DNA of 64,000 bases from Cyanobium sp. CZS48M. GTDB taxonomy: Bacteria > Cyanobacteriota > Cyanobacteriia > PCC-6307 > Cyanobiaceae. Position numbers and translations under genes: made by a program. Each line of letters begins with the position of its first letter. Position 1 is the first letter of the stretch. Of the stretch, positions 1 through 64,000 are shown piece after piece. The DNA lies in the NCBI GenBank assembly GCA_030373145.1, contig JAUCZK010000012.1, positions 1 to 64,000 of the forward strand, given 5' to 3'. The notes under the pieces were generated by a model. That model had not been told where the DNA came from, did no database searches, and saw only the letters and a program-made list of their open reading frames with translations.

Positions 1-54
1 CCGGAAAGGGTCACAGGACCTCCTGAGTTACACCACTCGGAGGGGCGCTACCCA

Positions 55-441
55 TCAACGCGGCGGTCCGTTGTAGATCAACTCCTCCACCAGGCGGCCG
101 TCCGGGGAGATCTTGATCTCCGTTTCCAGGGTGGGCGGCAGGTCTCGCTCCTGCCAGGCGGGGGGGCCGCCCAGGAAGCGGAAGATGAAACCATCGCTGT
201 CGTTGCTGACCAGGCAGGGGTTGTCTGGGTCCGCCGTGGCGAACATGCAGCTGGCGGGGCGGTAGGCCTGGAGCCCTCCGTTGATCTTCACGGCACGGGT
301 GCGGGCCATGTTGATGGCGCGCACCGCTTCGACCGGCACGCGGTCCTGGGCCTGGATCGGCAACGTCGCGCACAGCAGGGCCGCAACACCACCGAGAACG
401 AGGCGTTGGGGAAGGTTTTTGGTTTGGAGTTGCATGGACAT
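55..441 (-). CDS. Hypothetical secreted protein
   Basis: 128 aa ORF with N-terminal basic/hydrophobic signal-like segment (LVLGGVAALLCATLPIQAQ); no family recognised. Confidence 0.55.
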   Translation of the reverse strand: MSMQLQTKNLPQRLVLGGVAALLCATLPIQAQDRVPVEAVRAINMARTRAVKINGGLQAYRPASCMFATADPDNPCLVSNDSDGFIFRFLGGPPAWQERDLPPTLETEIKISPDGRLVEELIYNGPPR

Positions 442-558
442 CCACAGCAGATGCCCTTGCTCTAGGAACAGGGCTCAGGCGTGGCAAGGTCGAAGGTCAG
501 GTTGTTTACTTCGAGCTGATCCTCTTTCTGACGGGAGCTGGAATAGATACCAGCTGCC

Positions 559-1257
559 TCACTGATGGAGTGCGCTGCTGTTCTCTTCATGGAGAGATCC
601 CGTCGCCTCATCGACTGATACTGAGGCAATCTTTGTCTCAAGCCTCTTCCGTCTTTGAACTGGGTCTCGATCTCCCTTGTCTGACAACTGCTTTTTTTGC
701 ATGAATAAGTTGTTTGGAATGGAGAGCACGGATCCGTCTGCACCCTGCAAGATGATAAAGAATAGGCCAATATCGACGATCGTGCCTTCTACGGCAAATT
801 CAACATCAAGAATTTTCACCTTATCGCCAATTCCAGCAGGATGAGCGAAGAAGATGATTATCGTTGATGTAATATTTGACAAGATTGACCATTGTGCAAA
901 GAAGGCGATTCCAAGAATTGTCAGCATTGATGATAAGAAGAAGATCAGCTCAGATCGCTCAACGCCCCAGATTGAGAGAAAGCCGCCAACAATTACAAAG
1001 AAGAGGAGGAAGTCTAGAATCTTCACGATCACTGTGGCCCTGGGATTTCCGTATGAGTATTTTCGCTGAGCAGCTTTGATTGCTGCGACGGTGATTCGTC
1101 TTGCCACGGCGGAGGCAAGTAAGATGGCAATTGTTTCAAGGATCTGAGTGCTGTACAATTCCATTTTGTTTGAGTTGATCAATTGTTTTAGGGTCAGACT
1201 GCTGATCTGAGCTAATTCTCTCTGTTTCCCACCTACTTTCGGGAAAGGTGATGACAC
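559..1257 (-). CDS. MscS-like small mechanosensitive channel; true start may be an internal ATG near 1164
   Basis: TM segments followed by QWSILSNITSTIIIFFAHPAGIGDKVKI...EGTIVDIGLFFIILQ...SIPNNLFMQK, typical MscS pore/beta-domain pattern; region is visibly AT-rich. Confidence 0.75.
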   Translation of the reverse strand: MSSPFPKVGGKQRELAQISSLTLKQLINSNKMELYSTQILETIAILLASAVARRITVAAIKAAQRKYSYGNPRATVIVKILDFLLFFVIVGGFLSIWGVERSELIFFLSSMLTILGIAFFAQWSILSNITSTIIIFFAHPAGIGDKVKILDVEFAVEGTIVDIGLFFIILQGADGSVLSIPNNLFMQKKQLSDKGDRDPVQRRKRLETKIASVSVDEATGSLHEENSSALHQ

Positions 1258-1478
1258 CTTTGACGTCGAAAAAACTGCCAGCCTTCCGCCTCTTCAAGGC
1301 TGATCATGGCAGGCCAATCGAGGTGCCTTCAGCCCTGCCCTCTGCCAGATAGATGCCAGAGGAAAGACCAGCTACAGCACAATCAGAAGAAACACCAAAA
1401 AGTGCCCCTGTCTCGATCGGCAGGTTCTAGAGCCCAGAGGGTTCGCCAGTTCGGCTGGACTCCGGATGAGGCATGACC

Positions 1479-2387
1479 TCACACCCCCTCCCAGATCACT
1501 GAGATCCAGCGGTCGCCCGTGAACAAACCCTTCCCCCAGGTCTCCTCCAGATCCACCAGGGGTTGAGCGGCTACAGCCTGCTCGGCGCTCAATCCTTGCT
1601 GTTTCAGAGCTGACAGATGCTTGCGGGCGGTGGCCAGCATGGTGCGATAGCTCCCCAACTCAGCTTTTCCCCCCACGACCCCATGCCCCGGGATGATGCG
1701 GGTCTCTGGTCCTGCAAGGGCAAGCACACGATCCACGCCAGCGATCGCCCCAGAGAGGCTGCCGCCATTGGCGGTGTCGATGAATGGGTACATGCCGTTG
1801 AACCACACATCACCGGTGTGAATCACGTCGGCTGTGTTGAAGCGCACGATGGCATCTCCGTCGGTGTGGGCGCCAGGCAGGTGCAACAGGTCGATGGTCT
1901 CGTCATTGAGATGCAGCCGCAGTGTGTTCTCGAAGGTCAGCACCGGCAGGGCCTCGGGCGGAGCCGGCGGGGTCACCCTCTCGAATGCCGGGATCCTGGA
2001 GCCCTCAGCCAAACGCTTGCGCACATTCTGCTGGGCCACGATCGTGGCGCCACTGCGGGCAAAGCCTGCGTTGCCGTCGGTGTGGTCGTGATGGAAGTGA
2101 GTGTTGATCAGCCAGGACGGATCTGTGCCACCCAAAGACCTGACGGCCGCCCGCACCGGTGTGGCCAACCGGGCGAACTTGGCATCCACCAGCAGAGTGC
2201 CTTCTGAGCCGGTGAGCACCCCGATATTTCCGCCCTCTCCCATGATCATCGCCACGGAACCCCGCACAGGAGCGGCCCGGACCGTCCCGGGCTCAGCGCT
2301 GTGAGCAGCCAGCTGTGGATGACTGACCAGGCCGATCAGCAGAGCCACGAACAGGCCAAGCGCAAGCCGGACACGGGGACGAGGCAT
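1479..2387 (-). CDS. MBL-fold metallohydrolase, exported; ORF track extends to 2414
   Basis: THFHHDHTDGNAGF metal-binding motif, GAHTDGDAIV, IIPGHG; N-terminal signal peptide. Confidence 0.85.
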   Translation of the reverse strand: MPRPRVRLALGLFVALLIGLVSHPQLAAHSAEPGTVRAAPVRGSVAMIMGEGGNIGVLTGSEGTLLVDAKFARLATPVRAAVRSLGGTDPSWLINTHFHHDHTDGNAGFARSGATIVAQQNVRKRLAEGSRIPAFERVTPPAPPEALPVLTFENTLRLHLNDETIDLLHLPGAHTDGDAIVRFNTADVIHTGDVWFNGMYPFIDTANGGSLSGAIAGVDRVLALAGPETRIIPGHGVVGGKAELGSYRTMLATARKHLSALKQQGLSAEQAVAAQPLVDLEETWGKGLFTGDRWISVIWEGV

Positions 2388-2469
2388 GAATGAATCAAGC
2401 GTGATGAAGCGCATTATCCAGGACCTTCGTGTGTTGTCTCACGTGATCATTCACCGATCAGCAGCACCA

Positions 2470-3264
2470 TCAGCTGAGCAATGGATCCAGGAAGCTGAGC
2501 GGCCTTGCCATGGTTGCCGAAAAGCCGAGGATGCCGCGGTTCCGGTAGCTGTAGAGCAGCGTGTCGTCGGCCTCCAGGAGGAAGGTGCCGCCCCGCTGGG
2601 TGAGGAAGTCGTCGCGGGGCACGTAGGTGCGCCAGTGGCCCAGCACTTCGCTCATGTTGCGCAGGCGCACCGTGGCCAGCTCGAAGGGTCGCTGGAAGCC
2701 GGTCCCGCCTGCTCTGGCGAAGAACGACCCCTGGATCGGCGGCAGGGGTCCCGCCTGGATGGTCTCCTCCTCGGCGATCCGCTGGGGCGCGCTGCGATCA
2801 CCTGTGTAGCCACGCAGCACCTCGGCCAGGGTGCCGGGGGAGCCGATGCCGGCGCACATCAGCAGCAGGTTCGGCCACGGCCCGCCGATCTGCTGCAGGC
2901 CCTCGTAGAGCCCCAGGGCCCGATGAAGCTCTGGTTCGGCGTCCACCTCGAGGCATTCGAGTGGAAACCCCGTGAAGGCGCAGAAGCGCTGGCGGCCCGC
3001 CTCGTCGCCGATGCCGATCGCCAGCACGGCGATGCCGGCAGATTCCAGCTGCGGCAGGACCGGGACCAGGGCCTGGGCGTATTCGAGGCTGTCGAAATCC
3101 CCCAGCTGGCTGAGCAGCAGCACGAGTCGGCGCTGGCCGCGCTCCATGCCAGCCACTCCCGCCAGCCGCTCCAGCAGGGGAGCGGGTGCAGGCGGGCATG
3201 CCTCGCTGCCGGCTGGACCGGCGGTCGTGGGATCGGAGCTGGGCACAGGCAACGCGACGGTCAA
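2470..3264 (-). CDS. AhpC/TSA-like (thioredoxin-fold) protein, probable TTG start overlapping the stop of the upstream photolyase gene
   Basis: Thioredoxin-fold-like pattern VLLLSQLGDFDSLEYAQALVPVLPQLESAGIAVLAIGIG and RGGTFLLEADDTLLYSYRNRGILGFS; start inferred from the TTGA overlap. Confidence 0.65.
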   Translation of the reverse strand: MTVALPVPSSDPTTAGPAGSEACPPAPAPLLERLAGVAGMERGQRRLVLLLSQLGDFDSLEYAQALVPVLPQLESAGIAVLAIGIGDEAGRQRFCAFTGFPLECLEVDAEPELHRALGLYEGLQQIGGPWPNLLLMCAGIGSPGTLAEVLRGYTGDRSAPQRIAEEETIQAGPLPPIQGSFFARAGGTGFQRPFELATVRLRNMSEVLGHWRTYVPRDDFLTQRGGTFLLEADDTLLYSYRNRGILGFSATMARPLSFLDPLLS

Positions 3265-4775
3265 GGCAGGACCATCGTGGCGTCCTCCAGGAACGCCTCG
3301 GCGCTGGAGCTCAATGCATCCCACCGCTGCGGGTCCATCCGATCCAGCAGGCGCACCATCATCGAGAGGCGGGGGTTGGCCTGGAAGAAGGAGCGGTGGC
3401 CGTCGATGAAGCGCCAGTAGAGGCCATCCCAGATGTCACACCACGGGCCACGCTTGAAATCTCCCATCTTGAGGATGTAGTTGGAGCCGCAGATGTAGGG
3501 CTTGGTGGCAAAGATGCCTCCGTCGCTCATCTGGCCCATGCCGTAGACGTTCGGACCCATGACCCACTCATAGGAATCCAGGTAGCGCTCCATGAACCAG
3601 CGCTGCACTTCCGCTGGGTGGATCTCGCAGAGCAGCATCAGGTTGCTGATCACCATCAGCCGCTCGATGTGATGGTTGTAGCCCGTGCGCTCCAGCCGCT
3701 CGATCGCCGCATCCAGCGGTGGCAGGCCAGTGCTGCCGTCGGTCCAGCAGGGCGCAAGCCGGCGCTGGTGGTTCCAGAAGTTGCTGCTGGTCTGGCGTTC
3801 GCCATGTACGCGATCGATGCCGCGCACGAACTCACGCCAGCCGATCACCTGGCGCAGGAACCCCTCCAGCGAGGCGATCGGCACCGGCTGTTCACCGTTC
3901 TGCCGACGCTGCACGTGGGCCAGGGTGGCCTCGATCACTCCAGCTGGACTGAGCAGACCGATGTTGAGCAGGGGAGAGAGCAGGGAATGGTGCAGGGTGC
4001 CCAGACGCGCACTCAGGGCGTCCTCGTAGGGGCCGAATCCGTCGAGGCGGTCCTGCAGGAACCGCTGCAGCCAGGCGTCGGCCCCGGCGTGATCGAAAGG
4101 AATCCAGAGTTCCCCCAGCACTCCGGGGTGGGCGGCGAAGTGGGTGGTGATCAGCTGCCGCACCGCCGGTTCATGGGGGCTGGCCGTCACAGCCGGCAGG
4201 GGCGGCTCGTTGTAGCCCTTCGGCAGTCGGCGGCGGTTCTCGGCGTCGAAGCTCCAGCGGCCACCGCTGGGGGTGCCATCGGCTTCGAGCAGCAGCCCCA
4301 GGCGCCGGCGCTGCCGCTCGTAGAAGGTCTTCATGAAGGGGCGGCGACGTCTTTCGAACCAGGCCCGACTCTCGGCAACGGATTCAAGGAAGGCGGGTGA
4401 GGGCAGCACGGTCAGCCGCACCAGGTGCTCCCGGCAGAAGCGATGCAGGCTCTGCTCGAAGCTGCGGTCGGCGATCTCCGCCACCTGCAGCTCCTGGTCT
4501 TCGCCCAGCTCCGCCGCCAGCCGCTCCCAGAACGAAACACCCGCTGAAGCCGGCAGTTCGAAATAGCGCACCGCCAGCCCCCGCTCGACCAGGGCGTCGC
4601 GGAAGCTGCGCATCGCCACGAAGGTGTGGAGCAGGCGCAGCTGGTGATACCGGTAGGTGGAGGCCACCGCGAGGTCTTCAATCATCAGCATCCGGCTCCC
4701 GGCAGCGAGCTGCAGCGGTGAGGGGGCGAACCACTCGCGGTGCAGCTGATCGCCGAGGATCAGGGTCAGGACCAT
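3261..4775 (-). CDS. Cryptochrome/photolyase family protein (FeS-BCP/DPRP-like)
   Basis: LILGDQLHREWF N-terminus, NHHIERLMVISNLMLL, YGMGQMSDGGIFATKPY, LYWRFI; ORF track extends to 4904 but the internal ATG at 4775 fits the family N-terminus. Confidence 0.85.
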   Translation of the reverse strand: MVLTLILGDQLHREWFAPSPLQLAAGSRMLMIEDLAVASTYRYHQLRLLHTFVAMRSFRDALVERGLAVRYFELPASAGVSFWERLAAELGEDQELQVAEIADRSFEQSLHRFCREHLVRLTVLPSPAFLESVAESRAWFERRRRPFMKTFYERQRRRLGLLLEADGTPSGGRWSFDAENRRRLPKGYNEPPLPAVTASPHEPAVRQLITTHFAAHPGVLGELWIPFDHAGADAWLQRFLQDRLDGFGPYEDALSARLGTLHHSLLSPLLNIGLLSPAGVIEATLAHVQRRQNGEQPVPIASLEGFLRQVIGWREFVRGIDRVHGERQTSSNFWNHQRRLAPCWTDGSTGLPPLDAAIERLERTGYNHHIERLMVISNLMLLCEIHPAEVQRWFMERYLDSYEWVMGPNVYGMGQMSDGGIFATKPYICGSNYILKMGDFKRGPWCDIWDGLYWRFIDGHRSFFQANPRLSMMVRLLDRMDPQRWDALSSSAEAFLEDATMVLP

Positions 4776-4885
4776 CGCTGTGCCGTCAAGGGAAGGAGGA
4801 CAAGGCTGCTGAGGAAGCGGACCGGGGTTGATGGGGAGATCCACCCAAACGGAGTCCGCAGCCTGGAGGTTGCCATGGTTTTGAA

Positions 4886-5506
4886 TTGGGGTTGGCATCA
4901 GCACGGTTCCCGATCACAAGTCCTCCCCTGGTTCTGGTTCACGGGTTGCTCGACAGCCCAGCGGTGTTCAACAAGCTCCGGCAGGCGCTGGGGGAGCGAC
5001 GACCGCATCTGTTGATCCCTGCCCTTCCCCTGCGCTTCGGCCTCACCCCGATCGAACAGGCGGCTGAGCTGCTCGGTGGCCACATTCAGGCAACCTTCGG
5101 GATGGAGCAGCCGATCGACCTGCTGGGCTTTTCGATTGGTGGGGTCATTGCCCGCAGCTGGATCCAGCTGCTGGAGGGACACCAGCGCACCCGGCGCTTC
5201 ATCAGCGTTGGCAGTCCCCAGCAGGGAACGCTCACGGCTCAGCCCTGGCCGGGGCGCGTGTTCAAAGGCATCGCTGGTCTGAAGTGGGGCAGCGGCCTGC
5301 TGGAGCGCCTCAACAGCAACCTCGACACCCTCCACCGGATCGAGTGCCACAGCTTCTACTCCGCCATCGATCTGGCCGTGCTGCCGGGATGGCGCGCCGT
5401 CCTGCCGATCGGCGCTCGCACGAAGCTGCCGGTGGCAACACACCCCCAGCTACTGCGTGATCAGGCCGCCATCAGGCCCCTGGCCCAGGAATTGCTTCGG
5501 GCGTGA
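4886..5506 (+). CDS. Alpha/beta hydrolase, lipase-like; start uncertain
   Basis: LVLVHGLLDSPAVF oxyanion-hole motif and DLLGFSIGGVIAR (GFSIGG nucleophile elbow). Confidence 0.8.
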   Translation: MGLASARFPITSPPLVLVHGLLDSPAVFNKLRQALGERRPHLLIPALPLRFGLTPIEQAAELLGGHIQATFGMEQPIDLLGFSIGGVIARSWIQLLEGHQRTRRFISVGSPQQGTLTAQPWPGRVFKGIAGLKWGSGLLERLNSNLDTLHRIECHSFYSAIDLAVLPGWRAVLPIGARTKLPVATHPQLLRDQAAIRPLAQELLRA

Positions 5507-5538
5507 TGCCGACCTGTTGAGGCCAACGGCCAATAGCG

Positions 5539-6660
5539 TTGATCAGTACGGCGGCTGAACTGTCGATGGGCTGGGTTGGCGTTTCAATTTTGGTGCGCTG
5601 GCTGCTGGGCTGGGTCCTGGGTCTGCGCCTTCCCGTTCTTCCGGCCGGCTCGCCTGTAAAACCGCCCTCGGTGTCGGTGCTGATCCCCGCCCGCAACGAG
5701 GAGTCGACGCTTCCGCATCTGCTCGATGGTCTCGCCCGACAGAGTTTCAGGCCCCTGGAAGTGATCGTGATCGACGACCACTCCAGTGATCGCACCCCCG
5801 CCATCGCCACCGAGCCCCGCTCTGGTCTGCCCGTCCGTGTGCTGCCCTCGCCATCGTTGCCGCAGGGCTGGTGCGGCAAGACCTGGGCGTTGCACAACGG
5901 TGTACTGGCTAGCCGCGGCGAGCTGCTGGTGTTCCTCGATGCCGACACCGAACCCGGGCCTGAGTTCCTCGAGCGGTTGGTGGCGGTTCATCAGCAGCTC
6001 GGTGGGCTGGTGTCGGTGCAGCCGTACCACCGCACCGAGAAGCCCTACGAGCAGCTCTCGGTGCTGTTCAACCTGGTGGGGCTGCTGGCCGTTCCCCTGG
6101 GACCCGCCTGTGGGGTGGCCTTCGGGCCGGCGATGGCCACCAGCCGCGCCGACTACGACCGCAGCGGCGGTCACGCGGCCGTCGCCGGCAAGGTGGTCGA
6201 AGACTGGTTTCTGGCCCATGCCTATGAAAAGGTCGATCTGCCGGTGAGTGCTTTCCTTGGCTATGGCCAGATGTCTTACCGCATGTATCCGGGCGGTCTG
6301 AACGACATGGTGGTGGGGTTCGACAAGAACTTCGCCACCGCGGCCGGTGAGGTGCGCTGGAGCTGGATGCTGGCGGTGGTGCTCTGGCTCTCCGGACTGT
6401 TCTGGGCCGCCTGGTGCCTGCCGGCCTCCCTGCTGGGCTGGCCGCTGGTGGGTGACCACGCCCTGCTCAGCAACGTGCTGGTCTACGGGGCCTATGTGCT
6501 TCAGCTGCTGGTGATCACCCGTCCGATTGGTCGCTTCACCTGGATCAATCTGCTATTCCCCATCCCGGTGCTGTTTTTCCTCGGGGTGTTCCTGATGGCG
6601 ATCCTCAACCTCAAGCGGGGCCAGGTGCGCTGGAAGGGTCGCACGTTCACCACGCGCTGA
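5539..6660 (+). CDS. Family 2 glycosyltransferase, CrtQ-like; start may be ATG 5566
   Basis: SVSVLIPARNEESTLPHLL, VIVIDDHSSDRTP, LPQGWCGKTWALHNG, LVFLDADTEPGPEFLERLV, GGLVSVQPYHRTEKPYEQLSVLFN, YRMYPGGL..VVGFDKNFATAAG. Confidence 0.85.
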   Translation: MISTAAELSMGWVGVSILVRWLLGWVLGLRLPVLPAGSPVKPPSVSVLIPARNEESTLPHLLDGLARQSFRPLEVIVIDDHSSDRTPAIATEPRSGLPVRVLPSPSLPQGWCGKTWALHNGVLASRGELLVFLDADTEPGPEFLERLVAVHQQLGGLVSVQPYHRTEKPYEQLSVLFNLVGLLAVPLGPACGVAFGPAMATSRADYDRSGGHAAVAGKVVEDWFLAHAYEKVDLPVSAFLGYGQMSYRMYPGGLNDMVVGFDKNFATAAGEVRWSWMLAVVLWLSGLFWAAWCLPASLLGWPLVGDHALLSNVLVYGAYVLQLLVITRPIGRFTWINLLFPIPVLFFLGVFLMAILNLKRGQVRWKGRTFTTR

Positions 6661-7163
6661 TGGCATCACTCAGCGGTTTGGGTGCGGTGGCCGCCACAGT
6701 CAGCCTGTGGCTGCTCTGGTCGGTCGTGATCGGGGCGCTCGCCAATCAGCTGCCAGATCGGCTGCTTGGCCGGCGTGATCCGTATCAGCCTGACCACCTG
6801 GGTGGGGCGCCACTGCGGATCTACGAGCGATGGCTGGGGATCCGGATCTGGAAGCCCTGGATTCCTGATGCCGGCGATGCCCTGCCGGGGGGCATCCGCA
6901 AGGCGAGCCTGGCCCGTCGGGACCCGTTGGCCCTGCAACGGCTGAGCCTGGAGACCAGGCGGGCGGAGCTGGTGCACTGGGCGCTCTGGCCCGCCTGGAT
7001 GGTCACCGCCCTGTGGCTGCCGCCTGCCGGGGTGCTGATCAACCTGATCTTCGCGACCCTGTTCAACCTGCCCTGCCTGCTGCTGCAGCGCTACAACCGC
7101 CTGCGCCTCGGCAGAACGCTGAGCCGGCTGTCCTGCACGAGCCATCCCAGCGGGCGGCCCTGA
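6660..7163 (+). CDS. CrtO-like (glycosyl-4,4'-diaponeurosporenoate acyltransferase family) membrane protein
   Basis: YERWLGIRIWKPWIPDAG, SLETRRAELVHWAL, NLIFATLFNLPCLLLQRYNRLRL resemble the CrtO acyltransferase family; start overlaps the preceding stop (TGATG). Confidence 0.7.
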   Translation: MASLSGLGAVAATVSLWLLWSVVIGALANQLPDRLLGRRDPYQPDHLGGAPLRIYERWLGIRIWKPWIPDAGDALPGGIRKASLARRDPLALQRLSLETRRAELVHWALWPAWMVTALWLPPAGVLINLIFATLFNLPCLLLQRYNRLRLGRTLSRLSCTSHPSGRP

Positions 7164-7170
7164 ACGGTGT

Positions 7171-9411
7171 TCAACGGCACACGAGCTCAGCCTCCAACTC
7201 CAGCGCCACCGCCAGGCCCTCGTCTTCCACGTGCCTGGCCACCACCAGCCGGTGCAAGCCTGCTTCGGTCACGAAGCCATCCAGGGCAGGATCAAACGTG
7301 GCGCAGGCGCGCAGCGGGATGGCCAGGGTGATGTGGTGGGATTCACCAGCGGCCAGGAGCAGGCGCTGAAACGCCACCAGGGTCCGAGCTGGACGCTCCA
7401 CTTTCCGAGCGGGTGGCTCCAGGTACAGCTGGACCACCTCCGCCGCCTCCACCTCGCCAGTGTTGGTGATGGTCACGCTCGCCTGCAGCTGAGTCATCCG
7501 GCCATCAGCGCGCTGGATCTCGGCTGTTAGGTCCGACGCCATGAACTGGCTGTAGGACAACCCGAAGCCAAAGGGATAGGCGGCGGGATGGCCGTCACGC
7601 TGCAGGCGCCGGTAGCCATGCCAGAGGTCGTAGACGACCCGCCGCGCCCGGGGTTCGAAGGGCGGCAGCTGGGAGGCGTCGGCCACCATGGAGAAGGGCA
7701 GGCGGCCCGAGGGCGACACCCTGCCGAGCAGCACATCGGCCAGGGCCGCACCGCCTTGTTCGCCCGGATACCAGAGCAGCAGAAGGCCTGGAACCAGCTG
7801 CCGCCATTCCTCGATGAGCATGGCGCCACCACCCATCAGCACCACCACGGTGCGTGGATTGGCGGCGGCGACCTGGCGGATCAGGGTTACCTGATCCGCG
7901 GGCAGGGTCAGGTCGGTGCGATCACCGGCGGCAAAATCACCACCCTGGCGGGCTGAGGCGAAGCTGGTGATCCAGGCGAGCAGGTCGGCCACTGGTCGCC
8001 ACTGCGGCATCAGCCGGCGCCGCCCCAGCAGGCGCACCATCCACTCGGGCGGAGGGACCAGGCGCAGGATCGGGGCGATGTCCCCCGGGTGGATGTGCTC
8101 CCCCTCCAGGCGCCAGTCCAGACCGGCCACCACCACGGCGGCGTCGCAGTGCGCCGCCAGCTCCGCCGCTGCCTGGGGGCTGCTGCCGCTGGCCTGCTCG
8201 ATCCGCAGATCCGGAGCGGCTGCCCGCAAGCCCTCCAGTGGCGTCAGCACCGCTCCGGGCAGGGGTCTGGTGTCTGAGGATCCCCGATCCCCCAGGTTCG
8301 CCACCGACGCCAGACTCCCGATCACGGCCAGCGAGCTCAGGCCGGTGAAGGGCAGCACCTGCCCCTCGTTGCGCAGCAGCACGATCGAGCTGGTGGCCGC
8401 TTTGCGGGCCAGGGCCCGATGCGCCTTGCAGGAGCGGATCGATGCGGGGTAGGTCCCGGGGGGCACGCCCAGCTGCACCTGCAGCAGCCGCAGCACGGCC
8501 TCGTCTACACATTGCATCGGCACCCTGCCGTCGGCGACGGCCTCGGGCAGGCAACCGGCGAAGACCATGCGGAAGGGCATTTCCAGGTCTTGTCCAGCCA
8601 GCAGGGCGGCGACGCCATCACGCACGCCGAAGATGAAATCGGTGACCACGAAGCCGCCGAATCCCCAGCGCTCCTTGAGGATCCGCCGCAGCAGCTGAGG
8701 GTGCTGGCCGCACCAGAGGCCGTTGACCTGGTTGTAGGCGCTCATCATTGAGCCGGCGCCGGCGTCCACGCAGTCGCGGAAGTGGGGGAGATAGAGCTCA
8801 TGCAGCACCCGCTCACTGACCTGCACGTCGACCAGGAAACGGGAGCTGTCGATCGAGTTAAGGGCGAAGTGCTTGACGCAGGCCACGGCATGGCGTTCCA
8901 GCCCCCGGGTCATGGCGGCACCCATGGCGCCCACATGCACCGGGTCCTCCCCGTAGGTCTCCTGGGCCCTGCCCCAGCCGGGGTGGCGGAGGAGGTTGAT
9001 GCACACCCCGGCCACCCAGTTGGCCCCGAAGGAACGGGCCTCGCGGCCGATGGCCTCACCGATGCGTTCCTCCAGATCGGGATCCCAGCAGGCACCCCGC
9101 GCCATCGGCACCGGAAAGGTGGTGGCCCCACCCTCCAGCGTCACGCCGCGGGGGCCGTCGACGAACTGAAGCCCCGCCAGGCCGAGACGGGGCACCTGCC
9201 CCGCCGGCCACGGATGGCGGTGGGAGGCCTGATGGAGGGCGATGTCCGCCATGCCGGACCAGAACGGGGTGTCGCCGTCGAGCAGCGCCAGCTTTTCGGA
9301 TGTGGTGAGCTCCGCGAGCAGCTTCAGGGCGCGAGCCTGGATCAAGGATCCGTGATCCTTCATGGTCGTCATCGTTGAGGCGCCTGTTCCAAGCGGTGGC
9401 CCAGGCACCAA
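7171..9411 (-). CDS. Glycoside hydrolase family 3 (beta-glucosidase-like)
   Basis: CVKHFALNS, MMSAYNQVNG, ILKERWGFGGFVVTDF, LLWYPGEQGGAALADVLLGRVSPSGRLPFS, FGFGLSYSQF, fibronectin-III-like C-terminus. Confidence 0.92.
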   Translation of the reverse strand: MVPGPPLGTGASTMTTMKDHGSLIQARALKLLAELTTSEKLALLDGDTPFWSGMADIALHQASHRHPWPAGQVPRLGLAGLQFVDGPRGVTLEGGATTFPVPMARGACWDPDLEERIGEAIGREARSFGANWVAGVCINLLRHPGWGRAQETYGEDPVHVGAMGAAMTRGLERHAVACVKHFALNSIDSSRFLVDVQVSERVLHELYLPHFRDCVDAGAGSMMSAYNQVNGLWCGQHPQLLRRILKERWGFGGFVVTDFIFGVRDGVAALLAGQDLEMPFRMVFAGCLPEAVADGRVPMQCVDEAVLRLLQVQLGVPPGTYPASIRSCKAHRALARKAATSSIVLLRNEGQVLPFTGLSSLAVIGSLASVANLGDRGSSDTRPLPGAVLTPLEGLRAAAPDLRIEQASGSSPQAAAELAAHCDAAVVVAGLDWRLEGEHIHPGDIAPILRLVPPPEWMVRLLGRRRLMPQWRPVADLLAWITSFASARQGGDFAAGDRTDLTLPADQVTLIRQVAAANPRTVVVLMGGGAMLIEEWRQLVPGLLLLWYPGEQGGAALADVLLGRVSPSGRLPFSMVADASQLPPFEPRARRVVYDLWHGYRRLQRDGHPAAYPFGFGLSYSQFMASDLTAEIQRADGRMTQLQASVTITNTGEVEAAEVVQLYLEPPARKVERPARTLVAFQRLLLAAGESHHITLAIPLRACATFDPALDGFVTEAGLHRLVVARHVEDEGLAVALELEAELVCR

Positions 9412-9485
9412 GCCAAGATCCAGTCCATCAGCAGTGAGGTCCCGATCAGCATGAACGCCTCGGTGTGATCTGGAGGTCTTGAGAT

Positions 9486-10004
9486 TCAGTGGGGAACAAA
9501 TCTGGCCATCGCCGCATCCCGGTTGATGAGCTCCTCAGCTTGCGCTGAATCAGGGTTCAGCAGCTGGAAATCACCGAATTCGAAACCAGGGGCCACGGTG
9601 CATCCCACCAAGACCTCATCGCTGATCGGTTCAGCGGCTTGCCAGAGGCCAGCTGGGATCACGTGGCAGAACGTGCGGGTCTCGGCTGAGAGCGTGACAC
9701 AGCTAGGGGAGGTGCTGGTTCCGTCCCAGCTGTACAGACGGAGACCGCAGCCCTGGTAGAGGTTCCAGACCTCGTCGGAGGCCACCTGATGAAACAGGCT
9801 TCGTTCACCAGCCCTCAACTGGAAATAAATGTGGGTGAGTGCGCAACGGCCCTGCCCTGCTGCTGTGGTTACACGATGGCTGGAGCGGAACAGTTCACGG
9901 AAACGCCCGCCTTCAGGGTGATCGATTAACGGCTCAGGTTCCACGGCAAAAACAACCTTCAGGAGTAGATAGTCTGCTTCACTCGCCCACCTGTTGGCCG
10001 CCAA
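9486..10004 (-). CDS. DUF985-like cupin family protein
   Basis: HPEGGRFRELFRS, IYFQLRAGERSLFHQVASDEVWNLYQG, VGCTVAPGFEFGDFQL. Confidence 0.85.
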   Translation of the reverse strand: MAANRWASEADYLLLKVVFAVEPEPLIDHPEGGRFRELFRSSHRVTTAAGQGRCALTHIYFQLRAGERSLFHQVASDEVWNLYQGCGLRLYSWDGTSTSPSCVTLSAETRTFCHVIPAGLWQAAEPISDEVLVGCTVAPGFEFGDFQLLNPDSAQAEELINRDAAMARFVPH

Positions 10005-10288
10005 GGTTGAGAGGTTGTTGCAGGCCCCATGGCCGGCCGGAGGTGCTCAGAGCCACGCCCTTGAATCAAGCGGAGCAGGATCGCAATCAATGGCGTACAA
10101 GCGCTGGGTCAGTAGGGGATTGACTCAATAAATTGTGCGCGATTATCCCCTGAGTGGATGGAGTGGCCCTTGTCTTCCGCCCTCGGTCTCATCAGGCCAT
10201 GCATCCGTTTTTCTGTCAGGACTAGGGGCGGATGGCCTTCTGGCCAGGTCAGGGGGCGTGGTGTTGGCCCTAGGGTCTGGGCCCATGG

Positions 10289-11104
10289 ATGCTTTTGTTG
10301 ATGCAGAGTTCGATGCGCCCGGCCGGTGGCGATGGACCTGGAGCTGGTTTTCAGCTGATCGCGGCGGCGGCTGTGGCCCTGCTGATCCTGCTCACCCAGA
10401 CGATCTTCATCGTCCCGGCCGGAAACGTGGCTGTGGTCACCACCCTGGGGCGCGTCACGGGCGGCCAGCGCAGCCCCGGTCCTAACGTCAAGGTGCCGCT
10501 GATACAGGCCACTTCGTTTTTTGATGTGCGCACCCAGGTGCGTCCTGAGCAGTTCTCCACGCTCACCAAGGATCTGCAGGTGATCGAGGCGACGGCCACG
10601 GTCAAATATGCCATCAAGCCCAAAGAAGCGGGCCGGATCTACGAAACAATCGCCACCGATAACCAGCAGATCTATCCGCGCATCATTCAGCCGTCACTGC
10701 TCAAGGCACTCAAGTCGGTGTTTTCCCAGTATGAGCTGGTGACCATTGCCACTGAATGGAACAGCATCTCCGAGCTCGTTCAGGACAAGGTGGCTCAGGA
10801 ACTGATCAAGTTCGATTACGTGCAGGTGCAGGGGCTTGACCTCACCGGCCTGCAGATCGCTGAGGAATACCGCGCAGCGATCGAGCAGAAGCAGATCGCC
10901 GATCAGCGGCTGCTGCGCGCCCAGACTGAAGTGAAGATCGCCGAACAGGAGGCCAAGCGCTACCAGATCCTCAACTCCAGCCTGGATGATCAGGTGCTCT
11001 TCAAGCTCTTCCTCGACAAGTGGGACGGCCAGACCTCCGTGGTGCCGGCCCTGCCGGGCACAGCCGGCGGTGGCACTCCGGTGATTGTCAACGGGCGCCG
11101 CTGA
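10289..11104 (+). CDS. SPFH/prohibitin family membrane protein
   Basis: N-terminal TM then FIVPAGNVAVVTTLGRVTGGQRSPGPNVKVPLIQ; coiled-coil C-terminus AEEYRAAIEQKQIADQRLLRAQTEVKIAEQEAKRY. Confidence 0.88.
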   Translation: MLLLMQSSMRPAGGDGPGAGFQLIAAAAVALLILLTQTIFIVPAGNVAVVTTLGRVTGGQRSPGPNVKVPLIQATSFFDVRTQVRPEQFSTLTKDLQVIEATATVKYAIKPKEAGRIYETIATDNQQIYPRIIQPSLLKALKSVFSQYELVTIATEWNSISELVQDKVAQELIKFDYVQVQGLDLTGLQIAEEYRAAIEQKQIADQRLLRAQTEVKIAEQEAKRYQILNSSLDDQVLFKLFLDKWDGQTSVVPALPGTAGGGTPVIVNGRR

Positions 11105-11107
11105 ATC

Positions 11108-11482
11108 TCAGTCGTAGCGGCAGGCCGGGCTCAGTCCCGGCACCGTGAACTCCTGGAACCAGAGGAAGTCGCGGCTTCTCCAGCCCAGATCAAAGGGGGC
11201 TGTGGAGGCCCACTCCCCCCGCTCGAGCTGGAAGTGTGACCTGAGGTAGTTGGGCACCAGGGCTTCCACCTCCCGCTGACCTTCGCTCTCCTCATCGGCA
11301 AAAAGCCGATCCAGGTAGAGCACTGCAAAGATTGACGCCCCCTCATCCACCACCACCACCTCGAACGGTCCGTCCTCGGCGGGCAGGGGGGTGACTTCGA
11401 AGAACTCATCACGCTCCAGCGGATCCGACGGAGCCTTCTCCATCAGAGCTGCCAGGGCCTGCGTGAAGCGATCGAGGGTCAC
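11108..11482 (-). CDS. Hypothetical protein, probable GTG start overlapping the upstream CPBP gene stop
   Basis: ORF VTLDRFTQALAALMEKAPSDPLERDEFFEVTPLP...; the extended N-terminus in the ORF track lies inside the CPBP coding region and looks spurious. Confidence 0.6.
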   Translation of the reverse strand: MTLDRFTQALAALMEKAPSDPLERDEFFEVTPLPAEDGPFEVVVVDEGASIFAVLYLDRLFADEESEGQREVEALVPNYLRSHFQLERGEWASTAPFDLGWRSRDFLWFQEFTVPGLSPACRYD

Positions 11483-13902
11483 GGCGGGGGCTGCGGCTGC
11501 TTCTGCATCCTCGCTCTGCCCCCCAGGCCCCAGAGCCAGAGCGTTACAGCCAGCCCATGCAGCAACACCGGCGGCCAGAGGGAGCCGCTCAGCCCGTAGG
11601 TCAGCACGCAGGCCGCCCCCAGCAGGCTGCACTGAACCAGGAAGCGGCCGTCGCCGAACACCCCTCGCCCTGCCGGGTACCAGCAGCGGGCCGCCACAAG
11701 GTGGTACAACACGAACAGGCCCACGCTCAGGGCTCCCCAAGCGGCTGAGCCGGCCAGGGATTCCCCCTCAAGCGGGTGGGGCAGCAGGGCTACGCGGAAC
11801 AGAAGTTCCTCCCCCAAGGCCGGCATCAGCAGCAGGCCCGGCATGGCCCGCAGCGCCGGCCCCAGTGCTTCCAGCCTCCAGGGGCTCAGAAATCCCGAGC
11901 GCCATCCCAGCGGCAGGGCCAGCGCCGCGTAGGCCGCCACAACCGCCAGAGCGCGCCCCAGGCTGGCTGGCCCGAGGGGCGCGAACAGGGCATCGCTGAG
12001 GCGCCGCAGCAGGGTGGAGAGGATCGGAATCTGACCCAGCAGCAGGGTGGGGGCCAGCGGTTCAAGACTGGTGTCGCCTCCGGCCAGCTGGTTGCTGCGC
12101 AGGAACCAGAGGCTGGCGCCGTGCTGCAGGAACACCCGTGCCATGTCGTCGTGGGCGCGGCGGGGCAGCATCGAGCGCCAGCTCAGCAGCGCATCCACAC
12201 CCGTTTCGCCGCGCACGAAGCTCCCACCCGCCACCACCGCCGCGTTGTGGCGCCAATCGGAGCGCACCATGCCGAAGGGGCTGAGCAGCTCATCCAGGGA
12301 GGACGAGAGACGCGCCAGCTGGCGAAAGGCCTGGCTGGAGTTCTCCTGGGGGTGGGCTTTGATCCAGCCGCGCAGCTCGGGTTCGTTGGCCGTGCGGCGG
12401 CGCAGGCGATCGATGGCGATGAACAGCGCCTGACTCGAATCCTGCACGCAGGAGGTGGCCGGGGTCACCGTGGAGACGCCACTGCCATCGCCACTGCGGT
12501 AGCGGGCCATCAGCACCTCCGCCTGGATCGCCAGCTCCTGCAGCAACGACAGGGGTTGGCCGGCCACCGTCAGGTCGTCGAAGGGGCGCAGCTTGATCAG
12601 CACATCGGAGATGGGCCGTGAACCCAGCCAGCCCCGCTGCAGATCACCGCTGAAGGCCGTCCAGTCCTGGGTCCCCGAGACGATGCCATTGGGGTTGTTG
12701 GCATAGATCTGGTGGTAGCGCAGGTCGAAGCGGGGCTCGCCGGTGATGGCATCGTTCACCACCCGCGCTTCCCCGAAGGCGAAGTGGCCGGTCACGGTGA
12801 AGCCGCTGATCCGTTCACCCCCCGGCCCACCGATGCCACCGAAGCTGTGGATCAGCAGGGCCCTATCCCCCGCCTGCCAGCTCTCGCCCAGCAACACCCG
12901 CCTGATCTGCCCCCGCTGCCTGGGGGTGTCGGCCCAGTTGCCGCGCAGGATGTAAGGGAGTCCCTCTCGGGCGGTGGGCAGCACGGCATCGGGGCTCAGC
13001 AGGTGCAGGGCCCTGGGCCGGATGGCCTGGACCGTGAACAGCCCCTCGGCGTCAGGTGCGCCGTAGAGGTACCAACCCTGGGCCCCCACGGGATTGGAGC
13101 TCAGCCCTCGCGGCGTGGAGATCCAGCGGCCGTAGCGATCGCGGGGCTGCTGGGGCACCCGCACCACATCCTCGGGGCCGCTGAAGTCCCCCCGCTCCGG
13201 GCTCCAGTGCTGAACGCGGAAGCGCTCCGGCTGGCCGGCAACGGGCCCAAGAATCCGCCCCAGACCCACGTAGCGGCCGCTGATCTGCAGCGGTGGTCGG
13301 CCGATGCTCAGCCGGCTGGAGCCATCCGCCGCCGGCTCCAGCTCCACCTCCTCCAGCTGGACGATCAGATCGTCGTTGGGGCGCGCCCCCGCCAGCGACT
13401 GCAGTGGCCCCACCCGCCGACGCCCATCCAGCCGCCTTGGCAGCAGGTTGCCCTGGGCCTCGATCGCCTGGGCCTCCGGCGCGAAGCGCACATCGGTGCT
13501 CACCCGCTCCACCAGCTCCTGCAGGGCCGGCCGCTGGGCCCAGCCCAGACGCAGCACCTGCCCCTGGAGCGCCACGGCTGTCGTGGGCGCGTGCTCGATC
13601 TCGACCCACACCCAGTCGCCGGGATCCCGGTCGGTTTCAGCGGCGCTGGGCAGGATCAACCGCCCGATCCAGCCGGCGTGGGGAGGATACAGGCGCGGAT
13701 CGGGGCGCTGGGCCAGCGGGTAGTGGCTGGGCCGGTTGAAAGGGGCGGCCTGGGCCAGGGCGTAACTGCTGCCAGGGGCGGGAGGGCCGGCCAAGGAAGG
13801 AGCCAGCAGCAGCGACACCACCAGGGTCAGCAGCAGCAGGAGCGGCCGCCGAGCACGGGGCCAGGGGCCTGATCGCCGCCCACGGGGAGAGACCGATCTC
13901 AC
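11479..13902 (-). CDS. CPBP-type (CAAX protease-like) membrane protein with a large N-terminal region of unknown function
   Basis: C-terminal multi-TM region with MPALGEELLFRVALLP (EExxxR motif) and later LYHL / LLHGLAVTLWLW; about 550 aa exported or periplasmic-like N-terminal part after a signal peptide. Confidence 0.75.
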   Translation of the reverse strand: MRSVSPRGRRSGPWPRARRPLLLLLTLVVSLLLAPSLAGPPAPGSSYALAQAAPFNRPSHYPLAQRPDPRLYPPHAGWIGRLILPSAAETDRDPGDWVWVEIEHAPTTAVALQGQVLRLGWAQRPALQELVERVSTDVRFAPEAQAIEAQGNLLPRRLDGRRRVGPLQSLAGARPNDDLIVQLEEVELEPAADGSSRLSIGRPPLQISGRYVGLGRILGPVAGQPERFRVQHWSPERGDFSGPEDVVRVPQQPRDRYGRWISTPRGLSSNPVGAQGWYLYGAPDAEGLFTVQAIRPRALHLLSPDAVLPTAREGLPYILRGNWADTPRQRGQIRRVLLGESWQAGDRALLIHSFGGIGGPGGERISGFTVTGHFAFGEARVVNDAITGEPRFDLRYHQIYANNPNGIVSGTQDWTAFSGDLQRGWLGSRPISDVLIKLRPFDDLTVAGQPLSLLQELAIQAEVLMARYRSGDGSGVSTVTPATSCVQDSSQALFIAIDRLRRRTANEPELRGWIKAHPQENSSQAFRQLARLSSSLDELLSPFGMVRSDWRHNAAVVAGGSFVRGETGVDALLSWRSMLPRRAHDDMARVFLQHGASLWFLRSNQLAGGDTSLEPLAPTLLLGQIPILSTLLRRLSDALFAPLGPASLGRALAVVAAYAALALPLGWRSGFLSPWRLEALGPALRAMPGLLLMPALGEELLFRVALLPHPLEGESLAGSAAWGALSVGLFVLYHLVAARCWYPAGRGVFGDGRFLVQCSLLGAACVLTYGLSGSLWPPVLLHGLAVTLWLWGLGGRARMQKQPQPPP

Positions 13903-15230
13903 GGCCGGGGGCTCAGGGTGGCTGGGGCCACCTCCAGCTGGGCGGCGCCGCAGTGGCTGCAGTAGGGCAGGTGCCGGCGGGTGGGCTCGTGGCAGTGGAC
14001 GCAGCTGCGGAGCTGGGCGTAGCCGCAGTGGGGGCAGTGGCGGTCGCCGTTGGGCAGCTTGCGCGCGCAGTGCAGGCAGCGGCTGCGCTGGGCCCGCTCC
14101 GCCGCCTGCAGCCTGGGGTTGAACACCAGCGCCTGCAGCAGCTTGATCAGGGCGAAACCCACCACTGGCACCGCCAGCAGGTAGAGATAATTGACCAGGA
14201 AGCGCAGGTTGCCCGCCAGGGCCCGCACCGCCGCCAGCAGCAGCTCGAAGATCACCCCCACCTGGGCCACTTCCGCCAGCTTCAGCAGCAGCGGGATCAG
14301 GGAGATCACCAGCAGGTGCCAGCTCACCAGGGCCAGCAGGCCGTGGTCGTGGCGCAGGGCGTGGCGGTGGATCAGCAGGCTCAGCAGCACCAGGGGAGCC
14401 AGGAAGAGGCCCTGCAGCAGCAGGCGCTGGCTGGGGGCCCAGAACTGGGCCCGCGCGAAGCCCCGCTCCATCGCCGCATAGCTGCCGCTGCGGTTCAGAA
14501 ACGCCAGGAACGCCTGGCTGTCACGGGCCTCCAGCAGGCCCTGACCAAGCGTGACCACTTCAGCGCGCAGGCTGGCAATGCGGGAGTCATTGGCCTCGAT
14601 CTGGCGTCGGGCCTGGGAGGCCGGCACCGCCTGGATCGACTGGGAGGCCGATTGCCCGGCGATCTGCTCCAGCAGGCTGGAGTCGTACTGGGAGCGGATG
14701 GCGGCGCTGTCCTGCTCCAGGGCGGTGATCTCGCTTTCGGCCGCATCCAGCTCCCTCTGCCGCTGGCGCAGCTGCGGCTGGGCGGCGATGCGGTCCTGAT
14801 GGCCCGCGAACTCCAGGCAGAGGGGCGCCACCTGGCCGAGGTGGTCGCGGCCGGCCGCGATGGCCCGGGAGCGGAATCCCGGTTCAGGGGCTGATGCCTG
14901 GCTCTCCCCCGGTGAGCGGCGGGGAAGGGCCCGGCGCAGGATCGCCAGGTTCTGCTCACGCTGATCCGTGCTGCCATCGCGGTAGAGGCTCCACTCGGCC
15001 TGACAGGGGAAGGCCTGCTGGGGGCTCAGGGGCCACTGGGCGATGGCGGCCATGCCGCTGAAGATGTTGACCAGCAACAGCAGATCCACCAGCACGATCA
15101 CCAGCAGGCTGGCCTTGTTCAGCGGCTGGCCATTGAGGCTCCCCGAGCGTTGCAGCAGCCTGCCCATCAGCCGCCTCAGCCGGTGGCGGGCACGGCTCAG
15201 GCGGGCGGTGAACGGGACTCCTTGCGGCAT
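13899..15230 (-). CDS. Membrane protein with coiled coil and C-terminal double zinc ribbon
   Basis: CLHCARKLPNGDRHCPHCGYAQLRSCVHCHEPTRRHLPYCSHCGAAQL (four CxxC knuckles), several TM segments, Q/E/R-rich coiled coil. Confidence 0.75.
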   Translation of the reverse strand: MPQGVPFTARLSRARHRLRRLMGRLLQRSGSLNGQPLNKASLLVIVLVDLLLLVNIFSGMAAIAQWPLSPQQAFPCQAEWSLYRDGSTDQREQNLAILRRALPRRSPGESQASAPEPGFRSRAIAAGRDHLGQVAPLCLEFAGHQDRIAAQPQLRQRQRELDAAESEITALEQDSAAIRSQYDSSLLEQIAGQSASQSIQAVPASQARRQIEANDSRIASLRAEVVTLGQGLLEARDSQAFLAFLNRSGSYAAMERGFARAQFWAPSQRLLLQGLFLAPLVLLSLLIHRHALRHDHGLLALVSWHLLVISLIPLLLKLAEVAQVGVIFELLLAAVRALAGNLRFLVNYLYLLAVPVVGFALIKLLQALVFNPRLQAAERAQRSRCLHCARKLPNGDRHCPHCGYAQLRSCVHCHEPTRRHLPYCSHCGAAQLEVAPATLSPRP

Positions 15231-15240
15231 CAGCGCGGTG

Positions 15241-16254
15241 CTAGGGCCAGAGGCTCAGCGTTGCAGGCAGCGCATCCAGCCGCCAGAGCTGGGCCCTTCG
15301 GCGCAACAACTCCTGCCCCACGATCGCCTCCACCCGCAGGCTCTCGAAGATCGGGTTGGCGGTCACGATGGCCTCGACTCGCTGGGCTGGATCACCCCCC
15401 GGCAAGGCCAGGCCGGAGAGGCTCTGGAGGCGGGCACTCTGCTCACCGCAGAACCCCGCCAGCCGCACAGCACTGGCTGGTGCTGTGGGCCGCAGCTTCG
15501 TTGCCAGTCCAGGTGTGATGAACAGCCCCTCGGCGCCGGTGTCGGCCAGGGCGAGGGCCGAACCCGCTGGGGTCTGCAAGGGCATCAGCGGCACCCCTTC
15601 GCGCCAGAGCAGCGGCAGGGTGGTGGCCCCGGTGGGGGCTGCCCGGCGCAAGCGATCGGCATCGACGAGGGCCAGCGGGCCCAGGCTGAGGCGCTGGCCC
15701 AGGGGGTCGATCCAGAGCGGCTGCTGCCGCAGCTGCGGGGCCCCCAGCACCCCATCCACCCCCTCCGGCAGCCCGGCCACCGGTAGCACCAGCGCCTCCA
15801 TGCCCCTGATCTGGAACCGATTGCCAGCCGCGCTGACCTCCAGGTCGGGCAGCTGCACCCGCCGGGGCTTCAGCTCGGGGCAGGCCGCACCGGCACCGGC
15901 GAGTGCGAAGGTTCTGGGGTCCACCAGCCGGCTCTGGAGCGCCAGGCGGCGCACCAGCTCGGGGGTCACCAGGGTGGTGGAGGCACCGGTGTCGAGCAGC
16001 AACCGCACCGGACCGCCGCTGCTCTGAAGGTTGAGCACGGGGGTGTCTCCGCCGCTGGCCCGCTCCAGGGGCACGCCCGCCTGGCCGCTGCTGCGACCGG
16101 GCGCCAGGGGTGGCCCCCCCAGCTGGATCAAGGCTGCCGTGGTGATGGCCTCCGCCCCAGAGCTGGGGGCCGAACCCGCGAGCAGCAGACCAATGAGCCC
16201 CAGCCTCAACCCCAGACCCAGACGATGACCCACGGCGGCGGCCCTGTGGCTCAT
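15241..16254 (-). CDS. Retropepsin/pepsin-like aspartic protease with two DTGA motifs; start at the ATG overlapping the upstream stop
   Basis: VRLLLDTGASTTLVTPELV and ALALADTGAEGLFITPGLA; paired VDGVLGAPQL and VEAIVGQELL hydrophobic-Gly motifs; signal peptide. Confidence 0.78.
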   Translation of the reverse strand: MSHRAAAVGHRLGLGLRLGLIGLLLAGSAPSSGAEAITTAALIQLGGPPLAPGRSSGQAGVPLERASGGDTPVLNLQSSGGPVRLLLDTGASTTLVTPELVRRLALQSRLVDPRTFALAGAGAACPELKPRRVQLPDLEVSAAGNRFQIRGMEALVLPVAGLPEGVDGVLGAPQLRQQPLWIDPLGQRLSLGPLALVDADRLRRAAPTGATTLPLLWREGVPLMPLQTPAGSALALADTGAEGLFITPGLATKLRPTAPASAVRLAGFCGEQSARLQSLSGLALPGGDPAQRVEAIVTANPIFESLRVEAIVGQELLRRRAQLWRLDALPATLSLWP

Positions 16255-17078
16255 CGGCCGTCGGCGCGGCGCAGGGTGATCGCAAGGGCCCCATCGGGCC
16301 GGCGCAACTCCAGCCGGTTCGCTTCGATCTGCCACTGGCTGGCGGATTCAAGGGCGCTCAGGAACTGAATCTCCTGCTCCATCACGCCCCGGGGCCGCAC
16401 GCAGATCCTGCGGGTCGCCGCTGGCGGACTCACCTGGATCGTTCCCTGGCCCACCACCGCCGCTGCGTGGTAACGGTTGCAGCCAGCCGTTCCAGCCAGG
16501 CGGCCCCTGGAGCTGAGCTCCAGGCTGAGGGTGGTGCCGGTCAGGGTGCTCACCACCGCCTGCTTGCCGTTGTTCAGCCCGGTGACGATCCAGAGGGCGC
16601 CGGCGATCTCCTGGGGCTGGGGCCGGAAGCGGGCCACGGGCTTGCCATTGGCGGCCATCAGCTCCAGCTGGCCGTTGCGCAGGGCGTAGCCCCTGGCCGC
16701 CGTCAGGGCTGCCCTGAAGGCTTCTGCCTGGCGCATCTGCTGATCAGGACAGGCCATCTGGGTGGAGGGACCCTGTTCGCTCACCCGAAAGATCGAGTCC
16801 CGCACCTGAACCGAGGCGGAGTAGCGGTTGCAGCCGTCGCTGCCGCTGACGCGGCCCTGCTCCAGGCGCAGGGTCGGAGTGGGCGGAACCACCGCTCTGC
16901 GTCCCGGGATCGATTCCAGCAGCCAGGCACTGCCCTCCAGGGGCGAGGGTCGCCGCTGCGCCGCCGCAGGCTCCCCCGCCGGCCGGGTCTGGGACAGCAG
17001 CGGGTTGGCCGTTATCGCCAGCAACCCCCCCAGGGCCAGCGCCAGGGAAGCCCAGGCTCCTGTACTGCGTTTGCTCAT
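16251..17078 (-). CDS. Exported protein with two META (HslJ-like) domains
   Basis: GSAWLLESI...GSDGCNRYSASV...QMACPDQQMRQAEAF and GALWIVTGL...GTAGCNRYHAA...TRRIC..GVMEQEIQFLSAL. Confidence 0.85.
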   Translation of the reverse strand: MSKRSTGAWASLALALGGLLAITANPLLSQTRPAGEPAAAQRRPSPLEGSAWLLESIPGRRAVVPPTPTLRLEQGRVSGSDGCNRYSASVQVRDSIFRVSEQGPSTQMACPDQQMRQAEAFRAALTAARGYALRNGQLELMAANGKPVARFRPQPQEIAGALWIVTGLNNGKQAVVSTLTGTTLSLELSSRGRLAGTAGCNRYHAAAVVGQGTIQVSPPAATRRICVRPRGVMEQEIQFLSALESASQWQIEANRLELRRPDGALAITLRRADGR

Positions 17079-17079
17079 G

Positions 17080-17994
17080 TCACGCCCCACCGATGACGGT
17101 GCCCATCCTGGTGCCCAGCAGCACCAGCAGCAGCCCCACGACCGTGACGGGCAGGACCGGTTCCCCCAGCACCAGGGCCGCACTGGCCACGGCCACCACG
17201 ATGGTCAGCGACCCCCAGAGCGACACCTGGGCCACACTCCAGTGGCGGTAGGCCTGGCGCAGGGCCAGTTCACTGCCCAGGGACAGGCCCAGTCCGTAGA
17301 TCACGATCACACCCACCACCCAGCGGGCATTGAGCAGGTGGAAATGGACCGGCCCGAACAGGATCAGGGCCAGGGCTCCGAAGATCAGCGCTGAGACGGT
17401 GGTGGTGAGCCCCACCGTGAGGGTGATCGGCCAGCCGCGCTGGGCGATGGCACGGCCACTCACCCCAGCCCCGGCAAAGGCCAGCACCCCCAGCAGCGCC
17501 CAGATCACCCCCGACAGTTGATCCATCCGACCGCCCAGGCCAGCCACTCCCAGCTGGGGCAGCAGCAGCCCCAGGGCGATCAGGCCGAAGCTCAGCCAGA
17601 ACCCCCGCGGCAGGGCCTCCCCCAGGAACCGCCGGGCCAGCAGCGCCGAGAGGGGCAGCACCAGGGCAAAGAGCAGGGTCTGGCTGATCACCGTGAGCGA
17701 CTCAAGGGCGAAGTAGAAGGCCACCGGACCCAGCAGCAGTCCCAGCAGGGTGTCGAGGGCCAGCAGGCGTTGATCACCCCCGTTCAGTTGCTTCAGCAGC
17801 GCGGGCAGTTGCCGGCGGCCGGGCAGCAGCGCCATGAGGCCAACGATCAGCTGGGCCACAAAGAAAACGTTGCAGAAGCTGATCGGGTTCTCACCGCCGA
17901 TCGGATGGTTCGCTCCGAAGTCCTGGAGTCCTTTCAGCGCCGTGGCATTGAGCCCCTTGAGCACGACATACAGCACCAGGGGCAGCCAGGCCAT
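17080..17994 (-). CDS. EamA/DMT-superfamily transporter
   Basis: About ten TM segments with repeated DMT pattern (SLTVISQTLLFALVLPLSALLARRFLGE; WGSLTIVVAVASAALVLGEPVLP). Confidence 0.85.
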   Translation of the reverse strand: MAWLPLVLYVVLKGLNATALKGLQDFGANHPIGGENPISFCNVFFVAQLIVGLMALLPGRRQLPALLKQLNGGDQRLLALDTLLGLLLGPVAFYFALESLTVISQTLLFALVLPLSALLARRFLGEALPRGFWLSFGLIALGLLLPQLGVAGLGGRMDQLSGVIWALLGVLAFAGAGVSGRAIAQRGWPITLTVGLTTTVSALIFGALALILFGPVHFHLLNARWVVGVIVIYGLGLSLGSELALRQAYRHWSVAQVSLWGSLTIVVAVASAALVLGEPVLPVTVVGLLLVLLGTRMGTVIGGA

Positions 17995-18002
17995 GGCTGG
18001 GC

Positions 18003-18812
18003 TCAGAAAAAGAATTTCGCCCCCAACTCCACGCCGTTCTGGTTGATGCTGTAGGCATTTTGGGGGGACTGGTCATTCGTGCCGCCCAGGTGCATGTAGC
18101 GCCAGGAGAGGTTGAGCTGGGTGTTGTTCCCCACGGCATAACCCATGCCCACCTGGGCGTTGGCGGAGTAATCCTCGGAGTTGTTGACGCCGAATCCACC
18201 GAGATCGCCGCGGGCGAACAGGCGCAGTCGTGGTGTGAGAAACACCATGGCCTGGGTGCCGATCAACGGTTGGGCCACGGTGCCTCCGAAGCTTCTGGAG
18301 CGCGAGGCGCTCAGCCTTGGCCCCTCGAACTGAACGTCCAGGTCGTAGCGCATGTCGACGAAGCGCACGCCGGCATAGGGGATCACACTGAAGCTGCCGG
18401 CCTTGGCGATGGCTTCTTCCCGGTCACCGAAGCGATAACGGGCGGCCAGGTCGTAGATGCCCTGGATGTTGTTGAGCGAGGCGTCCAGCCGCCGGATCCC
18501 ATCACGGGATGTCCTGCCTTCTTCACCCCGCACAGACACGTAGCTGAGGTCGGTGAGCATGCCGAGCCGGTTGTACTCGACGCTCCCCCGCACATAGGCG
18601 GCCATGGTCAACGGACGCAGCACCTGATTCAGATCCAGATCCACATCGGCGGTGAGACCCCTGACGGTGGTGCTGCCGGTGGTGCGCAAAGGGAAGAATC
18701 CATATACCTCCACCGTGGCGTTCCAGGGGGAGGGGGCTGGCGGTTCGGAGGTCTCTGTCTCCTCGGCGATGGCGGCGCCCGGGGCCATCAGGGCCGGGAT
18801 CAGAGTTGCCAA
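18003..18812 (-). CDS. Outer-membrane beta-barrel-like protein
   Basis: Signal peptide, alternating beta-strand pattern, C-terminal aromatic GVELGAKFFF. Confidence 0.75.
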   Translation of the reverse strand: MATLIPALMAPGAAIAEETETSEPPAPSPWNATVEVYGFFPLRTTGSTTVRGLTADVDLDLNQVLRPLTMAAYVRGSVEYNRLGMLTDLSYVSVRGEEGRTSRDGIRRLDASLNNIQGIYDLAARYRFGDREEAIAKAGSFSVIPYAGVRFVDMRYDLDVQFEGPRLSASRSRSFGGTVAQPLIGTQAMVFLTPRLRLFARGDLGGFGVNNSEDYSANAQVGMGYAVGNNTQLNLSWRYMHLGGTNDQSPQNAYSINQNGVELGAKFFF

Positions 18813-18962
18813 GGCGAGCAGCAGAGCGCTCTGAGGCTGCTGGACCAGCAGGGCGTAAACAGTTTAGCGCAACGGCTTCAAAATGAACAGCGGTGCGGCC
18901 AGGGTAGGGGTGGCCTGAGGCGCCGCCCGTGTGAATTGACAAACAGGCTCAAGGGGATAGCG

Positions 18963-19625
18963 TCAAGCAGGCTGCCGGCCGAAGATCTCCAGATAGCGAT
19001 CGTCCACGGCTCCCACCTCAAGCTGGCTCAGGCCGGCCTCAGCCAGCTGGGCCTCCACCTCCTCCACCGTGAAGGCAGCCCGCAGCGACTGCCGGTAGTC
19101 GTGCTGCAGCACGGGCGGGGCGCCGGCGGCATGGGTGGCCACCAGCCGCTCCAGGGCGGCGTGATCGGTGGGACGCCGCAGATCCCTGATGCAGATCGCA
19201 GCACCGGGGGCCGCCAGCTGCCTCACCGTGTTCCAGAGCACCTGGGGATCATGAAGGTGATGTAGCAGGCTGTTGCTCACCACGGCGCTGTAGCCCCCCT
19301 GCAGCTGAGGGCAGGGGAGCAGGGCCTGCTGGAAGCTCACGGATCCGCGGGGCCGTTCACCCTGCTGAAAGTGTCGCAGCCGCAGCTGATCGAGGCGGGC
19401 GAAGGCGATCGCCAGCATCGCCCCGGAGCCATCCACTCCCACCACCAAGCTGGAGGGGTGGCGCTCGGCCAGGCGGAAGGTGATGTTGCCCGGCCCGCAA
19501 CCCAGATCGATGATGCGCTCCCCCAGCTGGGCACCGAAGCAGCAGGCGATGCGCTCCACCATGGCCTGGTCGGTGGCACTGAAATCAGCTTCGGCGTAGG
19601 CCAGGGCCTGCTCGGCCCCCTCCAT
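18963..19625 (-). CDS. Class I SAM-dependent methyltransferase
   Basis: IIDLGCGPGNITFRLAERHPSSLVVGVDGSGAML; VVSNSLLHHLHDP. Confidence 0.88.
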   Translation of the reverse strand: MEGAEQALAYAEADFSATDQAMVERIACCFGAQLGERIIDLGCGPGNITFRLAERHPSSLVVGVDGSGAMLAIAFARLDQLRLRHFQQGERPRGSVSFQQALLPCPQLQGGYSAVVSNSLLHHLHDPQVLWNTVRQLAAPGAAICIRDLRRPTDHAALERLVATHAAGAPPVLQHDYRQSLRAAFTVEEVEAQLAEAGLSQLEVGAVDDRYLEIFGRQPA

Positions 19626-19695
19626 CAGCTCAGGTTCGCAGACGCGCTCGATCGGGATACTCCTGGAGGTGTTGACCAGTCTCCCTCTGGTCGCT

Positions 19696-20598
19696 TCAGC
19701 GGCTGGAGCTGCTCGTGGGAGGTTGGCGCTCTCCGCTGCTGGAGAACCGCTGCCAGCTGATCTGCTCGATCGTGCCCAGGGTCTGGGACTCGCCTGAGGC
19801 TGTGGTCACTGTGATCAGATCCGGGCGGCCCGCCATCACCTCAAGCCCTGCCCCCAGGGAAAAGTTGCCGGTGCCGGTGAACAGGCCCCGGAACAGTTCC
19901 TTGCCCTCGCCATTGCGCACTTCCAGCCAACTGGGTTCCCGGCTGCTGAGCTGAAGGCTCCCCTGACTGGGCTTGCCGGTATTGGCTGGCTCGCTTGTTT
20001 GGCTGGCAGGGCTGATGGCTTCGCTGGCCTCGGCGCCCACGGGTGGGCTCGTCAGGTTGCTGGCGGCGGGTTGGCTGGGCTTCCACCCGAAGGCCAGGCC
20101 GGCCGCCAGGGCCAGCACACCGGCACCGCCTGCCAGCAGCCAGGTCATCCCGACCCTTCGGGGCTTTCGGGTTGGTTGAAGCTGGGCGGCGCTGCTGGGG
20201 TCCCGGGGGGCCATGGCGGGAGCCGCCAGGCTCACCCTGGCCACGGGAGCCGCGGTGGGTGCAGCCGTGCGTTTCACTCCAGGCAGGTGGATGTCCAGCA
20301 GGGGCTCGGTCAGCTGGTCGGTGTCAAGGCCGAGGCTGGTGGCCACCCGTCTGGCCTGGGCGATCAGGTAGATCCGCTCGGGCAGCCGCGTGTGGTCGCC
20401 TGATTCCAGGGCGTCGAGCCGGTCGGCGGAGAGATAGTTCTGCTCCGCCAGCACGGCCAGCGGGATGCCCTGGGCCTCACGGGCTTCAGCGAGCGCCCGG
20501 CCCAGGCTCACCAGGATGGGTAGCCGCTCACAGGCCGAGGAGTCGGCTGTGGCTGCCGAGTCTCCGGGCTCTGCTGGGTGGGACGCGCGCTCGCTCAC
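19696..20598 (-). CDS. RodZ-like HTH protein with TM and C-terminal DUF4115-like domain
   Basis: LGRALAEAREAQGIPLAVLAEQNYLSADRLDALESGDHTRLPERIYLIAQARRVATSLGLD; single TM; PSWLEVRNGEGKELFRGLFTGTGNFSLGAGLEVMAGRPDLI. Confidence 0.82.
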   Translation of the reverse strand: MSERASHPAEPGDSAATADSSACERLPILVSLGRALAEAREAQGIPLAVLAEQNYLSADRLDALESGDHTRLPERIYLIAQARRVATSLGLDTDQLTEPLLDIHLPGVKRTAAPTAAPVARVSLAAPAMAPRDPSSAAQLQPTRKPRRVGMTWLLAGGAGVLALAAGLAFGWKPSQPAASNLTSPPVGAEASEAISPASQTSEPANTGKPSQGSLQLSSREPSWLEVRNGEGKELFRGLFTGTGNFSLGAGLEVMAGRPDLITVTTASGESQTLGTIEQISWQRFSSSGERQPPTSSSSR

Positions 20599-20710
20599 GC
20601 TGGGGTTGCGGTCGATGGATCACTCCATCATGAAGGGAAGCTCCGATGGCGTCGGATGCCTCTGCTGCATCATTCTCCCTGCCCAGTCAGGTTGTGCTCG
20701 CAGGAGGAGC

Positions 20711-21157
20711 TCAACGGGCTGGGGGAACGACTACACAGGTCAGCGGTTGCTCCGCTTGTGCGGGGGTGCGGATCCAGCTGGCTTCCCGGCCCTTCACCCA
20801 GAACTCCTGGCCCAGGGAGCTGTAGCGGGCACCACTGGCGGAGCGGGCCTCGGGCAAGCGCACCGCTTGGCCTTCCACGATCAGCACCACCTGCCGTGGG
20901 TCCTCGGGGAAGAACAGGGCCGTGGCCTGCAGCGTTTTTCCAGAGCCGCTGCAGCGATACTCCGCCCGGATCGCTGGTTCGGCGCTGGAGGCCTGACCTA
21001 GCAGCAAAACGGTGCCAAGGCCAGCGGCCAAGGGCGACAGGACCATCGCGGGACACAGCAACGAAAGGCCGACCATGGCGTGGATCCTGCCATGCCCTTG
21101 CACTGTGCCATCACGAGACCCAATCTGGTGCCAGCAGACTGCAGGCCGATGCACCAT
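20711..21157 (-). CDS. MliC-like (C-type lysozyme inhibitor) secreted protein
   Basis: EYRCSGSGKTLQATALF...AVRLPEARSASGARYSSLGQEFWVKGREASW...TCVV; signal peptide. Confidence 0.72.
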   Translation of the reverse strand: MVHRPAVCWHQIGSRDGTVQGHGRIHAMVGLSLLCPAMVLSPLAAGLGTVLLLGQASSAEPAIRAEYRCSGSGKTLQATALFFPEDPRQVVLIVEGQAVRLPEARSASGARYSSLGQEFWVKGREASWIRTPAQAEQPLTCVVVPPAR

Positions 21158-21162
21158 TCACG

Positions 21163-21591
21163 ATGAGGAGCTCCAGGCCCCCGCTGCGCCTCTCCCGCTC
21201 TGGGCAACGCCCCCGGGCCACCCCCTGGATCGAGGGGTTGGCCCGAGTTCTGCTCGCCCTGGTGTTCGTGCATGCCCTGGTGGGAAAACTCACGAACTTT
21301 GCCGCGGTGGCCGACAAGATCGCCGCCAAAGGTCTTCCCCTGGCCCCTCTGCTGTTGGTGCTGGCCATGGCCCTGCTGGCGTTGGGATCGGCCCTGCTCA
21401 TCCTGGGTTGGCGTCAGCGCCTGGGCGCGGTGCTGCTGCTGGTCTTCCTCGTGCCCACCAGCCTGATCTTCCACAGCGAGCTGGGCAACACCGCTGAGCG
21501 CATCCAGCTGCTGAAGAACCTGGCGATCATTGCGGGTCTGCTGCTGGTGGCCAATCAGCCGGGGGAGCGGCGGCCGAGACTTCGTCGTTAA
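21163..21591 (+). CDS. DoxX family membrane protein
   Basis: RVLLALVFVHALVGKLTNFAAVADKIAAKGLPLAPLLLVLAMALLALGSALLILGW; ORF track start at 20578 overlaps the opposite-strand gene so ATG 21163 is preferred. Confidence 0.82.
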   Translation: MRSSRPPLRLSRSGQRPRATPWIEGLARVLLALVFVHALVGKLTNFAAVADKIAAKGLPLAPLLLVLAMALLALGSALLILGWRQRLGAVLLLVFLVPTSLIFHSELGNTAERIQLLKNLAIIAGLLLVANQPGERRPRLRR

Positions 21592-22559
21592 TAGAGCCGG
21601 CTGAGCACGAACTCGGGCAGGCTCAGCAGGGCCGTGCGGGAGTCGGAGGGGTTGAGCCACTGCAGGGCTTCACCGGCTTCGCGCGCAAACCCTTCAGCCA
21701 GGGACCTGGAGCGGGGGATTGCCTCGCAGCCCCGCACCAGTGCCAGCGCCTGCGCCAGATCATCGGGTTCGCAGAGTTCCCGCTCAATCAGCCCCGCCAG
21801 GGCCGGACGCTCCTCCAGGGCATAGAGCACCGGAGCGGTGAGATAGCCGGTGGCCAGGTCGCTGGCGGCGGGTTTGCCCAGCTGCTGGTCGCTGCCGGTG
21901 AAATCGAGGATGTCATCGACCACCTGGAAGGCGAGGCCGAGCTGGCGGCCGAAGCGGTAGAGGTCTTCGAGGCGGTCGTTGTCGAGGCCGCTGAGCACAC
22001 CCGAGGCCTTGGCGCTGTTGGCGATCAGGGAGGCCGTTTTGCAATAGCTCTTGTCGAGGTAGGTCTCGAAGCTCTGGCCGGTGTCGTAGCGGTAGAGGCC
22101 CTGGCGTACCTCGCCATCGGCCAGATCCATGATCACGCGCGAGAGCAGCTTGACCACGGCGAGATCGTCGAGGTTGGCCAGGTGCCAGCTGGCCTGGGCA
22201 AAGAGAAAATCACCGGCGAGCACCGCCAGGCGGTTGTTGAAGCGACTGTGCACCGTGTCCACCCCACGGCGCGTGGAGGCCTCATCCACCACGTCATCGT
22301 GGACGAGCGAGGCGGTGTGAATCATCTCGGTGATCTCCGCCAGGCGCCGGTGGCGACTGGAGAGCTCGCCGTCCGGGGAGAGGGCGCGGGAGAGCAGCAG
22401 CACAATGCCGGGGCGGATGCGCTTGCCGCCGGCGCTGAACAGGTGCTCAGCGGCAGCCTGAAGAATTGGGTGCCCAGCTCCAATCAAAGAGCGCAGATCG
22501 CTCAGCAGGGTTTCCAGGTCGTTCTCGACCGGCTGGAGCAGCTCTGCAACGGTGGCCAT
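21588..22559 (-). CDS. sds: Long-chain polyprenyl (solanesyl) diphosphate synthase
   Basis: SLVHDDVVDEASTRRG, AGDFLFAQASW, GLAFQVVDDILDFTGS. Confidence 0.9.
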   Translation of the reverse strand: MATVAELLQPVENDLETLLSDLRSLIGAGHPILQAAAEHLFSAGGKRIRPGIVLLLSRALSPDGELSSRHRRLAEITEMIHTASLVHDDVVDEASTRRGVDTVHSRFNNRLAVLAGDFLFAQASWHLANLDDLAVVKLLSRVIMDLADGEVRQGLYRYDTGQSFETYLDKSYCKTASLIANSAKASGVLSGLDNDRLEDLYRFGRQLGLAFQVVDDILDFTGSDQQLGKPAASDLATGYLTAPVLYALEERPALAGLIERELCEPDDLAQALALVRGCEAIPRSRSLAEGFAREAGEALQWLNPSDSRTALLSLPEFVLSRLY

Positions 22560-22582
22560 GTCTCCCGCCCTGTGCCGCGATC

Positions 22583-23413
22583 CTAGAAGGCTCCCACCGA
22601 CGAACGCAGGCAGACCCGCTCCACCTGGGGTTGCCAGCCCAGCCAGGGGGCCGCGGCCAGGGCAAAGGCCTCGGCATCACCCGTGACGCAGAACCGGCCC
22701 CGCTCCACCGGCACCTCCCGGGGGTGCAGGCCGCAGGAGCGGGCCTGGTGCAGGGGTGCTTTGCCCAGCCGCTGGCCCAGCTGGGCCACCGCCGCCTGGG
22801 CCGGATCCACCAGCCGCACCTCGGGGGGCAGCAGCTCCCGCAGCAGGTCCTCCAGCAGGGGGTAGTGGGTGCAGCCCAGCACGATCGCCTCCACCCGCTC
22901 GGCCAGCAGCGGCTCGAGGTAGGCGATCGCCGCGGCGCGCAGGCGTGGATCGCTGAAATCACCGGCTTCAATCAGCGGCACGAAGGCGGGACAACCGATT
23001 TCGATCACCTGACAGGAGGGATCCACCAGGCGCAGGGCCCGGCCGTAGGCGCCGCTGGCAGCCGTGGCGGGGGTGGCGAGCACGCCCACCCGCGCGCAGC
23101 TCAGCTGGCTGGCGACGCAGTCGATCAGCCCGAAGACGGGCAGGCCTCTGCCGGCCTCGGCCTCGGCGATGTCGAAGGCCAGGGCATTGGTGGTGTTGCA
23201 GGCCATCAGCACGGCATCCACCTGCTGCCGCCGCAACCAGCCCACCACCTCCGCGGCGATGCGGCGGATCTCGTTGGGGGAGCGATGGCCATAGGGGACC
23301 CGGGCGGTGTCGCCGAGGTACACGAAGGGGATCTCGGGATGATGCTCAAGCATCCTGCGCAGCACCGTCAGCCCGCCCAATCCGCTGTCCAGCAGGCCGA
23401 TCCGCTGCTCCAT
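22583..23413 (-). CDS. murI: Glutamate racemase
   Basis: GLLDSGLGGLTVLRRML, VLMACNTTNALA, EAIVLGCTHYPLL. Confidence 0.95.
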   Translation of the reverse strand: MEQRIGLLDSGLGGLTVLRRMLEHHPEIPFVYLGDTARVPYGHRSPNEIRRIAAEVVGWLRRQQVDAVLMACNTTNALAFDIAEAEAGRGLPVFGLIDCVASQLSCARVGVLATPATAASGAYGRALRLVDPSCQVIEIGCPAFVPLIEAGDFSDPRLRAAAIAYLEPLLAERVEAIVLGCTHYPLLEDLLRELLPPEVRLVDPAQAAVAQLGQRLGKAPLHQARSCGLHPREVPVERGRFCVTGDAEAFALAAAPWLGWQPQVERVCLRSSVGAF

Positions 23414-24378
23414 CAGCCCCCTGCCAGATACCGGAGAATACCTCTCGTGATCGCCTGGGCCACTCGCTGCCGGTGGGACGCGGTGGCCAGGCGGGGGGAG
23501 TCGATGTCGCCGGTGACGAAGCCGGTCTCCACCAGGGCGGCGGGCATCACCGTGCGGCGGATCACGAAGAAGCGCCCGGTGCGCACCCCCCGGTCCGGAC
23601 TGCCCGGTGACACCGCCAGCACCTCCGACTGGACGGCCGCCGCCAGGGCCCGCGAAAGGGAGCTCTGGAAGTAGAAGGTCTCGATGCCGTTGACATCAGG
23701 CCGGGCCATGCTCAGGGCATTGGCATGGATGCTGAGGAAGGCATCAGCGCGACTGCTGTTGGCCAGGGACACCCGCGGCGGCAGGTCCACATCGATTTCA
23801 GAGGTGCGCGTCAAGATCACCTGAACCCCCTTGGCCTGGAGCAATCGCGCCACCTGGAGGCTGATGTCGAGCACCACATCGGTTTCGCGCAGGCCGCCGA
23901 TGCCCACCGCGCCTGGGTCAGGGCCGCCATGGCCTGGATCGATCACCACCCGAAAGCGCCCGCGGGGCACATCCGGAAGGCCGGCGGAGGAGAATGGCGT
24001 GCGGCTGATGCCGGGGGTGAAACCTGGATTGGAGCGCCAGGGGACCGAGGCGGCATTGATATCCCCTTCACCGATCGTGCGCAGGCTGCGAGTGGGAAGA
24101 CCCTCGAACTCCAGCTTCCAGCGGTCCCGGGAGGTGCCCACCAGCCTCAGGCGCCTGGGATCGAGCTGGGTGCCGGGCTGGAACTCCAGCACCAGTCGGG
24201 TGGTTTCGGAATCTGGCTTGCCGATGCGCACCTCTCGCAGGACGCCATTGCCACGGATACTGCGGGTGCGGCCGGGGGCTCCTGGCAGATCGATCCAGAC
24301 CCTGGGCCCGGTGTTGCCCTGGCCCGCCTCAAAAAAGGCCTGCAGGGAAATCGACGGGGAGGTGCGCAGCTCCAGCAC
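23413..24378 (-). CDS. N-acetylmuramoyl-L-alanine amidase (Amidase_3 type with AMIN-like N-terminal part); true start probably further upstream
   Basis: VVIDPGHGGPDPGAVG, FLSIHANALS, PAALVETGFVTG; upstream in-frame signal-peptide-like LVLGAALQGALLLAALPAKAASA. Confidence 0.88.
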   Translation of the reverse strand: MLELRTSPSISLQAFFEAGQGNTGPRVWIDLPGAPGRTRSIRGNGVLREVRIGKPDSETTRLVLEFQPGTQLDPRRLRLVGTSRDRWKLEFEGLPTRSLRTIGEGDINAASVPWRSNPGFTPGISRTPFSSAGLPDVPRGRFRVVIDPGHGGPDPGAVGIGGLRETDVVLDISLQVARLLQAKGVQVILTRTSEIDVDLPPRVSLANSSRADAFLSIHANALSMARPDVNGIETFYFQSSLSRALAAAVQSEVLAVSPGSPDRGVRTGRFFVIRRTVMPAALVETGFVTGDIDSPRLATASHRQRVAQAITRGILRYLAGG

Positions 24379-24521
24379 CCCCTCACTGTTGATGCGCCAG
24401 GCCGCCAGGGCACTGGCGGCCTTTGCCGGCAGGGCGGCCAGCAGCAGGGCGCCCTGCAGAGCCGCGCCCAGAACAAGGGTGCTCAGCGGGCCGAGACGGG
24501 GTAGGCGTGGCTTCCTCAGGA

Positions 24522-25340
24522 TCAGAACAGCGACGGGTGACGGTGGTTGAGGCTCGGCATCTGGGCGCGGACCCGCTGGCCATGGTCAGGGTCGACGGGG
24601 GCCACCGCAAGCCCCACACCAATGCCGGCATCAGCGAGCACGGTTCCCCAGGGATCGATCACCAGGGCATGGCCGTGGCTCTGGCGGCGGCCGTAGTGCA
24701 GGCCGGTCTGGGCCGGAGCCAGCACGTAGGCGGTGTTCTCGATCGCCCTCGCCTGCAGCAGCACCTGCCAGTGGTCCTTGCCGGTGAAGGCGGTGAAGGC
24801 CGCCGGGATCATGATCAACTCGGCGCCGGCGCCGGCCAGGTGTCGGTAGAGCTCCGGGAAGCGCACGTCGTAGCAGATCGAAAGGCCGATCCGGCAGAGG
24901 CCCGGGGCATCGACCACCGGCGGCAGCGCCGTACCGGATTGAACGGTCTCCGATTCCCGATAGGTGTTGCCGTCGGGAAGGTCCACATCAAAGAGGTGGA
25001 TTTTGTCGTAGCGGGCCAGCAGCTGGCCGTCGCGCCCCACCAGCTCCGCGCGGTTGTAGGTGACCCGCTCGCCTGCGGGCACGGGGAAGCCACCCCCCAG
25101 CAGGGTCACCTGGTAGCGCCGCGCCATGGTCACCAGGAAGCGGCTGCAGCGGTCCGCCAGGCTGGGGGCCAGCTCCAGGCGGCGGCTGTCGTCGCCCATG
25201 AAGGCGAAATTCTCGGGCAGGCCCACCAGCTCGGCCCCACGCCTGGCGGCCATCTCGATCTGCTCCTCGGCGGCGGCGAAGTTGGCGTCCGGATCGGGGG
25301 TGCTGGTGAGTTGCACTGCGGCAGCCAGAAAACTCGTCAC
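24522..25340 (-). CDS. Carbon-nitrogen hydrolase (nitrilase superfamily)
   Basis: VGLPENFAFMG, YDKIHLFDVDLPDG, GLSICYDVRFPELYR (Glu-Lys-Cys). Confidence 0.93.
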   Translation of the reverse strand: MTSFLAAAVQLTSTPDPDANFAAAEEQIEMAARRGAELVGLPENFAFMGDDSRRLELAPSLADRCSRFLVTMARRYQVTLLGGGFPVPAGERVTYNRAELVGRDGQLLARYDKIHLFDVDLPDGNTYRESETVQSGTALPPVVDAPGLCRIGLSICYDVRFPELYRHLAGAGAELIMIPAAFTAFTGKDHWQVLLQARAIENTAYVLAPAQTGLHYGRRQSHGHALVIDPWGTVLADAGIGVGLAVAPVDPDHGQRVRAQMPSLNHRHPSLF

Positions 25341-25422
25341 CAGATGGAAGTGCCAGGTCGGCGGAACTTTAGGGGGAGGTCCGGCAAGGTTCCGGCCTGC
25401 ACGGCCCCCTCACAGGCTGGTC

Positions 25423-26178
25423 TCAGCTGGCCTTGAGCACCCCGGGTTCGGCCTGCATCGGCACGATCGTGAGGGTGTCGAGCGCGGCACAGCACTGGAA
25501 GTCGGCGTCGTGGTTGCCGAGCCTCTCCAGCCGTTGGCCGTGGCTGGCGGTGCGCAGGCAGGCCTCGGGGTCGTGCCGCCACTGCTGCCAGAGGGCCAGG
25601 GCTGCCACCATTTCGTCGTTGCCGGCCGCCACACTGATCCCCGCGGCAGGGGCCAGCTCGAACAACGCGGCGCCCACGGCACCCGCCGCCAGGCTGTCTT
25701 CCAGCGAATAGGCCCCCTCCCAGCCGCTGCCCACGATCCAGACGTTCTGCACACCCCGCTCGATCAACCGCTTCGCCACGGCGCTGCGGTTCGGCAGACA
25801 GGCGGTGAGCAGCAAGGGCAGATCCCGCACCCGGTCGAGGGAGCGGGTGCCATTGGTGGTGCTCATGAAGATGCGCTTGCCCGCCACCAGCTCCGGGGTC
25901 ACCCCCAGGGGCGAATTGCCCAGATCGAAGCCCTCCACCCGGGCCCCGCCGCGCTCACCGGCGGTGAGACGCTGCTCGGCGGGCCAGGCGGCGGCACTGG
26001 CCTTGAGGGTTTCGAGGTCGGCGAAGGCCTGGATCGCCTCGGCGCCGTTCTCCAGGGCCCAGGCCATGGTGGTGGTGGCCCGCAGCACATCGATCACCAC
26101 CGCCGCATCCGGGCTGCCGCCTTCGGCACGCTCCGCCGCCGGCACGCATTCGGAGGTGTGAAAGGTGTGGATCAGCAC
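25423..26178 (-). CDS. comB: 2-phosphosulfolactate phosphatase family protein; GTG start chosen
   Basis: [75 protein letters not shown]; the N-terminal extension of the ORF track is antisense to ubiD. Confidence 0.88.
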
Positions 26179-26232
26179 GGCGCGGCGGGCGGGGAGGGTG
26201 CGCCACAGTAGGCAGCAAAGGATCTGAACCGA

Positions 26233-27798
26233 ATGCAGGCAGTGTTGCCGCGGAGCACCACCCGAGACCTGCGCGGTTTTCTGTCGCTGCTGGAACAGCG
26301 CGGCCAGCTGCGGCGGATCACCGCGCCGGTGGATCCCGACCTGGAGCTGGCGGCCATCGCCGACCGGGTGCTGGCCCGCGGTGGACCCGGCCTGCTGTTC
26401 GAGAACGTGATCGGCAGTTCGATGCCGGTGGCGGTCAACCTGCTGGGCACGGTGGAGCGGGTGGTCTGGAGCATGGGCCTGGAGCGGGCCGAGCAGCTGG
26501 AAGACCTGGGGGAGCGCCTGGCCCTGCTGCAGCAACCCCGCCCCCCCAAGGGCCTGCGCGAGGCGGTCCGCTTTGGCGGTGTGCTCTGGGATGTGGTCAA
26601 GGCCCGCCCCGACCTCGACCTGCTGCCCCCCTGCCACCAGCAGGTGTTCAAGGGGGATCAGGTGAACCTCGAGGCCCTGCCGCTGCTGCGCCCCTGGCCC
26701 GGTGACGCCGGCGGCGTGGTCACCCTGGGCCTGGTGATCACCAAGGACCCGGACACAGGGGTGCCCAACGTCGGCGTTTATCGCCTGCAGCGCCAGTCGG
26801 TGAACACGATGACCGTGCACTGGCTGAGCGTGCGCGGTGGCGCCCGCCACCTGCGCAAAGCCGCCGCCCTTGGCAAGCCCCTGGAGGTGGCGGTGGCGAT
26901 CGGCGTGCACCCCCTGCTGGTGATGGCCGCCGCCACCCCGATTCCCGTGCAGCTGAGTGAGTGGCTGTTCGCCGGCATCTATGCCGGAGAGGGGGTGCGC
27001 CTGGCGAAGTGCAAGACGCTCAACCTGGAGGTGCCCAGCCACAGCGAGGTGGTGCTGGAGGGCACGATCGAGCCGGGCGAGGTGCTCCCCGATGGCCCCT
27101 TCGGCGATCACATGGGCTTCTATGGCGGTCTTGAAGACTCCCCCCTGGTGCGCTTCCACTGCGTCACCCAGCGGCGCGATCCGGTCTTCCTCACCACCTT
27201 CAGCGGCAGGCCCCCCAAGGAGGAGGCGATGCTGGCGATCGCCCTCAACCGCATGTACACGCCGATTCTTCGCCAGCAGGTGCCGGAGATCGTTGATTTC
27301 TTCCTGCCGATGGAGGGTCTCAGCTACAAGCTGGCGGTGATCGCCATCGACAAGGCCTATCCGGGCCAGGCCAAGCGGGCGGCGATGGCCTTCTGGAGTG
27401 CTCTTCCCCAGTTCACCTACACCAAATTCGTGGTGGTGGTCGACAAGACGATCAGCATTCGCGATCCACGCCAGGTGATCTGGGCGATCAGCGCTCAGGT
27501 GGATCCCCAGCGGGATTTGTTCGTGCTCGAGGACACCCCCTTCGACACCCTGGATTTCGCCAGTGAGCGGCTGGGGCTCGGCGGTCGTCTGGCGATCGAC
27601 GCCACCACCAAGATCGGCCCCGAGAAACGCCACGACTGGGGCGAACCGCTGCGGCGCACGGCGGAGCAGGAGGCCGGGGTGGATCGGCGCTGGGCGGAGC
27701 TGGGCCTTGCCGACATCGACGCCAGCGATCCCGATCCGGCGCTGTTCGGCTACACCCTGGAGCACGTGCTGGAGCGCCTGGCCGCCCGCGGCGCCTAG
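26233..27798 (+). CDS. ubiD: UbiD family decarboxylase
   Basis: [52 protein letters not shown]. Confidence 0.94.
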
Positions 27799-27819
27799 GC
27801 CGATGCACTCTCTGGGGCG

Positions 27820-28272
27820 GTGATGCTCAAGCGCCGGGGCCTGCAGGCGATCCAGGCGTTGCTGGAACTGGCCCTGGAGCCCGGGCGCTGGCGCTCAGGG
27901 CCCGACCTGGCTGCCAGCCAGGCGATTCCCGAGCCGATGCTGGAGCAGCTGTTGCTGCAGCTGCGCCGCGCTGGGCTGGTGGACGCCCGTCGGGGTCGCC
28001 ATGGCGGCTATCGGCTTCAGCGCGCCGCCGCCGCCATTCCCCTGCTGGCGGTGCTGCGGGCGGTGGAGGCGGACCCCTCCCAGCCGGCGGCCACGGCGGG
28101 TGCGTCCCAGGCGGCTGAGCCGGCGGGGGCCCAGGTGGCCGTCGCCCTGGAGCGGCGCCTGCAGCTGGCCCTGGAGCGGGAGCTGGCCCGGCTCAGCCTC
28201 GAGGACCTGCTCTACGACCTGCGCAGCACCCAGGAGAGTCTGAGCCAGGAGGGGGGGCTGATGCTGGGGTGA
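27820..28272 (+). CDS. Rrf2 family transcriptional regulator without cysteines
   Basis: [26 protein letters not shown] wHTH motif; no Cys in the translation. Confidence 0.85.
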
Positions 28273-28290
28273 TGGCGCTGAAGGCGCCAC

Positions 28291-29043
28291 TCATGGGGCG
28301 GCATTCTCTGCCCCCAGGTAGGTGCTGCGGAGGTCGTCATGGGCCAGCAGCTCAGTGGCGCTGCCGCTGAGGCTGACGCTGCCGGCCTGGAGCACTACCC
28401 CCCGATCGGCGATCGCCAGGGCCGCCTGGGCGTTCTGCTCCACCAGCAGGATCATCAGCCCCTCGCGATGCAGCTGCTGCAGGATCGCCATCACTTCGGC
28501 CACCAGCCTCGGCGCCAGCCCCAGGCTGGGTTCATCCAGCAGCAGCAGCCGTGGACGCCCCATCAGCGAGCGGGCGATCGCCAGCATCTGCTGCTCACCG
28601 CCCGAGAGGCTGCCGGCCGGCTGCGACTGGCGCTCCCGCAGGCGGGGGAAGCGCTCGTAGCAGCGCTGCAGATCCTGCTCGATCCCGCGGCGGTCACGGC
28701 GCAGGTAGGCCCCGAGCTCCAGGTTCACCGCCACGGTCTGGCGGGCCAGCACCCGCCGCCCCTCCGGGCAGTGGGCGATGCCGAGCCGCACCGTTCCCTC
28801 GGTGGCGGTCTTGGTCAGGGAGCGGCCCTGCCACTCGATCCGCCCCAGCTGGGGCTTCACCAGACGCGAAATCGCCCGCAGGGTGGTGCTCTTGCCGGCG
28901 CCGTTGGAGCCCAGCAGGGCCACCAGCTCCCCCTCGTGGATCTCCAGGTCAACGCCGCTGAGGGCGCTGATCGCTCCGTAGCGCACCGAGATCCCCCGCA
29001 GGGCCAGCAACGGTGGGCCAGGGCTGCTGACGCTGACGCTCAT
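28291..29043 (-). CDS. livF: Branched-chain amino acid-type ABC transporter ATP-binding protein
   Basis: LLGSNGAGKSTTLRAI, SLSGGEQQMLAIARSLMGRPRLLLLDEPSLGLAP. Confidence 0.92.
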   Translation of the reverse strand: MSVSVSSPGPPLLALRGISVRYGAISALSGVDLEIHEGELVALLGSNGAGKSTTLRAISRLVKPQLGRIEWQGRSLTKTATEGTVRLGIAHCPEGRRVLARQTVAVNLELGAYLRRDRRGIEQDLQRCYERFPRLRERQSQPAGSLSGGEQQMLAIARSLMGRPRLLLLDEPSLGLAPRLVAEVMAILQQLHREGLMILLVEQNAQAALAIADRGVVLQAGSVSLSGSATELLAHDDLRSTYLGAENAAP

Positions 29044-29813
29044 GGGCTCACCCCGAGATAGGCCTCGATCACCGCGGCGTCCCGTCGCACGCTCTCAGGG
29101 CTGCCCAGGGCGATGCGCCGGCCGAAATTCAAGACCGCCAGACGGTCGCAGAGCTGCATCATCAGCGGCACATGGTGCTCAATCACCAGGACGGTGAGAT
29201 CAAAACGGGAGCGCAGGCTGCGGATCAGGGCCGAGAGTTCCTCCTTCTCGATCGGGTTCATACCGGCGGCCGGTTCATCCAGCAGCAGCAGGCGCGGGTC
29301 GGTGGCCAGGGCGCGGGCGATCTCCAGCCGCCGCTGTGACCCATAGGCCAGGCTGCCGGCCGGCAGCTGGGCCGAGGCGCCCAGATCCAGCAGCTCCAGC
29401 AGCTCCAGGGCCTGCTGGCGCAACTCCCCCTGGCGCTGACGAAACGAACGTCCCCCCAGCAGGGAGGCCAACAGGGGGGAGCGTGCCCGCTGATGCAGGC
29501 CGATCAGCACGTTCTCCAGGCAGCTCAGCCGCTGGAACAGGCGCAGGTTCTGGAAGGTGCGGCCGATCCCCAGCCGGTTGATCCGATCGGGGGGCAGGCC
29601 GTCAATCGCCCCATCTCCCCAGCGGATCGACCCCGCCGTGGGCCTGCCCAGCCCGGAGATCAGGTTGAACAGGGTGGTCTTGCCGGCTCCGTTGGGGCCG
29701 ATCAGCCCGAAGATCTCCCCTGGCTGCACCTGCAGCGACACCCGATCAAGGGCCAGCAGGCCGCCGAAGCGGCAGCTCACCTCCTCCAGCACCAGCAGGG
29801 GGGCGGCTGGCAT
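29040..29813 (-). CDS. livG: Branched-chain amino acid-type ABC transporter ATP-binding protein
   Basis: LIGPNGAGKTTLFNLISG, GIGRTFQNLRLF, LLLLDEPAAGMNP. Confidence 0.93.
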   Translation of the reverse strand: MPAAPLLVLEEVSCRFGGLLALDRVSLQVQPGEIFGLIGPNGAGKTTLFNLISGLGRPTAGSIRWGDGAIDGLPPDRINRLGIGRTFQNLRLFQRLSCLENVLIGLHQRARSPLLASLLGGRSFRQRQGELRQQALELLELLDLGASAQLPAGSLAYGSQRRLEIARALATDPRLLLLDEPAAGMNPIEKEELSALIRSLRSRFDLTVLVIEHHVPLMMQLCDRLAVLNFGRRIALGSPESVRRDAAVIEAYLGVSP

Positions 29814-30694
29814 CAGGATCGGCGCAGCAGCTGCCGCAGCCTGGCGAAGCGCTCCGGGGTGATCAGTCCCTGGGGAAAGAAAATCGGCCCCACCAGGATC
29901 ACCAGGCCGTAGAGGATCAGGCGCAGATCGCCCACCGGCCGCAGCAGTTCGGGCAGGGCGGTGATCACCAGTCCCCCCAGCACCGGCCCCAGCCAGAGGC
30001 GCGAGCCCCCGAACACCACGAAGGCCAGGCTGGTGACACTGGCGTCGAAGCTGCCCTGACGGGCATTCCAGGTGTTGAGGAAGTGGGCGGCCAGCACGCC
30101 GGTGAGGGCGGCGATCACAGCGCTGAGCACGAAGGCGGTGAGTTTCACGTTGGCGGTGGGGATGCCCATGCAGCGGGCCGCCAGTTCGTCATCGCGGATG
30201 GCCGCCATCGCCCGCCCCAGGCGCATGGACTCCAGCCGGGCGCAGAGCCAGCAGACCAGGGCCAGCAGCAGGCCGGTGGCCAGGGCATAGCCCCCGGGGC
30301 CGCCGAAGGGCTGGGGAATGCCGAAGATCCCCACGGCGCCGCCGCTCCACTCCAGGTTCAGGTTCAGCACCCTGAGGATCTCCACCAGGGCGATGGTGGC
30401 GATGGCCAGGTAGATGCCGCGCAGCTGCAGCACGGGTCGCCCGATCGCCAGGGCCACAGCCGCCGCCACCAGGGCCGCCAGCAGCAGCTCCAGGGCCAGG
30501 GAGGTGAGGGGGTAGCCGGCGCCATCGCCCGCTAGGGCGGGCCAACGGGTGGAGAGCAGGGCCGCCACATAACCGCCGATCACATAGAAGCCCGGGGTGG
30601 CCAGTGAGAGCTGACCGCAGCGCAGCGGCAGATAGACCGAGAGGGCCAGCAGGGCGCCGAAGCCCATCTGCACCAGCAGGGAGAGATCGCTCAC
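29813..30694 (-). CDS. livM: Branched-chain amino acid-type ABC transporter permease
   Basis: LivM-type permease pattern IYLAIATIALVEILRVL, AIRDDELAARCMGI, GSFDASVTSLAFVVFGG. Confidence 0.92.
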   Translation of the reverse strand: MSDLSLLVQMGFGALLALSVYLPLRCGQLSLATPGFYVIGGYVAALLSTRWPALAGDGAGYPLTSLALELLLAALVAAAVALAIGRPVLQLRGIYLAIATIALVEILRVLNLNLEWSGGAVGIFGIPQPFGGPGGYALATGLLLALVCWLCARLESMRLGRAMAAIRDDELAARCMGIPTANVKLTAFVLSAVIAALTGVLAAHFLNTWNARQGSFDASVTSLAFVVFGGSRLWLGPVLGGLVITALPELLRPVGDLRLILYGLVILVGPIFFPQGLITPERFARLRQLLRRS

Positions 30695-31623
30695 ACCTTG
30701 CTGGCCAGGGGTTTGCCGAGCAGTCCCTGGGGGCGCAGCAGCAGCACCAGAAAGAGGATCGCGAAGGCCACCCCGTCCTTGTAGCCGGAGAGATCCGGCG
30801 GCACCAGCGCTTCGGCCAGCCCCACGATCAGGCCACCGAGCACCGCCCCGGGCACGCTGCCCAGCCCCCCCAACACCAGCACCCCCAGACCCTTGAGCCC
30901 GTAGCCGATGCCGAAGTAGGGACCGGCGATGCTCACGCTGAGCCCCACCAGCCCACCGGCCACCCCCGCCAGGAAGCCGCTGAGCGCGAAGGCCAGGCGG
31001 ATCATGGCGCCGGAATCAATGCCCAGCAGGCGGGCGGTGATCGGATCCTCCGCCACCGCCTGCAGGGCCTTGCCGCTGCGGCTGCGCTCCAGCCAGAGGG
31101 TGAGCAGCACCAGCACCAGGGCGGCCACCAACAGCAGCAGCAGCTGCACGCTGCGGATCTGTGCGCCGCCCAGGCTCAGGGCCGGCGGCAGGGCCGCCAG
31201 GGTGGAGGCGGGAATCGAGTAGCTCTCGGCCCCCATCAGCAGCTGCACCAGGTTCACCAGCACCACCCCGGCCCCCAGGCTGGAGATCAGGTAAAGCAAC
31301 GGTTCGGCGTTGCGTTGGCGCAGGGGGCGGAACGCCACCGCCTCCACCGCCAGACCCACCAGGGCGGAGCCGGCTCCGGCGACAGCCAGGGCCAGCCAGA
31401 ACGGCAGGGCCATGGGCAGTTGCCATCCCGCCAGCAGCCCATTGGCCCCCACGGCGCCACCGATCAGCAGGTAGGTGAGGTAGCCGCCGATCGTGAACAC
31501 CGCTCCATGGGCGAAATTGATCACCCCCAGCACCGAGAACACCAGGGTGTAGCCGAGGGCGAAGAGGGCGTAGACCGCTCCTGAGGCCAGTCCGTTGATC
31601 AGAATCTGCAGGAGATGAACCAC
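30691..31623 (-). CDS. livH: Branched-chain amino acid-type ABC transporter permease
   Basis: LINGLASGAVYALFALGYTLVFSVLGVINFAHGAVF; GTG start at 31623 preferred over ORF track start 31719. Confidence 0.92.
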   Translation of the reverse strand: MVHLLQILINGLASGAVYALFALGYTLVFSVLGVINFAHGAVFTIGGYLTYLLIGGAVGANGLLAGWQLPMALPFWLALAVAGAGSALVGLAVEAVAFRPLRQRNAEPLLYLISSLGAGVVLVNLVQLLMGAESYSIPASTLAALPPALSLGGAQIRSVQLLLLLVAALVLVLLTLWLERSRSGKALQAVAEDPITARLLGIDSGAMIRLAFALSGFLAGVAGGLVGLSVSIAGPYFGIGYGLKGLGVLVLGGLGSVPGAVLGGLIVGLAEALVPPDLSGYKDGVAFAILFLVLLLRPQGLLGKPLASKV

Positions 31624-31630
31624 GTCAGGT

Positions 31631-32854
31631 TCAGGGCAGCAGCGCGAAACGGCCGCTGCGCCCACCTGGTTGCATCCGCACCTGGGCCACGTGGAACTGC
31701 TGCTGCACCACCTCGCCATCGGGGCTGAAGCTGATGGGGCCCAGGGGCGTGTCGTAGCGGCCGCCCAGCAGTTCGGCCATCAGCGCCTTGCGCGCCTCCG
31801 CCAAGGACAGCTGGGCCAGCGGCTGGCGTTGGTTCAGCCGATGTAACGCTTCGGCCACCACCTGGAAGGCTGTGAAGGCCTGGGCCGTGAGCTGGGGGGG
31901 GATCGCTCCGCCTTTGGCCTTTTGATAAAGGGCCACGAACTCGCGGTTGACGGGGGTGTCGAGCTCGGGGCTGTAGGCCTGGGCGATCAGGATGCCGTCG
32001 CAGTAGGCCTGACAGATCGGATAGATGTTCGGCGTGTTCATGCCGTTGCCCACCACGATCGCGCCCTTGTAGCCCAGCTCCCGCAGCTGACGGATCAAGT
32101 TGCCGCCATCCACGGCCTGGGCCGAGATCACCACCAGATCGGGGGTCTGGCGCAGGGCGGCCGTGATCTGGTTCTGAAAGTCCTGGTCATTGAGCTGGGT
32201 GCGCTGCACCGTCACGGGCTTGAGCCCCTTGTCGGTGAGAGCCTTCTGGAAGATGGCGGTCTCTGACGTGCTGTAGGCGTCGTCCTGGGCATAGAACACC
32301 GCCGCCCGCCGGATCGAAGGGGTCAGCTGCAGGGCCCTGGCGATCGAGAGCGGCGCAATCTCGGTGCTGGGGGCCGAGACCCGGCTGATGAAGCCACCGA
32401 TCTGGGGAATCCCGGTGGCGGTGTTGGAGGGGGCCACCACCGGCACGCCGCGGCGCTGGGCGATCGGGTCGGCGGCGAAGGCCTGCTGGGAGAGGGTGGG
32501 GCCGATCAGGGCCACCATGCCGGCATCGATCAGCAGGTTGAAGGCCTGGCTGGCGGTGGCCTCATCGCCGCCGCCGTCCTCCAGGCGCAGGTTCAGCTCC
32601 AGGGCGCCCTGGGGGTTGGCTGTCTGGCGCTGGCGGAACCAGCTCTGGGCCAGCTTGAGCCCGATCTGCTGGTCCTGCCCGTAGGCATTGGCATTGCTGG
32701 TGAGCGAGAGCACCGCCCCCACCGGGACGCCGCCTTTGAGCTGCAGCGGTTGGTCATCAGCGCTGGGGCCGCAGCCCACCAGAGCGGCCGAAAGGGCCAT
32801 TGCGGCCCCCACCCCCAGGGAGGCCGTGATCCGTGAGCGCCGGCCCAGCTGCAT
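31631..32854 (-). CDS. livK: ABC transporter substrate-binding protein (LivK-like)
   Basis: Lipoprotein-like N-terminus (ALVGCG), GAVLSLTSNANAYGQDQQIGLKLA, VALIGPTLSQQAFA. Confidence 0.9.
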   Translation of the reverse strand: MQLGRRSRITASLGVGAAMALSAALVGCGPSADDQPLQLKGGVPVGAVLSLTSNANAYGQDQQIGLKLAQSWFRQRQTANPQGALELNLRLEDGGGDEATASQAFNLLIDAGMVALIGPTLSQQAFAADPIAQRRGVPVVAPSNTATGIPQIGGFISRVSAPSTEIAPLSIARALQLTPSIRRAAVFYAQDDAYSTSETAIFQKALTDKGLKPVTVQRTQLNDQDFQNQITAALRQTPDLVVISAQAVDGGNLIRQLRELGYKGAIVVGNGMNTPNIYPICQAYCDGILIAQAYSPELDTPVNREFVALYQKAKGGAIPPQLTAQAFTAFQVVAEALHRLNQRQPLAQLSLAEARKALMAELLGGRYDTPLGPISFSPDGEVVQQQFHVAQVRMQPGGRSGRFALLP

Positions 32855-34170
32855 CAGGCGATGGCGGCAAAGCAGTCGCGGAAGGCCCTGAGGGTGGCGT
32901 CGATGTCGGCGTCGCTGTGGGCCAGAGACGTGAACCCGGCCTCGAAGGCGCTGGGGGCCAGGTAGATGCCGCGCTCGAGCATGGCCCGGTGTAGTCGGCC
33001 GAAGCGTTCACTGTCGGTGGCCTTGGCCTCCTCGAAGTTGCGCACGGGCCCTTCACAGAGGAAGAAGCCGAACATGGCGCTGATGGAGCCGCCGCAGATG
33101 GGCAGGCCGGCCTCGCGACCCGCCGCCAGGATGCCGTCGCTGAGGCGCTTGGTGATCGCCTCGAGCCGCTCGTAGCTGCCGGGCTGCTTCAGCAGCTCCA
33201 GGGTTTTGATGCCGGCGGTCATCGCCAGGGGATTGCCGCTGAGGGTGCCGGCCTGGTACATGGGTCCGGCCGGGGCCACCATCGCCATGATCTCGGCCCT
33301 GCCGCCGTAGGCGCCCACGGGCAGGCCGCCACCGATCACCTTGCCCAGGGTGGTGAGGTCGGGGGTGATGCCGAAGCGGGCCTGGGCGCCTCCGTAGCTG
33401 ATGCGGAAGCCGGTCATCACCTCATCGAAGGTGAGCAGGGCGCCGTGCTCCGTGGTGAGTTCCCGCAGACCCTCAAGGAAGCCCGGCTCGGGGGTGATGA
33501 AGCCGGCGTTGCCCACCACCGGCTCCAGGATCACGCCGGCGATTTCGCCGGGGTTTTCGGCGAAGAGCTGCTTCACCGCTTCCAGGTCGTTGTAGGGGGC
33601 GGTGAGGGTGTTGGCGGTGGTGGTGCGCGGCACCCCGGGAGAATCCGGCAGTCCGAGCGTGGCCACGCCCGAGCCGGCCTTCACCAGGAACATGTCGGCG
33701 TGGCCGTGGTAGCAGCCCTCGAACTTGATCAGCTTGTCGCGACCGGTGAAGGCCCGCATCAGCCGCAGCACTGACATGCAGGCTTCGGTGCCGGAATTCA
33801 CGAAGCGGACCATCTCGACGCTGGGGACCGCCTCGATCACCATCTCCGCCAGGGTGTTCTCCAAGGCGCAGGGGGCACCGAAGCTGGTTCCCTTGTCGAG
33901 GGCCTCATGCAGGGCCGCGATCACCTCAGGCCGGGCGTGACCACAGATCGCCGGCCCCCAGCTGCCGATGTAATCGATGAAGCGGTTGCCGTCCACGTCC
34001 CAGGCGTAGGCGCCCTTGACCCGGTCGAAGACGATCGGGTCACCGCCCACGGAACGGAAGGCCCGCACCGGTGAACTGACCCCACCGGGCATCAGGGTCT
34101 GGGCGGCTCTGAAGAGGTCCTGGGAACGGGAGGTGTTCAGGGCAGGAACCGAAACAGGGGCCGAAGTCAA
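32854..34170 (-). CDS. hemL: Glutamate-1-semialdehyde 2,1-aminomutase; probable TTG start
   Basis: [83 protein letters not shown]. Confidence 0.95.
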
Positions 34171-34431
34171 GGCGTGATCCGCGAACGTTGAAGGGGGGTG
34201 AGGGGCTGGGGGCGAACCTGAGAACTGCCCTGGCACCACCAGACCATGGTGCATCCTCGCCCAACACGCTGCCGCTCCCCCGCCGAAGGCCCCAGGTCCG
34301 GCGGATTTCCTCTCCAGCGCGCGCAGATCCTGCCATTGGCGCAAGATTTCGCAACGACTTTTCCCAGCCCCGGGCTCCAAGCGGGTGCCCACTCGTCACG
34401 CTCGCTATCGTCACGGAGCTGCCTGTTGTGA

Positions 34432-36000
34432 TTGGCTGACCCCTTGGCCGAGCCGCCTGCCCTGACCCTGCCCTGGGGGCGGATCGAGCGGCGCCTGCGT
34501 CAGTTGCTGCCCGCCAGGGCGGTGGTGGCCCGTCGCCCGGAGCTGCTCACCTACGACAGCGATGGTCTGACCCTGCATCGCCATGAGCCCCCCCTGGTGG
34601 TGCTGCCCGAAACCACCGACCAGGTGGCGGCTGTGCTGCGCCTTTGCCAGGAGGAGGGAGTGCCCTTCGTGGCGCGGGGCAGCGGCACCGGTCTCTCCGG
34701 GGGTGCCGTGGCCGAGCAGGAGTCGTTGCTGGTGGTGACCAGCCGCATGCGCTCGGTGCTGGCCCTGGATCTGGAGAACCAGCGCATCACCGTGCAACCG
34801 GGGGTGATCAACAGCTGGGTCACCCGCGCCGTGGCCGGCGATGGCTTCTATTACGCCCCCGACCCCTCCAGCCAGGTGGTCTGCAGCATCGGCGGCAACG
34901 TGGCCGAGAACGCCGGTGGGGTGCATTGCCTCAAGTACGGCGTCACCAGCAACCACGTCCTGGAGCTGGAGGTGGTGCTCCCCGATGGCCGCATCACCCG
35001 CCTGGGCGGAAGCCTGGCTGAAATGCCCGGCCTTGACCTGCGCGGGGTCTTCATCGGCAGTGAGGGCACCCTCGGCATCGCCACCGCCATCACCCTGCGG
35101 CTGCTGCCCCAGCCCCAGACGGTGCAGGTGCTGCTGGCGGACTTCCCCTCGATGGAGGCGGCCGGGGAGGCGGTGCGCCAGGTCACCGAAGCGGGGGTGC
35201 TGCCGGCGGGGATGGAGATCATGGACAATTTCACGATCAACGCCGTCGATGACCTCTTCGGCTGCGATGAGTACCCCCGCGACGCGGCGGCGGTGCTGCT
35301 GATCGAGCTCGACGGCCGCCTGGAGGAGGTGAGTGCCGCGGCGGAGCGCGCCATGGAGCTCTGCCACCTGGCCGGTGCCCGCTCCCTGCGCCGGGCTGAA
35401 TCGGAGGCTGATCGCGCCCTGCTCTGGAAGGGCCGCAAGTCGGCCTTCGCGGCGGTGGGCCGGATCACCCCCACGTACTACGTCCAGGATGGGGTGGTGC
35501 CCCGCAGCGCCCTGCCACGGGTGTTGGCGGCGATCGAGGAGCTCAGCCGCCGCTATGGCCTACCGGTGGCCAACGTCTTCCATGCCGGCGACGGCAATCT
35601 CCACCCGCTGATCCTCTACAACGCCAGCGACGTGGATGTGCAGGAGCGGGTGCAGGCCCTCGGCGCCGACATCCTGCGCCTCTGCATCGACGCCGGCGGC
35701 AGCATCACCGGCGAGCACGGCGTCGGCGCCGACAAGCGCTGCTACATGGATTGGATGTTCTCCCCGGAGGATCTGGGCACGATGCAGCTGGTGCGCAACG
35801 CCTTTGATCCCGAAGGCCGCGCCAACCCCGGCAAGCTCTTCCCCACCCCCCGCAGCTGCGGGGAATCGGCCCGCCGTGCCCGCAGCGTGCGCGTGCAGGT
35901 GGATGGCCTGGAAGACGCCACCCCTGGAGTCCCCGCCGCTGCAGGCCTCGATCGGTCTCTGGCGGAAGCGTCGCTGAACGAAGCGATCGAGGTGTTCTGA
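34432..36000 (+). CDS. glcD: Glycolate oxidase subunit GlcD-like FAD-linked oxidase
   Basis: PFVARGSGTGLSGGAV, GVTSNHVLELEVVLPDG, HAGDGNLHPLILYN, GSITGEHGVGADK; TTG start. Confidence 0.93.
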   Translation: MADPLAEPPALTLPWGRIERRLRQLLPARAVVARRPELLTYDSDGLTLHRHEPPLVVLPETTDQVAAVLRLCQEEGVPFVARGSGTGLSGGAVAEQESLLVVTSRMRSVLALDLENQRITVQPGVINSWVTRAVAGDGFYYAPDPSSQVVCSIGGNVAENAGGVHCLKYGVTSNHVLELEVVLPDGRITRLGGSLAEMPGLDLRGVFIGSEGTLGIATAITLRLLPQPQTVQVLLADFPSMEAAGEAVRQVTEAGVLPAGMEIMDNFTINAVDDLFGCDEYPRDAAAVLLIELDGRLEEVSAAAERAMELCHLAGARSLRRAESEADRALLWKGRKSAFAAVGRITPTYYVQDGVVPRSALPRVLAAIEELSRRYGLPVANVFHAGDGNLHPLILYNASDVDVQERVQALGADILRLCIDAGGSITGEHGVGADKRCYMDWMFSPEDLGTMQLVRNAFDPEGRANPGKLFPTPRSCGESARRARSVRVQVDGLEDATPGVPAAAGLDRSLAEASLNEAIEVF

Positions 36001-36007
36001 GGCTGCC

Positions 36008-36748
36008 TCAGGCGGCCACCGGCACCTGATAGCGGGCGATGCGAGCAAAGCCCGCTGGATCCAGCGAAGCACCGCCCACCAGGACGCCGTCGATGTCGGG
36101 CTGGGCCATCAGCAGGTCGATGTTCTCCGCCTTGACCGAGCCGCCGTACTGGATGATCACATCGTCGTAGCCCACCCAGCCCCGGATCAGGCCGCAGAGA
36201 CGGTTGGCCTCTTCAGCGCCGCAGGTCTTGCCGGTGCCGATCGCCCAGATCGGTTCATAGGCCACCACCAGATGCGTGGGGTCGAGCCCTTCGAGACCCT
36301 GGTCCACCTGGCGGCGGATCACCCGCTCGGCCTCGCCGGCCTCCCGCTGGGAGTCGCTCTCGCCCACGCACAGGATCGGGATCATCCCCGACTTCTGGGC
36401 CGTGCGCGCCCGCAGGTTGATCTGCTCGTCAGTTTCGCTGTAGTACTTGCGCGGCTCGCTGTGGCCCACGATCGTGTGGCTGACGCCGTGCTCCAGCAGC
36501 ATCGGCGCCGAGATCATGCCGGTGTAGGCCCCCACATCGTCCCAGTGCACGTTTTGGGAGGCGATGCGCACGGCGCTGCCCGCGAGGGCTTCGCTGAGGG
36601 CGGCGATGGCGGTGAACGGAGGGGCCAGCACCACCTCCCGATCGCCGGGCAGCTCCCCCAACAGCGGCAGGAAGGCGGCGGCATAGGCCCGCGCCTCGGC
36701 GCAGGTCATGTGCATCTTCCAGTTGCCTGCAATCACGGCTTGACGCAC
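36008..36748 (-). CDS. tpiA: Triose-phosphate isomerase
   Basis: [56 protein letters not shown]. Confidence 0.96.
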
Positions 36749-36780
36749 AGGATTGTCCTCGCCCAGAAGTGCCCCACAAC

Positions 36781-36966
36781 TTAGGTGTCTGCGGGGACCA
36801 CCTCACTTGCCCGCCCCAGCTCCACCCTGTCTCCGGGCAGCAGCTGACGGCCGCGGCGCCTCTCCACCGCTCCGTTGACCCGCACCTCGCCGGCCTGCAC
36901 CCGCACCTTGGCTTCACCGCCGGTGGCCACCAGGCCCTGGTACTTGAGGAATTGATCAAGCCGCAA
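36781..36966 (-). CDS. Small S4-domain RNA-binding protein; TTG start inferred
   Basis: [50 protein letters not shown]. Confidence 0.75.
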
Positions 36967-37003
36967 GGGAAGAGGGCCGGATCGGCGCTGATAAGGTTCG
37001 CCG

Positions 37004-38743
37004 ATGCTCGCACCCCCACCGGCCGGCTTTCGCGGGCTGCTGCCGCTGCTGAAGCCCCACCGCCGCAGGCTGGTGGCCGGCGGCCTGTGCATGCTCGTCT
37101 TCGTGGCTTGCTGGCCCCTGCTGGCGGCCCTGGCCGGCCAGCTGATCCCCGCCATCGGCGCAGGCGATTTCCCACGGGTGCTGCGGGCGATCTCCCTGGC
37201 CCTGCTGGTGTTTCTGGTGCAGAAGCTGGCCCAGTTCGGTCAGGACACCCTGCTGGCCTCACCGGCGCTGCAGGTGAGTCAGGCGTTGCGCAGCCAGCTG
37301 TTCGCGCGGCTGCAGCGGCTGGAGTTCTCGGCCCTGGAGAAGCTCTCGGCCGGCGACCTCACCTACCGCCTCACCGAAGACGCCGACCGGGTCGGCGAGG
37401 TGATCTACAAAACGATCCAGGACACCACCCCCAGTCTGCTGCAGCTGGTGGTGGTGTTCGGCTACATGGTCTTCCTTGATTGGAAGCTATCCCTGGCCAC
37501 CCTGGTGCTGGCGCCGCTGGTGGCACTGATGGTCAGTGGCTTCGGTGCCCGGGTGATGGGCGCGGCCGAACGCAGCCAGAAGCAGGTGAGCGAGCTGGCG
37601 GGGCTGCTGGCTGAGGCCATCGGCGGGTTGCCCCTGGTGCGGGCCTTCGCCGCCGAGGACTGGCTGCAGCACCGCTTCGAGCAGGAGATCGATCTGCATC
37701 GCCGCGCCAAATACCGCACCCTGCGCCTGCTGGCCCTGCAGCATCCGGTGGTGGGCTTCATCGAGGCGGCCGGCATCCTCTCGGTGCTGTTGATCGGCGC
37801 GGCCCGCATCCAGGCCGGTGGCCTCGACAGCCAGGGCTTCAGCTCCTATGTGGCGGCGCTGCTGATGCTGATCGATCCGATCTCCCACCTCACCACCAAT
37901 TACAACGAGTTGCAGCAGGGGCAGGCCTCCTTGAACCGCCTGCGCGAGATCGAGCGCGAGCCGGTGGAGATCCCCGACAGCCCCACAGCCCAGCCCCTGG
38001 GAGCGGTGCGCGGGGAGCTGCGTCTGGAGCATGTCTGGTTTGGCTATGACGCCGACCAGCCGGTGCTGCGCGACCTCGATCTCTGCGCCCAGCCTGGCCA
38101 ACTGGTGGCCCTGGTGGGACCCTCGGGAGCGGGCAAGAGCACCCTGTTTTCGCTGTTGCTGCGCTTCAACACCGCCCAGAGCGGTCGGGTGCTGCTGGAT
38201 GGCCAGGATCTGGCGGGCCTGCGGGCCGCCGACCTGCGCCGGGCCGTGGCCCTGGTGCCCCAGCAGAGCCGGGTGTTCTCCGGCAGCGTGGCCGAGGCGA
38301 TCCGTTTCGGGCGGGCTGCCAGCGACGAGCAGGTGGCTGAGGCGGCGCGCCTGGCCAATGCGGCCGGTTTCATCGAGGCCTTACCTGAGGGGTACCACTC
38401 GCGCATCGAGGAGCGGGGCAGCAATTTCTCCGGCGGCCAGCTCCAGCGCATCGCCATTGCCCGGGCGGTGCTCGGTGATCCCGCCGTGCTGCTGCTGGAT
38501 GAGGCCACCAGCGCCCTCGATGCCGAAGCGGAAGAGGCGGTGCAGCAGGGCCTGAAGCAGGCCATGGCCGGCCGCACCGTGCTGGTGATCGCCCACCGCC
38601 TCTCCACGGTGCAGGGCGCCGACCAGATCCTGGTGCTCGAGGGTGGCGGCATCATCGAGCGCGGCAGCCATGATCAGCTGATGGCACGTCCCGGCCGCTA
38701 CCGCGAGCTGTGCGACCGTCAGCTGATCCGCGTAGCAGCCTGA
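37004..38743 (+). CDS. ABC transporter, fused permease/ATPase (MsbA-like)
   Basis: ABC transmembrane domain plus LVGPSGAGKSTLFSLLLRF, SNFSGGQLQRIAIARAVLGDPAVLLLDEATSALD. Confidence 0.92.
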   Translation: MLAPPPAGFRGLLPLLKPHRRRLVAGGLCMLVFVACWPLLAALAGQLIPAIGAGDFPRVLRAISLALLVFLVQKLAQFGQDTLLASPALQVSQALRSQLFARLQRLEFSALEKLSAGDLTYRLTEDADRVGEVIYKTIQDTTPSLLQLVVVFGYMVFLDWKLSLATLVLAPLVALMVSGFGARVMGAAERSQKQVSELAGLLAEAIGGLPLVRAFAAEDWLQHRFEQEIDLHRRAKYRTLRLLALQHPVVGFIEAAGILSVLLIGAARIQAGGLDSQGFSSYVAALLMLIDPISHLTTNYNELQQGQASLNRLREIEREPVEIPDSPTAQPLGAVRGELRLEHVWFGYDADQPVLRDLDLCAQPGQLVALVGPSGAGKSTLFSLLLRFNTAQSGRVLLDGQDLAGLRAADLRRAVALVPQQSRVFSGSVAEAIRFGRAASDEQVAEAARLANAAGFIEALPEGYHSRIEERGSNFSGGQLQRIAIARAVLGDPAVLLLDEATSALDAEAEEAVQQGLKQAMAGRTVLVIAHRLSTVQGADQILVLEGGGIIERGSHDQLMARPGRYRELCDRQLIRVAA

Positions 38744-38826
38744 GCTGCCACCGTTGAGACCACTCCTGAGGCCACTCCTGAGGCCACCCTCCAGGTTCCG
38801 CCGTTCCCTTCCACGCTCGAGCGACC

Positions 38827-39195
38827 ATGGCTGAAATGCCCCAGTGGGAGTACCGGGTGATCCACATCAATGTGGAGAACACCTCCCCGCCCCAACCGCC
38901 GGATCCCCAGGCCGCCAGCCAGAAGCTGCAGGGGATCCTCAGCCCGGAGTTCATTGCCCGGGAATTTCCCGAGTTCTACGGCGCCTCCCAGACCCCCCGC
39001 CACCCGGCCGAGCAACTGCAGTTCTTCATGAACCTGCTGGGCAAGGAGGGCTGGGAGATGGTGGAGGCGGCCCAGGTGGGTCCGCTGCTGATGTTCTTCT
39101 TCAAGCGCATTCGCCGTCCGGCCCCGGCCAAGCTGCCCCCGGCCGGCCCGTCGCTCGCCGCTCCAGCCGCCGAGGGCCCGCCGGGGGCGGCTTAA
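38827..39195 (+). CDS. Conserved hypothetical protein
   Basis: ORF MAEMPQWEYRVIHINVEN...LGKEGWEMVEAAQVGPLLMFFFKRI. Confidence 0.7.
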   Translation: MAEMPQWEYRVIHINVENTSPPQPPDPQAASQKLQGILSPEFIAREFPEFYGASQTPRHPAEQLQFFMNLLGKEGWEMVEAAQVGPLLMFFFKRIRRPAPAKLPPAGPSLAAPAAEGPPGAA

Positions 39196-39223
39196 CCTGC
39201 CCCCGACGACACAGTGGTGACCT

Positions 39224-39454
39224 TTGACGGCCTCTTCCAACCAGCCCCCCGTGCTCACCTTCGAGGGCAAGCGCTACGAACTCAATGCTCTCCCCGACGA
39301 CGTCAAGGAACTGGTGCGGGGCATGCAGGTGGCCGATGCCCAGTTGCGCCTCTACGAGGACACCCTCAAGGTGCTGGCGGTGGGCCGCCAGTCGATGGCC
39401 TTTCAACTGAACGAGCGGCTCAAGCAGATCCCCGCCCTGCCGGACGGGGTCTGA
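39224..39454 (+). CDS. Small conserved protein, DUF6447-like
   Basis: LTFEGKRYELNALPDDVKELVRGMQVADAQLRLYEDTLKVLAVGRQSMAFQLNERL. Confidence 0.75.
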   Translation: MTASSNQPPVLTFEGKRYELNALPDDVKELVRGMQVADAQLRLYEDTLKVLAVGRQSMAFQLNERLKQIPALPDGV

Positions 39455-39480
39455 GCGAACGGCTGATCAGGTGGTGTTGA

Positions 39481-40209
39481 TCAGGAGGCGGGGGTCTCCT
39501 GGGAAACCTGGGGCAGCGGCTCGAGGGCCTCGAAGCGGAAGGTCTGCACGCTGCTGCCACTGGGAGCTTCGGGATCCTCGCTGCTGATCGCCCGCTCGCT
39601 CAGCACCCAGGGGCCCACGCCCGCCAGGGGCACGAAGGTGTCGGTGAAGGTGCTTTTGCCGCCGCGCGCCTCTCCCGTGGCCGGATCGCTGTACTGGCTG
39701 CTGTAGGTGTGGCTGAGGTAGCCGGCGCCGGTGTCGGTGGTGCTGCCGGTGAAGATCGTCACCACAGTGCCGTGGATCTGGCGGTGCACCATGGTCACCA
39801 CCGAATCCTTGATGCGGTAGCGATCTCCGGCGTTCTTGCCGCCCACGATCACCTCGAGGCCCACGGGGTCGCTGTCGCCGGCGCTGAAGGTGTTGGCGCC
39901 ATGGGTCTGCTCGAAGCTGCGGCGCACCCGGTGGATGCACACTTCCCAGAGCTGGGAGCCGATCGCCTTGGTGATCTCCTCGTCCTCGATGCCCTCCACG
40001 CTGGCCTTGAGATCGGCGCCCACCTGGAACCGGCCCTCCGCCCGCTGCCCTCCCTGCTCCCAGACGCAGCGGCCCTGGTACCCACCGAAGCCCGGCTCCC
40101 AGGTGTAACGGTTCTCGTAGGCGGCACGGAACAGCTCGCGGATGTCGCTGCCCGGAGTGATCGAGGCGCTGGTGCTGGCGCTGATGGGGGGGGTGGCGGT
40201 ACCGGTCAA
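39481..40209 (-). CDS. DUF3386 domain protein
   Basis: IRELFRAAYENRYTWEPGFGGYQGRCVWEQ...GSQLWEVCIHRVRRSFEQTHGANTF. Confidence 0.8.
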   Translation of the reverse strand: MTGTATPPISASTSASITPGSDIRELFRAAYENRYTWEPGFGGYQGRCVWEQGGQRAEGRFQVGADLKASVEGIEDEEITKAIGSQLWEVCIHRVRRSFEQTHGANTFSAGDSDPVGLEVIVGGKNAGDRYRIKDSVVTMVHRQIHGTVVTIFTGSTTDTGAGYLSHTYSSQYSDPATGEARGGKSTFTDTFVPLAGVGPWVLSERAISSEDPEAPSGSSVQTFRFEALEPLPQVSQETPAS

Positions 40210-40236
40210 GGATCCAGGGGCAAAGGGCCCCCAACC

Positions 40237-43557
<3,321 letters not shown>

Positions 43558-43673
43558 GGGCGGCGCTTGAACTGCCAAACGACGCCAGCCTCTCACGGCC
43601 CCATCACTGATTTGGTCGGTGGGGCTCTGTGTCCTCGCTAACGTGAGGATCTTGTGATCAGTGACGTGGCTCC

Positions 43674-44309
43674 ATGAGCGAACTCCAGCGCCTGAAGGGG
43701 CTCCTCCCTCCGGAGATGCAGAGCTGGGTGTTCGTGGAAGCGGCAGCCTCCGCCGATCCCCCGCTGATCACGATCGAAGAGATCGGCCGCGATGAGGTGG
43801 AGGTGCAGGTGGACCTGCTCAAGTGGGAGCCCTTCGCCCTCGACCACCGCAACCTGCTCTTCTGGCATGAGGTGGGGCGCATCCAGAACGATGCCGTTCC
43901 CCGCGATGGCTGGGAGATGGCGGCCCTGGCCATCGGCCTCGGCGGCGCCATCGGTGAGCTCTGGGTGCAGGACGGACTGCTGCTGATGATGGCCCTGGGG
44001 CTCTCCGGCTTCGCCGGCTACCGCCTCTACCTCAAGAACAACAGCGAGAAGCGCCTGCAGGACGCCATCGCCGCTGACGAGCGGTCCATTTCCCTGGCCT
44101 GCCGCTTCGGCTACACCCTCCCCAACGCCTACAAGAGCCTGGGGGGTGCCCTCAAGGAACTGCTGGAGCAGACCCGCAAGAAGCGTCGCCGCTCCTTCTA
44201 CGAGGACCGGCTGGAGGCTCTGCGCAAGAGTGCGGGTCGTGCCAGAGCAGAAATGGCACAGCAACAGGGAAGCCGCGAGTCCGTGACCAGTGAGAATGTC
44301 TATGGCTGA
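43674..44309 (+). CDS. DUF3318 domain protein
   Basis: [22 protein letters not shown]...[13 protein letters not shown]; two TM segments; Lys/Arg-rich tail. Confidence 0.82.
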
Positions 44310-44709
44310 GTCAGCCCCCAGCCCTGCCCTTGTGGCTTCTGCTGACAGCCGGGCCCTGGCCCTGCTGGCCGCCGAGGCCTGTGACGACCGCAAGGCCGTG
44401 GAGATCTGTCTGATCCGCGTTGAGGAGGTGTCCTCCATCGCCGACTGGTTCGTGATCTGCTCCGGCCTCTCCGACGTGCAGGTGCGGGCCATTGCCCGCT
44501 CCGTTGAAGACCGGCTGGAACTGGAGGCCGATCGCCTGCCCCTGCGCAAGGAGGGCCAGAGCGAAGGCCGTTGGGTGCTGCTCGACTACGGCGAGCTGAT
44601 CGTGCATGTGCTCACCCCGGCGGAGCGCCGCTACTACGACCTGGAGTCCTTCTGGGGACACGGTGAGCACGAGCCATTCCTAAGCTCTCAGGAGCCACAG
44701 CTCCAATGA
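44290..44709 (+). CDS. rsfS: Ribosome silencing factor
   Basis: DDRKAVEICLIRVEEVSSIADWFVICSGLSDVQVRAIARSVEDRL, WVLLDYGELIVHVLTPAERRYYDLESFW. Confidence 0.92.
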   Translation: MRMSMAESAPSPALVASADSRALALLAAEACDDRKAVEICLIRVEEVSSIADWFVICSGLSDVQVRAIARSVEDRLELEADRLPLRKEGQSEGRWVLLDYGELIVHVLTPAERRYYDLESFWGHGEHEPFLSSQEPQLQ

Positions 44710-44765
44710 GTTGATCCCCCGGGGACAGCTCGGCACCAACCCAGCCAATTCCCGGGGACGTCCCT

Positions 44766-45278
44766 GTGACTGCCATGGATCAGGCCTGCTCGGAGAGTCC
44801 CTGCCCGGTGCCGCCGGAGCAATGTCCCCTTGAGGAATACCGCCAGCTGTGCTCCTCCTGGTTCTTCGCCTGGCCGTCCCTCACCTCCGCGGGCCTGCGC
44901 AGGCCGCTGTTGATCAGCTGGGTTCTGGCCCTGCCGTTCACCGTCTTGATCAGCACAGGCAGCTGGCCCCTGCGCCACGACCCCCTGCGCCTGGTGGCCT
45001 CCGCCGCGGTGGCGGCGGTGCTGCCGTCACTGCTGTTGCTGACGCGTCAGTGGCTGGGCTGGTCCTACGTCAACCGCCGCTTGATTTCCGAGCGGGTGGA
45101 GTACGAAGAATCCGGCTGGTACGACGGCCAGGTGTGGGAGAAACCCCTGGCCTGGCGCCAGCAGGATCTGCTGGTGGCCCGCCACCAGGTGCGGCCCGTG
45201 CTGGTGCGGCTGCGGCAGGCCCTCAGCGTTGCTCTGGCGTTGCTCCTGGGCGGTGCTGGCCTCTGCCAGGCTCTGTGA
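44766..45278 (+). CDS. CGLD27 family protein
   Basis: CPVPPEQCPLEEYRQLCSSWFFAWP...RLISERVEYEESGWYDGQVWEKPLAWRQQDLLVARHQVRPV. Confidence 0.85.
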   Translation: MTAMDQACSESPCPVPPEQCPLEEYRQLCSSWFFAWPSLTSAGLRRPLLISWVLALPFTVLISTGSWPLRHDPLRLVASAAVAAVLPSLLLLTRQWLGWSYVNRRLISERVEYEESGWYDGQVWEKPLAWRQQDLLVARHQVRPVLVRLRQALSVALALLLGGAGLCQAL

Positions 45279-45309
45279 ACGCTCCATCCGCGGCCCCCTT
45301 CCATCCCCG

Positions 45310-46293
45310 ATGACCCTGTCCTCCAGCTTCGGCAGTCCCCAGCGCCCCGGGGTTCCTCCCCTGGAGGTGCGCCTGCTGCGCAACGGCATCGCGGAGTCGC
45401 TCCATCGCGTCCATGCGGTGGTCTGCGACAAGCGCGGCCGGGTGCTGATGCGCGCCGGTGACCCCCAGCAGCTCAGCTTCGTGCGCTCGGCGCTGAAACC
45501 TTTCCAGGCCATGCTCTTCGTCAGCAGTGGCGCCGCCGATCAGACGGGCAGCGGCGACCGCGGACTGGCGATCGCCTGTGCCTCCCATGCCGGCACCGCC
45601 GCCCATGCGCGCGAGGCCTTCAAGCTGCTCTGGAGCGCCGACATTGAGGCCGAACAGCTGCAGTGCCCCACTCCGGTGGGGGCCGACAGCCCGCTGCAAC
45701 ACAACTGCTCCGGCAAGCACGCGGCTTTCCTCACCACCTGCCGGCGCCTGCACTGGCCGCTGGAGAGCTATCTGCACGTGGACCATCCCCTGCAGCAGCA
45801 GATGCTGCGCCGGGTGGGCGAGCTGCTGGGGCTGCCGGGGGCTGAGCTGGTCACCGCCCGCGACGACTGCGGCGCCCCCACCCTGCAACTGCCCCTGGCC
45901 CAGATGGCCCTGCTCTTCGCCCACCTCGGCTCCTCGGAGCATGCGGATCTGGAGCGGCTCAGCCGGGCGATGCTGGCCCACCCGGAGCTGGTGGCCGGCG
46001 AAGGTCGCTTCGACACCGAGCTGATGGCCCGGGGGCACGGCATGGTGATCAGCAAGGGCGGTGCCGAGGGCATCCAGTGCCTCAGCCGCGTGGGCGAGGG
46101 CCTGGGTCTGGCGATCAAGGTGGAGGACGGCGCCAGCCGTGCCAAGCACGCCGTGGCTCTGCACCTGCTCGAGCAGCTCGACTGGCTGACGCCGATCACC
46201 CTCGAAGACCTCAAGCGCCAGTTCCTGGTGCCCGGCGAGGGCCTGGAGCTGGCGGTGAGCGGTGAGCTGCGCTTCGACGCCGCCACCCCCTGA
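45310..46293 (+). CDS. L-asparaginase II-type protein
   Basis: VRSALKPFQAMLFV, IACASHAGTAAHA, HNCSGKHAAFLTTCR, DDCGAPTLQLPLAQMA. Confidence 0.88.
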   Translation: MTLSSSFGSPQRPGVPPLEVRLLRNGIAESLHRVHAVVCDKRGRVLMRAGDPQQLSFVRSALKPFQAMLFVSSGAADQTGSGDRGLAIACASHAGTAAHAREAFKLLWSADIEAEQLQCPTPVGADSPLQHNCSGKHAAFLTTCRRLHWPLESYLHVDHPLQQQMLRRVGELLGLPGAELVTARDDCGAPTLQLPLAQMALLFAHLGSSEHADLERLSRAMLAHPELVAGEGRFDTELMARGHGMVISKGGAEGIQCLSRVGEGLGLAIKVEDGASRAKHAVALHLLEQLDWLTPITLEDLKRQFLVPGEGLELAVSGELRFDAATP

Positions 46294-46344
46294 GGGCCGG
46301 GGTTTGCTGGCGGGCACCTCGGGCTGGTACTCTCCTTCTGGCGC

Positions 46345-46421
<77 letters not shown>

Positions 46422-46429
46422 CATCACGA

Positions 46430-46461
46430 AGCCCGGTCATCCCCAGATGGCCGGGCTTTTT
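46430..46461 (+). terminator. Rho-independent terminator after the tRNA
   Basis: AGCCCGGTCAT-CCCCAG-ATGGCCGGGCT hairpin followed by TTTTT. Confidence 0.85.
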
Positions 46462-46563
46462 GATGGCTGCACTGCCCATCCCCTCTGCTGAGCTCAAGGT
46501 TCAGCCTCCCCCTGAAGCCCTGGCCTTAGCGTCGTCCTCTGCTGCCGGCTGGGAAGCCCACGG

Positions 46564-48243
46564 ATGTCCTCTGGCCTCGCCGCGTCCCCCCGCTTCGATC
46601 CCTCCCTCACCTACGACGCGGTGGTGGTGGGCTCAGGGGCCACGGGCGGGGTGGCGGCGATGGTGCTGGCGGAGGCGGGCCTGCGGGTGCTGGTGCTAGA
46701 GGCGGGTCCTGACCTGAGCCCGGCGCAGGCCTTCGGCCGGGAGCCAGGCAACAGCCTGCGGCGCCTGGCCAACCTCAGCAGTGGTCACCAGAGGCTGCAG
46801 AGCCAGCATCCGGGCTACTGGAAGGCCAACCCCGATCTCTACGTCGATGAGATCGAGAACCCCTACAGCACTCCCCAGCAGCGGCCCTTCCTCTGGAGCC
46901 GCGGCCGCCAGGTGGGTGGCAGGAGCCTCACCTGGGGCGGCATCACCCTTCGCCTCTCCGACTACGAGTTCAAGGCGGCCGAGCGGGATGGCCATGGTCT
47001 GCTCTGGCCGATCGCCGGCGAGGATCTGGCCCCCTACTACGACCGATTGGAGCGGCTGCTGGGGGTGCATGGCCAGCGCGATGGCCTGCCCCAGCTGCCG
47101 GATGGCCAATACCTGCCCCCTCTGCCGTTCACCCCCGCCGAGGAGCACCTGGGCGGCGCGGTCGCCCGGGAGCTGGGGCTGCCCCTGATCCACTCCCGCG
47201 GCTTCCGGCTGCAGCGGCGCACGGCCACCAGCCCCTGGCCCCGCTCCTGCTCCCAGGGCGGTGCCCTCGCCCGCGCCCTGGCCAGCGGCAAGGTCTGCCT
47301 GCGCAGCGATGCGGTGGTCAGCCATGTGGAGACCGGCGCCGGCGGCCTCGCCGAAGCTGTTGTCTTCCTCGATCGCCTCAGCGGCGTGCGCCAGCGCGCC
47401 CGCGCCCGGCTGGTGGTGCTCTGCGCCTCCACGCTGGAGAGCGTGCGCATCCTGCTGCACTCCGGTGAAGCGCATCAGAGCGGGGGCCTGGCCGACGGCT
47501 GCGGCTGCCTGGGGCGCTACCTGATGGATCACATCTCCAGCAGCCGTTTCTTCGCGCTGCCCGATCAGCCGCCGCCGGCTGAGGCGGCGGAGCTCTCCGG
47601 GGCTGGCAGCGCCTTCATTCCCAACACGGTGAACCTGGAGGGCGGCGCTGATCTGCCCTTTCTGCGGGGCTACGGCCTCTGGATGGGGGTGCAGCGCTTT
47701 GACCCACCGGGGCCGCTCAAGCGCCACCCCAGCGAGGCGGTGGGCTTTCTGATCGGCCACGGTGAGGTGCTGCCGCGGGCCGACAACCAGCTCACGCTCA
47801 GCTCCTCGCTCCGAGATGCATGGGGGCTGCCGGCCGCCCACATCGACTGCCACTGGGGGGAGAACGAGCTGCGCATGGTGGCCCACATGCAGGAGCGCAT
47901 GGGGCAGGTGGTGGCCGCCGGCGGCGGCGAGATCCGCCCCCTCCAGGATCTGTTCGTCTTCCCCATGGCTGAACCCCTGATCTGCCGAGGCCTGGCCCTC
48001 GCCCCCACAGCGCCCCCCCCCGGCTACTACATCCACGAGCTGGGTGGTGCGCGCATGGCCTCACGCCCCCAGGACGGCGTGCTCGATCCCTGGAATCGCC
48101 ACTGGCAGGCGCCCAATCTGCTGGTCACCGATGGGTCCTGCTGGCCCAGTGCCGGCTGGCAGAGCCCGACCCTGACCGAAATGGCGATCACCTGGCGGGC
48201 CTGTGAGCGGGCGGCGGCGGATCTGCGCCGCTCGGATGTGTGA
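46564..48243 (+). CDS. GMC family oxidoreductase
   Basis: DAVVVGSGATGGVAAMVLAEAGLRVLVLEAGPDL; GGRSLTWGGITLR; DGSCWPSAGWQSPTLTEMAI. Confidence 0.9.
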   Translation: MSSGLAASPRFDPSLTYDAVVVGSGATGGVAAMVLAEAGLRVLVLEAGPDLSPAQAFGREPGNSLRRLANLSSGHQRLQSQHPGYWKANPDLYVDEIENPYSTPQQRPFLWSRGRQVGGRSLTWGGITLRLSDYEFKAAERDGHGLLWPIAGEDLAPYYDRLERLLGVHGQRDGLPQLPDGQYLPPLPFTPAEEHLGGAVARELGLPLIHSRGFRLQRRTATSPWPRSCSQGGALARALASGKVCLRSDAVVSHVETGAGGLAEAVVFLDRLSGVRQRARARLVVLCASTLESVRILLHSGEAHQSGGLADGCGCLGRYLMDHISSSRFFALPDQPPPAEAAELSGAGSAFIPNTVNLEGGADLPFLRGYGLWMGVQRFDPPGPLKRHPSEAVGFLIGHGEVLPRADNQLTLSSSLRDAWGLPAAHIDCHWGENELRMVAHMQERMGQVVAAGGGEIRPLQDLFVFPMAEPLICRGLALAPTAPPPGYYIHELGGARMASRPQDGVLDPWNRHWQAPNLLVTDGSCWPSAGWQSPTLTEMAITWRACERAAADLRRSDV

Positions 48244-48357
48244 GCGGCTGAACACCAGCGGTGGCAACTGGTGTCGATGACCACAACCCGGCTGGATCCC
48301 AGGCCGCACAATTTGTGGGCGACCTTTCAACGGGTCGGGCAAGGGAGATACGGCGGG

Positions 48358-48380
48358 AGCGGCAGCTTCCGCTTTTTTTT
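48358..48380 (+). terminator. Rho-independent terminator after the GMC oxidoreductase
   Basis: AGCGG-CAGCTT-CCGCT followed by a T-run. Confidence 0.7.
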
Positions 48381-48383
48381 GCC

Positions 48384-48623
48384 CTAGTTGGAGCCGGCCT
48401 TCATGAACAGGCCATCGAGGTAGTGCTGGGTCACGCAGCGGTCGCTGCAGCCGTTCTGGAAGAGGAAGCCGGCCAGGGCGGAGGTGATCAGGCGGTACTG
48501 ATCCCAGTGGGGGTGGCTGCGCATGAACTCGTGCATGCCGTTGAAGAGGTCTTCGGGGATCTCCGCTTCCAGGCTGATGTCAGCGCTGCCCCGGGGTTCT
48601 TGGCCGTCGTGACGCATGGGCAT
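48384..48623 (-). CDS. DUF2811 domain protein
   Basis: AEIPEDLFNGMHEFMRSHPHWDQYRLITSALAGFLFQNG...QHYLDGLF. Confidence 0.85.
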   Translation of the reverse strand: MPMRHDGQEPRGSADISLEAEIPEDLFNGMHEFMRSHPHWDQYRLITSALAGFLFQNGCSDRCVTQHYLDGLFMKAGSN

Positions 48624-48756
48624 GGATCCTCTGAATTGACCCCAGGAAGCCACGGCGAGGGGGGTGGCGTCAAAGCGGCCTGGTGGCGGCGAATTCACCT
48701 GGCCCAAGGCTGAGACAGCCAGACCTTGAGCGCCCTGGACCCCCAGGAAGGAGACC

Positions 48757-48913
48757 TGGGGAGGTGGAGCAAAGGGCTGGCAGCGGACTGTCAAGTTGTG
48801 GGCCTGGGGAAGGGCGGAATCCCCAGGTCCAACGCCGTGGCGGCCCTTTCGAGCCTTCAACCTGTGGAAAAACCCCTCCTGTCCTGGGGAAAACCCCGTT
48901 GATCTGGGGAAAT
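48757..48913. repeat. Intergenic cluster of CTGGGGA/CTGTGGAAAA units (DnaA-box-like)
   Basis: TGGGGAGGT 48757, TGGGGAAGG 48805, TGTGGAAAA 48863, TGGGGAAAA 48885, TGGGGAAAT 48905, read directly from the sequence. Confidence 0.6.
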
Positions 48914-48933
48914 CGTTGATCCATCAGCAGGGC

Positions 48934-50076
48934 TTATGCCGGCCGTGTCTCCTGCGACTCGGCTGGGATCGAGACAGGTGAGCCAGTCGGGGCGAGGCTG
49001 CGCGGGCCGAGGGGATGGTCCGCCTGGGGGTAGGGCGCATGGGTGTGCGTGTGCTCCCCGGCCTGGCCATGCTCATGGGTGTGGTCGTGGCCATGGCCCA
49101 CGGGGATCGGTACCCCGTCGGGCTGGCAGGCGCCAGTGCACTCCCGCTCGCAGAGGGTGCAGCTTTCCACGAGCCCTTCCACGTGGTGGTGGTGGCTGCG
49201 CTGGGGAGCCCCCACCTCGCTCTCGAAGCCCAGCACCTGATCCCGGTATTTGCACAGGGAGCAGTTCATCTGCGTGTCCCCCCGGATCACCTCCTCCACC
49301 CGCTCGCGGAAGGTGTCAAGCACCAGGGGATGGTCCCCCAGATAGCTGGCCGAGAGGAACTCGATCTCGGGATGGTCGTCGGCCACCCGCTGGCTGTGCT
49401 GCTGGATCCGGCTCACCAGCACCCCTGAGAAGAGGAAGTAGGGGAAGACGACGATGCGGCGGAAGCCCAGCTTGAGGGCGTGGCGCAGGCCCGGCTCCAC
49501 CAGCGGGAAGGTGACCCCTGAATACAGGGTTTCCCCCCAGCCGAAGCCCATGCCTTCCACCAGCATCCGCGTCACCTTGCTGACGTTGGAGTTGGCATCG
49601 GGATCCGAGGAGCCACGGCCCACCACCACCAGCAGCGTGTCGTGCAGGGAAACCGCGTTGCCGGCCTGCTCCAGGCAGGCGCTGATGCGGGCGGCGGCGG
49701 CCTGGATCATCTTGCGATCGATCCCCAGCTCCCGGCCGTAGTCGATGCGCAGGCCGGTTTCGGCCGCGTAGGTGTTGAGCACCGAGGGGATGTCGTTCTT
49801 GGCATGACCGGCGGCAAAGAGCATTCCCGGCACCGCCAGCACGTGCTCCACCCCCTGGGCGCGCAGGTTGTCGAGGCCATCGCGCAGGATCGGGCGGGCG
49901 AATTCCAGGTAGCCGTAGTCGACGGGTACGCCCGGGAGGCGGCTGCGCAGCCCTTCGGCCAGCTGGGCGAACTCGCCCACAGCCAGGCGGTTGCGGCTGC
50001 CGTGGCCGCAGACCATGACGCCGAGTTTGCCGTGGGGGCCAAGGGCCGTGAGCGGTTGCACGAGAGAAGAAACCAT
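48934..50076 (-). CDS. CbiX-type sirohydrochlorin chelatase with His/Cys-rich C-terminal tail
   Basis: GVMVCGHGSRNRLAVGEFAQLA; ALKLGFRRIVVFPYFLFSGVLVSRI; tail CSLCKYRDQ, SHHHHVEG, CTLCERECTGAC, GHGHDHTHEHGQAGEHTHTHA. Confidence 0.88.
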   Translation of the reverse strand: MVSSLVQPLTALGPHGKLGVMVCGHGSRNRLAVGEFAQLAEGLRSRLPGVPVDYGYLEFARPILRDGLDNLRAQGVEHVLAVPGMLFAAGHAKNDIPSVLNTYAAETGLRIDYGRELGIDRKMIQAAAARISACLEQAGNAVSLHDTLLVVVGRGSSDPDANSNVSKVTRMLVEGMGFGWGETLYSGVTFPLVEPGLRHALKLGFRRIVVFPYFLFSGVLVSRIQQHSQRVADDHPEIEFLSASYLGDHPLVLDTFRERVEEVIRGDTQMNCSLCKYRDQVLGFESEVGAPQRSHHHHVEGLVESCTLCERECTGACQPDGVPIPVGHGHDHTHEHGQAGEHTHTHAPYPQADHPLGPRSLAPTGSPVSIPAESQETRPA

Positions 50077-50188
50077 GGGCCATCTTGCCTGGATCGACCC
50101 TATCGCTCTCCCCCGGGGCCCTCAGGTGCCCACAAGGGCAGCGCTAAACAAGCGGAGCCGCCAAGTTGTCAGCCTTGCGCAATCTATT

Positions 50189-50206
50189 GTTACATTGCTT
50201 CAAGTT
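50189..50206 (+). promoter_or_regulatory. HLR1-like (RpaB-type) element, one good half-site
   Basis: GTTACATT-GC-TTCAAGTT just upstream of the Hli ORF; first half matches HLR1 consensus, second is degenerate. Confidence 0.35.
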
Positions 50207-50219
50207 CGCTTCACGAGTC

Positions 50220-50444
50220 ATGACCACCAGCTCCCCCTCCGCCTCCTCCTCCGCCGCCCAGGGCCAGTCCTGGTACGAGAACGCCGCGGCCGCCCAGATC
50301 CACGAGGAGCAGCTGCGCCGCGTTGAGCTCCTCAACGGTCGCGCCGCCATGCTCGGTTTCGTGATCGGCGTGCTCACCGAAGCCCTCACCGGCCAGGGAA
50401 TCCTCCAGCAGATAGGCTTGGGCACCCTCTTTTTCCAGGGCTGA
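50220..50444 (+). CDS. hli: High light-inducible protein (Hli/Scp)
   Basis: EEQLRRVELLNGRAAMLGFVIGVLTEALTGQGILQQIG, chlorophyll-binding ELLNGRAAMLGF motif. Confidence 0.93.
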   Translation: MTTSSPSASSSAAQGQSWYENAAAAQIHEEQLRRVELLNGRAAMLGFVIGVLTEALTGQGILQQIGLGTLFFQG

Positions 50445-50471
50445 ATCCAGTTATGGGCCCCTGGCCCAGCC

Positions 50472-52559
50472 TCAGGCGCTGTAGGCCTTGCGCGCCGGGA
50501 TCGGGTAGGGAATGCGGCGGTGACGCATGCGCCGCCACACCCTGACGAAGGCGCGAATCACCAGCTCCAGCTCGCCGAGGCTGATGCCGCTGTCGCGCAG
50601 CTGGCCGTCGAGGCGCCGGGCATCGATCAGGCGCCGCACCATGGCTGCGGCCTCCTGCTCCGAAGTGCCCGGCGGCAGCGAACGCAGGGCCGCTTCGCAG
50701 CCATCGGCCAGCATCAGGATTGCTGTTTCACGGCTCTGGGGGGTGGGGCCGCGGTAGCGAAAGGCCGACTCCGGGGTGGAGGGGTCGCGCTCACGGGCCT
50801 GGTGGAAGAAATACCCCATCCGCAGAGTGCCCTGGTGCTCGGGAATGAAGTCTTCGAGGGGGCGGGGCAGGCGGTACTTGCGGGCCAGCTTGAGGCCCTC
50901 ATCCACATGGGCCTGCAGAACCCTGGCGCTGCCGAAGGGATCATTGAGCTCGTCGTGAGGATTGGGACCCTCGGACTGGTTCTCGATGAACCACTGGGGC
51001 GCGTGCAGTTTGCCTACATCGTGATAAAGCGAACCTGTCCGGATCAGATCCACGTCGGCGCCGATCGCCCGGGCGCCCTCCTCCGCCAGACCACAGATCA
51101 TCAGCGTGTGTTCGAAGGTGCCCGGTGCTTCGGTGGACAGCCGGCGCAGGAGCGGCAGCTCCAGATCGGCCATCTCCAGCAGACGGGCGCGGGTCAGCAA
51201 CCCGAAGAAGCTCTCCACCAACGGTCCCAGGAGCAGACCTCCCATCAGCAGCCCTCCCATCAGCAGGGCCTCGGCGGCCAGCTCGGTGCCGCTCGGAGGC
51301 ACCCGGGTGCGCCCATGCCAGAGGGCCACGCTCTGCAGCACAAGCCACTGCAGCACCAGGGCGCCGATCGGCAGCACGATCGCCAGCTGCACCAGCTGGG
51401 CCCGGCTGCGCTGGCGTCCAGCCAGCACCGCCGCCGCCGCCGCCACCAGGGCCGCCACCAGCAGCCGCACTTCGCTGAAATCATCCAGCGGCTGGGGCCA
51501 GAGCAGGCTGGCCACCGCCAGCCAGCCCAGGCCCGCAGGCGTTCCCAGGGCCTGGGCCAACAGCAGCGTGGGGGGCACCAGCAACGCCAGCGGGCTGGCG
51601 GCGTTGCCCAGCCAGAGCTTGAGACCCTGCACCACTGCCAGCATCGCCAGCGCCAGCAGACCATGGCGGGGCTCCAGGCTGCAGCGCCAGCGCCGCATGA
51701 TCAGCACCATCACCACGCAGCCCGCCAGGGCTTCGAGGAAATACCCCAGCCAGGCCCAGAGCAGGGGCCGGCGGTTCACCAGTCCGAAATAGTCGAGCAC
51801 GTCGTAGGCCTGGGGGCTGATCGGTTCCCCCTGGCGGGCGATCAGATCCCCCTGCTTGACGACGATGCGGGGAATGCCTTGCTGGTTGAGCAGTTCCTCG
51901 ATCAGCTGCTGGCTCATCAGCGGATCAGTGCGCAGGTTGGTGCGGCCCTGCAGGTTCGTCGCCAGCAGGCGGCCCCCCAGGCCCAGTCCCGGTTCCTCCA
52001 TCGGTGCGAGCTGGAGGCGGGCGGCCTGCTCCAGCTGGCGCTTGGCCAGGTTGCCCACGATCCCCTGGCTGAGCATGCGCTGCTGGGCCTTGCGCAGGGC
52101 CAGCTTCCAGCCGTTGAGGTCTTTGGCGTCACGCCCCACCAGCCAGGCCTGCTCCAGGGGGCTGAGGTTGAGCGGTCCCACCCGGGACTGGTTGCTGCGC
52201 GACACCAGATCCAGCTCCTTGAGCTGACGTTCCAGCCGTTCCTGCAGCATCTGGTTGGCCTCCAGATCCACCACCTGCACATGGGTGCGGGTGCCCAGCT
52301 GGGAGCGTCGCTGCTCCAGTGCCTCCGTGTTGAGCACGGTGGCGTCCGCGGGAGCGCTGACGCTGATTGGGGCGGGGATGCCCGGGCGCAGGCTGGGCTC
52401 CACCAACCAGGGCCAGCTGGAGATGACGGCCACCAGCACGCTGGCCAGCAGAATCACCCCCCAGTCGAGTCGACCCCAGGAGCAGAGGGCCTGGCATGGG
52501 CGTTCCTGCCGCAGCAGCCGCCGCCACATGTTCTTGAGGCGACCTCGTCGCAGCACCAT
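50472..52559 (-). CDS. 7TM-HD family phosphohydrolase (PgpH-like)
   Basis: Extracellular 7TMR-HDED-like part, multiple TMs, HTLMICGLAEEGARAIGAD...LYHDVGKLHAPQWFIENQ. Confidence 0.9.
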   Translation of the reverse strand: MVLRRGRLKNMWRRLLRQERPCQALCSWGRLDWGVILLASVLVAVISSWPWLVEPSLRPGIPAPISVSAPADATVLNTEALEQRRSQLGTRTHVQVVDLEANQMLQERLERQLKELDLVSRSNQSRVGPLNLSPLEQAWLVGRDAKDLNGWKLALRKAQQRMLSQGIVGNLAKRQLEQAARLQLAPMEEPGLGLGGRLLATNLQGRTNLRTDPLMSQQLIEELLNQQGIPRIVVKQGDLIARQGEPISPQAYDVLDYFGLVNRRPLLWAWLGYFLEALAGCVVMVLIMRRWRCSLEPRHGLLALAMLAVVQGLKLWLGNAASPLALLVPPTLLLAQALGTPAGLGWLAVASLLWPQPLDDFSEVRLLVAALVAAAAAVLAGRQRSRAQLVQLAIVLPIGALVLQWLVLQSVALWHGRTRVPPSGTELAAEALLMGGLLMGGLLLGPLVESFFGLLTRARLLEMADLELPLLRRLSTEAPGTFEHTLMICGLAEEGARAIGADVDLIRTGSLYHDVGKLHAPQWFIENQSEGPNPHDELNDPFGSARVLQAHVDEGLKLARKYRLPRPLEDFIPEHQGTLRMGYFFHQARERDPSTPESAFRYRGPTPQSRETAILMLADGCEAALRSLPPGTSEQEAAAMVRRLIDARRLDGQLRDSGISLGELELVIRAFVRVWRRMRHRRIPYPIPARKAYSA

Positions 52560-52641
52560 TGTCGTCGCTTGAGACCAAACGCTAGCGAGGGCGCCTGTGC
52601 ACGCTCCCCTGCATGCTGGTGCCGACCGCGAGCATGAACTG

Positions 52642-53544
52642 ATGGCCCTTCGCCTCGACGGCCGCCAACTGGCGGCGGAGCTGGAGAACCGCCTGCGCGC
52701 CGTGATCAGCGAGGGGCTGGGGAAGGCCGGCCGTCCCCCTGGCCTGGCGGTGCTGCGGGTGGGGGACGATCCCGCCAGCGGCGTCTATGTGGCCAACAAG
52801 GCCAAGGCCTGTGCCCGGGTGGGCCTCCACAGCTGCGTGCAGCATCTCCGGGCCGACTCCGCACCGGCGGAGCTGCTGGCCGTGATCACGGCGCTCAACC
52901 GGGATCCAGCGGTGGATGGGATCCTGCTGCAACTGCCCTTGCCCGCCGGGCTGGAGGAGGCTCCCCTGCTGGCGGCGATCGATCCGGCCAAGGACGCCGA
53001 TGGCCTGCACACCCTCAACCTCGGTCGGCTGCTCAAGGGCGAGCCGGGGCCGCGCAGCTGCACGCCGGCCGGGGTGATGGCCCTGCTGGCCCGCCATGGC
53101 ATCGAGGCCGCCGGCCGCCGGGCGGTGGTGGTGGGCCGCAGCATCCTGGTGGGCCAGCCGATGGCCCTGATGCTGCAGGCCGCCGATGCCACGGTGAGCG
53201 TGGCCCATTCCCGCACCCGCGAGCTGGCTGCCCTCACCCGCCAGGCGGAGATCCTGGTGGTGGCGGCCGGCCGGCCCCGCCTGCTGGGGGCCGAGCACGT
53301 GAGCCCTGGAGCGGTGGTGGTGGACGTGGGCATTCACCGCACGTCAGGCGGCCTCTGCGGTGATGTGCGCTTCGAGGAGGTGGAGCCCCTGGCCAGCGCC
53401 ATCACGCCGGTGCCCGGTGGCGTGGGGCCGATGACGGTGACGATGCTGCTGGTGAACACCGTCGTGAGCTGGTGGCAGCGAACCGAGGCCGAGGCTGGAG
53501 GCCAGGGTTCGCTCGATCATCCATTGGCGGATCTGCTGCCCTGA
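52642..53544 (+). CDS. folD: Methylenetetrahydrofolate dehydrogenase/cyclohydrolase
   Basis: [69 protein letters not shown]. Confidence 0.96.
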
Positions 53545-53596
53545 GCCACCGCCGGACCGATGGCCTGAGAGAATCCCCGCCAGCACGCTGGTTCCC

Positions 53597-54499
53597 ATGG
53601 CCGTGGCGGTGAGCACGGAATTTGATTTCGCCGCCTACCTGGAGTCGGCCCGGGGGCAGGTGGAGCTGGCCCTTGAGGCGTCCCTGGGTCCGGAGCGGCC
53701 CGAGTCGCTGCGCGAGGCGATGCGTTACTCGCTGCTGGCGGGCGGGAAGCGCCTGCGCCCGATCCTCTGCCTGGCGGCCTGTGAGCTGGCCGGCGGCGAG
53801 GTGGCCCTGGCCCTGCCCACGGCGGTGGCGTTGGAGATGATCCACACGATGTCGTTGATCCACGACGATCTCCCCGCCATGGACAACGACGACCTGCGCC
53901 GCGGTCGCCCCACCAACCACAAGGTCTACGGCGATGCCCAGGCGATCCTGGCCGGTGATGCCCTGTTGACCAGGGCCTTCGAGATGGTGGCCCTGCGCAG
54001 CCCCGGCGTGCCGGCGGAGCGCCTGCTGCAGGTGGTGGGTGAACTGTCCCTCGCCGCCGGAGCTCCGGGGCTGGTGGGCGGTCAGGTGGTTGACCTGGAA
54101 TCGGAGGGCAAGGACGTGGATCTCGCCACCCTCGAGTACATCCACCTGCACAAGACCGGAGCCCTGCTGCAGGCCTGCGTGCTCACCGGCGCCATGATCG
54201 CCGGCGCTCCTGAACCCCTGCTGCAGGGCCTGCGCACCTATTCCCGAGGCATCGGCCTGGCCTTTCAGATCATCGACGACATCCTCGATGTGACTGCCAG
54301 CAGCGAAGTGCTGGGCAAGACCGCCGGCAAGGATCTCACCGCCGATAAGACCACCTATCCAAAGCTGCTGGGTCTGGAGGTCTCGAGGCAGCGGGCCGAC
54401 GCCCTGGTGGCGGAGGCCAAGGCCGCCCTCCAGCCCTGGCAGGCCAGCGCCCAGCCCCTGTTGGCCCTGGCCGACTACATCACCAGTCGCGACCGATGA
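53597..54499 (+). CDS. crtE: Geranylgeranyl diphosphate synthase
   Basis: [58 protein letters not shown]. Confidence 0.93.
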
Positions 54500-55011
54500 T
54501 CGGCAGCTCTCTCTCCGATGGCCCCCTGATTCAGTTGCTCGACAACGGTGTGCTGGCCTGGGCTCTGATCGCCTGCGGCCTGGCCCAGCTGGGCAAGCTG
54601 CTAGTGGAGCTGGTGAAGCATGGCCGCTGGCGGCCGGCGGTGCTGTTCGAAACCGGTGGCATGCCCTCCAGCCACTCCGCCCTCGTCACCGGGGCCTGCG
54701 CCGGCATCGGCTGGCAGCTGGGCTTTGGCGATCCCCTCTTCGCCTTCGCCTGCACCATCGCCTTCATCGTGATGTACGACGCCAGCGGAGTACGCCGGGC
54801 GGCGGGCCTGCAGGCCGCTCGCCTCAACGCCCTGCCCGTTTCCCTGTGGACTCCCGAGTCTTCGGATCGCCTCAAAGAAAGCCTCGGCCACACCCGCGCT
54901 GAGGTGCTGGCCGGCAGCCTGCTGGGCCCGGCCATTGCCCTCACAGGGCTGGCGCTGGCTGGCTCACCACTGCAGATCGCCCAGGGGTGGGGTTGGCTGC
55001 CCCTGGCCTGA
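54496..55011 (+). CDS. Divergent PAP2 family protein
   Basis: [48 protein letters not shown] overlap with crtE. Confidence 0.88.
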
Positions 55012-56465
55012 ACGACAGCGCCCCCGCTGGCCGCCAGGAGCTCACCCCCTGCCAGGGCCGTGCCGTGGAGGCCTTCAGCCAGTGGCTGGCGCGTCCCGCC
55101 CCGGATGAACCCTTCGTGCTCAGTGGCTATGCCGGCACGGGCAAGACCTTCCTCTCGATGGTCTTTCTGGCCGCGGCCGAAGCCAGGGGCCTCTGCTGGA
55201 CGGCGGTGGCGCCCACCCACAAGGCCGTCGGGGTGCTGCGGGGCTATCTGGAGCTGGCGGGTCTGCGGCCCACCTGGCACCCCTCCACCCTGCACCGGCT
55301 GTTGCGGCTGAAGCTGCGCCGTCAGGGGGGGCGCGAGGTCTGCGAGGAGACCGACCAGACCGCCCTGGCCCTGGAGCACCTCGGGCTGGTGCTGATCGAT
55401 GAGGCCTCGATGGTGGATGGCAGCCTGCTGCGCTTCAGCCTGCAGGGGGCCCACCCCTACGGCACCCGACTGGTGTTCGTGGGCGATCCCGCCCAGTTGC
55501 CACCGGTGGGGGAAGCCAGCAGTCCGGTGTTCGCGCTGCAGCGGGCCTGTGGCGTTGAACTCACAGAGGTGGTGCGCCACCAGGGCCCGGTGCTGCGGCT
55601 GGCCACTGCTCTGCGCGAGGAACAACTTCCCTGCCGTCTGCCGCCGGTGGGGCCCCAGCGACAGACGGCCCAGGGGGATGTGGCCGTGCTGGACCGTGAC
55701 GCCTGGCTGGCGGCGGCCCAGGCGGCCCTGCGCCGGGCCGCCGCCAGCGACGACCCCGACCAGGCACGCATCCTCTGCTACACCAACCGCTCCCTGGAGC
55801 GACTGGTGCCCCTGGCCCGCCGTGCCATCCACGGCGCCATGGCCGATCAACTGCCGGTGCTGCCCGGCGAGGTGCTGCTCAGCCGCATGGCGGTGATGGC
55901 GCCCGCTTGCCGCCAGGGGGCCGAGGGCGGCGAGGAGCCCTACATGGTGCTGGCCTCGAACCGGGAGCTGTTGGTGCGGGATGTGACCCCGGAGCGCTGC
56001 GATCTGGCCGAATTTGGCGTGGCGGAGGCGCCTGTGATCGACACCCAGCTGGTGGAGGTGGCCTTCGGCGAGACCCCCCTAAGCCTGCGGCTGCTGCCGC
56101 CGGTGGGCACCGCCGCGCGGCAGCAGCTGGAGGCGGTGCTGGCGTCATTGCGCAGCCAGGCCCGGGAGGCGGGCCAGGACAAGGGCCGCTCCCTCTGGCG
56201 CCGCTACTTCCTGGTGCGTGATGCCTTCGCGTCCCTGGGCCCGGCCGCGGTGCTCACCGTGCATCGCTCCCAGGGGAGCGGCTTCGGGGAGGTGTTCATC
56301 GCTGCCGATGTCTTCTGGCCTTCCGACCTGCGTCTGCGCCGCCAGCTGGTCTATGTGGCCGTGACCAGGGCCCGGCGCGGGGTGTGGCTGGCCGGCGGGC
56401 CCGGCGACGCGACGGATCGCCGCCGCTGGCAGGAGGCCCTGGCCGAGGAGCCAGCGGCCACCTAG
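54987..56465 (+). CDS. RecD-like/UvrD-type ATP-dependent DNA helicase
   Basis: FVLSGYAGTGKTFLSMVFL (Walker A), LVLIDEASMVDGSLLRF, VFVGDPAQLPPVGE, VLTVHRSQGSGFGEVFIAAD, LVYVAVTRARRGVWL. Confidence 0.92.
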   Translation: MGLAAPGLNDSAPAGRQELTPCQGRAVEAFSQWLARPAPDEPFVLSGYAGTGKTFLSMVFLAAAEARGLCWTAVAPTHKAVGVLRGYLELAGLRPTWHPSTLHRLLRLKLRRQGGREVCEETDQTALALEHLGLVLIDEASMVDGSLLRFSLQGAHPYGTRLVFVGDPAQLPPVGEASSPVFALQRACGVELTEVVRHQGPVLRLATALREEQLPCRLPPVGPQRQTAQGDVAVLDRDAWLAAAQAALRRAAASDDPDQARILCYTNRSLERLVPLARRAIHGAMADQLPVLPGEVLLSRMAVMAPACRQGAEGGEEPYMVLASNRELLVRDVTPERCDLAEFGVAEAPVIDTQLVEVAFGETPLSLRLLPPVGTAARQQLEAVLASLRSQAREAGQDKGRSLWRRYFLVRDAFASLGPAAVLTVHRSQGSGFGEVFIAADVFWPSDLRLRRQLVYVAVTRARRGVWLAGGPGDATDRRRWQEALAEEPAAT

Positions 56466-57148
56466 GCCAGCTGCAAACCCTCGATGCCCTGCCAGGCCAG
56501 ATAGGCGGCCAGGGCCAGGCTGATGGTGCCCATCACCAGCTCGCCATTGGCGTAGAGGCTCTGCTTGCCCCGCTGCAGCAGCGGCAGCATCAGCTCGCGG
56601 CCCAGGGCCATTCCCAGCACGGGCAGCAGCAGCAGCAGGCTGGCCGCCAGGGTGAAGAAGCCGGCCAGCAGCACCTCCTGACCGCGGCCCAGGCCTGCAG
56701 CCAGCAGCGCCGAAGCGCCCTTGGCCAGCAGCACCAGGTCGTCGGGGCTGATCAGCTCGATCGCCACACTCACGCCGATCAGCAGGGGCAGGGGCAGGGC
56801 GCAGAAGCGATCCAGCTGGCGAATCCAGCCGGCGGGTTCCTCGCCTCCTGCCTTGGTGGGCAGCAGATCCCTGATCCCCAGGGCCAGCAGAGCCCCGGCG
56901 CCAATGAGATCCAGGCCGGTGCGGTGGTCGCTGCCCTGCTCCATGCTCAGCAGCAGACCGTGGCCCAGGGTGAGCAGCAGGGCGATCATCGTGGCGATGG
57001 TCAGGATCCAGCTCAGCAGGAACAGCCCGCCCCGACGCAGGGGATCGGGCCCCAGCAGCAGCAGCAGCAGCAGGCCGATGTGGATCGGGCTGAGGCTGAT
57101 GCCGCTGCCATAGGCGAACAGCTCAGCCCAGAGCGTGGCATCGGTCAT
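56462..57148 (-). CDS. GAP/SfLAP-like polytopic membrane protein
   Basis: YGSGISLSPIHIGLLLLLLLGPDPLRRGGLFLLSWILT; six TM pattern. Confidence 0.7.
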   Translation of the reverse strand: MTDATLWAELFAYGSGISLSPIHIGLLLLLLLGPDPLRRGGLFLLSWILTIATMIALLLTLGHGLLLSMEQGSDHRTGLDLIGAGALLALGIRDLLPTKAGGEEPAGWIRQLDRFCALPLPLLIGVSVAIELISPDDLVLLAKGASALLAAGLGRGQEVLLAGFFTLAASLLLLLPVLGMALGRELMLPLLQRGKQSLYANGELVMGTISLALAAYLAWQGIEGLQLA

Positions 57149-57247
57149 GGGGCGGGGGCACTGCAGGGAACGTTCCAATGCAGGATGACGGGTTGCTCCC
57201 GCTGCGGCAGCAGACACTCCCTCCAGGGCTGGCTGGGGACTCGGACC

Positions 57248-57517
57248 TCAGTGGCGCACTTCAAACCAGTCTTGACCGGCCAGCGGGATCACGCTCTCGT
57301 TGACGCTGCTCACCTGGGCGGCGGCTGGGCCGGATTCACACCAGATCCTGAGCTGCTCGAGTTTCTGGCTGCAACCTTCCACCTCCAGTTCCACCCGGCC
57401 GTCGGGGCGGTTCCGCACCCAGCCCCCCAGACCGAGGGCCTGGGCCCTCTGACAGCAGGCCTGGCGGTAGCCCACCCCCTGAACACGGCCACTGACGATC
57501 AGGCGCCAACGCTCCAC
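57248..57517 (-). CDS. acyP: Acylphosphatase; GTG start inside the end of cobB
   Basis: RLIVSGRVQGVGYRQACCQRAQALGLGGWVRNRPDGRVELEVEG. Confidence 0.9.
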   Translation of the reverse strand: MERWRLIVSGRVQGVGYRQACCQRAQALGLGGWVRNRPDGRVELEVEGCSQKLEQLRIWCESGPAAAQVSSVNESVIPLAGQDWFEVRH

Positions 57518-58971
57518 CCAGGCGCTGCCCCCACGCTGTCCCCGGCCGCCGGCGCCTGGGGCAAGGGAGTCGCCCGCGCGGCCGCGTCGCTCAGCCGCCG
57601 GCAGATCGCCGAACATCCAGCCCAGTGGAGATGAAGCCAGCTGGCGTGAAGCGTTGGTGTCGTCCATCCTTCCAGCCGCGGTGCCCAACCCCAACCTTCA
57701 AGCTGCCACAGCCGCTCGCCGCCGTCCACAACGGCGTCGATCAGGTCCCAGCGATGGAACTCATGGCCGCCCAGCGGCTCCCCCAGGCGGGTCACCAGAC
57801 CATCGCCCAGGGGGGTGGCCTGGCGGTAGCCCAGTTGCAGGGCGCCCCGCCGGGCGCTGAACGGCAGCAGGCCGGCCATGGCATGGGGCTCACCCTGGGG
57901 GTCCTCCAGCTGCTGGCCCAGCAGCAGCAGGCCGCCGCACTCGGCATAGATGGGCAGGCCGGAGGCGGCGGCGCGCCTGAGCTCCCCCTGGCTGCGCTGG
58001 CTAGCGGCCAGCTCGGCGGCGTGCAGCTCCGGGTAGCCCCCCGGCAGGATCACCCCGCGGCAGCCCCGGGGCAGGGGCTGATCCGCCAGGGGCTGCCAGG
58101 GAACGGGGGTCACCCCCAGGGCCGTGAGCAGCTCCGTGGCTTCCGGGTAGCGGAAGTGGAAGGCGGCGTCGCTGGCGATCGCCACCGGCAGTTCGCCGCA
58201 GCTGGCCTTCTCCAGGTCTGAGGGGGCCCCTGCGGAGCGCTCCAGGCACCAGCGGATGGGATCGCGGGCGCTGCCCGAGCTGATGCTCAGGGGTGGCGGC
58301 GGCGCCAGCAGGGGCAGCAGCCGCTCCAGGTCCAGGTGACGCTCCGCCAGGGTGGCCCACTCCCCGCTTCTGGACTGGAAATCCTGCAGTTCATCGGGAG
58401 GCAGCAGCCCCAGGTGGCGGGAGGGCAGGCTCAGGTCGGGGTGGCGGGGCAGGGCCCCCAGCAGGGGCATGGCGATCGAGGCGAGGGCCTCGCTCAGCAA
58501 GGCCCGGTGGCGTTCGGTGCTCACTCCGTTGAGCACCACTCCGGCCAGGTCCAGCTCCGGCTGGTGATCACGGAAGCCCCGCACCAGGGCCGCCAGGGAG
58601 CCCGCCTGTCGGCTGGCTTCCACCACCATCACCACCGGCAGCCCCAGCAGGCTGGCCACCTCGGCGGAGCTGCCCTCGGCGCTGGGTCCGCGGCCATCAA
58701 AGAGACCCATCACCCCCTCCACCAGGCAGTGGTCGGCCTGGTGGCCCCACCAGTGGAAGGCCCTCTTCAGCCACTCCTCGCCGCAGAGCAGGCGGTCGAG
58801 GTTGCGGCAGGGACGGCCGCTCACCCGCCCCAGCAGCTGTGGATCGAGGTAATCCGGACCCACCTTGAAGACCTGAACGCTGGCCTCGCCGCGTCGCAGC
58901 AGGGCGCTGAGGGAGAGGCTCAGAAGCGTCTTGCCGCTGCCGCTGCAGGGGGCGGCGATCAGGCAGGCCAT
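57499..58971 (-). CDS. cobB: Cobyrinate a,c-diamide synthase
   Basis: CLIAAPCSGSGKTLLSLSLSALL, VEGVMGLFDG, GVILPGGYPELHAAELA, YAECGGLLLLGQ. Confidence 0.92.
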   Translation of the reverse strand: MACLIAAPCSGSGKTLLSLSLSALLRRGEASVQVFKVGPDYLDPQLLGRVSGRPCRNLDRLLCGEEWLKRAFHWWGHQADHCLVEGVMGLFDGRGPSAEGSSAEVASLLGLPVVMVVEASRQAGSLAALVRGFRDHQPELDLAGVVLNGVSTERHRALLSEALASIAMPLLGALPRHPDLSLPSRHLGLLPPDELQDFQSRSGEWATLAERHLDLERLLPLLAPPPPLSISSGSARDPIRWCLERSAGAPSDLEKASCGELPVAIASDAAFHFRYPEATELLTALGVTPVPWQPLADQPLPRGCRGVILPGGYPELHAAELAASQRSQGELRRAAASGLPIYAECGGLLLLGQQLEDPQGEPHAMAGLLPFSARRGALQLGYRQATPLGDGLVTRLGEPLGGHEFHRWDLIDAVVDGGERLWQLEGWGWAPRLEGWTTPTLHASWLHLHWAGCSAICRRLSDAAARATPLPQAPAAGDSVGAAPGWSVGA

Positions 58972-58991
58972 GGCATCGAGGCCCCAGGCCG

Positions 58992-60278
58992 TCAGGCGTT
59001 GGGCAGCAGTTTGGCAGCCAGGGGCGCGGCGGTGGCCAGCAGGGGATTGGTGGAATCGTGACCGCCGCCCAGCAGCCGGGCCATCTCCCATTCATCGGTG
59101 GCGTGGCCCATGGGCACCACCTCTTCGGCCAGCTCCATGCGGGCCATGCCGCCGGCCTCCAGGCGCATGCAACCGCCCGATTCCGAGCAGAGGATCACGC
59201 AGAGGGCCTGGCGGCCGGGCGGTTCGCAGATCAGGCGCAGCCCGACGACGCTGCCCGGATGGCTGCTGGGCACTCCCACGGGCACTGGGGTGAGATGGAA
59301 CTGGACGGTGACCCCATCAGTGCGTTCGAATTCGGCGCGGATCTCATCGCCCGGTGCCGCATGGCTCTCCACCCAATGCCAGCCGAGGCGGTCCGCCAGC
59401 CAGGCGGCCAGCAGCAACCCCTGCACCGGATGGGTGCCTTCCACGTCGATGTCGAGCTGCACCACATGGTTGAGGGCATCGCGGCGGCTGGGGGGATCGA
59501 AGACCATGGCCAGCGATTCCCGCCAGGCCCGCTGCCGGAGCCAGTTGAGGTCGTTCACCGGCACACCGCTGGCCACGCGGCTCTCCAGCAGGTCAAGGCA
59601 ACGGCGCGGGGTGCCCATGGCCGTGTCGATCACCAGGCGGCGGCCCGGTTCACCGAGGGCCTCCAGCAGTTCCGGTGCCTCATCGAGCGAACCGTTCCAC
59701 CACACCCAGCAGGGCAGATCATCGGGAACAAGCGGCTGCAGCAACTGCAGACCCTGCTGCAGCGCGCCGAAATCACCACGCAGCACCACCACATCGCCGC
59801 AGGCCGCGGCCGTGCCCTCTCCGGGAAGGGGGCAGTAGGCCGCCACCAGTGTCTCCAGGGGCTGGCCGTGGTTGAGGGTGGGAGCCAGCGTGATCAGCCG
59901 CCGGGGCTGGAAGGCGCTGATCGCCGCGTCGATGTGCTGGCCGCGGAGATCCTCGATCGGATGGTTGCCGCTCTGCTGACCCAGGGCCCAGGCCAGCTTG
60001 GGCGAGAGCGGGGAGATGCTGAGCGGCAGATCACAGGCGGGCACCGCCTCGCGCGCGGCCTCCAGCAATTCTCTGCGCACCACACCGGTGACAGGGCCAT
60101 CCAGTCGACCGGTGCGCACCAGATGCTGCTCCACCCAGGCTGGTTGCCACACCAGCAGGGTGAAGGTGGAAGCCCCGCTGGAGGACTCCAGGTCGTGGCT
60201 CCAGAGCTTGTCGAGGTAGTCGGTGAGTTCCGGTGGAGGAAGGGCCACGGGAGCCTGAAGCGTGAGCTGGGGGGACAT
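58992..60278 (-). CDS. opcA: Glucose-6-phosphate dehydrogenase assembly protein OpcA
   Basis: TLLVWQPAWVEQHLVRTGRLDGPVTGVVRRELLEAAREAVPACDLPLSISP; adjacent to zwf. Confidence 0.92.
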   Translation of the reverse strand: MSPQLTLQAPVALPPPELTDYLDKLWSHDLESSSGASTFTLLVWQPAWVEQHLVRTGRLDGPVTGVVRRELLEAAREAVPACDLPLSISPLSPKLAWALGQQSGNHPIEDLRGQHIDAAISAFQPRRLITLAPTLNHGQPLETLVAAYCPLPGEGTAAACGDVVVLRGDFGALQQGLQLLQPLVPDDLPCWVWWNGSLDEAPELLEALGEPGRRLVIDTAMGTPRRCLDLLESRVASGVPVNDLNWLRQRAWRESLAMVFDPPSRRDALNHVVQLDIDVEGTHPVQGLLLAAWLADRLGWHWVESHAAPGDEIRAEFERTDGVTVQFHLTPVPVGVPSSHPGSVVGLRLICEPPGRQALCVILCSESGGCMRLEAGGMARMELAEEVVPMGHATDEWEMARLLGGGHDSTNPLLATAAPLAAKLLPNA

Positions 60279-60322
60279 GGGCTTGGCTTGTCAGGGGAAG
60301 GGTGCTTGCGGTTCTGCTCGCT

Positions 60323-61846
<1,524 letters not shown>

Positions 61847-61937
61847 GGAGATGCGGCTGATGACAGTGGTCTACCCACGAAAGCGGGGAACACCCAGCAA
61901 AGGGCATGGGCGGTTCCCCTCTGTGCTGATTTCGGCA

Positions 61938-61970
61938 AAAAAAGCCCGCCTTGAAGGCGGGCTGGAGCTG
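61938..61970 (-). terminator. Hairpin terminator downstream of petH
   Basis: AGCCCGCCTT-GA-AGGCGGGCT with A-run on + strand (T-run on - strand). Confidence 0.85.
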
Positions 61971-62020
61971 GATCGAATTCGACTGAGCCAGGTGTGCCTG
62001 TCGGACTCAGAGGATCGAGA

Positions 62021-63184
<1,164 letters not shown>

Positions 63185-63223
63185 TCAAACTCCGGAAAAC
63201 CGGCTTGATCATAGGCATCGCCT

Positions 63224-63246
63224 ACGGTCAGCACTCCCTTGACCGT
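63224..63246. promoter_or_regulatory. Perfect 7-bp inverted repeat in the petH/SRPBCC divergent promoter region
   Basis: ACGGTCA-N9-TGACCGT read directly; 46 bp upstream of the petH start. Confidence 0.4.
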
Positions 63247-63337
63247 GGGCCTTTCCGCACTGACAACCGTCTGATGCGGTTAGGTTTGGGCTGGTCCGGT
63301 TGCACCGGCTTGCTTCGAATCCGACGTTCCCCCTCAC

Positions 63338-63898
63338 TTGGCGCAACTTTCGGTTCTGACAACCCCCTCCTTCCAGAGCCTGCTCAGCAGCCAGGACACC
63401 TGTTCACTGGACACGATCCAGCAGGACATGGAGCGTTTGCCCCAGGGCGCGCGCCGTCTGGCGGTTCAGTTGCGCCTTGAGCTTCCACCCCAGCAGATCT
63501 GGGCGGTGCTCACCGACTACGAAAACCTCAGCCGCTTCATTCCCAACCTCTCCACCTCGCGCCTGCTCTGGCGCCGGGGCAACACCGTGGGGCTGGAGCA
63601 GGTGGGCTGCCAGCAGTTCTGCGGCCTGCGCTTCAGTGCCCGCGTCGAGCTGGAGCTGCGTGAGCACCACGACGATGGCCTGCTCAGCTTCTCCATGCGC
63701 CAGGGCGATTTCCGTCGTTTTGAGGGGGCCTGGCAGGTGAGCGGCGAACCCAGCGGATCACGACTCCTCTACGAACTCACAGTCCAGGGCCGCCAGGGCA
63801 TGCCGATCGGGCTGATTGAGCAGCGCCTGCGCGAAGACCTGGCCGCCAACCTGCGCGCCGTGCAACAGGAAGCGTTGCGCCGCTCGCGGCAGGCCTGA
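63338..63898 (+). CDS. SRPBCC (START/polyketide cyclase-like) family protein
   Basis: LELPPQQIWAVLTDYENLSRFIPNLSTSRLL...YELTVQGRQGMPIGLIEQRLREDLAANLRAVQQEA. Confidence 0.85.
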   Translation: MAQLSVLTTPSFQSLLSSQDTCSLDTIQQDMERLPQGARRLAVQLRLELPPQQIWAVLTDYENLSRFIPNLSTSRLLWRRGNTVGLEQVGCQQFCGLRFSARVELELREHHDDGLLSFSMRQGDFRRFEGAWQVSGEPSGSRLLYELTVQGRQGMPIGLIEQRLREDLAANLRAVQQEALRRSRQA

Positions 63899-64000
63899 GC
63901 AGAATCAAGCAGTCTGTGCTGATTCTGAGCTAACGATTGCTCGCTCCGCGATCTGATCTTGCGAAGCTTTCTAGCTGTTGATCGTGATACCCCCAAGGGG

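Follow-up and report, generated by a model that had tools for sequence, protein, structure and literature searches.

We identified in Cyanobium sp. CZS48M a conserved cassette of four genes, encoding an alpha/beta hydrolase (ABH), a putative CrtQ-like membrane glycosyltransferase (GT2), a putative membrane acyltransferase of the CrtO family (CrtO) and a glycosidase of the beta-glucosidase type (GH3) (Table 1). In our best explanation, to which we assign a probability of roughly 0.4, GT2 and CrtO would make an acylated glycoside whose aglycone is most probably a C40 xanthophyll, while GH3 and ABH would trim or recycle it. The parts of this explanation differ in strength: it is very probable that the GT2-CrtO pair makes an acylated glycoside and likely that GH3 and ABH belong to that pathway too, and the chances are about even that the acceptor is a C40 carotenoid. 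The cassette genes belong to recognizable families, retain their catalytic motifs, co-occur, co-localise and have been lost jointly in one strain; from these observations we infer each reaction, the order of the steps and the acceptor. Positions refer to the window, i.e., the whole stretch of 64,000 nucleotides that was analysed (contig JAUCZK010000012.1, positions 1 to 64,000).

Table 1. Cassette genes and sequence motifs in the window.
Feature	Position	Strand	Description	Evidence
ABH	4886..5506	+	alpha/beta hydrolase, lipase/thioesterase-like; first cassette gene	GxSxG motif GFSIGG; PF02089, E=1.9e-9
GT2	5539..6660	+	putative CrtQ-like membrane glycosyltransferase; 373 aa, TTG start	PF00535, E=9.8e-25
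CrtO	6660..7163	+	putative CrtO-family membrane acyltransferase; 167 aa, ATG start	PF18927, 96.3 bits, E=2.1e-27
CrtO core motif	6951..6977	+	ETRRAELVH, residues 98-106	E98, R101-E103 and H106 invariant
CrtO second motif	7065..7106	+	NLPCLLLQRYNRLR, residues 136-149	in staphylococcal CrtO too
GH3	7171..9411	-	glycosidase, beta-glucosidase type	PF00933, E=2e-36; PF01915, E=5.8e-45
GH3 acid/base loop, start	8025..8105	-	EGEHIHPGDIAPIL..., residues 436-462	continues as insertion to about residue 493

The GT2 and CrtO genes

An earlier note on this DNA had described two open reading frames (ORFs) overlapping by TGATG at 6658-6662, the first resembling CrtQ and the second CrtO. The overlap and its coordinates were confirmed, base 6660 being shared by the two genes, and all the CrtQ and CrtO peptides that had been quoted are present in the ORFs. 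The first gene, in addition to its Pfam match, aligns over its full length with the authentic CrtQ proteins of two staphylococcal plasmid clusters (30-31% identity over 350-357 positions, E about 2e-50), which served as our references and in which the gene order is CrtO, CrtP-like, CrtQ, CrtM, CrtN. The true start of GT2 is likely to be the ATG at codon 10 (5566) rather than the TTG at 5539, since the former aligns with the start of the homologue in PCC 7003. The DxD motif is D134-A-D136; five residues (D80, D134, D136, E221 and R248) are invariant in 39 GT2 sequences, and hydrophobic segments lie near the N-terminus and near the C-terminus. However, GT2 falls below every NCBIfam equivalog cut-off. 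We rejected its assignment as the hopanoid glycosyltransferase HpnB (TIGR03469), for which it scores 98.1 bits against a cut-off of 379 in a genome with no separate squalene synthase, and as CruG (NF045692), for which it scores 74.9 bits against an equivalog cut-off of 600 in a genome lacking CruF. Nor could it be filed as the staphyloxanthin CrtQ, since this would require CrtM and CrtN, neither of which was found in the genome, though it may work like CrtQ. In the phylogenetic tree, the cassette GT2s of cyanobacteria group together, with CrtQ and actinobacterial enzymes on the same side and CruG apart from them with a support of 100/100; the branching order is uncertain for several outer branches of this tree, which are long.

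The second gene is, judged by its profile match, a true member of the Pfam CrtO family, its score lying far above the cut-off of 27.3 bits and the match spanning model positions 5-123 of 123. This is the staphylococcal-type acyltransferase family; the carotene ketolase that is also named CrtO is a different protein. CrtO shares 27-29% identity with the authentic CrtO proteins of the two staphylococcal crtOPQMN clusters (E about 4e-20 to 1.5e-18), and direct alignment revealed the common motifs ETRRAE-VH and N-PC--QRYNR. In 57 CrtO-family sequences, including staphylococcal CrtO, eleven residues are invariant (W64, K65, P69, K81, E98, R101, A102, E103, H106, P138 and Q143), those of the core motif showing no variation across cyanobacteria, Actinomycetota, a Clostridia MAG and Staphylococcus, while in the second motif N136, R144 and R149 are each conserved in at least 90% of the sequences. 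H106 of the core motif is a candidate catalytic base, and the conserved acidic residues may also take part in catalysis. As the motifs of both proteins are kept, their catalytic machinery appears to be intact. CrtO is predicted to be helical with hydrophobic segments at both ends, but its structure model is of moderate quality (pLDDT 71, pTM 0.61) and has no match in the PDB at E <= 0.001, so that no mechanism can be read from structure. Compared with three relatives, dN/dS is 0.18-0.22 for GT2, 0.22-0.33 for CrtO and 0.03-0.33 over all four cassette genes. The homology to CrtQ and CrtO seen in the earlier note is supported; the interpretation given there, taken as a whole, is partly supported, being right in kind and incomplete.

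Distribution and co-occurrence of GT2 and CrtO

PF18927 matches were found in 72 of the 299 genomes sampled from the order (70 of them above the cut-off) and in 12 of the 35 genera; outside Cyanobiaceae, CrtO exceeds the cut-off in just three cyanobacteria among 389 genomes sampled from the class. The cassette is a trait spread through Cyanobiaceae, and not one strain's curiosity. It appears to be scattered through the non-marine members of the family; going by record titles and genome sizes, most carriers live in fresh or brackish water and most non-carriers in the sea. Synechococcus WH 5701 has the cassette in intact form, with a GT2 that is 97% identical. Very weak CrtO-family matches (21 bits, below the cut-off) were also seen in two small-genome g2 strains (L112 in G050, and G238:C40:34459-34716). 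Moreover, a contig titled Bifidobacterium breve MAG (L041, CALPNT020000106.1) carries a cyanobacterial GT2-CrtO pair with 69% and 57% identity to that in the window; it is almost certainly mislabelled or mis-binned cyanobacterial DNA.

In a sample of 52 genomes, a GT2 orthologue (E < 1e-140) was detected in all 36 CrtO-positive genomes and in none of the 16 CrtO-negative ones, where the best match to the GT2 query was no better than 5e-19; since these genomes, like those compared below, are related, such counts are not independent trials, and shared ancestry explains part of the co-occurrence. However, in seven genomes (G135, G142, G022, G043, G198, G141 and G273) the best GT2 copy lies away from CrtO and is nevertheless kept with it, so linkage alone is not the cause. 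Furthermore, GT2 and CrtO match the same 11 of 72,556 plasmid records, namely, nine from Staphylococcus, one from Picosynechococcus and one from Cytobacillus. The coupling of the two genes that had been proposed from their overlap is thereby borne out, both in the genomes tested, where co-occurrence is perfect, and on plasmids.

The acceptor of the sugar

The earlier note had suggested that the pair decorates a substrate other than that of Staphylococcus, giving an acylated glycolipid. A different substrate and an acylated glycoside are both supported. The genome encodes the C40 route, including CrtR (515 bits, cut-off 475), so zeaxanthin is available, and a candidate acceptor common to all Cyanobiaceae, such as zeaxanthin, fits the absence of a partner biosynthetic gene; on genomic evidence alone, a non-carotenoid lipid fits equally well. 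We favour a carotenoid because of precedent: CrtQ and CrtO of Staphylococcus act on a carotenoid (PMC12924280), and in Methylobacterium, whose carotenoid genes form no single cluster, a CrtQ relative (27% identical to CrtQ) paired with an adjoining acyltransferase was proved by deletion to tailor a carotenoid (PMC10448405).

The same chemistry on a non-carotenoid acceptor, such as a glycerolipid, a fatty alcohol, a quinol or an apocarotenoid acid, is a real possibility, though we hold it to be short of probable. Neither in the cyanobacterial loci examined nor on the Actinomycetota contigs nor in the Clostridia MAG was a crt gene recognised beside the pair, and the cassette is uncorrelated with carotenoid gene content, the phytoene synthase and carotenoid oxygenase (CCD) content showing no difference between CrtO-positive and CrtO-negative genomes. 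The same reading gains from a delta-9 acyl desaturase gene located near the cassette or near a relocated GT2 in several genomes of two genera (L037, L049, L078, L081, L094, L130, L131 and L136), which possibly supplies or modifies the acyl chain. Against it stand the carotenoid substrates of the characterised relatives in Staphylococcus and Methylobacterium, and a Cytobacillus locus where a crtI-family gene adjoins both the homologue of GT2 and a reading frame resembling CrtO. The C40 carotenoid reading has difficulties of its own. The characterised CrtQ links glucose to a carboxylic acid in an ester bond, but zeaxanthin has hydroxyls only. In addition, the pigments that a published review gives for Cyanobium are unmodified ones only, namely, zeaxanthin, lutein, beta-carotene and echinenone (PMC8156961), which counts against our best explanation together with the lack of a crt neighbour and of a link to carotenoid gene content.

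Several other leads on the substrate were rejected. The genes next to relocated GT2 or CrtO copies (RRM, HTH, glutamine synthetase III, glycogen phosphorylase, UPF0014 and the delta-9 desaturase) do not indicate it. An apocarotenoid made by an extra carotenoid oxygenase was discarded, since nearly every Cyanobiaceae genome has one copy, with or without the cassette; RedBA-s (see below) has additional fragmented oxygenase matches on its contigs C2 and C9, which its relatives lack. A second CrtISO-like oxidoreductase gene in the source genome (L155, C10:9195-10841), which scores below the named cut-offs and occurs in many but not all Cyanobiaceae, was discarded as a cassette partner because its presence is uncorrelated.

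ABH and GH3 as members of the cassette

A survey of gene neighbourhoods, which the earlier note had proposed for cyanobacteria, confirmed that the pair is conserved; however, the conserved unit is larger, ABH and GH3 having been missed. The pair usually sits between these two genes, and among 40 CrtO loci with wider flanks, ABH is nearby in 33, GT2 in 29, GH3 in 31 and all four genes occur together in 24. In the window, GH3 lies downstream of CrtO and is convergent with it, with 7 bp between the stop codons; promoter and terminator scans gave nothing above chance. GH3 has the N- and C-terminal Pfam domains, the Asp at the nucleophile position and the KHF motif of its family, and its nearest solved structure is the Thermotoga beta-glucosidase 2x40 (E=3.5e-90); its own structure model (pLDDT 50) is too poor for use. 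No signal peptide was seen, and against named NCBIfam equivalogs (arabinopyranosidase, beta-glucosidase and others) its best score is 346 bits for a cut-off of 1300. The acid/base loop is conserved in 34 cyanobacterial cassette GH3s. As for ABH, a general paralogue is present in all Cyanobiaceae genomes tested, and a second copy of the cassette type was found in 18 of 20 CrtO-positive genomes and in no CrtO-negative ones; the ABH of the cassette is thus a cassette-specific paralogue of a hydrolase found in all Cyanobiaceae sampled.

One may ask if only GT2 and CrtO form a functional unit, with ABH and GH3 serving unrelated ends (lipid turnover, sugar scavenging) and kept by shared genome history; we consider this rather unlikely. 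The pair stands without adjoining GH3 or ABH in three non-Cyanobiaceae (PCC 7003, G537 and G583), indicating that these two genes are not essential to it, as well as at the loci of G136 and a second locus of G145, and the presence of an ABH paralogue in every Cyanobiaceae genome tested also agrees with such a pair-only unit. On the other hand, a GH3 orthologue was found in 20 of 20 CrtO-positive and 0 of 16 CrtO-negative Cyanobiaceae, with only a remnant in a seventeenth CrtO-negative genome (G173), and it is retained even where it is unlinked (G136, G160 and G198). The gene also switches sides and yet stays, lying upstream of the cassette in L086 and L088. GT2 has relocated past GH3 in L072 and L095, and in g25 CrtO has moved out while ABH, GT2 and GH3 stay (L132/L133 versus L140/L141). 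In three genomes of g11, a separate ABH copy immediately precedes the relocated GT2, and this duplication likewise speaks against a pair-only unit. The strongest argument for GH3 as a cassette member is its recurrence across phyla, on a single Acidimicrobiaceae contig (L057), where GT2, CrtO and GH3 lie together; this GH3, which is 39-41% identical, has a shorter form of the acid/base loop, sharing with the cassette GH3s an EGE-I loop of unusual type.

A natural loss gives a further line of evidence. Synechococcus sp. RedBA-s (L045, which is G173 by coordinates) shares 92-96% DNA identity with the window where aligned, but has three separate deletions (4783-6454, 6914-7230 and 7490-9318). As a result, ABH is gone, GT2 and GH3 have lost most of their length and CrtO its second half, whereas the genes on either side are still in place. 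The first of these deletions extends into the beginning of the ORF for a DPRP/photolyase-related protein (window 3261-4904, minus strand), which is divergent from the cassette and, in the loci read, lies near it only in close relatives. The deleted part is probably upstream of the real start of that gene, since its homologues align only from residues 24-43. As the four genes have decayed jointly while their neighbours stayed, the cassette genes likely worked together, contrary to a pair-only unit.

A second kind of GT2-CrtO pair, with no adjoining ABH or GH3, was seen at L062, L063 and L101 (G136 and G145) and at L013 and L021. G145 has both kinds and G136 has two ABH/GH3-free pairs, and the existence of two kinds hints at two related products.

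Myxol, hopanoid and C30 pathways

The source assembly is 99.99% complete, and its gene inventory was taken by targeted searches. Its only SQS_PSY-family gene adjoins that of phytoene desaturase and is therefore crtB, leaving no separate squalene synthase for hopanoids. The six amino-oxidase-family proteins are PDS, ZDS, CrtISO, CrtD and two with no name above cut-off. With a single SQS_PSY-family gene, no CrtN and no CruF in this genome, hopanoids, myxol and a staphyloxanthin-type C30 acceptor are unlikely substrates.

That GT2 is an alternative glycosyltransferase of the myxol glycoside (myxoxanthophyll) pathway is highly improbable. Although GT2 has the above weak match to CruG and the genome encodes a full-length CrtD above the cut-off (L154, C1:423733-425163; TIGR02733, 727 bits, cut-off 550), an enzyme known to act in the myxol pathway, CruF is missing from this genome and was found in none of 49 Cyanobiaceae, which makes myxol unlikely, and the tree separates GT2 from CruG. 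CruF with an adjoining CruG-like gene occurs in two of the three non-Cyanobiaceae carriers of CrtO. A true staphyloxanthin-type C30 pathway can practically be dismissed, since, despite the CrtQ and CrtO homologues, the sole SQS_PSY gene lies where crtB would and none of the amino oxidases is CrtN. The earlier note had seen no crtM, crtN or crtP nearby, and for crtM and crtN our searches extend this to the whole genome, as far as the completeness of the assembly allows.

Proposed pathway and comparison with known systems

According to our best explanation, GT2, working on the cytoplasmic side of the membrane, would transfer a hexose from a nucleotide sugar to a lipophilic acceptor. This acceptor would most likely be a C40 xanthophyll that the cell already contains, either zeaxanthin or a compound close to it. 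CrtO would then esterify a fatty acyl group onto the sugar, as in staphyloxanthin, to give the acylated glycoside. ABH may cleave the ester of this compound and GH3 may hydrolyse the glycoside inside the cell, removing the sugar, an intracellular location being proposed because no signal peptide was seen; together the two enzymes could serve in trimming, recycling or proof-reading. Only tentatively, and with more doubt than for the explanation as a whole, we go one step further to a make-and-recycle cycle of acylated xanthophyll glycosides in freshwater picocyanobacteria, in which what GT2 and CrtO build is dismantled by ABH and a dedicated cytoplasmic GH3 with a modified acid/base loop, and a membrane pigment or lipid is tuned thereby in a manner so far undescribed in cyanobacteria.

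The cassette resembles the staphyloxanthin cluster crtOPQMN in having the same two protein families with the same motifs and coupled glycosyltransferase and acyltransferase genes; it differs in the absence of CrtM and CrtN, in the order GT2-CrtO instead of O-P-Q-M-N, in the additional GH3 and ABH, and in an identity of only 27-31%. In green sulfur bacteria, a C40 carotenoid hydroxylated by CrtC is glycosylated and then acylated by CruC and CruD, a scheme similar to ours in its order of reactions. The CruF/CruG pathway to myxol-2'-glycoside also employs a cyanobacterial carotenoid GT2, but CruF is absent here and the cassette GT2 forms a separate clade; we know of no acyltransferase in that pathway. 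META1p3663 and META1p3664 of Methylobacterium, which make an acylated glucosyl carotenoid as shown by deletion, are likewise a CrtQ relative and an adjoining acyltransferase in a genome with scattered carotenoid genes, yet the acyltransferase is of the lysophospholipid type, with no CrtO homologue, and the acceptor is a C30 diacid (PMC10448405). GH3 shares its family, the KHF motif and the nucleophile-position Asp with 2x40, but carries additional sequence behind the residue presumed to be the acid/base Glu.

Implications for Cyanobiaceae

Our literature search (titles and abstracts) returned no description of this cassette in cyanobacteria. If our explanation is true, it predicts acylated glycosides, a class that we did not find reported for picocyanobacteria in the literature searched, in a family whose sampled members are all without the myxol pathway. 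The four genes are now named, and carrier and non-carrier strains whose flanking DNA agrees to 92-96% are at hand; a simple comparison of the two could therefore reveal the product. The cassette is a conserved, hitherto undescribed tailoring system for which a natural mutant, RedBA-s, is available, and it would account for one of the ways in which the genomes of the larger-genome Cyanobiaceae that bear it differ from those of their small-genome relatives that do not.
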